Below, piece after piece: positions 1 to 38,179 of a stretch of 38,179 bases of DNA. Location of the stretch: positions 1-38,179 of the forward strand of contig NZ_POUA01000026.1 in NCBI RefSeq assembly GCF_003236385.1. Direction: 5' to 3'. Source of the stretch: Spongiactinospora gelatinilytica. GTDB taxonomy: Bacteria > Actinomycetota > Actinomycetes > Streptosporangiales > Streptosporangiaceae. The notes below the pieces were generated by a model. It was not told the DNA's origin. It saw nothing but the letters and a program-made list of their open reading frames with translations, and ran no database searches. The number at the start of each line of letters is the position of its first letter. The stretch's first letter is position 1. Position numbers and translations under genes: made by a program.

Positions 1-75
1 GGCTGTAGATCGTGCTGAGTCTGGCCGGGGCCCGAGAAGTTGGGGGGTGGAGGATTCGGGTCCTGGCGGAGTGGG

Positions 76-1809
76 TCAGTTGGCGGAGGAGCGGGCCTTG
101 AAGAGGGCGCGTTTGGCGGCCTTGCCGACCTGGCGGTCGGGGTGGGCCTGGCCGATGGCTTCGAGGAGCTCTTCCAGGTGCGGGTGCCGGACCTTCCAGA
201 TCACGTCGAGCAGGTTGGACAGGTCGGCGGCCGGGCCGATGTCGTGCAGGCTGCTCACGAACTCCTGGCGGCCGAGGCCGGCCGAGATCGTCCACATGTC
301 GAGGATCAGCCAGTGGGTGTCGGCCTGGGTGGGCTCGGGCGCGTCGTCCACGCCGAGCTGGGTGAGGTGGGTGGCGGCGTACGGCCGCAGCGAGGAGATC
401 TTCAGGGCCTCCTGCCAGGCCCTCACCGCGTCGTCGCCGAGCGACCCCACCATGCTCGCCGCCTGGACGCGGACCAGCGCGTCGGCGTCGTCTTCCGCCG
501 CGGCCCGCAGCAGCTCCCTGGCCGCCTGGCCGGGCTCGCGCAGCGCCATCCAGGCGGCGAACTCGGCGTCGGCCTCCTCCTCCGGCAGCTCGGCGCTGAA
601 GGACAGCAGGTCCAGGGCGGTCATGGCGTCGATCGAGGGGCGGGCGTCCACCTCGATGTCGGCGTCGTCGACCAGGTGGATCACGCCCTCGAAGCCGAGC
701 GGCGTGAGGCGGATCTCGTCGCCCTCCACGGTGATCATGCCGTAGCCGCGCAGCCAGTCGACCACCGAAGCCAGCGGGTCGCCGTACTGCTCGGTGGCGG
801 CGGACCAGGCGTCGGCGCCCAGGTCGTCGAGGTCGCCCACCGCCTCCTCCAGCTCGGTGCGCAGCTCGCCCAGATCGCGCGAGCCCCGGGCGGCCAGCAG
901 GCGGACGAGCGCGGCCCTGGTGAGCCCGGAGAGCGTGAGCGTCAGCTCCTCGTCATCGAGCTCGGGATCGCCGTAGTCGACCGACTGCAGGCCCAGCAGC
1001 CAGACGTCGAGCACGTCCTCGTCGTCGTCGAACGGCCAGGCGGCCGTGTCGTCGTCGACCCCGACCGTGTCGTCGCCCTGCGGCAGCAGGAACTCCAGAT
1101 CGACCGCGAGGTTCCAGATGTTCCACAGGGCCGGGACGCGCTGGGCCAGCGAGATGTCGCCGTCGGTGGCGGGCGGCGGCTCCGGCAGGCCGACGGCCTG
1201 CAGCGCCTCATGGATCTCCGCGTCGTCGAGCAGGTTCTCGTCGCCGATCTTGCGTGACGGCCCGACCCAGATCGCGAGGTCGCGAGTCGTCGTGAGCAGC
1301 GGCACCTGGCGCGCGGCGGCGGCCAGCTCGACGTCGGGGCGCAGCCGGATGGTGGGCAGCGCGCCGATCACGTCGGCGAACGGCTCGAAGTCACCCAGGC
1401 TCTCGGCCTCGTCGTCATCGTCGCCGTCGTAGTCGACGTCGTCCATCGCCTCCAGGAAGTCGTCCTCCAGATCGTCGAGCTCGTCGAGGAGCGCGTCGAG
1501 CTTGTCGGAGCCGTCCGCAAGCTTGCCGGTCTCGGACAGGAACGTGAGGTAGGCCCGGACGGCGGGGATCATCCCCTCGGCGGCCTCCTGCGGATCCTCG
1601 ATGACCTGAGGCATGCGGTCGAGCAGCACGGTGCGAAGGTCGGTGCGCCTCCACCTGCCGACATGGGGGGACGCCGCCAGCCGGTGCCAGAGCACCGCGG
1701 GCCCCACCAGGTCGGGATCGCTGTCGGGCGCATGCTCAGGCGCCCACAGGATGAACTCTTGGAGCAGGGGACGCAGCTCCGCGGCGGCTGCCTCGATGCG
1801 ATCTGTCAC
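76..1809 (-). CDS. Acidic hypothetical protein (577 aa)
   Basis: I do not recognise this family. The protein is soluble, with no signal peptide or membrane segment. The N-terminal ~100 residues look helical, and residues about 105-140 form a very acidic Asp/Glu tract. The C-terminal third, with alternating short helices rich in Ala and Leu (for example around LRAAAEDDADALVRVQAASM), resembles HEAT/ARM-like packing. The GTG start is chosen because an in-phase -10-like TAGCCT lies six bases upstream, a leaderless arrangement; no Shine-Dalgarno is visible. It runs the same way as ndgR, about 110 bp downstream of it. High GC at third positions and the full-length frame support it as a real gene. 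The function is unknown; the HEAT-like reading is weak. Confidence 0.85.
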   Translation of the reverse strand: MTDRIEAAAAELRPLLQEFILWAPEHAPDSDPDLVGPAVLWHRLAASPHVGRWRRTDLRTVLLDRMPQVIEDPQEAAEGMIPAVRAYLTFLSETGKLADGSDKLDALLDELDDLEDDFLEAMDDVDYDGDDDDEAESLGDFEPFADVIGALPTIRLRPDVELAAAARQVPLLTTTRDLAIWVGPSRKIGDENLLDDAEIHEALQAVGLPEPPPATDGDISLAQRVPALWNIWNLAVDLEFLLPQGDDTVGVDDDTAAWPFDDDEDVLDVWLLGLQSVDYGDPELDDEELTLTLSGLTRAALVRLLAARGSRDLGELRTELEEAVGDLDDLGADAWSAATEQYGDPLASVVDWLRGYGMITVEGDEIRLTPLGFEGVIHLVDDADIEVDARPSIDAMTALDLLSFSAELPEEEADAEFAAWMALREPGQAARELLRAAAEDDADALVRVQAASMVGSLGDDAVRAWQEALKISSLRPYAATHLTQLGVDDAPEPTQADTHWLILDMWTISAGLGRQEFVSSLHDIGPAADLSNLLDVIWKVRHPHLEELLEAIGQAHPDRQVGKAAKRALFKARSSAN

Positions 1810-1821
1810 TCGCCCAGGCTA
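1810..1821 (-). promoter_or_regulatory. Leaderless -10 element of the acidic protein gene
   Basis: On the minus strand TAGCCT (1821-1816) is followed by six bases and then the GTG start at 1809, so transcription would begin at the start codon. No convincing -35 is seen. Confidence 0.4.
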
Positions 1822-1918
1822 GTCGGCCGGAAGGGCGCTCGCCTCCCCATATCCGTTGGTCGATGCCGGGAATTGCGTATTGCTTGCGACATGCGGGAGG
1901 GGAAGGGGCGCCTCGGGC

Positions 1919-2635
1919 TCAGTTGGCCCGGCGCATGGCCTCGGTGATCCGCTCGGCCGCGGTGACGACGGGGGCGGCGTGCAGGCGGCCGGGAGTACGG
2001 GTCAGCCGTTCGATCGGGCCGGACACCGACACCGCGGCGATCACCTTGCCGCCGGCCCCGCGCACCGCGGCCGACACGCTGGCGACGCCCTGCTCGCGTT
2101 CGCCGACGCTGTGCGCCCAGCCGCGCCTGCGCACGCTCGCCAAGGTCGCGGCGGTGAACTTCGCGCCGCGCAGCCCGCGGTGCAGGCGGTCGGGCTCCTC
2201 CCAGGCCAGCAGCACCTGCGCGGCCGACCCGGCGGTCATCGGCAGCGCGGTGCCGACCGGTACCGTGTCGCGCAGCCCGCTGGCCCGCTCGGCCGCGGCG
2301 ACGCAGACCCGCTCATCGCCCTGCCGCCGGTACAGTTGGGCGCTCTCCCCGGTGAGGTCGCGCAATTGCGTGAGCACGGGGGAGGCCACGGCCAGCAGCC
2401 GGTCCTCGCCGGCGGCGGTGGACAACTCGGAAAGCCGCGGGCCGAGCACGAAACGCCCCTGCGTGTCGCGGGCGACGATGCGGTGGTGCTCCAGGGCGAC
2501 GGCGAGCCGGTGGGCGGTGGGCCGGGCGAGCCCGGTGGCCTGCACGAGCTGCGCCAGCGAGGCCGGCCCCGCTTCCAGGGCATTTAGCACGAGAACCGCC
2601 TTGTCCAGTACGCCGACTCCGCTAGAGTTGTCCAT
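1919..2635 (-). CDS. ndgR: IclR-family transcriptional regulator, NdgR type
   Basis: A 238-aa IclR regulator. It has an N-terminal winged helix-turn-helix (about residues 8-60, including [20 protein letters not shown]) and a C-terminal effector-binding IclR domain. Position and sequence match NdgR/AreB/LtbR-type regulators, which in actinomycetes control leucine biosynthesis and related amino-acid genes from a site next to leuC. It is transcribed divergently from leuC with only 60 bp between the start codons, so one operator can serve both genes. The ATG at 2635 gives the usual length of about 238 aa. An open frame continues far upstream antisense to leuC, but that part is a high-GC shadow. 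The amino-acid ligand cannot be read from the sequence. Confidence 0.92.
2601..2628 (+). promoter_or_regulatory. Candidate leuCD promoter
   Basis: TTGTCC (2601-2606), 16 bases, then TAGAGT (2623-2628) make a plausible sigma-70-type promoter lying inside the start of ndgR. Transcription would start near 2635. This is pattern matching only. Confidence 0.3.
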
Positions 2636-2650
2636 AAGCCGATACTGCAG

Positions 2651-2665
2651 TCTCGCGATATGAGA
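2651..2665. promoter_or_regulatory. Candidate NdgR operator in the ndgR-leuC gap
   Basis: A short inverted repeat TCTC-N7-GAGA is centred between the divergent starts. An IclR-type autoregulatory operator is expected in this gap, but the arms are only four bases long, so the exact site is uncertain. Confidence 0.3.
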
Positions 2666-2695
2666 AAGCAAGTCAGAAAAGTGGGAGGCGAGCCA

Positions 2696-4081
2696 ATGGG
2701 CCGCACACTGGCCGAGAAGGTCTGGGAGCAGCACGTCGTGCGTCGTGCCGAGGGAGAGCCGGACCTGCTCTACATCGACCTGCACCTCATCCACGAGGTG
2801 ACCAGCCCGCAGGCGTTCGACGGCCTTCGCATGGCCGGGCGCAAGGTGCGTCGGCCAGAGCTGACCATCGCCACCGAGGACCACAACGTGCCGACCGTCC
2901 TCGGGCCGATCAGCGACCCCGTCTCCCGCACCCAGGTCGAGACGCTGCGCAAGAACTGCGCGGAGTTCGGCGTCAGGCTGCACCCGATGGGCGACGCCGG
3001 TCAGGGCGTGGTCCACATCATCGGGCCGCAGTTCGGGCTGACCCAGCCGGGCATGACGATCGTGTGCGGCGACTCGCACACTTCCACGCACGGCGCGTTC
3101 GGCGGCATCGCCTTCGGCATCGGCACCTCCGAGGTCGAGCACGTGCTGGCCACCCAGACGCTGCCGTCCTACCGGCCCAAGACCATGGCCATCGAGGTCA
3201 GCGGCGAACTGCCGGTCGGCGTGACCGCCAAGGACCTGATCCTGGCCATCATCGCCGAGATCGGCACCGGCGGCGGCCAGGGTCACATCGTGGAATACCG
3301 TGGTGAGGCCATCCGCAAGCTCTCCATGGAGGGGCGGATGACGATCTGCAACATGTCCATCGAGGCGGGCGCGCGGGCCGGCATGATCGCGCCGGACGAG
3401 ACCACCTTCGCCTACCTCAAGGGCCGCGCGCACGCTCCTTCGGGGGCCGCGTGGGACACCGCGGTCGAGTACTGGCGGTCGCTGCGCACCGACGACGACG
3501 CCGTCTTCGACAAGGTCGTCCAGATCGACGCGAGCACGCTCACGCCGTTCGTGACGTGGGGCACCAACCCGGGGCAGGGCGCGCCGCTGGACGCGGCGGT
3601 ACCGGCTCCGGAGTCGTTCGACGACCCGATCGCCCGTTCGGCGGCCGAGCGCGCGCTCGAGTACATGGACCTCAAGGCGGGCACCCCGCTGCGGGAGATC
3701 GCGGTGGACACCGTCTTCGTGGGCTCCTGCACCAACGGCAGGATCGAGGACCTTCGGGCGGCGGCCGACATCTTGCGCGGCCGGCGGGTGGTCACCCGCA
3801 CGCTGATCGTCCCGGGCTCCATGCAGGTCAAGAGGGCCGCCGAGGAGGAGGGCCTGCACGAGGTGTTCAAGGCCGCGGGCGCGGAGTGGCGCGAGGCGGG
3901 GTGTTCCATGTGCCTCGGGATGAACCCGGACACTCTGTCCCCGGGTGAGCGCAGCGCCTCCACCTCCAACCGCAACTTCGAGGGCAGGCAGGGCAAGGGC
4001 GGCCGTACGCACCTGGTGTCGCCCGCCGTGGCCGCCGCCACGGCCGTGACCGGCCGCCTGACCGCCCCCGCCGACCTCTGA
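2696..4081 (+). CDS. leuC: 3-isopropylmalate dehydratase large subunit
   Basis: LeuC (461 aa) forms a heterodimer with LeuD and isomerises 2-isopropylmalate to 3-isopropylmalate in leucine biosynthesis, using a [4Fe-4S] cluster. The N-terminus ([14 protein letters not shown]) and the aconitase-type cluster cysteines (VGSCTNGR, then CSMCLGMN) are intact. The ATG at 2696 is preferred because GGGAGG lies seven bases upstream; an earlier in-frame ATG at 2660 has no ribosome-binding site and adds a non-conserved 12-residue tail. leuD follows after 35 bp, so the two are probably co-transcribed under NdgR control. Confidence 0.97.
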
Positions 4082-4116
4082 CGACCCCGGCCCAGCACCT
4101 AAGGAACCGACCGACC

Positions 4117-4704
4117 ATGGACGCATTCACCACCCACACCGGCCGCGCGGTGCCGCTGCGCCGCAGCAACGTCGACACCGACCAGATCATCCCCGCCGTC
4201 TGGCTGAAGCAGGTCAGCCGCACCGGCTTTGAGAAGGGCCTGTTCTCCGCGTGGCGCGAGGACCCCTCCTTCGTGCTCAACGACCCGGCCTACCAGGGGG
4301 CCTCGATCCTGGTGTCCGGCCCCGACTTCGGTACGGGATCTTCGCGCGAGCACGCAGTGTGGGCGCTTCAGCAGTACGGCTTCCGCGCCGTGATCTCCGC
4401 CAGGTTCGGCGACATCTTCCGCTCCAACTCCACCAAGATGGGCCTGCTCCCGGTGGTCCTGCCCGGCGACACCGTCGAGGCGATCCAGGCCGCCGTGGAG
4501 GCCGACCCGTCCCTCGAACTGACCGTTGACCTGCGCGAACGTGAGGTCAGGTGGGGGAGCGAGAAGGCCGCCTTCGAGATCGACGACTACACCCGCTGGC
4601 GGCTCCTGGAGGGCCTGGACGACATCGGCCTGACCCTGCGCGCGGCCGACGCCATCACGGAGTACGAGAATGGTCGGCAGCGATGGCTGCCGACGACCGC
4701 CTGA
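4117..4704 (+). CDS. leuD: 3-isopropylmalate dehydratase small subunit
   Basis: LeuD (195 aa) is the swivelling small subunit that completes the isopropylmalate isomerase active site with LeuC. Visible hallmarks are [16 protein letters not shown] near the N-terminus and [17 protein letters not shown], the substrate-binding loop. Length is normal for the family. An AAGGA ribosome-binding site lies just upstream of the ATG. It is the second gene of the leuCD unit; its 3' side runs into the repeat-rich intergenic region. Confidence 0.97.
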
Positions 4705-5049
4705 AAGCCCCCGCCTCCCACCCGGACCCGCGACGGCGCGCCGGTGCCCTGGACTGAGGGCGAAGGAGCCCGCGAGGGTGCGCCGGTGCCCTGGACTGAG
4801 GAGTGAAGGAGCGAGGGACGAGCGGATGAGCGACGAGGGAAGCGCGCCGGTTATCAGCGCCCGAGCCGCGGCGCGTAGCGTTGCGAGTGGGGCGGTTTGT
4901 CCTGGGATGCGCTCACCGTGACCACGCACGGGCCCGGGCGCGGTCGTGTCCGGACCGACGAGCGATCGAGTGAGGAACGAACGAGGGAGCGAGGAGGGGA
5001 GGACGCGACCTTGAAGGCGCCCGGGCCCCGCGCGAGCGAAGCGAGCGCC
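4705..5049. other. Repeat-rich gap between leuD and the next gene
   Basis: No convincing gene is present. The gap holds a two-copy 22-bp direct repeat (4738-4801), a GA-rich tract (about 4801-4840), and copy A of a dispersed repeat (4909-5054). No clear intrinsic terminator for leuCD was found. Confidence 0.6.
4738..4801 (+). repeat. 22-bp direct repeat, two copies, 42-bp period
   Basis: The 22 bases at 4738-4759, beginning GCGCCGGTGCC and ending GGACTGAGG, recur without change at 4780-4801. The 20 bases between the copies are different. The function is unknown. Confidence 0.85.
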
Positions 5050-5054
5050 ATGAG
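4909..5054 (+). repeat. Dispersed intergenic repeat, copy A
   Basis: About 146 bp sharing long stretches with two other places in the window. The element starts with ACCACGCACGG, then has a conserved 32-base block (4931-4962), a purine-rich GAGC/GAACGA tract, then CCTTGAAGGCGCCCGGG (5009-5025), and ends GCGAGCGCCATGAG. The block 4931-4962 matches copy B at 30 of 32 positions. The 17-base CCTTGAAG motif is identical in all three copies. The last bases contain the ATG of the next gene. Confidence 0.8.
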
Positions 5055-5313
5055 CACTGATCTCGCGAGTGGGTTGCGGGAGGCGCATCGGCGGGTGCGG
5101 GCCCTTTCCGGGGCGGCGGACCGGCGGGAGCGGCTGGCCCGGCGCCTGGTGGCCATCTGCGACGCCGCCAAGCGGGACCTCGGCAGCGCCGCCGCCCGCC
5201 TTTCCGTCTTCCTCGACGATCTTGCCGCGCTCGAATCAGGCAAGGACCCGGAGACCCTGCCGGAGCAGGGCTCCGACACGCCGAGTAGGCGCAACATGCC
5301 CCTCGGTGATTGA
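5050..5313 (+). CDS. Small helical hypothetical protein (87 aa)
   Basis: An 87-aa soluble protein that is almost entirely helical, with Arg and Ala-rich heptads (LREAHRRVRALSGAADRRER) and a polar tail. It has no signal peptide or known motif. The ATG at 5050 is the final part of a dispersed repeat and has no Shine-Dalgarno; the frame is open further upstream, but that part is repeat sequence. The stop codon overlaps the likely -35 of hup. It could be a minor DNA- or RNA-associated protein given its charge and neighbour, but that is a guess. The start is uncertain. Confidence 0.65.
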   Translation: MSTDLASGLREAHRRVRALSGAADRRERLARRLVAICDAAKRDLGSAAARLSVFLDDLAALESGKDPETLPEQGSDTPSRRNMPLGD

Positions 5314-5338
5314 GTCCTGGGCCACCTTCCCCTAATTT
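5310..5338 (+). promoter_or_regulatory. hup promoter
   Basis: TTGAGT (5310-5315), a 17-base spacer, then TAATTT (5333-5338) form a good sigma-70/HrdB-type promoter. It predicts a start near 5345 and a 68-base leader before hup. Confidence 0.6.
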
Positions 5339-5350
5339 CAAGCGGGAAGG
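5325..5350. promoter_or_regulatory. Inverted repeat over the hup -10
   Basis: CCTTCCC (5325-5331) and GGGAAGG (5344-5350) are perfect 7-base arms centred on the -10 of hup. This is operator-like, or a small hairpin at the 5' end of the transcript. Confidence 0.4.
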
Positions 5351-5412
5351 GGTTTGGTGAACCGTTGCCTGGTGTGCTGGAACCCCGTGCCGTTACAGGG
5401 GGAGCAACCTAA

Positions 5413-5712
5413 ATGAACAAGCGGGAACTCGTCGACGCCATCGCGGATCGGGTCGGCGACAAGAAGACCGCCAACGAGGCGGTGAATGCCGTCCTGGACG
5501 CTATTCAGAAAGCGGTCGCGGGCGGGGACAAGGTCTCGATCACCGGGTTCGGCGCCTTCGAGATGGTGCACAAGCCGGCTCGTACGGCGCGCAACCCTTC
5601 GACCGGTGCGCCGATCAAGGTGGCCGAGAGCTGGGCGCCGCGATTCCGTCCGGGGGCGGACTTCAAGGAGCAGGTCAACGCCGGGGGCAAGAAGTCGGCG
5701 AAACGGAAGTAA
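5413..5712 (+). CDS. hup: HU-family nucleoid DNA-binding protein
   Basis: HU (99 aa) is a histone-like homodimer that bends and compacts DNA. The family N-terminus (MNKRELVDAIADRVG), the GFGAFEMVHKPAR and TARNPSTGAPI segments of the DNA-gripping arm, and the FRPGADFKEQVN end are clear. It has only a short basic tail (GGKKSAKRK), so it is the compact HupA/HupS-core type without the long Lys/Ala-rich tail of mycobacterial HupB. GGGGAG lies about eight bases upstream of the ATG. It is next to leuCD as in many actinobacteria, but has its own promoter. Confidence 0.97.
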   Translation: MNKRELVDAIADRVGDKKTANEAVNAVLDAIQKAVAGGDKVSITGFGAFEMVHKPARTARNPSTGAPIKVAESWAPRFRPGADFKEQVNAGGKKSAKRK

Positions 5713-5726
5713 GCGCTTCACCTGTC

Positions 5727-5781
5727 CGGGCGCTCGGGGCGATCCACGCCTCGGGCGCTCGCGCCTTTCCGGCGATCCACG
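5727..5781. repeat. Short direct repeats in the hup/OB-protein convergent gap
   Basis: CGGGCGCTCG occurs at 5727-5736 and 5752-5761, and GGCGATCCACG at 5738-5748 and 5771-5781. GGCG-ctcg-CGCC followed by TTT (5754-5768) may be a weak terminator for hup. Confidence 0.4.
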
Positions 5782-5985
5782 TCACTCGGGCAGCGGGAAG
5801 GTGGACAGCGTGATCACGGTGATCTCGCCGTCGGCCACCTTGATGTTGACCCGCTGCCCGGAGCGCAGCAGCCGCAGCGGCCCCGCGTCGAAGGCCCTGG
5901 TGCCGAAGGTCAGCACGCTGCCGTCGTCGAGGAAGACCGTCCCGGAGCGGGTCTGCTGGTCGTATGTACGTACCGTCGCCTGCAC
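5782..5985 (-). CDS. Cold-shock-like OB-fold mini-protein (67 aa)
   Basis: A 67-aa protein that is mostly beta-strand: VRTYDQQTRSGTVFLDDGS, then a GQRVNIKV strand and a final EITVITLSTFPLPE. The layout resembles a cold-shock or S1-like OB barrel, but the classical RNP1/RNP2 aromatic patches (such as KGFGFI) are absent. It lies 9 bp downstream of cofC on the same strand, so the two are likely co-transcribed. A role in nucleic-acid binding is inference from the fold only. Confidence 0.75.
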   Translation of the reverse strand: MQATVRTYDQQTRSGTVFLDDGSVLTFGTRAFDAGPLRLLRSGQRVNIKVADGEITVITLSTFPLPE

Positions 5986-5994
5986 GCCCTCAGC

Positions 5995-6654
5995 CTAGGC
6001 CGTTCCGCCGGGGTCGCCCAGGATGAGCCTGGCCACCTCCGCGGTGCGCGGGCCGACGCCCAGGGTGACCGCCTCGGCGAGGTCGGCGGGGGTGTCGACG
6101 TCCCGCCGTACCGAGGGGATGTCGTCCCGGTCGAGTTCCTTGGCGCCGCGCCCAAGGTGCCTGGCGCGTGACTCGCCGCCGAAGCCCGGGGTGAACGGCA
6201 CGCCCGGCATGGTGCCGTAGAAGGTGGTCCCGATCCCGGCCGCGTCGGGGACGAACGCCATGTCGAAGTCGGCCGCGGCGGCGAGCGCGACGTCGAGTTC
6301 GGCGGGCCGCAGGGCGGGCAGGTCGGCCTGGAGCGCTCCGACCGCGTCACCGGGCGCCAGACGTACGGCTTCCGCCGCCCCGAAGCGCAGCGCCGCGTTG
6401 AGGCCCGCCTGCGGATCGTCCACCACATGTCCGCCCACCTCGGCCAGCGCCTCCGCGGCCTGCGGGTCACCGGTGACCACGACGACCCGCGCCACGCGCG
6501 GGCAGCGCAGTGCCGCCGAGACCGTGTCGCAGGCGATCGCGACGGCGAGCGCCGCGCGGTGGGGTCCGGCCGCCCTGGTCAGCCGGGTCTTGGCGGCCAC
6601 CAGCGTCTTCACCGGCACCACGAGGGACCAGGCGGAACTTTGCGATGCGCGCAT
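5995..6654 (-). CDS. cofC: 2-phospho-L-lactate/phosphoenolpyruvate guanylyltransferase
   Basis: CofC activates 2-phospholactate or phosphoenolpyruvate with GTP in the first committed step of coenzyme F420 synthesis. The 219-aa protein has the nucleotidyltransferase opening [14 protein letters not shown], the ALQADLPAL metal/nucleotide loop, and [10 protein letters not shown] with [13 protein letters not shown] near the C-terminus, all family features. The start at 6654 puts VVPVK at the usual distance. An ATG four codons upstream (6666) is equally possible. It is divergent from the acyltransferase gene. Substrate choice (2-PL versus PEP) cannot be read; actinobacterial enzymes commonly use PEP. 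Confidence 0.93.
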
Positions 6655-6704
6655 ACCCTTAAGCATCGCGCCTCGACACCCGACGCGGGCAACCGGGAGA
6701 CTTG

Positions 6705-6720
6705 CGGCGCAGCAGCGCCG
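6705..6720 (+). other. Small hairpin before the acyltransferase RBS
   Basis: CGGCGC-agca-GCGCCG (6705-6720) sits directly upstream of the GGAGGAG ribosome-binding site. It might tune translation; nothing else supports this. Confidence 0.3.
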
Positions 6721-6736
6721 TCGACAGGAGGAGCCG

Positions 6737-7477
6737 ATGAGCCGCAGGGACCGACCTTCGCGCTTTTGGGAATCGGTGGCCGTGGTGTTGCTGAAGCCGC
6801 CCATGCTGCTGCTGACCAAGCGCGACTGGCGGGGTGGCGAGAACATGCCGCGGACCGGCGGAGTGATCATCGCGGCCAACCACCTGTCCTGGACCGACCC
6901 GATGCTGCTCGGCCACTTCCTGTACGAGCACGGCCGCTGGCCGGTGTACCTGGCCAAGTCCGGGCTGTTCTCGGTCCCGGTGCTCGGCAAGATCATCGCT
7001 TGGCTGCGCACGATCCCGGTCTACCGGGGCAGCTCCGAGGCCGCGCGCTCGCTGAGCGCCGCCGAGCGGGGGATCGAGGGCGGTGCCAGCGTGATCTTCT
7101 ACCCGGAGGGCACCTGCACGCGCGATCCCGACCTTTGGCCGATGAGCGGCAAGACCGGGGTGGCCCGGCTGGCGCTGGCCACCGGCGCGCCGGTCATCCC
7201 GGTCGCGCACTGGGGGGCGCAGGAGCTGCTGCCCTACGGGAGCAAGCGGCCGCGGATCTTCCCGCGCAAGACCTTCCACCTGAAGGCGGGCCCGCCGGTG
7301 GACCTGTCCCGGTACGCCGGGCGGGCCACGGACGGCGACGCGCTGCGGGACGCCACCGCCGACATCATCGCGGCGATCACGGCGCAGCTCGCCGACATCC
7401 GGGGGGAGGAGTCGCCGCCGGTCCCCTTCGACCGGAACACCCCTGTGGGCGAACCGGGGAAGCGCTCCGACGGCTGA
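6737..7477 (+). CDS. 1-acyl-glycerol-3-phosphate acyltransferase (PlsC family)
   Basis: A 246-aa membrane-associated acyltransferase. It has the catalytic NHLSWTD motif (HX4D), the PVYRGSS glycerol-phosphate site, FYPEGT (motif III) and a VIPVAHWG motif IV, in the correct order. It would acylate lysophosphatidic acid, or a related lyso-lipid, at the inner face of the membrane. A GGAGGAG site lies upstream of the ATG. gpsA starts 20 bp downstream; GpsA supplies the glycerol-3-phosphate used upstream in this pathway, so the two likely work together. Among several PlsC paralogues in actinomycetes the exact acceptor is not certain. Confidence 0.93.
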
Positions 7478-7485
7478 TCACGGCG

Positions 7486-7497
7486 TACGGTGATGAA
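7486..7497 (+). promoter_or_regulatory. Leaderless -10 element of gpsA
   Basis: TACGGT (7486-7491) lies six bases before the gpsA ATG, and no Shine-Dalgarno is visible. This is consistent with an additional leaderless transcript. Confidence 0.4.
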
Positions 7498-8508
7498 ATG
7501 AGCAAAGCTGCCGTATTCGGGACCGGTTCGTGGGGCACCACGTTCGCGATGATCCTGTGCGCCGCCGGCACCCGGACGACCCTGTGGGGCCGGCGGGCCG
7601 AGATCGTCGAGGCGATCGACCGGGAGCATCGCAATCCCGACTACCTGCCGGGCGTGCCGCTCCCGAGCGAGCTGCGCGCCACCACCGATCCGGCGGCGGC
7701 TCTGGACGGCGCGGACTTCGTGGTGCTCGCCGTCCCCTCCCAGTCGTTGCGCGCGAACCTCGCCGAGTGGGCCCCGCTGATCGCGCCAGGCGCGGTGCTG
7801 GTGAGCCTGATGAAGGGCATCGAGCTGGGCACGGCCAAGCGGATGAGCGAGGTGATCAGGGAGGTCGCGGGCGTCCCGCAGGAACGGGTGGCGGTCGTCT
7901 CCGGGCCCAACCTGGCCATGGAGATCGCCCGGCGGCAGCCCGCCGCGACCGTGGTGGCCTGCACCGACGAGGCGGTGGCGCAGAGACTGCAGCAGGCGTG
8001 TCACGCGCCGCCGTGGTTTCGGCCCTACACCAACACCGACGTGGTCGGGGTGGAGGTGGGCGGGGCGGTCAAGAACGTCATCGCGCTCGCCGTGGGCGTG
8101 GCCACCGGCATGGGCATGGGCGACAACGTGCGGGCGATGATGATGACCAGGGGTTTGGCGGAGATTTCCCGGCTTGGTGCGGCTTTGGGGGCGGATCAGC
8201 ATACTTTCGCGGGTTTGGCGGGAATGGGGGACCTGGCCGCGACCTGTGCGTCACCATTGTCCAGGAACCGCACTTTCGGCGAGAATCTGGGCCGCGGGAT
8301 GACCCTGGCCGAGGTGACCGCGGCCACCAAGCAGACCGCCGAAGGTGTGAAGTCCTGTGAGTCCGTCCTTGAGCTGGCGAGGAAGCACGACGTGGAGATG
8401 CCGATCACCGAGGTGGTCGTCGGTGTCGTGCACGACGGCCTGGACCCCGGCGAGGCGGCGACGCTGCTGATGTCGCGCTCGCCCAAGCCCGAACGGTACG
8501 GAGTGTGA
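7498..8508 (+). CDS. gpsA: NAD(P)H-dependent glycerol-3-phosphate dehydrogenase
   Basis: GpsA (336 aa) reduces dihydroxyacetone phosphate to sn-glycerol-3-phosphate for phospholipid synthesis. The dinucleotide site [10 protein letters not shown] is at the N-terminus; [11 protein letters not shown], the catalytic-lysine segment [13 protein letters not shown] and the substrate loop [10 protein letters not shown] with SRNRTFG follow in order. The ATG at 7498 places the Rossmann motif at the usual distance. Codons at about 8150-8275 use far more third-position T and G than the rest of the gene, while the protein stays conserved there. It lies 20 bp after the acyltransferase gene and 9 bp before the PLP enzyme gene. 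Confidence 0.97.
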
Positions 8509-8517
8509 GTTCTTAGT

Positions 8518-9741
8518 GTGACTGCCTCACGACGCGCGCGCCGCAGACTCGGCGAGAACACCCGCTCGATCCACCTGCCCCGGCCGGAGACCCCCGGTCA
8601 GTCCACCTTCGGTCTGCCGGTGTGGCGGGCCGCGTCGTGGAACTTCCGAAACTCCGCGGAGTACGCCGACGTGCTCGGCGGCCAGGGCCCCGGCCACGCC
8701 CTCGGCCGCATCGACAACCCCACCACGTCCTCCTTCGCCGCCGCAGTGGCCTCGCTGGAGGGCGCCGCCGCGCCGGAGGACGTGGCCGGCCAGGCGTTCG
8801 CGTCCGGCATGGCGGCCGTCCAGGCCGTGTTCTTGACGTTCCTGCGCGCGGGCTCGCACGTACTGGCCCCCAGCCCCGTGTACGGCGGGACGTTCTCCCT
8901 GCTCACCAACGTGCTGAGCCGGTTCGGCGTGACCGCCGACTTCGTGGACTACGCCGACCTCGCCCGCGTCCGGGCCGCCGTGCGCCCCGGCACGAAGATC
9001 ATCTACGCCGAGACCATGGCCGACCCCACCATGGCCGTGGCCGACCTGCGCGGCCTCTACCGGATCGCGCGCGGCGCAGGGGCGCTCCTGGTCGTGGACT
9101 CCACGCTGGCCACCCCCGTCGTGTGCCGCCCGCTCGAACACGGCGCGGATCTCGTCCTGCACTCCGCCACCAGATACCTCGGCGGGCACGACGACTCCAC
9201 CGGCGGCGTGGTCGTCGGCCGGCCCGGCCTGATCCAGCGGTTACGCGAGGTGCGCATCGACACCGGCTGCTCGCTGTCCCCCGACGAGGCCTTCCTGCTG
9301 CGGCGCGGCATGGAGACCCTGCCGCTGCGGGTGCGCCGCATGTGCTCCACCGCGATGGTGTTCGCCGCCTCGGTCGCCAAGCACCCCGCCGTGCGCCGGG
9401 TGGACTACCCCGGGCTGCCCGACCACCCGGGCAACCTGCTCGCCAGGCAACTGTTCGACTCCGGCCCGGAGGGCACCCGGTACGGCGCCTGCGTCACGGT
9501 CACCCCCGCCGGCGGCTACGAGGCGGGGGCCGCCCTCGCCGACGGACTCCGGCTGGCCGGGATCGGTTCGGCGGTCGGCGGCACGCACACCAAGGCCGCG
9601 CACGTCGCCGCCACGGTCCGCCCGACCGGGAAAGAAGCGGGGGTCGACGTGGGCGCGGTGCGCTTCTCCGTCGGGCTGGAGGACGCCGAAGACCTGATCG
9701 CCGACGTGACCAGGGCACTCGATTCCCTTCGTTCACCCTGA
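8518..9741 (+). CDS. Cys/Met-metabolism PLP-enzyme family protein lacking the usual PLP lysine
   Basis: A 407-aa member of the cystathionine gamma-synthase/gamma-lyase family. SGMAAVQAVF, SPVYGGTFSLL, the PLP-pyridine Asp in VVDSTLATPVV and the C-terminal VRFSVGLEDAEDL are present. The active-site motif normally read as HSATKYLGGH is HSATRYLGGH here: residue 219 is Arg (AGA codon), where family members have the Schiff-base Lys. The usual YSR..NPT phosphate-site Tyr is also replaced (ALGRIDNPT). It may be a pseudoenzyme or a sequencing variant. The GTG start at 8518 is 9 bp after gpsA. It is probably not a normal lyase unless another lysine substitutes. Confidence 0.88.
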   Translation: MTASRRARRRLGENTRSIHLPRPETPGQSTFGLPVWRAASWNFRNSAEYADVLGGQGPGHALGRIDNPTTSSFAAAVASLEGAAAPEDVAGQAFASGMAAVQAVFLTFLRAGSHVLAPSPVYGGTFSLLTNVLSRFGVTADFVDYADLARVRAAVRPGTKIIYAETMADPTMAVADLRGLYRIARGAGALLVVDSTLATPVVCRPLEHGADLVLHSATRYLGGHDDSTGGVVVGRPGLIQRLREVRIDTGCSLSPDEAFLLRRGMETLPLRVRRMCSTAMVFAASVAKHPAVRRVDYPGLPDHPGNLLARQLFDSGPEGTRYGACVTVTPAGGYEAGAALADGLRLAGIGSAVGGTHTKAAHVAATVRPTGKEAGVDVGAVRFSVGLEDAEDLIADVTRALDSLRSP

Positions 9742-9802
9742 ACCCCGTAGATACCGGTAGATGTGGCCCGTGTCGGCCCGGAGAGAAACCCCGCTGGGAG
9801 GG

Positions 9803-9816
9803 TAGATTCGGGCATC
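9803..9816 (+). promoter_or_regulatory. -10 element next to the ddl start
   Basis: TAGATT (9803-9808) is eight bases before the ddl ATG at 9817. GGGAGGG (9797-9802 region) could instead act as a distant Shine-Dalgarno on a longer transcript, so leaderless use is only possible. Confidence 0.35.
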
Positions 9817-10914
9817 ATGAACGAGCAGCGTGAGCGCCGGCCGCGCGTCGCCGTCGTCTTCGGCGGGCGCAACTCCGAGCACGCGGTGTCACTCCTCGGA
9901 GCGGGCAGCGTGCTCTCGGTGATCGATCGCGACAAGTACGACGTCGTGCCGGTCGGCATCACCCAGGACGGGCGGTGGGTGCTCGCGTCGGGTGAGCAGC
10001 GGTACGCGATCGAGGCCACCGTCGATGAGTCCGGCCCCGCCCTCGCGCTGCCCACCGGAGAGGCGTCGCTGGTCGCGCTCTCGCCTGGGCGCATCCCCGA
10101 GGAGCTGGGCGCGGTCGATGTGGTGTTCCCGGTGCTGCACGGGCCGTTCGGAGAGGACGGCACGATCCAGGGCCTGCTGGAGATGGCCGGCGTGCGCTAC
10201 GTCGGGTCAGGGGTCCTGGCCAGCAGTGTCGGCATGGACAAGGAGTACATGAAGGCCGTGCTGGCCGCCGCAGGGCTGCCGATCGGCAGGTACGCCGTGG
10301 TCCGCGACCGCGACTGGCGGCTGGACCGCGAGCGGGTGCTGAAGGAGGTCCAGGGCCTCGGCTGGCCGGTCTTCGTCAAGCCCGCGCGGGCCGGGTCCAG
10401 CCAGGGCATCTCCAGGGCCACCGCGCCGGGCGAGCTGGCCGAGGCGATCGAGCTGGCCAGGGCGCACGACCCGAAGGTGCTCGTGGAGGCCGCGATCGAG
10501 GGCCGGGAGATCGAGTGCGCGGTGCTGGAGTCGCTGGACGACGCGCCGCCGGTGGCCGGCGTGCCCGGCGAGGTGCTGATCCGCGACGACCACGAGTTCT
10601 ACGACTTCACCGCCAAGTACACCGAGGGCCACATCGACCTCGACGTGCCCGCGCGGGTGCCGGCGGAGGTCACCGAGCGGCTGAAGTCCATGGCGGTGCG
10701 CGCCTTCGAGGCGCTGAGCTGCGAGGGGCTGGCGCGGGTCGACTTCTTCCACACGCCCGACGGCGGCATCGTGCTGAACGAGATCAACACGATGCCGGGG
10801 TTCACCGCGACGTCGGTCGCGCCGCAGCTCTGGGCGGCCAGCGGCCTGCCGTACCCCGGTCTGGTGGACCGGCTCATCCAGCTCGCCCTACGGCGGTCCG
10901 TCGGCCTGCGCTGA
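9817..10914 (+). CDS. ddl: D-alanine--D-alanine ligase
   Basis: Ddl (365 aa) is an ATP-grasp ligase that makes the D-Ala-D-Ala end of the peptidoglycan stem peptide in the cytoplasm. The N-terminal VVFGGRNSEHAVSLLGA, VLHGPFGEDGTIQGLLE, the ATP-binding FVKPARAGSSQGIS, and the metal/substrate loop VDFFHTPDGGIVLNEINTMPGFT are intact. A Tyr in the HEFYDFTAKYTEG loop fits ordinary D-Ala-D-Ala enzymes rather than D-Ala-D-Lac resistance ligases. The ATG at 9817 gives the normal N-terminus. It ends 12 bp before a convergent lipoprotein gene. Confidence 0.97.
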   Translation: MNEQRERRPRVAVVFGGRNSEHAVSLLGAGSVLSVIDRDKYDVVPVGITQDGRWVLASGEQRYAIEATVDESGPALALPTGEASLVALSPGRIPEELGAVDVVFPVLHGPFGEDGTIQGLLEMAGVRYVGSGVLASSVGMDKEYMKAVLAAAGLPIGRYAVVRDRDWRLDRERVLKEVQGLGWPVFVKPARAGSSQGISRATAPGELAEAIELARAHDPKVLVEAAIEGREIECAVLESLDDAPPVAGVPGEVLIRDDHEFYDFTAKYTEGHIDLDVPARVPAEVTERLKSMAVRAFEALSCEGLARVDFFHTPDGGIVLNEINTMPGFTATSVAPQLWAASGLPYPGLVDRLIQLALRRSVGLR

Positions 10915-10926
10915 GCCCCGGGCGGC

Positions 10927-11367
10927 TCAGCCGGGCAGCGCCCGCTTGATCGGGGCGGCCAGCCGGCCGAGCACGATCCCCGGGGTGTGCGCGCGCGACA
11001 TGGTGATCTCGACGTATCCGCCGCCGGTCACGGCGGTGTAGAGGGTCGGGGCCTTCGGGTCGGGGAACCACCCGACGCCGTTGATCTCGGCAAGCCGGTC
11101 GGTGGGCGCCATCAGTGCCGGGCGCGGCACGCCGCAGCGCAGCGCGATCTCGCCCGCGCCCCACACCGTCACGTACGGCGACGGCGGCTCGGACTCCACG
11201 CGCTCGGCCCCGTCCAGCGACCGCGGCAGCAGGCCCTGTAGTTGCCGGCAGGCCGCGGCGGTCGCCCCCTGCGGGGCCGGCGGCTCGACGCGCACGGCTC
11301 CGCCGCACCCCGCCAGCGCCGCCACCGCCGCGATGACCACCGCCGGAATCAGTGTCGCTTTCCTCAA
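10927..11367 (-). CDS. DUF3515-type lipoprotein
   Basis: A 146-aa secreted lipoprotein. It has a signal peptide (MRKATLIPAVVIAAVAALAG) with lipobox LAGC, acylated Cys at residue 21. A compact mature domain contains two more Cys (ACRQLQGLL and ALRCGVP), probably a disulfide. Sequence and position beside ddl match the actinobacterial DUF3515 family, whose function is unknown; an envelope role is inferred from the lipid anchor and neighbour. The only usable start is TTG at 11367, since an in-frame stop lies just upstream. It follows the Lrp-like gene by 23 bp on the same strand. Confidence 0.88.
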   Translation of the reverse strand: MRKATLIPAVVIAAVAALAGCGGAVRVEPPAPQGATAAACRQLQGLLPRSLDGAERVESEPPSPYVTVWGAGEIALRCGVPRPALMAPTDRLAEINGVGWFPDPKAPTLYTAVTGGGYVEITMSRAHTPGIVLGRLAAPIKRALPG

Positions 11368-11390
11368 ACCCGGCTCTCGCTAGATGTTCG

Positions 11391-11624
11391 CTAGATATGG
11401 ACGATCGGACACGTAAGCGTACGCGTGATGCCCTCGACCGCCTGAATCTGGGCCACCACCAGCTTGCCCAGCTCGTCCACGTTGTTCGCCTCGGCCCGGA
11501 CGATCACGTCGTAGGGGCCGGTGACGTCTTCGGCCTGGGTGACTCCGATGATCGAGGAGATTTCGCCGGCCACCTCCGCGGCCTTTCCGACCTCGGTCTG
11601 GATAAGGATGTACGCCTGCACCAT
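11391..11624 (-). CDS. Stand-alone Lrp/AsnC effector-binding (RAM) domain protein
   Basis: A 77-aa protein consisting only of the Lrp/AsnC ligand-binding domain (MVQAYILIQTEVGKAAEVA, then VTGPYDVIVRAEA, VEGITRTLTCPIVHI). It lacks the helix-turn-helix of full-length Lrp proteins. These alpha-beta sandwich domains form dimers and higher oligomers and bind amino acids. The ATG at 11624 has GGGAGG about six bases upstream, so the longer frame starting at 11666 is not needed. It is probably co-transcribed with the downstream DUF3515 gene and divergent from thiL. The ligand and partner are unknown. Confidence 0.9.
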   Translation of the reverse strand: MVQAYILIQTEVGKAAEVAGEISSIIGVTQAEDVTGPYDVIVRAEANNVDELGKLVVAQIQAVEGITRTLTCPIVHI

Positions 11625-11670
11625 CACGTCCTCCCGGGCGGGCAGAGCTGGTCGGACCAGCGTCAATCAC

Positions 11671-11730
11671 CTGTATCAGCTTGGATCTGAATAGATCGGC
11701 TTGGATCGGCTTGGATCAGTTTGGATCAGC
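11671..11730 (+). repeat. Ten-base tandem repeat upstream of thiL
   Basis: Units begin TTGGATC at 11681, 11701, 11711 and 11721, with degenerate units at 11671 (ctgtatcagc) and 11691 (atagatcggc). The consensus is TTGGATCRGY with a strict 10-bp period, about one helical turn. The last unit overlaps the likely thiL -35. This looks like a phased array of protein-binding sites. Confidence 0.8.
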
Positions 11731-11751
11731 GCCGAAGGGCCACCGTACCCT
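11721..11751 (+). promoter_or_regulatory. Candidate thiL promoter
   Basis: TTGGAT (11721-11726), 19 bases, TACCCT (11746-11751). Transcription would begin near 11758, just ahead of the AGGAGG Shine-Dalgarno at 11762-11767. The long spacer makes it a weak match that may need an activator. Confidence 0.4.
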
Positions 11752-11773
11752 GAGTTGCGTTAGGAGGTGCGTC

Positions 11774-12712
11774 ATCACAGTCGGAGATTTCGGCGAATTC
11801 AGTCTTGTGACTCGCATCGCCCGGCGGCTGCCACAGGGCGACGGTGTTCTTCTGGGTCCGGGCGACGATGCCGCGCTGGTCAGCGTCCCGGACGGACGGG
11901 TCGTGGTGTCGACAGATCTGTTACTTGAGGGTAGGCACTTCCGCCGCGATTGGTCCAGCGGACAGGACATCGGCCGTAAGGCGGCGGCCCAGAATCTCGC
12001 CGACATCGCCGCCATGGGCGCCCGGCCCACCGCCCTGCTGGTCGGCCTGGGCATTCCGCCGGACACCTCCGTCGCGTGGGTGGACGAGTTGTTCGACGGC
12101 CTGCGGGAGGAATGCGCCCTGGTCGGGGCCAGCGTGGTGGGCGGTGACATCGCGCGTTCCGAGGCGGTGATGTTGGGGGTGACCGCGCTGGGCGACCTAA
12201 GGGACCGCGCGCCGGTGACCCGCGCGGGCGCCCGCCCCTCCGATGTCGTGGCCGTGACGGGGCGGCTCGGGCACGCCGCGGCGGGGCTCGCCCTGCTGAC
12301 GGCGGGCGCGCGCGACTCGGGGCCACTGGTGGACGCGCACCGCAGGCCGCGCCCGCCGTACGCGATGGGGCCGCGGGCGGCCGAGCTGGGGGCGACCGCG
12401 ATGCTCGACGTCAGTGACGGCCTGCTCCAGGACCTCGGGCACGTGGCGGAGAGCAGCGGCGTGCGCATCGAACTGGACTCCGCGGCCTTCGCCGTTCCGC
12501 GGGAGTTGCGGCAGGCCGCGGCGGAGCTGGGCGCCGACCCGCTGACCTGGGTGCTCACGGGCGGTGACGATCACGCGCTGGCCGCCGCCTTCCCCGCCGG
12601 GATAGGGCTTTCCGGGCAATGGCAGGTCATCGGGACGGTGACCGAGGGCCGTGGAGTCCTGGTGGACGGACGTGAGTACGGCAGGGGCGGTTGGGATCAC
12701 TTCGCTGTGTGA
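11774..12712 (+). CDS. thiL: Thiamine-monophosphate kinase with an apparent ATC start
   Basis: ThiL phosphorylates thiamine monophosphate to thiamine diphosphate. Family features are GEFSLVTRIARRL at the N-terminus, GPGDDAALV, STDLLLEGRHF, ADIAAMGA, SVVGGDIARS and DVSDGLLQDLGH. AGGAGG at 11762-11767 is followed six bases later by in-frame ATC, and the protein read from there (ITVGDFGEFSL) lines up with the normal ThiL N-terminus. No ATG, GTG or TTG lies in frame between the Shine-Dalgarno and the conserved region; the next GTG (11807) would remove conserved residues, and an in-frame TTG at 11681 lies upstream of the candidate promoter. About 312 aa. Function is certain; the start is the oddity. 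Confidence 0.93.
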   Translation: MTVGDFGEFSLVTRIARRLPQGDGVLLGPGDDAALVSVPDGRVVVSTDLLLEGRHFRRDWSSGQDIGRKAAAQNLADIAAMGARPTALLVGLGIPPDTSVAWVDELFDGLREECALVGASVVGGDIARSEAVMLGVTALGDLRDRAPVTRAGARPSDVVAVTGRLGHAAAGLALLTAGARDSGPLVDAHRRPRPPYAMGPRAAELGATAMLDVSDGLLQDLGHVAESSGVRIELDSAAFAVPRELRQAAAELGADPLTWVLTGGDDHALAAAFPAGIGLSGQWQVIGTVTEGRGVLVDGREYGRGGWDHFAV

Positions 12713-12744
12713 CCATGGGTTGTGACTATTGTGAACTTTGTGAC
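12708..12744 (+). repeat. TGTGAC direct repeats upstream of the CBM2-like protein gene
   Basis: TGTGAC at 12708 and 12721, TGTGAA at 12730 and TGTGAC at 12739; the last three are exactly 9 bp apart. They lie in an AT-rich patch overlapping the thiL end and the next promoter, so they could be activator or repressor half-sites. Confidence 0.6.
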
Positions 12745-12766
12745 AAATAAGTGGTAAAGATGTTAT
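12738..12766 (+). promoter_or_regulatory. Candidate promoter for the CBM2-like protein gene
   Basis: TTGTGA (12738-12743), a 17-base spacer, TGTTAT (12761-12766), in a locally AT-rich stretch. The -35 is itself one of the TGTGAC repeats. Confidence 0.45.
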
Positions 12767-12805
12767 GAAGTTGGGCGGCCATGGTTCCCGACAGGAAGGG
12801 CTGTG

Positions 12806-14278
12806 ATGGGCCGCCACGGCACAGAAGGATCCGAGCCGCAACGCAGGCGGGGGAGGCGCAGGTCGGACGACCTGACCCCGCCGGCCGAGGCGACCGGTCC
12901 CTACGAGCCCGTGTCTCCTCGCAGGCTCCCCGAGGACGACGACGCCGCCGAATGGACCGCCGAGTGGCGGGTCCCCGACGGCGACAACGCGTTGGGCGAA
13001 ACCCCCGGCCGCCACGAGTGGCCGGAGATCACCGAAGCGCGGACCGGGCAGTGGGCCACGGGCCCACGACAGGAGGAGGAGCCCCACGCGGCGGTCTCCC
13101 CGCCCCCCGCCTCCCCGATGGCGACGCCGGTCCCCGAGCCGGCTCCCGCGACGGCCGAATGGCCGGATGTGACCGGTGTCGAGCACACCGCCGCCTATGA
13201 CGTGCCGCGCGAGGAGTACGGCGAGCCGGCCGCGCCCGAGCCGTTCCCCGCCGACGACCCCGGCGAGCCCTCCTACGAGCGCCGCCCGCCGCCGCCCGAC
13301 CGGCTCGTGTACTCCCCGCACCGTTCAGCGGGCCCAGAAGGCGACACGGAAGGCGATCAGACCACGCGGACCGGCTTTCTCGGTTCCGGGTGGCAGGGTG
13401 ACGACGACGATTCCTCTCCCGGGCCCTACAAGGGCGTCTGGGGCGGCGAGAAGCTGGCGGCCGAGCCCAGGAAGCGGGGCCGGGTCGCGGTGCTCTCCGT
13501 GGCCGCCGTGGTGGCCCTGCTCGGCGGGTCGGTGGCCGGAGTGCAGCTCATGACCCGCTCGGCCGAGACGCCGGCCGCGACCAAGCTCGTCACCGCGCCG
13601 AGTGCGAGCGCCACGCCGGGCACGCCCAGCGAGCCCGCGGAGGCCTCCGAAGAGGAGGCAGAGCCCACCGCCGAGAAGACCGACGAGCCGGTGAAGAAGC
13701 CCAAGACGAGCGCCCCCGCCCAGCCGACGCAGACCGCCGCGCCGCGTCTCACCCAACGGCCCCGCGCCACCCAAGAGCCGCGGCCGAAGAAGACCCGCAC
13801 TCAGGAAGCGCCGGACGAGGTGGAGAGCCCGAAGCGGGACAACCCGCCGACCAAGTCCCCCGCGCCGAACGAAGAACCGCCCGTGAGGGACGACCAGAAG
13901 CGGCCCGCGCCGCCGCCCGCCCAGCCCACGACCGGGCCGACCAGCCCGCCCGACGGCGGCGGCCTCGACTCCCGCGACGACAACGTCGTCGAGATCGATG
14001 TGGACCTCTTCGGCAGGCTGGCCGGCTACTCCGCCGAGCTGTCGATCGCCAACGGCTCCGCCACGGACCTGACCGGCGTCACCTTGAACCTCGCGGTGAG
14101 CGGCAAGGTCACCAAGGTGGAGGGCGCCGACTGGGACTACAGTGACGGCACTCTCACGCTGCGCCTGCCCAGGGCGATCCCGGCGGGCGGCCAGGTGAGC
14201 GTCGAGTACCGTGCGCTCGGCCGGTCCAAGGCCCCCAGCTCCTGCGAGGTCATCGGGATCACCTGCCTGCTCAGGTGA
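12806..14278 (+). CDS. Single-pass membrane protein with Pro-rich stalk and CBM2-like domain
   Basis: A 490-aa type II-like membrane protein. Residues about 1-222 are a polar, Pro/Glu-rich disordered cytoplasmic part with an N-terminal basic patch (RRRGRRRSDD). A single membrane helix (VAVLSVAAVVALLGGSVAGV) lies near residue 228. A long Pro/Thr/Lys-rich outer stalk spans about residues 250-390. The C-terminal ~100 residues are beta-rich (GYSAELSIANGSATDLTGV, DWDYSDGTLTLRLP) with a late Cys pair (SCEVIGITC), similar in layout to CBM2-type cellulose-binding domains or other Ig-like wall modules. A GGAAGG site precedes the ATG. Wall or polysaccharide binding is inference. It may be linked to the convergent two-component genes. 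Confidence 0.85.
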   Translation: MGRHGTEGSEPQRRRGRRRSDDLTPPAEATGPYEPVSPRRLPEDDDAAEWTAEWRVPDGDNALGETPGRHEWPEITEARTGQWATGPRQEEEPHAAVSPPPASPMATPVPEPAPATAEWPDVTGVEHTAAYDVPREEYGEPAAPEPFPADDPGEPSYERRPPPPDRLVYSPHRSAGPEGDTEGDQTTRTGFLGSGWQGDDDDSSPGPYKGVWGGEKLAAEPRKRGRVAVLSVAAVVALLGGSVAGVQLMTRSAETPAATKLVTAPSASATPGTPSEPAEASEEEAEPTAEKTDEPVKKPKTSAPAQPTQTAAPRLTQRPRATQEPRPKKTRTQEAPDEVESPKRDNPPTKSPAPNEEPPVRDDQKRPAPPPAQPTTGPTSPPDGGGLDSRDDNVVEIDVDLFGRLAGYSAELSIANGSATDLTGVTLNLAVSGKVTKVEGADWDYSDGTLTLRLPRAIPAGGQVSVEYRALGRSKAPSSCEVIGITCLLR

Positions 14279-14288
14279 CCGGGGCCGG

Positions 14289-14939
14289 TCAGGCCCAGCC
14301 CGGCCGCACCAGGCCGGTCTCGTAGCCGATGACGACGAGCTGCGCGCGGTCGTGCGCGGCGAGTTTGGCCATGATCCGGTTGACGTGGGTCTTCACGGTG
14401 GCCGGGCTCATGTGCAGCCGCGCGGCGATCTGGCCGTTGTTCAGGCCCCCGGCGACGTGGGACAGGACCTCGCGCTCGCGGTCGGTCAGCGGGGCCAGCC
14501 TGGCCGTGCTGGGCGACGCGTCCGGCCGCGCGGCGAACTCCTCGATGAGCCGCCGCGTGACGCCGGGGGACAGCAGCGCGTCGCCCCTGGCCGCGACGCG
14601 TACGGCGTGCCGCAGCTCGGCCGGTTCCGCGTCCTTGACCAGGAAGCCGCTGGCCCCCGCCCGAAGCGCCTCATAGACGTACTCGTCCAGGTCGAACGTG
14701 GTCACCACGACCACCCGGGTGGCCGACCCGGCCAGCCGGCGGGTGGCCTCAAGGCCGTCCAGCTCGGGCATGCGGATGTCCATCAGGGCCACGGCGGGAC
14801 GCAGCTCGGCGGCCATCCGCACGGCCTCCCTGCCGTCGGCGGCCTCGCCGATCACCGTCAGGTCGTCCTCGCAGTCGAGCAGCGCCCGCAGACCGGCCCG
14901 CACCAGCGGCTGGTCGTCGGCGAGCAGCACGGTGATCAC
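14289..14939 (-). CDS. NarL/LuxR-type response regulator
   Basis: A 216-aa response regulator. The receiver domain covers residues 1-120, with acidic pair DD at 8-9, phosphoacceptor Asp54 (ALMDIRMPELDG), Thr in VVVTTFD and Lys in FLVKDAEP. A LuxR-type helix-turn-helix occupies about residues 148-210 (LTDREREVLSHVAGGLNNGQ, ATVKTHVNRIMAKL). It overlaps the upstream kinase gene by four bases (ATGA), so the two are translationally coupled. It probably regulates its own promoter and perhaps neighbouring genes; the signal is unknown. Confidence 0.96.
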   Translation of the reverse strand: MITVLLADDQPLVRAGLRALLDCEDDLTVIGEAADGREAVRMAAELRPAVALMDIRMPELDGLEATRRLAGSATRVVVVTTFDLDEYVYEALRAGASGFLVKDAEPAELRHAVRVAARGDALLSPGVTRRLIEEFAARPDASPSTARLAPLTDREREVLSHVAGGLNNGQIAARLHMSPATVKTHVNRIMAKLAAHDRAQLVVIGYETGLVRPGWA

Positions 14940-16105
14940 GAGGCGCCGACCGGCAGGGCGGCGGCCGGGGCGAGCGGGAGCCGGGCGACCACCTGGAAGC
15001 CGCCGTCCGGGCCGTCGCCCGCGCTGAGCCGCCCCCCGACGGCCGCGACCCGCTCGGCCATCCCGGCGAGCCCGTGCCCGCCGGTCTCCAGACCGCCTCG
15101 CCCCCGGCCGTCGTCGTCGATCCGGACGACCAGGCCATCGGACTCGAAGCTCAGGCTCACCCGGGCGCGGCTCGCGGCGGCGTGCCGGATGGTGTTCGTC
15201 AGCGCCTCCTGCACGACGCGGTAGACCGTCAGGTCCACGGCGGGCGGCAGCGGACGCCGTACGCCCGTCACCTCCATCTCCACCGGGACGCCCGCCGTGG
15301 TGATGAGATCGCCCAGCCGCTCTGTGCCCGGCGCGGGGCGGCGGGCGTCAAGGGCGTCGGAGGATTCGGGTGATTCGGGTGATTCGGGGGTGCGCAGGAC
15401 GCCAAGGATGTCCTTCATCTCGGTCAGCGCCTCGCGGCTCGCCGTACGGATGACCGCGAGCGCGTCACGGGCCTCGCCGGGCCCGCCCGCGCGCTCCACG
15501 GCCTCCGCCGCCACGGCCGCGTGCAGCGCGATCAGCGAGATCGTGTGCGAGGTGACGTCGTGCAGCTCCCTGGCGACCTTCAGCCGCTCCTCCTGCGCCC
15601 TGCGCAGCGCGGCCTCCTCGCGGGTGCGCTCGGCCTCGGCCGCCCGGCGTTCGACCTCGGCGGTGTAGGCCCTGCGGGCCCTGGACACCTCGGCGAGCTG
15701 GGCGGCGACCAGCACGATCAGCCCCCAGATCAGCAACGCGACCATGTGGTCCACGCTCGGCTGGGCGAGGGCGGCCGTCGCCGGGATCGCGACCATGGCC
15801 CCCGCGCCGATCCACCCCGCCGCCCTGCGGTCGGCCGCGATCAGGGTGAACACCGCGATGAGCGCGGGAGCGGGCCAGAACGCGTAGGGGTAGCCGAGCG
15901 CGAAGTGGACCGCGGCGGCCCCGCCGGTGATCGCCAGCGCGATCTCGGGGTGCGTACGCCGTGGCAGCAGGCCCAGCACGCACCCGGCCAGCAGCGCCCA
16001 GCCGAGCGGGTCGATCGGCCGGGCGTCGGGCTGGTTGCCCTGGGCGAGCATGGACGTGCTGAACACGACCACACCGATGGCGATGACCAGCGCGAACCTA
16101 TTCAT
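14936..16105 (-). CDS. NarL-type sensor histidine kinase
   Basis: A 389-aa membrane kinase. The first ~135 residues form about four or five membrane helices with almost no extracellular domain, suggesting the signal is sensed in or at the membrane. A coiled coil (about 138-170) leads to the HisKA_3 phosphoacceptor helix with His182 (VARELHDVTSHTISLI). The HATPase domain has the N-box QEALTNTIRHA and the GRGRGGLETGGHGLAGM G-box. A short acidic linker made of repeated Glu-Ser-Pro is encoded by three 9-base repeats (15363-15389). The architecture matches DesK/LiaS-like kinases. The start has a leaderless-type -10. Confidence 0.95.
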   Translation of the reverse strand: MNRFALVIAIGVVVFSTSMLAQGNQPDARPIDPLGWALLAGCVLGLLPRRTHPEIALAITGGAAAVHFALGYPYAFWPAPALIAVFTLIAADRRAAGWIGAGAMVAIPATAALAQPSVDHMVALLIWGLIVLVAAQLAEVSRARRAYTAEVERRAAEAERTREEAALRRAQEERLKVARELHDVTSHTISLIALHAAVAAEAVERAGGPGEARDALAVIRTASREALTEMKDILGVLRTPESPESPESSDALDARRPAPGTERLGDLITTAGVPVEMEVTGVRRPLPPAVDLTVYRVVQEALTNTIRHAAASRARVSLSFESDGLVVRIDDDGRGRGGLETGGHGLAGMAERVAAVGGRLSAGDGPDGGFQVVARLPLAPAAALPVGAS

Positions 16106-16117
16106 TCCGGCACACTA
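16106..16117 (-). promoter_or_regulatory. Leaderless -10 element of the sensor kinase
   Basis: On the minus strand TAGTGT (16117-16112) is six bases ahead of the kinase ATG at 16105; no Shine-Dalgarno is present. Confidence 0.45.
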
Positions 16118-16149
16118 ACCGCGGCGGGCCGGGCCTGGAATACGGCCAT

Positions 16150-16178
16150 CGCGGTATGCGGGTACCGCGGACGCGGTA
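16150..16178. promoter_or_regulatory. Candidate response-regulator operator
   Basis: CGCGGTA (16150-16156) and TACCGCG (16163-16169) form a perfect 7-6-7 inverted repeat, and a third CGCGGTA lies at 16172-16178, 22 bp from the first. Placed upstream of the kinase promoter, it looks like an autoregulatory site for the LuxR-type regulator. Confidence 0.5.
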
Positions 16179-16201
16179 GGAAGACCTCCGGACACGACGA
16201 A

Positions 16202-16229
16202 CCCGGCGTACGCCGATGCGGACGCCGGG
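16202..16229 (-). terminator. Hairpin downstream of rpmB
   Basis: CCCGGCGT (16202-16209) and ACGCCGGG (16222-16229) are perfect 8-base arms with a 12-base loop, located just beyond the rpmB stop. No T-run follows, as is common for actinobacterial terminators. Confidence 0.6.
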
Positions 16230-16253
16230 CCGGTGAGCCTCGCGATGGTGCGG

Positions 16254-16439
16254 CTAGCGGGTGACCTTGCCGGCCTTGATGCACGAGGTGCAGACGTTGA
16301 GGCGCTTCGGCGTGCTCCCGATCTTGGCGCGCACGGTCTGAATGTTGGGGTTCCAGCGGCGGCGGGTACGGCGATGCGAGTGCGAGATGTTGTTGCCGAA
16401 CCTCGGCCCCTTGCCGCATACGTCGCAGACGGAAGCCAC
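16254..16439 (-). CDS. rpmB: 50S ribosomal protein L28
   Basis: L28 (61 aa) of the large ribosomal subunit. It is the zinc-type (C+) form: CDVCGKGP near the N-terminus and CTSCIKAG near the C-terminus supply two CxxC pairs. The basic core HSHRRTRRRWNPNIQ and ending KAGKVTR are typical. It starts at GTG 16439 with AAGGAG upstream, and the larger open frame around it is not the gene. It is divergent from recG. In many actinobacteria a DAK2-domain (FakA-like) gene lies between rpmB and recG; none is present here. Confidence 0.95.
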   Translation of the reverse strand: MASVCDVCGKGPRFGNNISHSHRRTRRRWNPNIQTVRAKIGSTPKRLNVCTSCIKAGKVTR

Positions 16440-16714
16440 GGTATCGCTCCTTAGATCAGTCGATAGGCCCGTGCCTTGGCCTGGGCGGCGAGCGCGGGCA
16501 TGCCGGGAGAACCGGCCAGCCGAACAAGGGTATCCGATGTCGATGACCGCCCGCCAACGCGAAGCGCGCCCCAGGGAACGGCCGAACAGGGATGCTCTCC
16601 CCGCAACCGTAGCGTATCGGCGGCGAAGGGCACGCCACATGCGGGAGGCCGCCCGACGCCGCAGAGTGAGGTCGCAGAGTGAATCTGTCGCCCTCGCACG
16701 ATAGAACTGGTCGG
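16440..16714. other. Divergent rpmB-recG intergenic region
   Basis: 275 bp with no supported gene. It should carry both promoters. A weak TAGAAC at 16702-16707 is seven bases before the recG GTG. No remnant of a DAK2 gene is recognisable. Confidence 0.45.
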
Positions 16715-18904
16715 GTGACGCGTTTCGACGAGCCGCTGGGGCGGGCCCTCGATCCTAAGACGGCCAAGCTGCTTGAGGGCGCGCTCGGCCTGTCCACGGT
16801 CGGCGACCTGCTGCGCCACTACCCGCGCCGCTACGCCGAGCGCGGCGAGCTGACCGAGATCGACTCGCTGGCGGTGGACGAGCACGTCACCGTCGTGGGC
16901 GAGGTGTCGCGCACGATGCGCAAGCCGATGCGCAACAAGTCCGGCACCTGGCTTGAGGTCGAGGTGGTCGACGCCCGGCAGAGCCGCATCTACCTGGCCT
17001 TCTTCGGCAAGGCGTCCCATGCGGTGGAGACGCGGCTGCAACCCGGCAGGCGGGGCATGTTCGCCGGGAAGGTCGGCAGGTTCGGCAGCGCCACCCGGCC
17101 GCGCTGGCAGCTCGCCCACCCCGACTTCGAGCTGTTCGACGAGAGCGAGGGCGACGCGAGCGCGGCGGAGTTCGCCACCGCGCCGGTGCCGATCTATCCG
17201 GCCGGCAAGGACATCAGCTCCTGGGTCATCCGCAGGGCGGTCGGCGTCGTGCTCGACACGCTCGGCCCGCTGCCCGACCCCCTGCCTGCCGCGCTGCGGG
17301 CCAGGGAGTCGCTGCCGGGGCTGGCCGCCGCGCTGGTCGCGATCCATCGGCCGCGCGACTTCGCCGACGTCAACCGCGCGCGGGGGCGGCTGAAGTTCGA
17401 CGAGGCGTTCGTGCTCCAGGCGGTGCTGGTACGGCGGCGCCTGGCCGCGGCCGCCTGGCCGGCCAAGGCCCGCCCGCGCAGCGACGACGGGCTGCTGGCC
17501 GCCTTCGACGACCGCCTGCCGTTCGCGCTGACCGACGGCCAGCGCGAGGTCGGCGAGGAGATCGCGGCCGACCTGGCGAGCGCCCACCCGATGCACCGGC
17601 TGTTGCAGGGCGAGGTGGGCGCGGGCAAGACCGTGGTGGCGCTGCGCGCGATGCTCCAGGTGGTCGACGCGGGCGGCCAGGCGGTGCTCCTCGCGCCGAC
17701 CGAGGTCCTCGCCCAGCAGCACCACAGGTCGATCAGCGCGATGCTCGGCGACCTCGCCTCGGGCGGCCTGCTCGGCGGCACCACGGTCGCGCTGCTCACC
17801 GGGTCGATGGGCGCGGCGGCCCGCCGTACGGCGCTGCTCGACGCCGCCTCCGGCGCGGCGGGCATCGTGGTCGGCACGCACGCGGTGCTGCAAGACCGCG
17901 TGCAGTTCGCCGATCTCGGTTTGGTCGTGGTCGACGAGCAGCACCGCTTCGGCGTCGAGCAGCGCGACGCGCTGCGCGAGAAGGCCGGCGACACCCGCCC
18001 GCACGTGCTGGTGATGACCGCGACGCCGATCCCGCGCACGGTGGCCATGACGGTGTTCGGCGACCTGGAGGTCTCCACGCTCAGCCAGCTCCCCGCGGGG
18101 CGCGCGCCGATCGGCAGCCACGTCGTCCCGGCCGCCGAGAAGCCCCACTACCTGGACCGCACCTGGGAGCGCATCCGCGAGGAGGTCGGGCTCGGCAGGC
18201 AGGTCTACATCGTCTGCCCCCGGATCGGCGAGCAGGAGGGCGACGAGGGAGACCTGACGCCCGACAAGAACGGCCAGGCCGAGGAGCGCCGCCCGCCGCT
18301 CGCGGTCACCGAGGTGGCCCCCATGCTGGCCGGCGGCCCGCTCGCCGGGCTGCGCGTGGAGGTGCTGCACGGCCGTCTCGACCCCGAGGAGAAGGACGCG
18401 GTGATGAAGTCCTTCACCGACGGCGAGATCGACGTCCTGGTGGCCACGACGGTGATCGAGGTGGGCGTCGACGTGCCCAACGCCTCGGTCATGGTGATCA
18501 TGGACGCCGACCGGTTCGGGGTCTCCCAGCTCCACCAGTTGCGCGGCCGGGTCGGCCGGGGCGGGCTGCCCGGCCTGTGCCTGCTGGTCACCGACTCGCC
18601 CGCGGCCACCCCGGCGCGGGCCAGGCTCGACGCGGTGGCGGCCACGCTCGACGGCTTCAAGCTGTCCCAGGTGGACCTGGAGCAGCGGCGCGAGGGCGAC
18701 GTGCTCGGCGTGGCCCAGTCTGGCCGCAAGTCGTCGCTGCGGCTGCTGCAACTGCTGCGCGACGAGGAGGTCATCGCCACGGCCCGCGACGAGGCCACGG
18801 AGCTGCTGACCGCCGATCCGGAGCTGGCCGGCCATCCCACGCTGCGCGCCGAGATCGACAGGCTGGTGGCCGACGAACGCGCGGAGTTCCTGGAGAAGAC
18901 CTGA
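16715..18904 (+). CDS. recG: ATP-dependent DNA helicase RecG
   Basis: RecG (729 aa) reverses stalled replication forks and processes Holliday junctions. The N-terminal wedge/OB part includes TVGDLLRHYPRRYAERGEL. The helicase motors carry GEVGAGKT (Walker A, about residue 300), the VVVDEQHRFGVEQR box, TATPIPRT, LHGRLDPEEKDAVM, TTVIEVGVDVPNA and QLRGRVGRG. The GTG at 16715 matches the usual N-terminus (VTRFDEPLG); an upstream GTG at 16679 would add 12 non-conserved residues. No Shine-Dalgarno is seen, and TAGAAC seven bases upstream suggests a leaderless start. A strong hairpin follows the stop. Confidence 0.96.
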   Translation: MTRFDEPLGRALDPKTAKLLEGALGLSTVGDLLRHYPRRYAERGELTEIDSLAVDEHVTVVGEVSRTMRKPMRNKSGTWLEVEVVDARQSRIYLAFFGKASHAVETRLQPGRRGMFAGKVGRFGSATRPRWQLAHPDFELFDESEGDASAAEFATAPVPIYPAGKDISSWVIRRAVGVVLDTLGPLPDPLPAALRARESLPGLAAALVAIHRPRDFADVNRARGRLKFDEAFVLQAVLVRRRLAAAAWPAKARPRSDDGLLAAFDDRLPFALTDGQREVGEEIAADLASAHPMHRLLQGEVGAGKTVVALRAMLQVVDAGGQAVLLAPTEVLAQQHHRSISAMLGDLASGGLLGGTTVALLTGSMGAAARRTALLDAASGAAGIVVGTHAVLQDRVQFADLGLVVVDEQHRFGVEQRDALREKAGDTRPHVLVMTATPIPRTVAMTVFGDLEVSTLSQLPAGRAPIGSHVVPAAEKPHYLDRTWERIREEVGLGRQVYIVCPRIGEQEGDEGDLTPDKNGQAEERRPPLAVTEVAPMLAGGPLAGLRVEVLHGRLDPEEKDAVMKSFTDGEIDVLVATTVIEVGVDVPNASVMVIMDADRFGVSQLHQLRGRVGRGGLPGLCLLVTDSPAATPARARLDAVAATLDGFKLSQVDLEQRREGDVLGVAQSGRKSSLRLLQLLRDEEVIATARDEATELLTADPELAGHPTLRAEIDRLVADERAEFLEKT

Positions 18905-18943
18905 CCAGGCAGGTCACGGGCACCGGAAGATGAGAGTGACCCA

Positions 18944-18995
18944 GGGCCCAGCCACGGGGACGGCCTCCCCCCGAATGCCGTCCCCGGCTGGGCCC
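18944..18995 (+). terminator. Strong terminator after recG
   Basis: The left arm GGGCCCAGCC, a two-base bulge and GGGGACGGC (18944-18964) pair with GCCGTCCCC and GGCTGGGCCC (18977-18995): 19 pairs around a 12-base loop. An outer TGACCC/GGGTCA pair can lengthen it. Confidence 0.85.
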
Positions 18996-19019
18996 ACCCT
19001 CGGGTCAGGTGCCGAGGGC

Positions 19020-19053
19020 ACCGGCGTGCGGAAGGGCTCACGATCACGCCGGT
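19020..19053 (+). terminator. Second hairpin after recG
   Basis: ACCGGCGTG (19020-19028) and CACGCCGGT (19045-19053) are perfect 9-base arms with a 16-base loop, 25 bp beyond the first terminator. It could be a back-up terminator. Confidence 0.55.
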
Positions 19054-19237
19054 CGGCCTTCCCCTGGGTCACCTGAAGGCCGCAGCACTCATCATGCGGG
19101 CAGCCCGGTCCGATGGGAACGACCCTTGTTCATTCCTCGCCGCTCCTTGCGCTGTTCATTGCGCTGGCCTGGCGGGGTTTACGGCCGGTTCATCGCGGTC
19201 GGGGACTGGCGTGCAGAACCCCCCTTCCGGACCTCGC

Positions 19238-19249
19238 TAGATTGGGGCC
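19238..19249 (+). promoter_or_regulatory. Leaderless -10 element of rsmD
   Basis: TAGATT (19238-19243) lies six bases before the ATG at 19250. There is no Shine-Dalgarno. Confidence 0.5.
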
Positions 19250-19822
19250 ATGATGCGGGTCATCGCGGGGAGCGCCGGGGGCAGGCGGCTGACCGCGCCC
19301 CCCGGCAGGGGCACCCGGCCGACGAGCGACCGGGCCAGGGAGGGGATCTTCTCCTCGGTCGGGTCGCTGCTGGGGCCGCTGACCGGCGCGCGGGTGCTCG
19401 ACCTTTACGCCGGCTCCGGCGCGGTGGGCCTGGAGGCCCTGTCGCGAGGGGCCGCGCACGCCCTGCTGGTGGAGTCCGACGCGAAGGCGGCCAGGGTGAT
19501 CAAGGCCAACATCGCCGCGCTCGGGCTGCCCGGGGCGGAGCTGGCGCTGGACAAGGCCGAGCGGGTCGCGGCGCGCGTGTGCGTGGGCGAGCCGTACGAC
19601 TTCGTCTTCGCCGACCCGCCGTACGCGATGGGCGGGGCGGACCTGACGCTGGTGCTGGAACGGCTGGTGGACAACGGCTGGCTGGCCCCAGGGGCGCTGG
19701 TCGCGGTGGAGCGCGAGACCCGCGGAACGGACCTGCGCTGGCCCGCCGGCATCGCCAATGAGAGGGCCAGGCGATACGGGGAAGCGACGGTTTGGTACGG
19801 TCGCGCCGCCGGGAACCCGTAG
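19250..19822 (+). CDS. rsmD: 16S rRNA (guanine966-N2)-methyltransferase
   Basis: RsmD (190 aa) methylates G966 of 16S rRNA using S-adenosylmethionine. The N-terminus VIAGSAGGRRL, SDRAREGIFSSVGS, the SAM-binding VLDLYAGSGAVGLEALSRG and the catalytic FVFADPPYAMGG (DPPY) are all in place. Two ATG codons sit in tandem at the start (19250 and 19253). coaD starts 16 bp downstream, the usual actinobacterial pairing. Confidence 0.95.
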   Translation: MMRVIAGSAGGRRLTAPPGRGTRPTSDRAREGIFSSVGSLLGPLTGARVLDLYAGSGAVGLEALSRGAAHALLVESDAKAARVIKANIAALGLPGAELALDKAERVAARVCVGEPYDFVFADPPYAMGGADLTLVLERLVDNGWLAPGALVAVERETRGTDLRWPAGIANERARRYGEATVWYGRAAGNP

Positions 19823-19838
19823 ATCTGGGGGGTGTGCC

Positions 19839-20315
19839 TTGCGCCGCGTCGTCTGTCCAGGGTCATTCGATCCTGTCACCAATGGTCACCTGGACATCAT
19901 CGGACGGGCGTCTCGACTGTACGACGAGGTCGTGGTCGCCGTCCTGATCAACATGGAGAAGAAAAGCCTGTTCACGGTGGAGGAGCGCATCGAGATGCTC
20001 CAGGCCGTGACCAAGGAGTACGGCAACGTCCGGGTGGACAAGTTCCACGGGCTGCTGGTCGACTACTGCAAGCAGAACGAGATCGCCGCGATCGTCAAGG
20101 GCCTGCGGGCGATCAGCGACTTCGACTACGAGCTGCAGATGGCCCAGCTCAACTACCGGATGTCGGGCGTGGAGACGCTGTTCATGTCCACCAACCCCGA
20201 GTTCTCCTTCCTGTCCTCTTCGAGGATCAAGGAGATCACCCGGTACGGCGGCGATGTCTCCGGCCTGGTCCCCGACCTGGTGCACCGGCTCCTGGTCGAG
20301 CGGCTCAGGGGCTGA
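19839..20315 (+). CDS. coaD: Phosphopantetheine adenylyltransferase
   Basis: CoaD (158 aa) transfers AMP from ATP to 4'-phosphopantetheine, the next-to-last step of coenzyme A synthesis. The nucleotidyltransferase motif GSFDPVTNGHLD and the signature SSSRIKEI are present, as are YELQMAQLNYRM and TLFMSTNPEFSF of the family. It starts with TTG at 19839, the only start codon that gives the conserved RRVVCPGSFDP opening, with a G-rich run (GGGGGG) seven bases upstream. It is in an operon with rsmD. Confidence 0.96.
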   Translation: MRRVVCPGSFDPVTNGHLDIIGRASRLYDEVVVAVLINMEKKSLFTVEERIEMLQAVTKEYGNVRVDKFHGLLVDYCKQNEIAAIVKGLRAISDFDYELQMAQLNYRMSGVETLFMSTNPEFSFLSSSRIKEITRYGGDVSGLVPDLVHRLLVERLRG

Positions 20316-20339
20316 CCGGCGACTGGTATTCTTTGTAAT
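20312..20339 (+). promoter_or_regulatory. Candidate promoter for DUF177-rpmF
   Basis: CTGACC (20312-20317), 16 bases, TGTAAT (20334-20339). The same TGTAATCGG word occurs upstream of rnc (21360). Confidence 0.4.
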
Positions 20340-20385
20340 CGGCCTTGCACAACGGCGGTCATTCGCCATGCCTGATGAGAGCAGA

Positions 20386-20943
20386 ATGTCTACCCGCAAC
20401 CTCGACCCGCGAGCCCCTTGGGTGATCTCGACCCATGACCTGGGCCGGAGGCCGGGGTCGATGCGGAAGACGACCCGCACTCTTCCGGCACCGGCGGATC
20501 TGTCCGTCAACTTGATCGGCGTCCCCAAAGACGCCGATGTCGAGCTGGACATCCGGCTCGAAGCGGTGATGGAAGGCGTGCTCGTCACGGGCACGGCGAG
20601 CACTCCCCTCAGCGGGGAGTGCGCACGGTGCCTGGATCCTCTGACCTCGCGAGTCGAGGTCGAGTTCCAGGAGCTGTTCTTCTACACCGCCGAAGACGCC
20701 GGCGAGGAGGACTCCCTCCTCGACGGCGACCTGCTCGACCTTGAGCCGACGTTCCGTGACGCGGTGGTCCTCGCGCTGCCGCTCAGCCCGGTCTGCCGAG
20801 AAGACTGCCCGGGGCTGTGCACAGTGTGCGGGGTCAAGCTGGCCGAGGCCGGCCCTGACCATCGGCACGAGCAAGTCGACGCCCGCTGGGCGGCGTTGCG
20901 GGACCTGGTGAAAGACGACAAGCAAGACACGCAAGACCGGTAA
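20386..20943 (+). CDS. YceD/DUF177 family protein
   Basis: A 185-aa DUF177 protein, conserved upstream of rpmF in most bacteria and linked to 23S rRNA or ribosome biogenesis in plants and bacteria, with no defined biochemical activity. It has the typical [10 protein letters not shown] Cys pair and a C-terminal [16 protein letters not shown] Cys cluster, likely metal-binding. The ATG at 20386 is taken because it fits the usual length; another in-frame ATG at 20368 is possible. rpmF follows after 34 bp. Confidence 0.9.
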
Positions 20944-20977
20944 GACATGCAACTCAACGACGATCAGGAGGGCTGAC

Positions 20978-21157
20978 GTGGCCGTCCCCAAGCGGAAGAT
21001 GTCGCGGAGCAACACCCGCTCCCGCCGCGCCCAGTGGAAGGCCGCCACGGTGGCGCTTGTCGACTGCCCGCAGTGCAGGCAGCGTAAGCGTCCCCACGTG
21101 GCGTGCCCGTCCTGTGGCACCTACAACCGCCGTCAGGTCATCGAGCCGTCGGCCTGA
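20978..21157 (+). CDS. rpmF: 50S ribosomal protein L32
   Basis: L32 (59 aa) of the large subunit. The reading begins [20 protein letters not shown], the conserved N-terminus, and has a zinc ribbon with CPQC and CPSC pairs (C+ form). GTG start with AGGAGG upstream (20966-20971). It lies downstream of DUF177 in the standard order. Confidence 0.96.
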
Positions 21158-21252
21158 TCGCCATGTGCTGACGCGTGTCGCCGGCCGGTAGCCGAGTATG
21201 GCCGCTGGTCGGCTTCGCCGTCGGCGCGAGCGGTGGCTGACTCGCCCGCGGC

Positions 21253-21299
21253 CGTGGTGGACGCCGGGGTCTGCCGGAGCCCTCCCGGCGCCCACCACG
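21253..21299 (+). terminator. Long hairpin between rpmF and rnc
   Basis: The 16-base arms at 21253-21268 (CGTGGTGGACGCCGGG) and 21284-21299 pair with a single A-C mismatch around a 15-base loop. It may terminate the DUF177-rpmF transcript, or act as a cleavable leader structure for rnc. Confidence 0.65.
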
Positions 21300-21339
21300 T
21301 TCTCGGGCATCCGCTTCCCTCACGCCACCGCGCCCCGGA

Positions 21340-21353
21340 GTGACGAACGTCAC
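21340..21353. promoter_or_regulatory. Palindrome upstream of rnc
   Basis: GTGACG-AA-CGTCAC is a perfect 6-2-6 inverted repeat placed where a -35 for the TGTAAT at 21360-21365 would lie. It is operator-like. Confidence 0.5.
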
Positions 21354-21386
21354 ATCGGGTGTAATCGGTTCCGCGGAGGAGGAGAT

Positions 21387-22124
21387 GTGGGCACAGGCCC
21401 CAAGCCGGTGGCCGTCGAGGTCGCCAGAGACGAACTTGAGCGGGTCCTGGCCGTCCGGCTGGACACCGAGGTGCTGGAGCGCGCGCTGACGCACCGCTCC
21501 TACGCCTATGAGAACGGCGGGCTGCCCACCAATGAGCGCCTGGAGTTCCTCGGCGACTCGGTGCTCGGCCTGGTCGTGACCGACACGCTCTATCGCAACC
21601 ACCCCGATCTGCCCGAGGGGCAGCTCGCCAAACTACGCGCCGCCGTGGTGAACATGCGCGCGCTCGCCGACGTGGCCAGGGAGCTGAAGCTCGGCCGCTT
21701 CCTGCGGCTGGGCCGGGGCGAGGAGGGCACCGGAGGCAGGGACAAGTCCTCGATCCTGGCCGACACGCTGGAGGCGTTGATCGGCACGGTTTATGTGGAC
21801 AAGGGCCTGGACGAGGCGTTCCGCGTGGTGCATCTGCTGTTCGACCCGCTGATCGCCCGCTCGGCCTCGCTCGGCGCCGGGCTTGACTGGAAGACCTCGC
21901 TACAGGAGCTGACCGCCGCCGAGGCGCTCGGCGTGCCCGAGTACCAGGTGGAAGAGAGCGGTCCCGACCACGCCAAGTCCTTCACCGCCGTGGTCAGGGT
22001 GGGCGGCGTCGAGTACGGCTTCGGCGCGGGCCGCAGCAAGAAGGAGGCCGAGCAGCAGGCGGCCGAGGCGGCCTGGAACCGCATCCGGGCCCTGCGCGAG
22101 CCTCCGGAGCAGGCGGCGAGCTGA
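21387..22124 (+). CDS. rnc: Ribonuclease III
   Basis: RNase III (245 aa) cleaves double-stranded RNA in rRNA and mRNA processing. The catalytic signature [18 protein letters not shown] and the second metal-site segment [15 protein letters not shown] form the RNase domain. The C-terminal double-stranded-RNA-binding domain (about residues 165-235) ends [19 protein letters not shown]. The start is GTG at 21387, with GGAGGAGGAG just upstream; an overlapping ATG at 21385 is in another frame. It heads an rnc-mutM-acyP cluster. In Streptomyces the orthologue (AbsB) is a global regulator of antibiotic genes. Confidence 0.96.
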
Positions 22125-22169
22125 GCGCGCGGCTGGGTTCGAGGGCGGCGACACGGGAGGGGCGCGAGC

Positions 22170-23033
22170 ATGCCTGAGCTACCCGAGGTGGAGGTCGTAC
22201 GGCGGGGCCTGGACCAATGGGTGTCCGGCCGTACGATCGCCAAGACGGAGGTGCTGCACCCGCGGGCGATCCGCCGTCACCTGCCGGGCGCGGCGGAGTT
22301 CGCGGCCCGCCTGGAGGGGCGCGAGGTCCGTGGCGCGGAGCGGCGCGGAAAGTACCTCTGGCTGCCGCTCGGCGACGGGCGCGACGCGCTCATGGCGCAC
22401 TTGGGCATGAGCGGCCAGCTCCTGGTGACCGACTCCGGCTCGCCGGTGGAAAAGCATCTGCGGGTGCGTCTGTCGTTCGCCGACGGTGGTCCTGAGCTGC
22501 GGTTCGTCGATCAGCGCACGTTCGGGCACCTGCTGGTCACCGAGATGGTGCCGCTGGCCCGCCCGGTCCCCGCGCCGATCGTGCACATCGCCCCCGACCC
22601 GCTGGAGGAGTCCTTCGACGACGAGGACTTCGCCCGCCGGCTGCGCGCCAGGCACACCGAGGTCAAACGCGCGCTGCTGGACCAGTCGCTGATCAGCGGC
22701 GTCGGCAACATCTACGCCGACGAGGCGCTGTGGCGGGCCGGCCTGCACTGGGCGCGCCCGACCGAGCGGCTGACCCGTCCGAAAATCGCCGAACTGCTAC
22801 GCGGCGTACGCGAGGTCATGGCCGACGCGCTCGACCAGGGCGGCACGTCCTTCGACAGCCTGTACGTCAACGTCAACGGGGAGAGCGGATACTTCGACCG
22901 GTCGCTCGCGGTTTACGGCAGACGTGACCTGCCCTGCGGCCGATGCGGGACCCCGGTGGTCAGGGAGCCCTTTATGAATCGGTCTTCTTATAGTTGCCCT
23001 CGCTGTCAAGTCCGGCCCCGGGGGCGGTCATGA
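22170..23033 (+). CDS. mutM: Formamidopyrimidine-DNA glycosylase
   Basis: MutM/Fpg (287 aa) removes 8-oxoguanine and other oxidised purines. The N-terminal catalytic [13 protein letters not shown] (Pro2 nucleophile, Glu3) follows the initiator Met. The beta-turn lysine is in ERRGKYLWL, the void-filling Met in [10 protein letters not shown], and the H2TH helix in [18 protein letters not shown] zinc finger (CGRCGTP and SCPRCQ) closes the protein. The last codons (about 22970-23010) are unusually AT-rich. The stop overlaps the acyP start by four bases (ATGA), implying coupled translation. Confidence 0.96.
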
Positions 23034-23308
23034 GTGACGTAGCGCGACTGACCGCCTGGGTGAGGGGGCACGTGCAGGGGGTCGGCTTCCGCTGGTGGAC
23101 CCGCGCGCGGGCACTGGAACTCGGGCTCAGCGGGCATGCGCGCAACATGCCGGACGGCCGGGTCGAAGTGGTCGCCGAGGGTGATCGGGAAGCCTGTGTC
23201 AAGCTGCTCGGGGCGCTGCGGGGTTGCGACACGCCGGGCAGGGTCGATGGAGTGGTTGAGCGCTGGAGCGAAGTTCGAGGTGGTTTGACGGGCTTTGAGG
23301 AGAGATAA
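23030..23308 (+). CDS. acyP: Acylphosphatase
   Basis: A 92-aa acylphosphatase, which hydrolyses acyl phosphates. The phosphate loop [14 protein letters not shown] with its catalytic Arg and the catalytic Asn in [17 protein letters not shown] are present. It overlaps the end of mutM by four bases. The last ~60 bases are AT-richer than the gene average. Its physiological substrate is unknown in most bacteria. Confidence 0.94.
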
Positions 23309-23387
23309 CGACTTCCGCTATACCCCCCAAATGCGGTACATTTATACCTTGGGAGTGCCCACTGGGGCATGAGGCAGAGCGTTCAAC

Positions 23388-23422
23388 TTGACCGCTCATC
23401 GCACCGGTGCGACTCTTGATAA
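23388..23422 (+). promoter_or_regulatory. Promoter region of the coiled-coil mini-protein gene
   Basis: TTGACC (23388-23393) is a clear -35. The -10 is ambiguous (GACTCT at 17-base spacing, or TGATAA further on). The 12-bp palindrome CGCACCGGTGCG (23400-23411) lies between them like an operator. Confidence 0.4.
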
Positions 23423-23496
23423 GAACCACGCGCACCCCTCCCGCGGCATGAAGTGCGCGAACCAGTCTGGTCACTCAGCGTGGAGGACCCTTTACC

Positions 23497-23691
23497 ATGG
23501 CGAAGGCTCTACTCGGCCACGTCGGTGGTCCTGATCCTCGAATGGTCTCGGAAGTGCGCCGTCTCCAGCAGCGCATCCGTGACCTGGAGGCAGAGCTCAT
23601 CCGGCTCCAGGCACAGAACGACGCCCTCTCGGCACAGTCCCGAGAGGAGACGTTCTCGCGCCTGCAGGATCGCGAACCGGCCCTCACCTGA
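23497..23691 (+). CDS. Conserved coiled-coil mini-protein (64 aa)
   Basis: A 64-aa protein. It has a short conserved head (MAKALLGHVGGPDPRMVSE) followed by one amphipathic helix with clear heptads (VRRLQQRIRDLEAELIRLQA), i.e. a dimeric coiled coil. Similar small proteins sit upstream of smc in related actinomycetes; no function is established. GGAGGACC lies upstream of the ATG. It has its own promoter and a strong terminator, so it is a single-gene transcript. A link to SMC or DNA repair would be speculation from position. Confidence 0.88.
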   Translation: MAKALLGHVGGPDPRMVSEVRRLQQRIRDLEAELIRLQAQNDALSAQSREETFSRLQDREPALT

Positions 23692-23722
23692 GAGGGCCGG
23701 TGTCATCACGAGAATCCGCACA

Positions 23723-23745
23723 GGGACGCCTCGGGGAGGCGTCCC
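23723..23745 (+). terminator. Terminator after the coiled-coil mini-protein gene
   Basis: GGGACGCCTC and GAGGCGTCCC are perfect 10-base arms with a 3-base loop (23733-23735), followed by TCGTCATTT. This is a classical intrinsic terminator. Confidence 0.9.
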
Positions 23746-23778
23746 TCGTCATTTCCCTTCCGTGAGGCAGGAGGGCGG

Positions 23779-23784
23779 TAGGCT
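23779..23784 (+). promoter_or_regulatory. Candidate smc -10
   Basis: TAGGCT (23779-23784) fits the TANNNT pattern seen elsewhere in this window. It predicts a short leader before smc. Confidence 0.35.
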
Positions 23785-23815
23785 GTCCCGCTAGCCGTCG
23801 CATGTCAAGGGAGGG

Positions 23816-26800
23816 ATGACCGGATCCGTGTATCTGAAGACCCTCACCCTCCGCGGTTTCAAATCCTTCGCCTCGGCCACCGCCCTGCGGTTCGAGCCCG
23901 GCATCACCTGCGTGGTGGGCCCCAACGGCTCCGGCAAGTCCAACGTGGTCGACGCGCTGGCCTGGGTGATGGGCGAGCACAGCGCCAAGTCGCTGCGCGG
24001 CGGCAAGATGGAGGACGTCATCTTCGCCGGCACCTCCTCACGCGCCCCTCTCGGCCGTGCCGAGGTCACGCTGACCATCGACAACAGCGACGGCGCGCTG
24101 CCGATCGACTACACCGAGGTCACCATCAGCCGGCTGATGTTCAGGTCCGGCCAGAGCGAGTACGCCATCAACGGCGACACCTGCCGCCTCCTCGACATCC
24201 AGGAGCTGCTCTCCGACTCCGGCATCGGCCGCGAGATGCACGTCATCGTCGGGCAGGGGCAGCTCGACGCGGTGCTGCACGCCGGTCCTGAGGACCGCAG
24301 GGCCTTCATCGAGGAGGCCGCGGGCGTGCTCAAGCACCGCAAGCGCAAGGAGAAGGCACTGCGCAAACTGGACGCGATGCAGGCCAACCTGACCCGCGTC
24401 CAAGACCTCGCCACCGAGCTGCGCCGCCAGCTCAAGCCGCTCGGCCGGCAGGCGGAGATCGCCAGGAAGGCCGCGGTCATCCAGGCCGACCTGCGGGACG
24501 CCCGGCTGCGGCTGCTGGCCGACGACGTGCTGACGTTGCGCGAGATCCTGCGCAGGGAGGCGGCCGACGAGGCCGCGGTGCAGTCCAGGCGCGCGCAGGT
24601 GGAGACCGAGCTCGCCCAGGCCCAGCTCCAGGAGAACGAGCTGGAGGCCGCCGAGCAGTCCGCGCAGCCGCGCCTGCGGGCCGCCCAGGAGACCTTCTTC
24701 GCGCTGTCCTCGCTGAAGGACCGGCTGCGCGGCCTTTCCGGGCTGGCCGCCGAACGGCACAGGAACGCCGCCGACGCCGCCTCGATCGACCGCAGGGGCC
24801 GCGACCCGGAAGACTACGAGCGCGAGGCGGCCGAGGTACGCGCCCAGGAGCAGGAGCTGGCCGAGGAGCTGGAGACCGCCCAGGAGGCCCTTGAGGCCGC
24901 GGTGGCGCGCCGGCAGGCCGCGGAGGGCGCGCTGGCCACCGAGGAGCGCAGGCTCGCCGCAGCGGCCCGCGCGGCGGCCGACCGGCGCGAGGCGCTGGCC
25001 AGGCTGCGCGGGCAGGTCGGCGCGGTGCGCAGCAGGGTCGCGGCGGCGCACGACGAGATCGGACGACTGACCCAAGGGCTCGCCGAGGCCGAGGAACGCG
25101 CCGCGCTCGCCCAGGCCGGCCACGACGCGGAGGAGAGCGGCCGGCCCGCCGCCGATCCCCGGCTCGTCGAGGAGATCGAGATCGCCGTCGCCGGGGTGGA
25201 GGCCGCCAGGGAGGCCGTCGAGGCCGCCGAGGAGGGCGTGGCGACGGCCAGGCGCGGCCTTGAGGGCCCGCGCGGGGCGCTGGCCGAGGCCCGGTCGGCG
25301 GTCGCCGCGGCGCGTGGCACAGACCAGGAGGCGCAGCGCGCCATCGCCGCGCTTCAGGCCCGCCGCGATGCCCTTGAGCTGGGCCTTTCCCAGGCGGCCG
25401 ACGGCGCGGGCGCGCTGCTCTCCGCCGGTCTGCCCGGCGTGCTCGGCCCGCTGGCCGCGGTCATGACCGTACGGCAGGGCGCGGAGGCGGCCATCGCCGC
25501 GGCGCTCGGCCCGGCCGCCGACGCGGTGGCCCTGGCCTCCCTGCCGGAGGCGATCGACGCCCTGGCCTACCTGCGATCCGGCGACGGCGGCCGGTCCACG
25601 CTGGTCATCGCCGCCGAGGCGGCGGGCGGCGAGCGTCCCGAGGTGGCGGGGGAGTGGGCGCTGGACCTGGTCGGCGCCCCTGACACGCTGCACGGGGCGC
25701 TGGCGGGCCTGCTCGGCGACGTCGTCGTGGTACCGGACCTCCCGGCGGCCCAGGCGCTCGTACAGGTCCATCCTGGGCTGCGCGCGGTGACCCGCGACGG
25801 CGACCTGGTGGGCGCGCATCTCGCGACGGGCGGATCGGCGCAGGGCAGCTCGGCGCTCCAGGTGCGGGCCGTACTGGACGAGGCGGTGGCCGACCTCGCG
25901 CGTGCGGTCGCGACCGCCGAGACCACCGCGGACGACCTCGCGGCGGCGGCCGCCGCCGAGCGGGAGGCGCAGGGCGCGGTCGAGGCCGCCGAGGTCCGCG
26001 TGGCCGAGGCCCAGGCGGGCCTGACCGGTGCGCAGGGCGGGCTGAGCGCCGCGCAGGCGGCGCTGGACGCGGTCCGGGCCAGGCAGCGGGAGTCCGACCG
26101 GCTGGCCGCCGCGGCGGCCAGCAAGCTGGCCCAGCTCGCCGCCGCGGCCGAGGCGGCGCGCGCCGAGTGCGCCCGCCTGGCGGGCGGCGTACGCGCCGCG
26201 GAGGAGGCCCGCGACCGTGAGGCCGCGGGCCTGGCCGAGCTGGAGGAACGGCTGGCCGAGGCCGAGGCGGGAGAGGAACTGGAGGCCGAGCCGACCACCG
26301 AGATCCGCGACGAGCTGGCCGCCACCTGCGAGGTCGCCAGGCAGGCCGAGATGGAGACCCGCCTGACCGTGCGCACGGCCGAGGAGCGCGTCTCCGGGAT
26401 TTCCGGCCGCGCCGACGCACTGCTGCACGCCGCCGAACGCGAACGCGCCGAACGCGCCTCCGCCGCCGCCGAACGCGCCCGCCGCAGGCGTCAGGCAGCG
26501 GTGGCGCGGTCCGTGGTGGAGGGCGCGGAACGCGCGCTGTCGGCGCTGGAGTCGTCCATCGCGCTGGCCGCGGCCGAGCGCGACGACGCCGAACAGGCCA
26601 GGGGGCAGATCGACGCCGAGCTGAAGGCGGTCCGGGTCCGGGTCAGGGAGCTGGGCGGCGAACTGGACAAACTGGTCAACCGGGCGCACGGCAGCGAGGT
26701 CGCCCGCACCGAGCAGCGGCTGCGGCTGGAGCGGATGCAGGAACGGTCGATGGAGGAGTTCGGCGTGGAGCCGGACGCGCTGGTCACGGAGTACGGCCCT

Positions 26801-27496
26801 GACGTACCGGTGCCCGCCGACCCCGAACCGGTCCCTTACGTGCGCGAGGAGCAGGAGAAGCGGGCAAAGATCGCCGAACGCCAGATGGCCCAGCTCGGGA
26901 AGGTCAACCCGCTGGCCCTGGAGGAGTTCGCCGCCCTGGAGGAACGCCACGCGTTCCTGACCTCGCAGCTCGAAGACCTCAAGAAGACCAGGCGCGACCT
27001 CATGCTCGTGGTCAAGGAAGTGGACGAACGGGTCGAACAGGTCTTCGCCGCCGCTTATGAGGACGTCGCCCGCGAGTTCGAGACGATCTTCTCCAGGGTC
27101 TTCCCCGGCGGCGAGGGCCGGCTGCTCCTCACCGACCCCGGCGACATGCTCACCACGGGCGTCGAGGTCGAGGCCCGGCCACCGGGCAAGAAGGTCAAGC
27201 GACTGTCCCTGCTGTCGGGCGGGGAACGCTCACTGACCGCGGTGGCCTTTCTGATCTCCATCTTCAAGGCGAGGCCGTCACCGTTCTACGTGATGGACGA
27301 GGTCGAGGCGGCCCTTGACGACACCAACACGCAACGCCTGCTGACGCTGTTCGAGGAATTGCGGCAAAGCTCACAACTCATCGTCATCACCCACCAAAAG
27401 CGGACGATGGAGATCGCCGACGCCCTCTACGGAGTCTCCATGCGCGGCGACGGCGTGACACAGGTCGTCAGCCAACGCCTGAGGGAGCGCGTTTGA
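23816..27496 (+). CDS. smc: Chromosome segregation ATPase SMC
   Basis: SMC (1226 aa) is the coiled-coil ATPase of the SMC-ScpAB condensin that folds and segregates the chromosome. Walker A (GPNGSGKSN, about residue 35) and GQGQLDAVL lie in the N-terminal head. Two very Ala/Glu-rich coiled-coil arms (about 170-510 and 690-1010) flank the hinge (about 530-670). The C-terminal head has the LSGGERSLTAVAFLI signature (about 1132) and FYVMDEVEAALDD (Walker B). The ATG at 23816 touches AAGGGAGGG directly; GTG at 23828, starting VYLKTLTLRGF, matches usual SMC N-termini and may be the true start, although its spacing is long. The gene ends in a repeat-rich gap. Confidence 0.96.
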   Translation: MTGSVYLKTLTLRGFKSFASATALRFEPGITCVVGPNGSGKSNVVDALAWVMGEHSAKSLRGGKMEDVIFAGTSSRAPLGRAEVTLTIDNSDGALPIDYTEVTISRLMFRSGQSEYAINGDTCRLLDIQELLSDSGIGREMHVIVGQGQLDAVLHAGPEDRRAFIEEAAGVLKHRKRKEKALRKLDAMQANLTRVQDLATELRRQLKPLGRQAEIARKAAVIQADLRDARLRLLADDVLTLREILRREAADEAAVQSRRAQVETELAQAQLQENELEAAEQSAQPRLRAAQETFFALSSLKDRLRGLSGLAAERHRNAADAASIDRRGRDPEDYEREAAEVRAQEQELAEELETAQEALEAAVARRQAAEGALATEERRLAAAARAAADRREALARLRGQVGAVRSRVAAAHDEIGRLTQGLAEAEERAALAQAGHDAEESGRPAADPRLVEEIEIAVAGVEAAREAVEAAEEGVATARRGLEGPRGALAEARSAVAAARGTDQEAQRAIAALQARRDALELGLSQAADGAGALLSAGLPGVLGPLAAVMTVRQGAEAAIAAALGPAADAVALASLPEAIDALAYLRSGDGGRSTLVIAAEAAGGERPEVAGEWALDLVGAPDTLHGALAGLLGDVVVVPDLPAAQALVQVHPGLRAVTRDGDLVGAHLATGGSAQGSSALQVRAVLDEAVADLARAVATAETTADDLAAAAAAEREAQGAVEAAEVRVAEAQAGLTGAQGGLSAAQAALDAVRARQRESDRLAAAAASKLAQLAAAAEAARAECARLAGGVRAAEEARDREAAGLAELEERLAEAEAGEELEAEPTTEIRDELAATCEVARQAEMETRLTVRTAEERVSGISGRADALLHAAERERAERASAAAERARRRRQAAVARSVVEGAERALSALESSIALAAAERDDAEQARGQIDAELKAVRVRVRELGGELDKLVNRAHGSEVARTEQRLRLERMQERSMEEFGVEPDALVTEYGPDVPVPADPEPVPYVREEQEKRAKIAERQMAQLGKVNPLALEEFAALEERHAFLTSQLEDLKKTRRDLMLVVKEVDERVEQVFAAAYEDVAREFETIFSRVFPGGEGRLLLTDPGDMLTTGVEVEARPPGKKVKRLSLLSGGERSLTAVAFLISIFKARPSPFYVMDEVEAALDDTNTQRLLTLFEELRQSSQLIVITHQKRTMEIADALYGVSMRGDGVTQVVSQRLRERV

Positions 27497-27498
27497 TT

Positions 27499-27654
27499 GC
27501 CCTCGCTCCGCTCGGGCGGGGCCCGGGCGCCTTCAAGGCCGCGCCCTCCGCTCCTCGCTCAGTCGCTCACTCGCTCGTCCCTCACTCCCTCACTCCCTCC
27601 CTCGTCGCTCCGGACACGACCGCGCCCGGTCCCGTGCGTGGTCGCGGTGGCTGC
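27499..27654 (-). repeat. Dispersed intergenic repeat, copy B (inverted)
   Basis: The reverse complement of copy A at 4909-5054, beginning just after the smc stop. The shared blocks are 27522-27538 (17 bases, identical) and 27601-27632 (30 of 32). Between them lies a diverged pyrimidine-rich tract (CTCACTC units), which is GA-rich on the other strand as in copy A. Confidence 0.8.
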
Positions 27655-27664
27655 GACTCTTTGA

Positions 27665-27711
27665 CGCTCGCTGCGCCCGCGCGGTCCCCCTGGCCACGAG
27701 CGCAGCGAGCG
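27665..27711 (+). terminator. Hairpin between repeat copies B and C
   Basis: CGCTCGCTGCGC (27665-27676) and GCGCAGCGAGCG (27700-27711) are perfect 12-base arms around a 23-base loop. It may terminate smc transcription. Confidence 0.5.
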
Positions 27712-27720
27712 CCCATAGGG

Positions 27721-27790
27721 GCGCACTTACCGCAACCACGCACGGCCTTGAAGGCGCCCGGGTCCGCGCGAGCGTAGCGAGCGCCATGAG
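27721..27790 (+). repeat. Dispersed intergenic repeat, copy C (internally deleted)
   Basis: This copy matches both ends of copy A but lacks about 75-80 internal bases: ACCACGCACGG runs straight into CCTTGAAGGCGCCCGGG (27746-27762). It ends GCGAGCGCCATGAG at 27790, the same ATG-containing end as copy A. Confidence 0.8.
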
Positions 27791-27836
27791 TACAGCGTGG
27801 CGCGCAGGGTGCCCCAAACATGCAAAACTGGCGGGC

Positions 27837-29015
27837 GTGGAAGGTTACCTCGGCATCATCGTGATCGTTGTCGTCGTCGCCCTGCTGGCGGCCGGCGGTC
27901 TCTTCCTGCTGTTCCGGCCCGGGGGCAAGGGTGTTCCCCCCGCGCCTCCGAAGCCGCCGGTGGAGGAGGAGCGCGAGGAGGAGGCGGTAAGGCCGCCCGC
28001 CGGGGAGGAGGCGGAAGGGGCCACCACCACGGTCCCGCCGCCCGCGCCCGTCGTGGTGCCGCCGCCGGTCAAGCCCGAGGTCGAGGTGCCCCCGCCGTCC
28101 GCCGGGCGGATGGTGCGGCTGCGCGCCCGGCTCGCGCGTTCTCAGAACGCGCTCGGCAAGGGTCTGCTGGAACTGCTGTCCCGGGACCGGCTCGACGACG
28201 ACGCGTGGGACGAGATCGAGGACACCCTCATCACCGCCGACGTCGGCGTGAGCCCGGCGCGGGCGATGGTCGAGGAGCTGCGTACCAAGGTCAAGGTACT
28301 CGGCACCCGCACCCATGAAGAGGCCAGGGGCCTGCTACGGGAGCAGCTGCTCGCCCAGGTCGGCCCCGACATGGACCGCACCCTGCACACCGCGCCGCAC
28401 GGCGAGCGCCCCGCCGTCGTCCTCGTCGTCGGCGTGAACGGCACCGGCAAGACCACCACCACGGGCAAGCTGGCCCGCGTGCTCATCGGCGACGGCAAGA
28501 AGGTCGTGCTCGCCGCCGCCGACACCTTCCGCGCCGCCGCCGCCGACCAGTTGCAGACCTGGGGCGAGCGGGTCGGCGCGGAGGTGGTCCGCGGTCCCGA
28601 GGGCGGCGACCCCGCCTCGGTGGCCTTCGACGCGACCGCCAAGGGCATCACCGACAAGGCCGACGTGGTGATCGTCGACACCGCCGGTCGCCTGCACACC
28701 AAGACCGGCCTGATGGACGAGCTGGGCAAGGTCAAGCGGGTCATCGAGAAGAAGGCCACGGTCGATGAGGTCCTGCTGGTGCTGGACGCCACCACCGGCC
28801 AGAACGGCATGCGCCAGGCCCAGGTGTTCGCCGAGGCCGTCGCGGTCACCGGCATCGCGCTGACGAAGCTCGACGGCACCGCCAAGGGCGGCATCGTCAT
28901 CTCCGTGCAGCGTGAGCTGGGCGTGCCGGTCAAGCTGGTCGGACTCGGCGAGGGGGCCGACGACCTGGCGCCGTTCGACCCCGAGGTTTTCGTGGACGCC
29001 CTACTGGGCGACTGA
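27837..29015 (+). CDS. ftsY: Signal recognition particle receptor FtsY
   Basis: FtsY (392 aa) is the membrane SRP receptor GTPase that docks ribosomes carrying nascent membrane proteins. It has an N-terminal membrane helix ([21 protein letters not shown]), a Pro/Glu-rich acidic linker, then the N domain and the GTPase: [15 protein letters not shown] (about residue 200), [19 protein letters not shown] and [10 protein letters not shown]. The GTG at 27837 places the membrane helix at the extreme N-terminus as in related proteins. An ATG 17 codons upstream (27786) is inside a repeat and lacks a Shine-Dalgarno. It overlaps the convergent ABC transporter gene by 15 bases. Confidence 0.95.
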
Positions 29016-29804
29016 CGGCGCGCCGTGCCTGGTGCCGATCGGCACCACCAGCGGCGTACCGGCCACCGGGTCGGCGATGACCTTGGCGTCCAGCTCGAAG
29101 ACCCGCAGCAGCATCTGCTCGGTGAGCACGTCGTGCGGCGCGCCCGCGGCGACGAGCCGGCCGTCGCGCATCGCGACCAGCCGGTCGGCGTAGCGGGCGG
29201 CCAGGTTGAGGTCGTGCAGCACCATGATGATGGTCCGCCGGGCGTCGCTGTGCAGGCGGCGGATCAGTTCGAGCACCTCGACCTGGTGGGCGAGGTCGAG
29301 AAACGTGGTCGGCTCGTCCAGGAGCAGCAGGTCGGTGCCCTGGGCCAGGGCCATGGAGATCCAGGCCCGCTGCCGCTGGCCGCCGGACAGCTCGTCCAGC
29401 GGGCGTTCCGCGAGGTCCAGCAGGCCGGTCATGGACAGCGCCTTCTGGATGGCGGCCTCGTCGTCCGACGACCACTGACGGTACCAGCTCTGGTGCGGAT
29501 GGCGTCCCCTGGCCACGAGGTCGGCGACGGTCAGCCCCTCGGGCGCGGTCGGGGCCTGCGGGAGCACCCCCAGGACCTTGGCGACCTCCTTGCTCGGGAT
29601 CTTGTCGATCCGCTTGCCGTCCAGCAGCACCTCGCCGCCCGCGGGCCGCAGCAGCCGGCCGAGGGCGCGCAGCAGGGTGGACTTGCCGCAGCCGTTGGGC
29701 CCGATGATCGCGGTGATGGTGCCCGGTTCGACGCCGAGGTCGAGCCCGTCCACGACGATCCGCTCGCCGTACCCGAGCCGTACGTCCACGGCCTGAAGTC
29801 TCAT
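29001..29804 (-). CDS. Ferric-siderophore ABC transporter ATPase (FepC/FecE type)
   Basis: A 267-aa ATPase that powers siderophore uptake. Walker A is GPNGCGKST (residues 35-43), Q-loop VLPQAP, ABC signature LSGGQRQRA, Walker [13 protein letters not shown] and H-switch VLHDLN, all intact. It is the last gene of a three-gene unit with two FecCD permeases and overlaps the upstream permease by four bases. The 3' end overlaps ftsY by 15 bases in the convergent sense. The iron boxes in front of the unit indicate iron repression. Confidence 0.95.
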
Positions 29805-30859
29805 GTGCGTGCCTCCCGGCGTGCGCGGATGAGCAGGTAGACGAGGTAGGGGGCGCCGAGGACCGCGGTGACGACGCCGACGGGGAGTTCGACGGGGGAG
29901 AAGACGGTCCTGGCGACGAGGTCGGCGCCTGTGGTCAGTACGCCGCCGGCGACGGCGGAGATCACCAGCGGCGGGTGGGCGACCCCGGCGAGGCGCAGCG
30001 CGATCTGCGGGGCGGCGAGCGCGACGAACGAGATCGGTCCCGCGGAGGCGGTGGCGACGGCGGCGAGCAGCACCGCGGCGAGGATCATCAGGCTTCTGGC
30101 CAGGTTCGTCCGCACGCCGAGACCGGTCACGGTGTCGTCGCCGAACCGCAGCGCCGCCAGTGACCGCCCGCCGAACAGCGCGGCGGGGAGCAGGACGGCC
30201 AGCGCCAGCCCCACCGGCGCGACGTGCTCCCAGCCGCGCCCGTGCAGCGAGCCGCTGATCCAGGTCATGGCCCGGGTGCTGTCGTTGACGTCGCCGATGG
30301 TCAGCAGCCAGTACTTCACGTTGGTGAACACGGCCGACACGCCGATGCCGACCAGCACAAGGCGGTAGCCGTCCAGCCCGCGGCGCCAGGCCAGCAGGTA
30401 GACGGCGAGCCCGCCGAGCAGGCCGCCGCCCAGGGCCATGACGGGGACGCCCGCGCCGGCCAGCGCGCCGCTCGTCCCGCCGTACATCGTGCCGGTGGCC
30501 ACCATGACGGCGACCACGGTGACGCTCGCGCCGGTGGTCACGCCGAGGATGTCGGGGCTGGCCAGCGGGTTGCGCGCGATGGCCTGGGTGATCGCGCCCG
30601 CCATGCCGAGGGCCACGCCGACCAGCGCGCCGGTCAGGGCGCGGGGCAGCCGCAGCTCCATGATCACGAGGTTGGCAGGGCCGTCCCCGGTGACTCCGCC
30701 GATCACTTCGGCGAGGCTCATCTCCAGGTCGCCTATGCGCATGTTCAGGGCCATGAGCAAGGCCAGGGCGGCGAGGCCGAGGACGGTAACGAGTACGGCT
30801 CGCGGGCGAAGCCGCCAGGAGGCGCCGCCCAGCCGTACGGCCCGCACCAGCGTGGTCAT
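29801..30859 (-). CDS. Ferric-siderophore ABC transporter permease (FecCD family)
   Basis: A 352-aa polytopic permease with about nine or ten membrane helices. The FecCD/BtuC features are LRLPRALTGALVGVALGMAG, ITQAIARNPLASPDILGVT and the ATPase-coupling stretch with GPISFVALAAPQIALRLAG. It probably pairs with the other permease of this operon as a heterodimer (FepD/FepG-like). It begins 19 bp after that gene and overlaps the ATPase gene by four bases. Confidence 0.95.
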   Translation of the reverse strand: MTTLVRAVRLGGASWRLRPRAVLVTVLGLAALALLMALNMRIGDLEMSLAEVIGGVTGDGPANLVIMELRLPRALTGALVGVALGMAGAITQAIARNPLASPDILGVTTGASVTVVAVMVATGTMYGGTSGALAGAGVPVMALGGGLLGGLAVYLLAWRRGLDGYRLVLVGIGVSAVFTNVKYWLLTIGDVNDSTRAMTWISGSLHGRGWEHVAPVGLALAVLLPAALFGGRSLAALRFGDDTVTGLGVRTNLARSLMILAAVLLAAVATASAGPISFVALAAPQIALRLAGVAHPPLVISAVAGGVLTTGADLVARTVFSPVELPVGVVTAVLGAPYLVYLLIRARREART

Positions 30860-30878
30860 GAGCCCATCACCGCCGGGA

Positions 30879-31931
30879 TCACAGCCGGACCGGCTTCCTG
30901 CGACGGACCAGCGCGACGAAGAACGGCGCGCCGACGAGCGCGAGCACCACGCCGACCTCCAGTTCCCCCGGCCAGGCCAGCACGCGCCCGAGCACGTCGC
31001 CCGCCAGCAGCAGGGCCGCGCCGATCAGCCCCGCGTAGGGCAGCAGCCAGCGGTGGTCGGGACCGGACAGCGGCCTGGCCAGGTGCGGGACCACGAGCCC
31101 GACGAACGCGACGGCCCCGCAGGCGGCCACCGCCGCCCCGGTCAGCAGCGTGATGGCGGCGATGCCGACGGCGCGGGTGCGGGCGACGTTCTGGCCGAGG
31201 CCGCGCGCGACGTCCTCGCCCAGGGACAGCGCGTTGAGGCCGGGCGCGTTGGCCAGGGCGAGGATCAGCCCGGCCGCGACGAACGGCAGCACCTGCCAGA
31301 CGATCGAGGAGCCCCGCCCGGCGATGGACCCGGCCTGCCAGAACCGGAAGGTGTCCATGGCCCGCTCGTCCAGCAGCACGATCGTGGAGGTGAGCGCGTA
31401 GAGGAAGGCGCTGACGGCGGCCCCGGCCAGGGCGAGCGTGACCGGCGTGGGGCCGCCGCGCCCGCCGGCCATGCCGAGCGCGAACACCCCGACGCTGGCG
31501 ATGAGCGCCCCGGCCAGCCCGAACCAGATGTAGACGTACAGGCTGGACATGCCGAACACGATGATGGCCAGCACCATGGCGAACGCCGCGCCCTGGGTGA
31601 CGCCGAGCAGGCCCGGGTCGGCGAGCGGGTTGCGGGTGTGACCCTGCATGAGCGCGCCCGCGACGCCCAGCGCGATCCCGGCGATGATGCCGAGCGCGGT
31701 CCTGGGCACCCGCAGGGTGCGGATGATGATGTCGTGTTCCGTGCCGGTGGGGGCGGTGAGCGCCTGCCAGGTGTCGCCCAGCGGCACGGACTTGGCCCCG
31801 ATGGTGACGCTCAGCAGCACGGCGGCGGCCAGCGCGGCCAGCAGCGCGCCGAGGACGAGCGTGCGGCGCCGGTGTATCGCGTGGAGCGGGGTGGCCGGTC
31901 GCGCGCGGGACGGCGGCGCGGTGGTGCTCAC
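30879..31931 (-). CDS. Ferric-siderophore ABC transporter permease (FecCD family)
   Basis: A 350-aa FecCD permease, the first gene of the import operon. It carries TLRVPRTALGIIAGIALGVAG, MQGHTRNPLADPGLLGVTQG and GAVAFVGLVVPHLARPLSG, the family's conserved loops, and about nine or ten membrane helices. The GTG at 31931 has GAGGAG about eight bases upstream and is preferred over an in-frame ATG 16 codons earlier. It is divergent from the binding-protein gene; the shared 112-bp gap carries two iron boxes. Confidence 0.94.
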   Translation of the reverse strand: MSTTAPPSRARPATPLHAIHRRRTLVLGALLAALAAAVLLSVTIGAKSVPLGDTWQALTAPTGTEHDIIIRTLRVPRTALGIIAGIALGVAGALMQGHTRNPLADPGLLGVTQGAAFAMVLAIIVFGMSSLYVYIWFGLAGALIASVGVFALGMAGGRGGPTPVTLALAGAAVSAFLYALTSTIVLLDERAMDTFRFWQAGSIAGRGSSIVWQVLPFVAAGLILALANAPGLNALSLGEDVARGLGQNVARTRAVGIAAITLLTGAAVAACGAVAFVGLVVPHLARPLSGPDHRWLLPYAGLIGAALLLAGDVLGRVLAWPGELEVGVVLALVGAPFFVALVRRRKPVRL

Positions 31932-31975
31932 CCATGCTCCTCTCCGTACTGTGACGACCCCATGGAGTATGCCAG

Positions 31976-32015
31976 TCAAGGTAAGGCTAATCTCAATGAG
32001 GTTAGCCTTACCTTG
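31976..32015. promoter_or_regulatory. Double IdeR/DmdR-type iron box
   Basis: AAGGTAAGGCTAA (31978-31990) and TTAGCCTTACCTT (32002-32014) are perfect 13-base inverted arms around 11 bases. Each half, with its neighbours, resembles the IdeR consensus TWAGGTWAGSCTWACCTWA; 31997-32015 matches it at about 17 of 19 positions. A TATGTT -10 for the binding-protein gene lies at 32020-32025, so Fe-bound repressor would block both directions. Confidence 0.85.
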
Positions 32016-32043
32016 GTTTTATGTTCTACGGAGGAAACAGCCG

Positions 32044-33066
32044 ATGAGAGTGTCGCGCGCCCTGCTCGCGTGCCTGGCCGGGGCGGTGTTCGCCACCGGC
32101 CTGTCGGCATGCGGATCGAGCACCCCGCAGGCGGCGCAGCCGGCGTCCACCACCCCGTCCACCACCACCGATTCCCCGGCGTCCCCGGCCTCCTCCTACC
32201 CCCGCACGATCAAGCACGCCATGGGCGAGACGGTCATTCCGGCCCAGCCGAAACGCGTGGTGGCGCTGGACCAGAGCTTCGTCGACGCCGTGCTGAGCCT
32301 GGAGACCGAGGTCGTCGGCTTCACCACCTACCGGGCGATCGACGAGAAGCTGCCCGACTACCTCGGCACCGCGCTGCAGAAGCACGGCTCGGCGGCCAAG
32401 GCGGTGGGCACCCTGGAGGCCCCGAGCCTGGAGCAGGTCATCGCCCTCAAGCCGGACCTGATCGTCTCGGCGAAGGTTCGTCACGAGGCGCTCTACGACA
32501 AGCTCTCGAAGATCGCGCCCACCGTGTTCAGCGAGACCACCGGCGCCATCTGGAAGGACAACCTGCGGCTGATGGGCCAGGCCCTCGGCAAGGAGGACGT
32601 GGCCGACGCCAAGATCGAGCAGTACGAGGAGCGGGCCGCCGCGATCGGCGAGGCGATCGGTGAGAAGAACGGCGGGAAGCTGCCGATGGTCTCCGTCGTG
32701 CGGTTCGCCGGGGAGCCGACCGTCCGGCTTTACGTGGAGAAGTCCTACTCCGGCGTCGTGCTGAAGGACGTCGGCCTCCCGCGCCCCGCCGACCAGCCCA
32801 CCAGCGACCAGATCGCGGTGAACATCAGCCAGGAGAACATCGCCCAGCTCGACGCCGACCACATCTTCGTGGCGGTCTACCCCGACCCGGCCGTCGACGA
32901 GATCAAGCAGAAGTTCGAGGGCAACCCGCTGTGGGGCCGGCTCAAGGGCAAGAAGCACGAGGTCTCCGACCTGACCTGGATGAGCGCGGTGGGCCTGCTG
33001 GGCGCCGGCGCGATGCTGGACGACCTGGCCACCACCTTCGGAGTGGACCCGGCCACTACCGGCTGA
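32044..33066 (+). CDS. Iron-siderophore-binding lipoprotein
   Basis: A 340-aa extracytoplasmic solute-binding lipoprotein. Its signal peptide ends in lipobox LSAC (Cys23), followed by a Ser/Thr/Pro linker. The Peripla_BP_2/FepB-like fold starts at [16 protein letters not shown], with [18 protein letters not shown] and a typical C-terminal lobe ([19 protein letters not shown]). It delivers ferric siderophore to the divergent permease-ATPase system. GGAGGA lies eight bases upstream of the ATG. The stop codon overlaps the convergent cds1-like gene by 11 bases. The siderophore itself cannot be inferred; no biosynthetic genes are nearby. Confidence 0.95.
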
Positions 33067-34147
33067 GGAACTCCCGCAGATCGGCGAGATGGGGAGCGAT
33101 GTCGATGCCGCGGTCGGCGAGCCAGGCGTCGCTGTCGTAGGAGGCGCGGTACCGCTCGCCTCCGTCGCAGATCAGCGTCACCACGCTGCCCCGCTCGCCG
33201 GTCCGCCGCATCTCGGTGAGGACCTGCACGGCCGCCGCCACGTTGGTGCCGGTGGAGCCGCCGACGTTCAGGCCGGTCACCTCGCGGACCCACCGCATCG
33301 CCGCGATGGACAGCGCGTCCGGCACGCGGATCATGCGGTCGATCACCGACGGCAGGAACGACGGCTCCACCCGCGGGCGGCCGATGCCCTCGATGCGCGA
33401 GCCCGGGGCGGTCGCCGAGAAGTCGCCGCCGGTCCAGGCCGGATAGAACGCCGACCCCTCAGGGTCCACCACGGCCAGGCGGGTCGCGTGGCGGCGGTAG
33501 CGGATGTAGCGGCCGATGGTGGCGGACGTGCCGCCGGTACCCGCGCCGACCACGATCCAGGTGGGTTCGGGATAGGGCTCCAGTTCCATCTGCTGGAAGA
33601 TGGACTCGGCGATGTTGTTGTTGCCCCGCCAGTCGGTGGCCCGCTCGGCGTAGGTGAACTGGTCCATGAAGTGCCCGCCCGACTCGGCGGCCAGCCGGTG
33701 CGACTCCGCGTAGATCGCCGACGGGTCCTCGACCAGATGGCACTTGCCGCCGTAGAACTCGATCAGGGCGATCTTCTCCGGCGACGTCGATTCCGGCATG
33801 ACCGCGACGAACGACAGGCCGAGCAGGCGGGCGAAGTACGCCTCGCTGACGGCGGTGGACCCGCTGGAGGCCTCCACGATCGTGGTCTCCGGGCCGATCC
33901 AGCCGTTGGCCACGCCGTACAGGAACAACGAGCGGGCGAGTCGATGTTTGAGTGAACCTGTTGGGTGCACCGACTCGTCTTTCAGGTAGAGGTTTACGTC
34001 CCAGCGTGCGGGCAGCGGAAAGACGTGGAGGTGGGTATCACAACTTCTATGAGCGTCGGCTTCGACCTGGCGGATGGCTTCGGCCGCCCAGCGGCGCGCC
34101 GCGGGGTCATGACGATCGACTTGCTGCATGACGACCACGGTAGCCAT
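33056..34147 (-). CDS. cds1: PLP-dependent cysteine desulfhydrase (Cds1-like)
   Basis: A 363-aa fold-type II PLP enzyme of the cysteine synthase superfamily. The PLP lysine is Lys67 in [11 protein letters not shown], with [13 protein letters not shown] (substrate loop), [18 protein letters not shown] (phosphate cup) and [11 protein letters not shown]. The sequence is closest in style to Cds1 of mycobacteria, which degrades L-cysteine to pyruvate, sulfide and ammonia. Cysteine synthase activity cannot be fully excluded. ATG codons at 34147 and 34129 are both possible and neither has a clear Shine-Dalgarno. It is divergent from the SigR-like gene and convergent with the siderophore-binding gene. 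Confidence 0.88.
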
Positions 34148-34176
34148 AGACCATTCGGTGTGATGCCTGCCACACT

Positions 34177-34207
34177 TTGCATCGAATCGAGTAAACAGTG
34201 TTATCCT
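34177..34207 (+). promoter_or_regulatory. Candidate promoter for the sigma factor gene
   Basis: TTGCAT (34177-34182) and TTATCC/TATCCT (34201-34207) at 18-19-base spacing. This would give a leader of about 190 bases before the ATG. A clear SigR-type GGAAT-N18-GTT promoter was not found. Confidence 0.35.
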
Positions 34208-34404
34208 AATGAGACTTGCCTGGCCCTTGGTGTGAGTACGTCCGCCGCATGCCCGGGTAACGCTAGACCCCCTGAGCAGGAAAGACTCTTAACGAAACCA
34301 TTACGGCCTGCCTGGGACGATGACGTGGCCGCCGAAGAAGCGGATGGGCGCGTCATGCCTATCGCTGTGTGGTTACGGGGGGAAGAGTACGAGGGGGATA
34401 CGAC

Positions 34405-34992
34405 ATGATCTCTATGACCGAAGAGCAGCGCCAGGCGTGGTTCGAACGCGACGTCGTGCCCGTCACCGCGCAACTTTACGCATCCGCGATGCGCCTGACC
34501 CGCAACTCGGCAGACGCCGAGGACCTCGTGCAGGAGACCGTGGCGAAGGCCTACACCTCGTACCACCAGTTCCGCGAGGGCACCAACCTCAAGGCCTGGC
34601 TGCATCGCATCCTGACCAACAACTTCATCAACGACTACCGCAAGAAGCAGCGCTCGCCCAAGCTGTCGGCGACGGAGGACATCGAGGACTGGCAGCTCGC
34701 CGCCGCCGAGTCCCACATGTCGACGGGGCTCCGTTCCGCCGAGTCCGAGGCGCTCGACGCGCTGCCCGACAACGTCGTGATGAACGCCCTGCGGTCGCTC
34801 CCTGACGAGTTCCGGGAGGCCGTCTACCTGGCCGATGTCGAGGGATTCGCCTACAAGGAGATCGCCGAGCGGATGGGCACGCCCATCGGCACGGTGATGT
34901 CCCGCCTGCACCGCGGCCGGCGGCAGCTCCGCGGCATGCTCGAGGGCTACGCCCGCGAGGTCGGCGCGCTGCGCGTCCCGGTAGCCGTGTAG
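34405..34992 (+). CDS. SigR-like ECF RNA polymerase sigma factor (orphan)
   Basis: A 195-aa group 4 (ECF) sigma factor. Region 2 includes [20 protein letters not shown] and [20 protein letters not shown]; region 4 includes [20 protein letters not shown] and [20 protein letters not shown]. The region 4 sequence is very like SigR/SigH, the thiol-oxidative-stress sigma of actinomycetes. Normally an anti-sigma gene of the RsrA type follows; here the next gene is on the opposite strand and unrelated. GAGGGGG precedes the ATG at 34405. An upstream in-frame GTG (34369) could give a longer isoform, as known for SigR. It is divergent from the cds1-like gene. Confidence 0.92.
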
Positions 34993-35061
34993 ACCCCGGC
35001 CTCAGCCCTCGCCCGCCTCACCTGCCCCGGGTCCGGTGCGTCCGCTCCCAGGTCAGAACGG

Positions 35062-35091
35062 CCCTGACGCCTGCCCCGGCGGAGGTCAGGG
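35062..35091. terminator. Hairpin between the sigma gene and the MEDS gene
   Basis: CCCTGAC (35062-35068) pairs with GTCAGGG (35085-35091), with additional GCC/GGC pairs inside. It overlaps the stop of the convergent gene and may serve both directions. Confidence 0.5.
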
Positions 35092-36036
35092 GAGGATCAT
35101 GTGCAGGCGGACCCGCAGTACTCCCGCGGTGTGGCGGGTCTCGACGAGGTCGCAGAGCTGGCGGCTGATCCACAGGCCGTAGCCGCGCGGCGACTCAGGG
35201 CGGGGCGGGAGGAATCCGGGAAGCGGCAGGTCCAGGCGTCCTCCGGGGTCGGCGATCTCGCAGATGAGTTCGCTGCCCGCCGTCCAGATGGCGACCGAGC
35301 CCGAGCCACCGCCGTGCTCCACGGTGTTGGCGGCGATCTCCGACATGCTGAGCACCAGGGAGCCGACCGTGTCCCGGTCCAGGCCCGCGCCCTCGCCCGC
35401 CGCCGCGACGACCTGCCGTACCCGGCCCAGGTCGCGCGGCGTGAAGGCGACGACGACGCGGGAGGGCGGCGGGTCGGGGAAGGGCAGCTCGTCGCCGCTG
35501 AGCAGGAAGTGCTGCGGCGGGACGTAGCCGCGGCTGAGGTCGAGACCGTTGCCGTTCAGGGTCCAGGGGTGGGCGCGCATGGCGTCCTCCAGGACCTGCG
35601 GCGGTGTCGCCCGCTCGTCGTACAGGCACAGCGCCACGATCGGCGCGTCCGCGAAGGCCAGGTTGATGGCCGCCTCGTACCTGATCCACTCCCGGATGTC
35701 GCGCTCCTTGCGTCCCAGCCAGACCGGCTCGCCGACCAGCAGCGTCTGGCGTTTGGCCCACGGCTCGGCGTACTCGTGGTAGGCGGTCAGAGTGCGGGCC
35801 GGGTGGGTGTACCAGGTGGTCTTGAGCCGCCGGTCGACCCGGGCCGCGTCCTCGCCCAGCATCTCGGCGAGCAGGTCCAGCATGGGCTGCCCGGTCACCA
35901 CGAGGATGTCGTGGCCTTCCCGCAACGCCTCGCCGACCAGCGGGAGGACCAGGCGCAGGTAGCTCTCATCGGAGCCGTACGGCACAGCGATGTGCGCGAA
36001 CGACCCCGACCTGAAAAGTGCGCGCTCGGGCTGCAC
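35086..36036 (-). CDS. MEDS-domain protein with anti-sigma-type ATPase domain
   Basis: A 316-aa soluble two-domain protein. Residues about 10-175 form a MEDS/DcmR-like sensory domain (HIAVPYGSDESYLRLVLPLV, DILVVTGQPMLDLLAEMLG). Residues about 190-315 form an RsbW/SpoIIAB-like HATPase with N-box SEIAANTVEHGG and the GYGLWISRQLCDLVE box. Such proteins bind or phosphorylate anti-sigma antagonists or sigma-B-like factors in Streptomyces and relatives; the partner is unknown and not visible nearby. The GTG start at 36036 is preceded by a clear promoter and no Shine-Dalgarno. Confidence 0.92.
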   Translation of the reverse strand: MQPERALFRSGSFAHIAVPYGSDESYLRLVLPLVGEALREGHDILVVTGQPMLDLLAEMLGEDAARVDRRLKTTWYTHPARTLTAYHEYAEPWAKRQTLLVGEPVWLGRKERDIREWIRYEAAINLAFADAPIVALCLYDERATPPQVLEDAMRAHPWTLNGNGLDLSRGYVPPQHFLLSGDELPFPDPPPSRVVVAFTPRDLGRVRQVVAAAGEGAGLDRDTVGSLVLSMSEIAANTVEHGGGSGSVAIWTAGSELICEIADPGGRLDLPLPGFLPPRPESPRGYGLWISRQLCDLVETRHTAGVLRVRLHMILP

Positions 36037-36043
36037 GGTGATG

Positions 36044-36073
36044 AACGTAACAAGCCTCCGCCGATGCTGACAA
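36044..36073 (-). promoter_or_regulatory. Promoter of the MEDS gene
   Basis: On the minus strand TTGTCA (36073-36068), 18 bases, TACGTT (36049-36044), then seven bases to the GTG at 36036. This is a complete sigma-70-type promoter with a leaderless start. Confidence 0.65.
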
Positions 36074-36080
36074 TGTCAGC
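36066..36080. promoter_or_regulatory. Palindrome over the MEDS-gene -35
   Basis: GCTGAC-AAT-GTCAGC is a perfect 6-3-6 inverted repeat covering the -35 hexamer. It is a likely repressor or activator site, or could double as a mini-hairpin after the EamA gene. Confidence 0.55.
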
Positions 36081-36088
36081 GGCCCGGG

Positions 36089-36925
36089 CTAGCCGGTGGC
36101 GATCAGCGCGACCGCGGCGAGCGCCATGACCACCCCGCCCATCTGGAGCCGGCGCAGGCGCTCCCGCAGCACGAACCTGGCCAGCAGGATCGTCGTCGCC
36201 GGATACAGCGACACCAGCACGGCCACCAGGCTGAGCAGCCCGCGCTGGGCGGCCAGCAGGTAGAGCATGTTGGCGAGCATGTCCAGCACGCCGGAGACCG
36301 CGATGATGGGCAGCGCGCCCGGCCCCGGCCGCACCGTGCGCCGGGTGATCAGGGCGAGCACCACGACCAGCGCGATCGACACGGTTCTTGCCCCGGCCAG
36401 CGGCCACAGCCCGGCGTCGTGGGGAGCCTGGGCGACCAGGATGAAGAAGCCGCCGAACCCCGCGCCCGCGGCCAGCGCGGACAGCAGTGGTCCCGTCGGA
36501 GCGGAGGCCGCCGCGCCTTTCGGCGCACGGCTCACCAGCAGTACGGCGGCCAGCGCGAGCACGACCCCGGCGAGGGCCGTCAACGCGGGACGCTCGCCGG
36601 ACACCAGCCCGAACAGCACCGGCACGGCGGCCGACGTGGTCGCCGTGGTGGGCGCGACGACCGACATGGTGCCCGCGGCCAGGGCGCGGTAGAACAGCAG
36701 CAGGCCGGTCGTTCCCGACACGCCGGCGACCATGCCCCACAGCAGCGCCTCCACGGAGGGCGAGCCGGGCATCGCGGACAGCACCGCCGCCACGAAGACC
36801 AGCCCGGAGAACTGCGAGAGGACGACGACGGCCAGCAGACGGGAACGCCTGGTGGCCAGCCCGCCGAAGAAGTCGGCGGTGCCGTACACCAGCGCGCACG
36901 CGGTGGCGAGGACGACTGCGGTCAA
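36089..36925 (-). CDS. EamA/DMT-family exporter
   Basis: A 278-aa transporter with ten predicted membrane helices in two EamA repeats (ATACALVYGTADFFGGLATR ... LLVSRAP; PLLSALAAGAGFGGFFILVA ... VALIATG). Such proteins usually export amino acids, drugs or metabolites; the substrate is unknown. The TTG at 36925 has GGAG six bases upstream and gives the standard N-terminal helix; a longer frame from 36973 lies inside the operator region. It is divergent from an XRE-cupin regulator that probably represses it. Confidence 0.9.
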   Translation of the reverse strand: MTAVVLATACALVYGTADFFGGLATRRSRLLAVVVLSQFSGLVFVAAVLSAMPGSPSVEALLWGMVAGVSGTTGLLLFYRALAAGTMSVVAPTTATTSAAVPVLFGLVSGERPALTALAGVVLALAAVLLVSRAPKGAAASAPTGPLLSALAAGAGFGGFFILVAQAPHDAGLWPLAGARTVSIALVVVLALITRRTVRPGPGALPIIAVSGVLDMLANMLYLLAAQRGLLSLVAVLVSLYPATTILLARFVLRERLRRLQMGGVVMALAAVALIATG

Positions 36926-36945
36926 GGAGTGCTCCGGTTCACTGA

Positions 36946-36986
36946 GTTGTACCAGTAGTACAACGAAGTACACCAGAGTGGTGCAA
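36946..36986. promoter_or_regulatory. Paired operators between the EamA gene and the XRE-cupin gene
   Basis: GTTGTAC-N5-GTACAAC (36946-36964) is a perfect 7-5-7 inverted repeat. A second, imperfect site GTACACC-N5-GGTGCAA (36968-36986) has the same spacing, 22 bp away centre to centre. It is the likely binding site of the XRE-cupin regulator. Confidence 0.7.
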
Positions 36987-37007
36987 CCAACTGCAAATCA
37001 GGTTCAC

Positions 37008-37020
37008 TACAATGCACTGT
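37008..37020 (+). promoter_or_regulatory. Leaderless -10 of the XRE-cupin gene
   Basis: TACAAT (37008-37013) lies seven bases before the ATG at 37021; there is no Shine-Dalgarno and no good -35. Confidence 0.55.
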
Positions 37021-37602
37021 ATGTCGAACGACAACGGGGCTCTCGCCGCGGCCATCGCGAACAACGTGCGGGCGCAGCGCGCGCACCGCCGGATGACCCT
37101 GGACGAGCTGGCGGCCAGGTCCGGGGTGAGCCGGGGCATGCTGGTGCAGGTCGAGCAGGCCCGGACCAACCCCAGTGTGACCACGCTGGCCCGCATCGGC
37201 GACGCCCTCGGCGTCACCGTGGCCCGGCTCGTGGAGGTCGCCGACACCCCGGTGGTCCGGGTGGTCGGGAGTGCGGGGGTGGTCACGTTCCAGCACGGCC
37301 AGGGATCGGCCCGGCTGCTGGTCGGTACCGACGCCCCGGCGATCCTGGAGCTGTGGGACTGGCGGCTCGCCCCGGGGGAGTACCACGACGGCGACGCGCA
37401 CCCGGCGGGCACCCGCGAGATGATCACGGTGATCGAGGGCGAGCTGACCCTGACCGTGCTCGGCCAGGACTACCACGTCCGCACCGACGAAGCCGCCCTG
37501 TTCAGCGCCGACCGCCCGCACCGCTACGCCAACGGCGGCACCTCCACCTGCCGTTTCATCATGGTCGTCACCGAGCCCGCCGAGCTTCCCGACCGCCGTT
37601 AG
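37021..37602 (+). CDS. XRE-family regulator with C-terminal cupin domain
   Basis: A 193-aa regulator. An N-terminal lambda-repressor-type helix-turn-helix (about residues 12-66, with MTLDELAARSGVSRGMLVQV and NPSVTTLARIGDALGV) is followed by a cupin (about 110-190, REMITVIEGELTLTVLGQDY and ALFSADRPHRYAN) that would bind a small ligand. This architecture commonly regulates an adjacent exporter. The start at 37021 suits the leaderless -10; an ATG three codons earlier lies within that promoter. It is divergent from the EamA gene, with paired operators between. Confidence 0.94.
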   Translation: MSNDNGALAAAIANNVRAQRAHRRMTLDELAARSGVSRGMLVQVEQARTNPSVTTLARIGDALGVTVARLVEVADTPVVRVVGSAGVVTFQHGQGSARLLVGTDAPAILELWDWRLAPGEYHDGDAHPAGTREMITVIEGELTLTVLGQDYHVRTDEAALFSADRPHRYANGGTSTCRFIMVVTEPAELPDRR

Positions 37603-37716
37603 CGGGGCGTCCCGCGCGTTCGATTACGATCGGGTAGCAACCGGGCCGGTGAGGCGAACTCGGGCCTTGATGGTGGGTACATCACTCTCTGTGCAACACG
37701 CGGGAGTTGGCCGCTG

Positions 37717-38022
37717 GTGACTGATGCCCAAGCGGCGATAGGCAAGCTCCGGGCCGAGCTGATCGGTCTGGGAGTCACCGACGCGTACGAGGTCTGCGAT
37801 GACTCCACCCTCTCGGTGTGGATCGGGCTCGTGGTGAGCTTCCGCGACGGAAGCTACCGCTGGCGGGAGGGGCCGGTCCGGCACCACCACTCCGGCAGCG
37901 ATCCGGTCGGATGTGCCGTCCGGGTGGCGCGTCGTTACGCCGAACTGCGGGCCGATGTCCCACCATGGTGGGAGGACCTGGCCAGAATTCTGCGGGGGGA
38001 GTCGGCCCAGGACTACCCATGA
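37717..38022 (+). CDS. Hypothetical protein (101 aa)
   Basis: I do not recognise this protein. The N-terminal half is mixed alpha/beta (AAIGKLRAELIGLGVTDAYE, LSVWIGLVVSFRDGSYRWRE), then a His-rich turn (RHHHSG) and a helix (CAVRVARRYAELRADV). It has no signal peptide. GTG start with GGGAG about 12 bases upstream; an ATG five bases further on is in another frame. It is a single gene between the XRE-cupin regulator and a lipoprotein gene. It resembles small conserved proteins of actinomycetes that often accompany regulators, but I cannot assign it. Confidence 0.7.
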   Translation: MTDAQAAIGKLRAELIGLGVTDAYEVCDDSTLSVWIGLVVSFRDGSYRWREGPVRHHHSGSDPVGCAVRVARRYAELRADVPPWWEDLARILRGESAQDYP

Positions 38023-38085
38023 CACCCCGCCGGGCTTTCGGCCGCCCCCCACCGCCGGCCCAGATCAACGAACAAGGGCGGCCCG

Positions 38086-38179
38086 GTGTTCTGGACCAAA
38101 AAGATGATTACGGCGCTGGTGGTCGCGTTGGTCGCGTTGGTCGGGGTGGCCGGGTGCGCGGGGGAGCGGCAGGGCAAGG
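38086..38179 (+). CDS. N-terminus of a lipoprotein, cut by the window edge
   Basis: 31 codons are visible. They begin MFWTKKMITALVVALVALVG, a lipoprotein signal peptide with lipobox VAGC (Cys24), and run off the end of the window. AAGGGCGG lies a few bases upstream of the GTG; an ATG at 38104 is a possible alternative start. A 9-base tandem repeat (GTCGCGTTG twice) encodes part of the hydrophobic core. The mature domain is unseen, so the function is unknown. Confidence 0.75.
   Translation, partial: MFWTKKMITALVVALVALVGVAGCAGERQGK

Follow-up and report, generated by a model that had tools for sequence, protein, structure and literature searches.

In the DNA analysed here, a stretch of 38,179 nucleotides from Spongiactinospora gelatinilytica (the window), the gene between gpsA and ddl encodes a PF01053-family protein in which the PLP-binding lysine is replaced by arginine, and the loss of this lysine has recurred many separate times in the orthologues of soil actinobacteria. 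We regard it as probable that this protein, here called X, is one of a set of recurrently evolved functional pseudoenzymes, with a second, non-catalytic role that would be older than the lysine losses.

A PF01053-family protein with arginine at the PLP lysine

The positions referred to below are the following (MGL, methionine gamma-lyase).

7498 to 8508, forward strand: gpsA, upstream neighbour of X
8518 to 9741, forward strand: X, a member of the PF01053 family lacking the PLP lysine, 407 amino acids (open reading frame with a GTG start; profile match)
8644 to 8715, forward strand: arm with the YSR equivalent, residues 43-66 (MGL loop 52-62; sequence comparison)
8701 to 8709, forward strand: LGR replacing Y-S-R (MGL Tyr59, Arg61), residues 62-64 (alignment)
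9022 to 9024, forward strand: Asp169, equivalent of MGL Asn161 (alignment)
9097 to 9099, forward strand: Asp194, equivalent of MGL Asp186 (kept in 34 of 34 lysine-less orthologues)
9172 to 9174, forward strand: codon AGA, Arg219, at the Schiff-base lysine position (MGL Lys211; reading and alignment)
9457 to 9480, forward strand: DSGPEGTR, X-family insertion, residues 314-321 (orthologue alignment)
9661 to 9663, forward strand: Arg382, equivalent of MGL Arg375 (kept in 33 of 34 lysine-less orthologues)
9763 to 10914, forward strand: ddl, downstream neighbour of X (listed open reading frame from the GTG at 9763)

For ddl, the in-frame ATG at 9817, which is preceded by a purine-rich stretch, looks a likelier start than the GTG. 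Elsewhere in the window, at about 4735-5050 between leuCD-like genes and an HU-like gene, GCGCCGGTGCCCTGGACTGAG occurs twice, together with GAGCGA-type runs, as GC-rich repeats.

X matched PF01053 over nearly the whole profile (306.6 bits for a gathering score of 27; residues 15-401, profile positions 2-380 of 381), as a full-length member of this fold does. No NCBIfam cut-off was reached among the best 25 of 47 families, the best model giving 298.8 against a cut-off of 666. The AlphaFold2 model of X had a pLDDT of 89.8, and its closest folds were methionine gamma-lyases (Z about 52), which were also its best solved relatives (35-41% identity among the top-ranked MGL structures). Such a good predicted fold was to be expected and is weak evidence, because the input alignments included intact homologues.

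The accessible text of PMC9087591 describes the roles of MGL Lys211, Tyr59, Arg61, Ser208 and Thr210 and of loop 52-62 in the PLP site. At the first of these positions, where the MGL, CGS, CGL and CBL members carry the Schiff-base lysine, X has Arg219, so that the motif HSATKYLGGH reads HSATRYLGGH, and the YSR loop of the catalytic members reads LGR, with Tyr changed to Leu and Arg kept. Both changes had been noticed in an earlier sequence-only reading and were borne out, the former by the reading frame and by Spongiactinospora rosea. The same reading held that the other landmarks were intact, which is true for the equivalents of MGL Tyr114, Asp186, Ser208, Thr210 and Arg375, all present in the window protein, but not for those of Asn161 (Asp169) and Ser340 (Ala352). 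We take MGL Asn161, Asp186, Ser340 and Arg375 to be sites with roles in MGL, matched in X by Asp169, Asp194, Ala352 and Arg382.

A sequencing error at Arg219, which had been raised as a possibility, is excluded by S. rosea, a separate assembly (L003 and L020 are one assembly), whose protein is 93% identical to X and also displays HSATRYLGGH, with the codon AGG. A third congener, Spongiactinospora sp. TRM90649 (L004/L037), carries lysine at 219, encoded by AAG, and HGR for YSR. Considering these two codons, the proposed one-base route from AAA to AGA is not likely, and AAG to AGG to AGA fits better.

Recurrent loss of the lysine among orthologues

Within the window's family, 160 of 341 genomes had a match to X (E <= 1e-100), and the loci of 120 of these 160 were covered. 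A class-wide search with an outer orthologue as query gave matches in 49 of 394 genomes (E <= 1e-95), 20 of them outside the family. The first comparison set comprised 103 orthologues, 99 from the window's family and four from outside it, and residue 219 was K in 76, T in 10, R in 8, G, P and A in two each, and H, S and Q in one each. Seven further, more diverged orthologues all lacked the lysine, bringing the total to 34 of 110. Alignment of the orthologues lying between gpsA and ddl, which the sequence-only reading had proposed, thus did not return lysine throughout, and its suggestion of a pseudoenzyme gained support well beyond one protein. The 30 loci taken from the class-wide search (seven in genomes already counted) all had K219, Y62, R64 and Y122, and with them the lysine-less share becomes 34 of 133. 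By comparison, all 77 background PF01053 homologues kept the PLP lysine; they came from two paralogue searches plus a pattern scan, and include many close relatives (Flavobacterium and similar).

None of the 103 orthologues had a stop codon within the X reading frame; the TGA flagged in each of the L170 and L172 matches sits just before the ATG taken as start. The order gpsA, X, ddl on a single strand was found at all 100 loci (of the 103) with both neighbours in reach. In the 27 lysine-less genomes of the first set the MetB-like paralogue had both its lysine and YSR (27 of 27 for each), so that the loss in X is explained neither by the quality of the assemblies nor by a general disappearance of PLP chemistry. 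A different chemistry using Arg219, also suggested in the sequence-only reading, is unlikely: eight different residues (T, R, G, A, P, S, H and Q) replace the lysine, which led us to reject an arginine-specific use. A migrated lysine was likewise rejected, since no lysine column is common to all the lysine-less sequences, the best being residue 288 with 26 of 34.

On a tree of gpsA plus ddl (98 of the 103 sequences; L015, L016, L018, L019 and L162 were dropped because their flanking genes were missing or cut), the lysine state had to change 13 times, at least 10 of them forced by well-supported branches. The tree of X itself, built on the 103 sequences with the active-site columns removed, required 14 changes, again with at least 10 forced, and counting losses only on the species tree gave 13. 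Both are quick trees with SH-aLRT support only, they exclude the seven most diverged sequences, and the parsimony counts are compatible with a few regains of lysine.

Selection, possible decay and the residues kept

Clade omegas were estimated with GY and F3X4, pairwise omegas by likelihood, and a branch model was fitted on 58 taxa. In three lysine-less clades omega was 0.087, 0.100 and 0.054 for X, while ddl gave 0.069, 0.088 and 0.045, and gpsA 0.046, 0.022 and 0.036. In six lysine-bearing clades the omega of X ranged from 0.039 to 0.073. The branch model gave X an omega of 0.0485 on lysine branches, 0.102 on loss branches and 0.106 after loss; allowing two omegas rather than one gained 66.8 lnL, in keeping with a roughly twofold relaxation after loss, and forcing omega to 1 after loss was worse by 597 lnL. 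As controls, the corresponding values (lysine, loss and post-loss branches) were 0.045, 0.052 and 0.053 for gpsA, with a gain of 1.4 lnL for two parameters, and 0.054, 0.039 and 0.079 for ddl, which was therefore also raised after loss (gain of 13 lnL). When the arm and the PLP contacts were masked, X still displayed 0.0462 against 0.0864 after loss, so that more than the PLP site became freer. Between the window protein and that of S. rosea there were 14, 12 and 41 differences at first, second and third codon positions, and the omegas of this pair were 0.074 (X), 0.025 (gpsA) and 0.031 (ddl). An omega of 1 was rejected for X in the three lysine-less clades and in all lysine-less pairs (smallest LRT 15.6). 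On the basis of the clade, branch and pair values, lysine-less X is constrained, but less so than its lysine-bearing relatives, and it combines a lost motif with retained purifying selection as pseudoenzymes do.

This relaxation is also what would be seen if X were simply decaying, its use having been lost, with the lysine and the loop as early casualties, deletion as the next step, and frames staying open since stops are rare in GC-rich DNA. The match in only 160 of 341 family genomes is in line with such decay, and so is the sample that we took from the 181 family genomes with no match. All 30 genomes sampled had gpsA; in 29, no X or only a remnant of it was found in the gap between gpsA and ddl. 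In 28 of these, ddl followed gpsA and the window query detected no X, although closer queries disclosed a 25-residue remnant in one (L195); another (L191) still has the final 64 residues of X between the two genes; and in the thirtieth (L207) ddl was out of reach. These remnants, at 2521-2724 in L191 and 1366-1440 in L195 (minus strand of the locus), are C-terminal and are read as deletion scars, and the three other X copies examined from the genus of L191 are all lysine-less. Weak matches in L209, L212 and L213 were discounted because they lay outside the gpsA-ddl gap or had E values of 7e-4 to 0.007. X is thus dispensable in many lineages, and its deletion in relatives, together with the relaxed selection, counts against an essential role; the sequence-only reading had placed X in a core operon, of which the gene order holds but the core status does not. 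Since gpsA and ddl adjoin without X in relatives, it is also unlikely that X is retained to keep the operon readable.

In the seven most diverged sequences the arm is eroded or missing, and two of them lack about residues 25-68. These two, L246 (1489-2475, minus strand) and L250 (1450-2439, plus strand), are from the same genus and have open frames with most of the N-terminal arm gone, which also speaks for decay; L246 keeps Arg382, at which L250 has Leu, and the fold of L246 is still predicted (pLDDT 90.9). Against decay stand the rejection of omega 1 by all three approaches, the 172 of 407 sites that did not change on any loss or post-loss branch, and a lysine-less clade of seven species that keeps frames of 404-406 amino acids. 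We therefore consider decay unlikely as the explanation, and a functional pseudoenzyme the better one.

The changes that followed loss were concentrated around the cofactor site. Loop and PLP contacts underwent 86 changes on loss and post-loss branches and 76 on lysine branches, compared with 710 and 1294 at the remaining sites (odds ratio 2.06, p 1.3e-5); column 219 was omitted because the lysine branches are defined by having lysine, which would be circular. Residues 40-66 were similarly enriched (odds ratio 1.98, p 5.8e-8). Tyr62, Arg64, Thr218 and Ser216 were retained in 6, 18, 18 and 24 of the 34 lysine-less sequences, and in 77, 77, 77 and 76 of the 77 background ones. Tyr62 was not always lost before the lysine, as six lysine-less sequences keep it and four lysine-bearing ones have lost it, and on independent pairs no significant association with lysine loss was found for the loss of Tyr62, Arg64 or Tyr122, with no trend for Arg64. 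A compensating change of His357 to Arg, suggested by raw counts (18 of 27 lysine-less and 3 of 35 lysine-bearing sequences of Streptosporangiaceae proper), was not supported on independent pairs. Tyr122 was kept in all 41 outer lysine-bearing sequences and in 20 of the 35 from Streptosporangiaceae proper (lost in 15), and such loosening of the PLP site while the lysine remains is expected if the second role preceded the loss of lysine.

Other parts of the cavity hardly changed. Asp194, Ser96, Gly97 and Glu165 were kept in 34 of 34 lysine-less sequences and Arg382 in 33, each of the five being present in all 76 lysine-bearing ones, so that they may be merely structural. The kept Asp194 and Arg382 suggest either a carboxylate-binding cavity or such a structural part. 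It might be argued from this cavity and the predicted intact fold that X is still an enzyme, employing PLP without a Schiff base to residue 219, or another cofactor, with Asp194 and Arg382, much as ColD-type dehydratases have His in place of the lysine. We find this very unlikely, as the eight kinds of replacement at 219 are still changing within clades, losses at the phosphate contacts Tyr62, Ser216 and Thr218 affect 28, 10 and 16 of the 34 sequences, and no lysine column is shared. Serine palmitoyltransferase provides another model, a hetero-oligomer of lysine-less and lysine-bearing halves, and the 28 of 28 genomes searched did contain other strong PF01053 members with which X could pair. 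However, a helper of this kind should keep the YSR loop for the phosphate of its partner, and Tyr62 is so often lost; neither is there a second copy of X, with one match (E <= 1e-100) per genome among the matches listed except for G128, which had two. We judge this arrangement extremely improbable.

Outside the cavity, residues G316, P317, E318, T320 and R321 of the insertion, as well as C203, R262, R273, T278, A284 and F383, were each present in 34 of 34 lysine-less sequences. All of them are rare in the background, where each of the 77 sequences has gaps at positions 316-318, and most of these residues are common in lysine-bearing orthologues too, 10-11 of 76 lacking part of the insertion. 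This C-domain insertion may be an interface.

A possible non-catalytic role and its history

The history that we propose for these functional pseudoenzymes would start from an ordinary PLP enzyme, since the outer lineages retain the PLP-site residues Tyr, Arg and Lys and are presumably active. A second, non-catalytic role would have been gained early in Streptosporangiaceae proper and an Actinomadura-like genus, after which catalysis would have become dispensable. The PLP site was then dismantled repeatedly. The order in which the phosphate loop, Lys219 and the phosphate cup were dismantled varies, and purifying selection persists on the fold, on part of the cavity (Ser96-Gly97, Glu165, Asp194 and Arg382) and on the family residues of the C-domain. 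X probably has a function for which catalysis is not required, and most likely, as we infer, would serve without PLP as an oligomeric binder or an allosteric partner, its target being either a protein or a carboxylate ligand bound through Arg382. GpsA and Ddl may be the first candidate partners to consider, and are named only because of the gene order. A more specific proposal, about which we are rather doubtful, is that X is a PLP-fold regulator coupling the supply of glycerol-3-phosphate (GpsA) to that of the cell wall (Ddl), a role that would predate the lysine losses, with bifunctional lysine-bearing relatives and catalysis shed some ten times or more.

With methionine gamma-lyase and cystathionine gamma-synthase (PF01053, fold type I) X shares the whole fold and the Asp186 and Arg375 equivalents, but it lacks the Schiff-base lysine, has LGR for YSR and scores far below the best NCBIfam cut-off. 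TSB-like, a protein of eudicots, belongs to fold type II. As presented in the accessible text of PMC12727527, it is a non-catalytic relative of a PLP enzyme that activates a partner enzyme, and is a paralogue beside an active enzyme, whereas X is an orthologue in single copy. For the fungal Dis3L2/Ssd1 pseudonucleases, the accessible text of PMC8097288 proposes a non-catalytic role that predates at least four independent active-site losses; this history is like that of X, although it concerns another fold in eukaryotes, and X a bacterial PLP site with at least 10 changes of state. Our searches of the open-licence PMC literature gave no report of a protein such as X.

The pseudoenzymes compared originated alongside an active copy or through a small number of events, while one bacterial locus, that of X, shows side by side versions that look active, are half-eroded, lack the lysine, have almost no arm or are deleted. 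For the 34 of 110 orthologues without the lysine, the label of cystathionine lyase, given by family match, is doubtful. Because these states coexist at one locus, both the hidden second function and the sequence of events are directly testable and, if the reading of X as a regulator is true, this locus would offer a natural series of unusual richness leading from a PLP enzyme to a pseudoenzyme.
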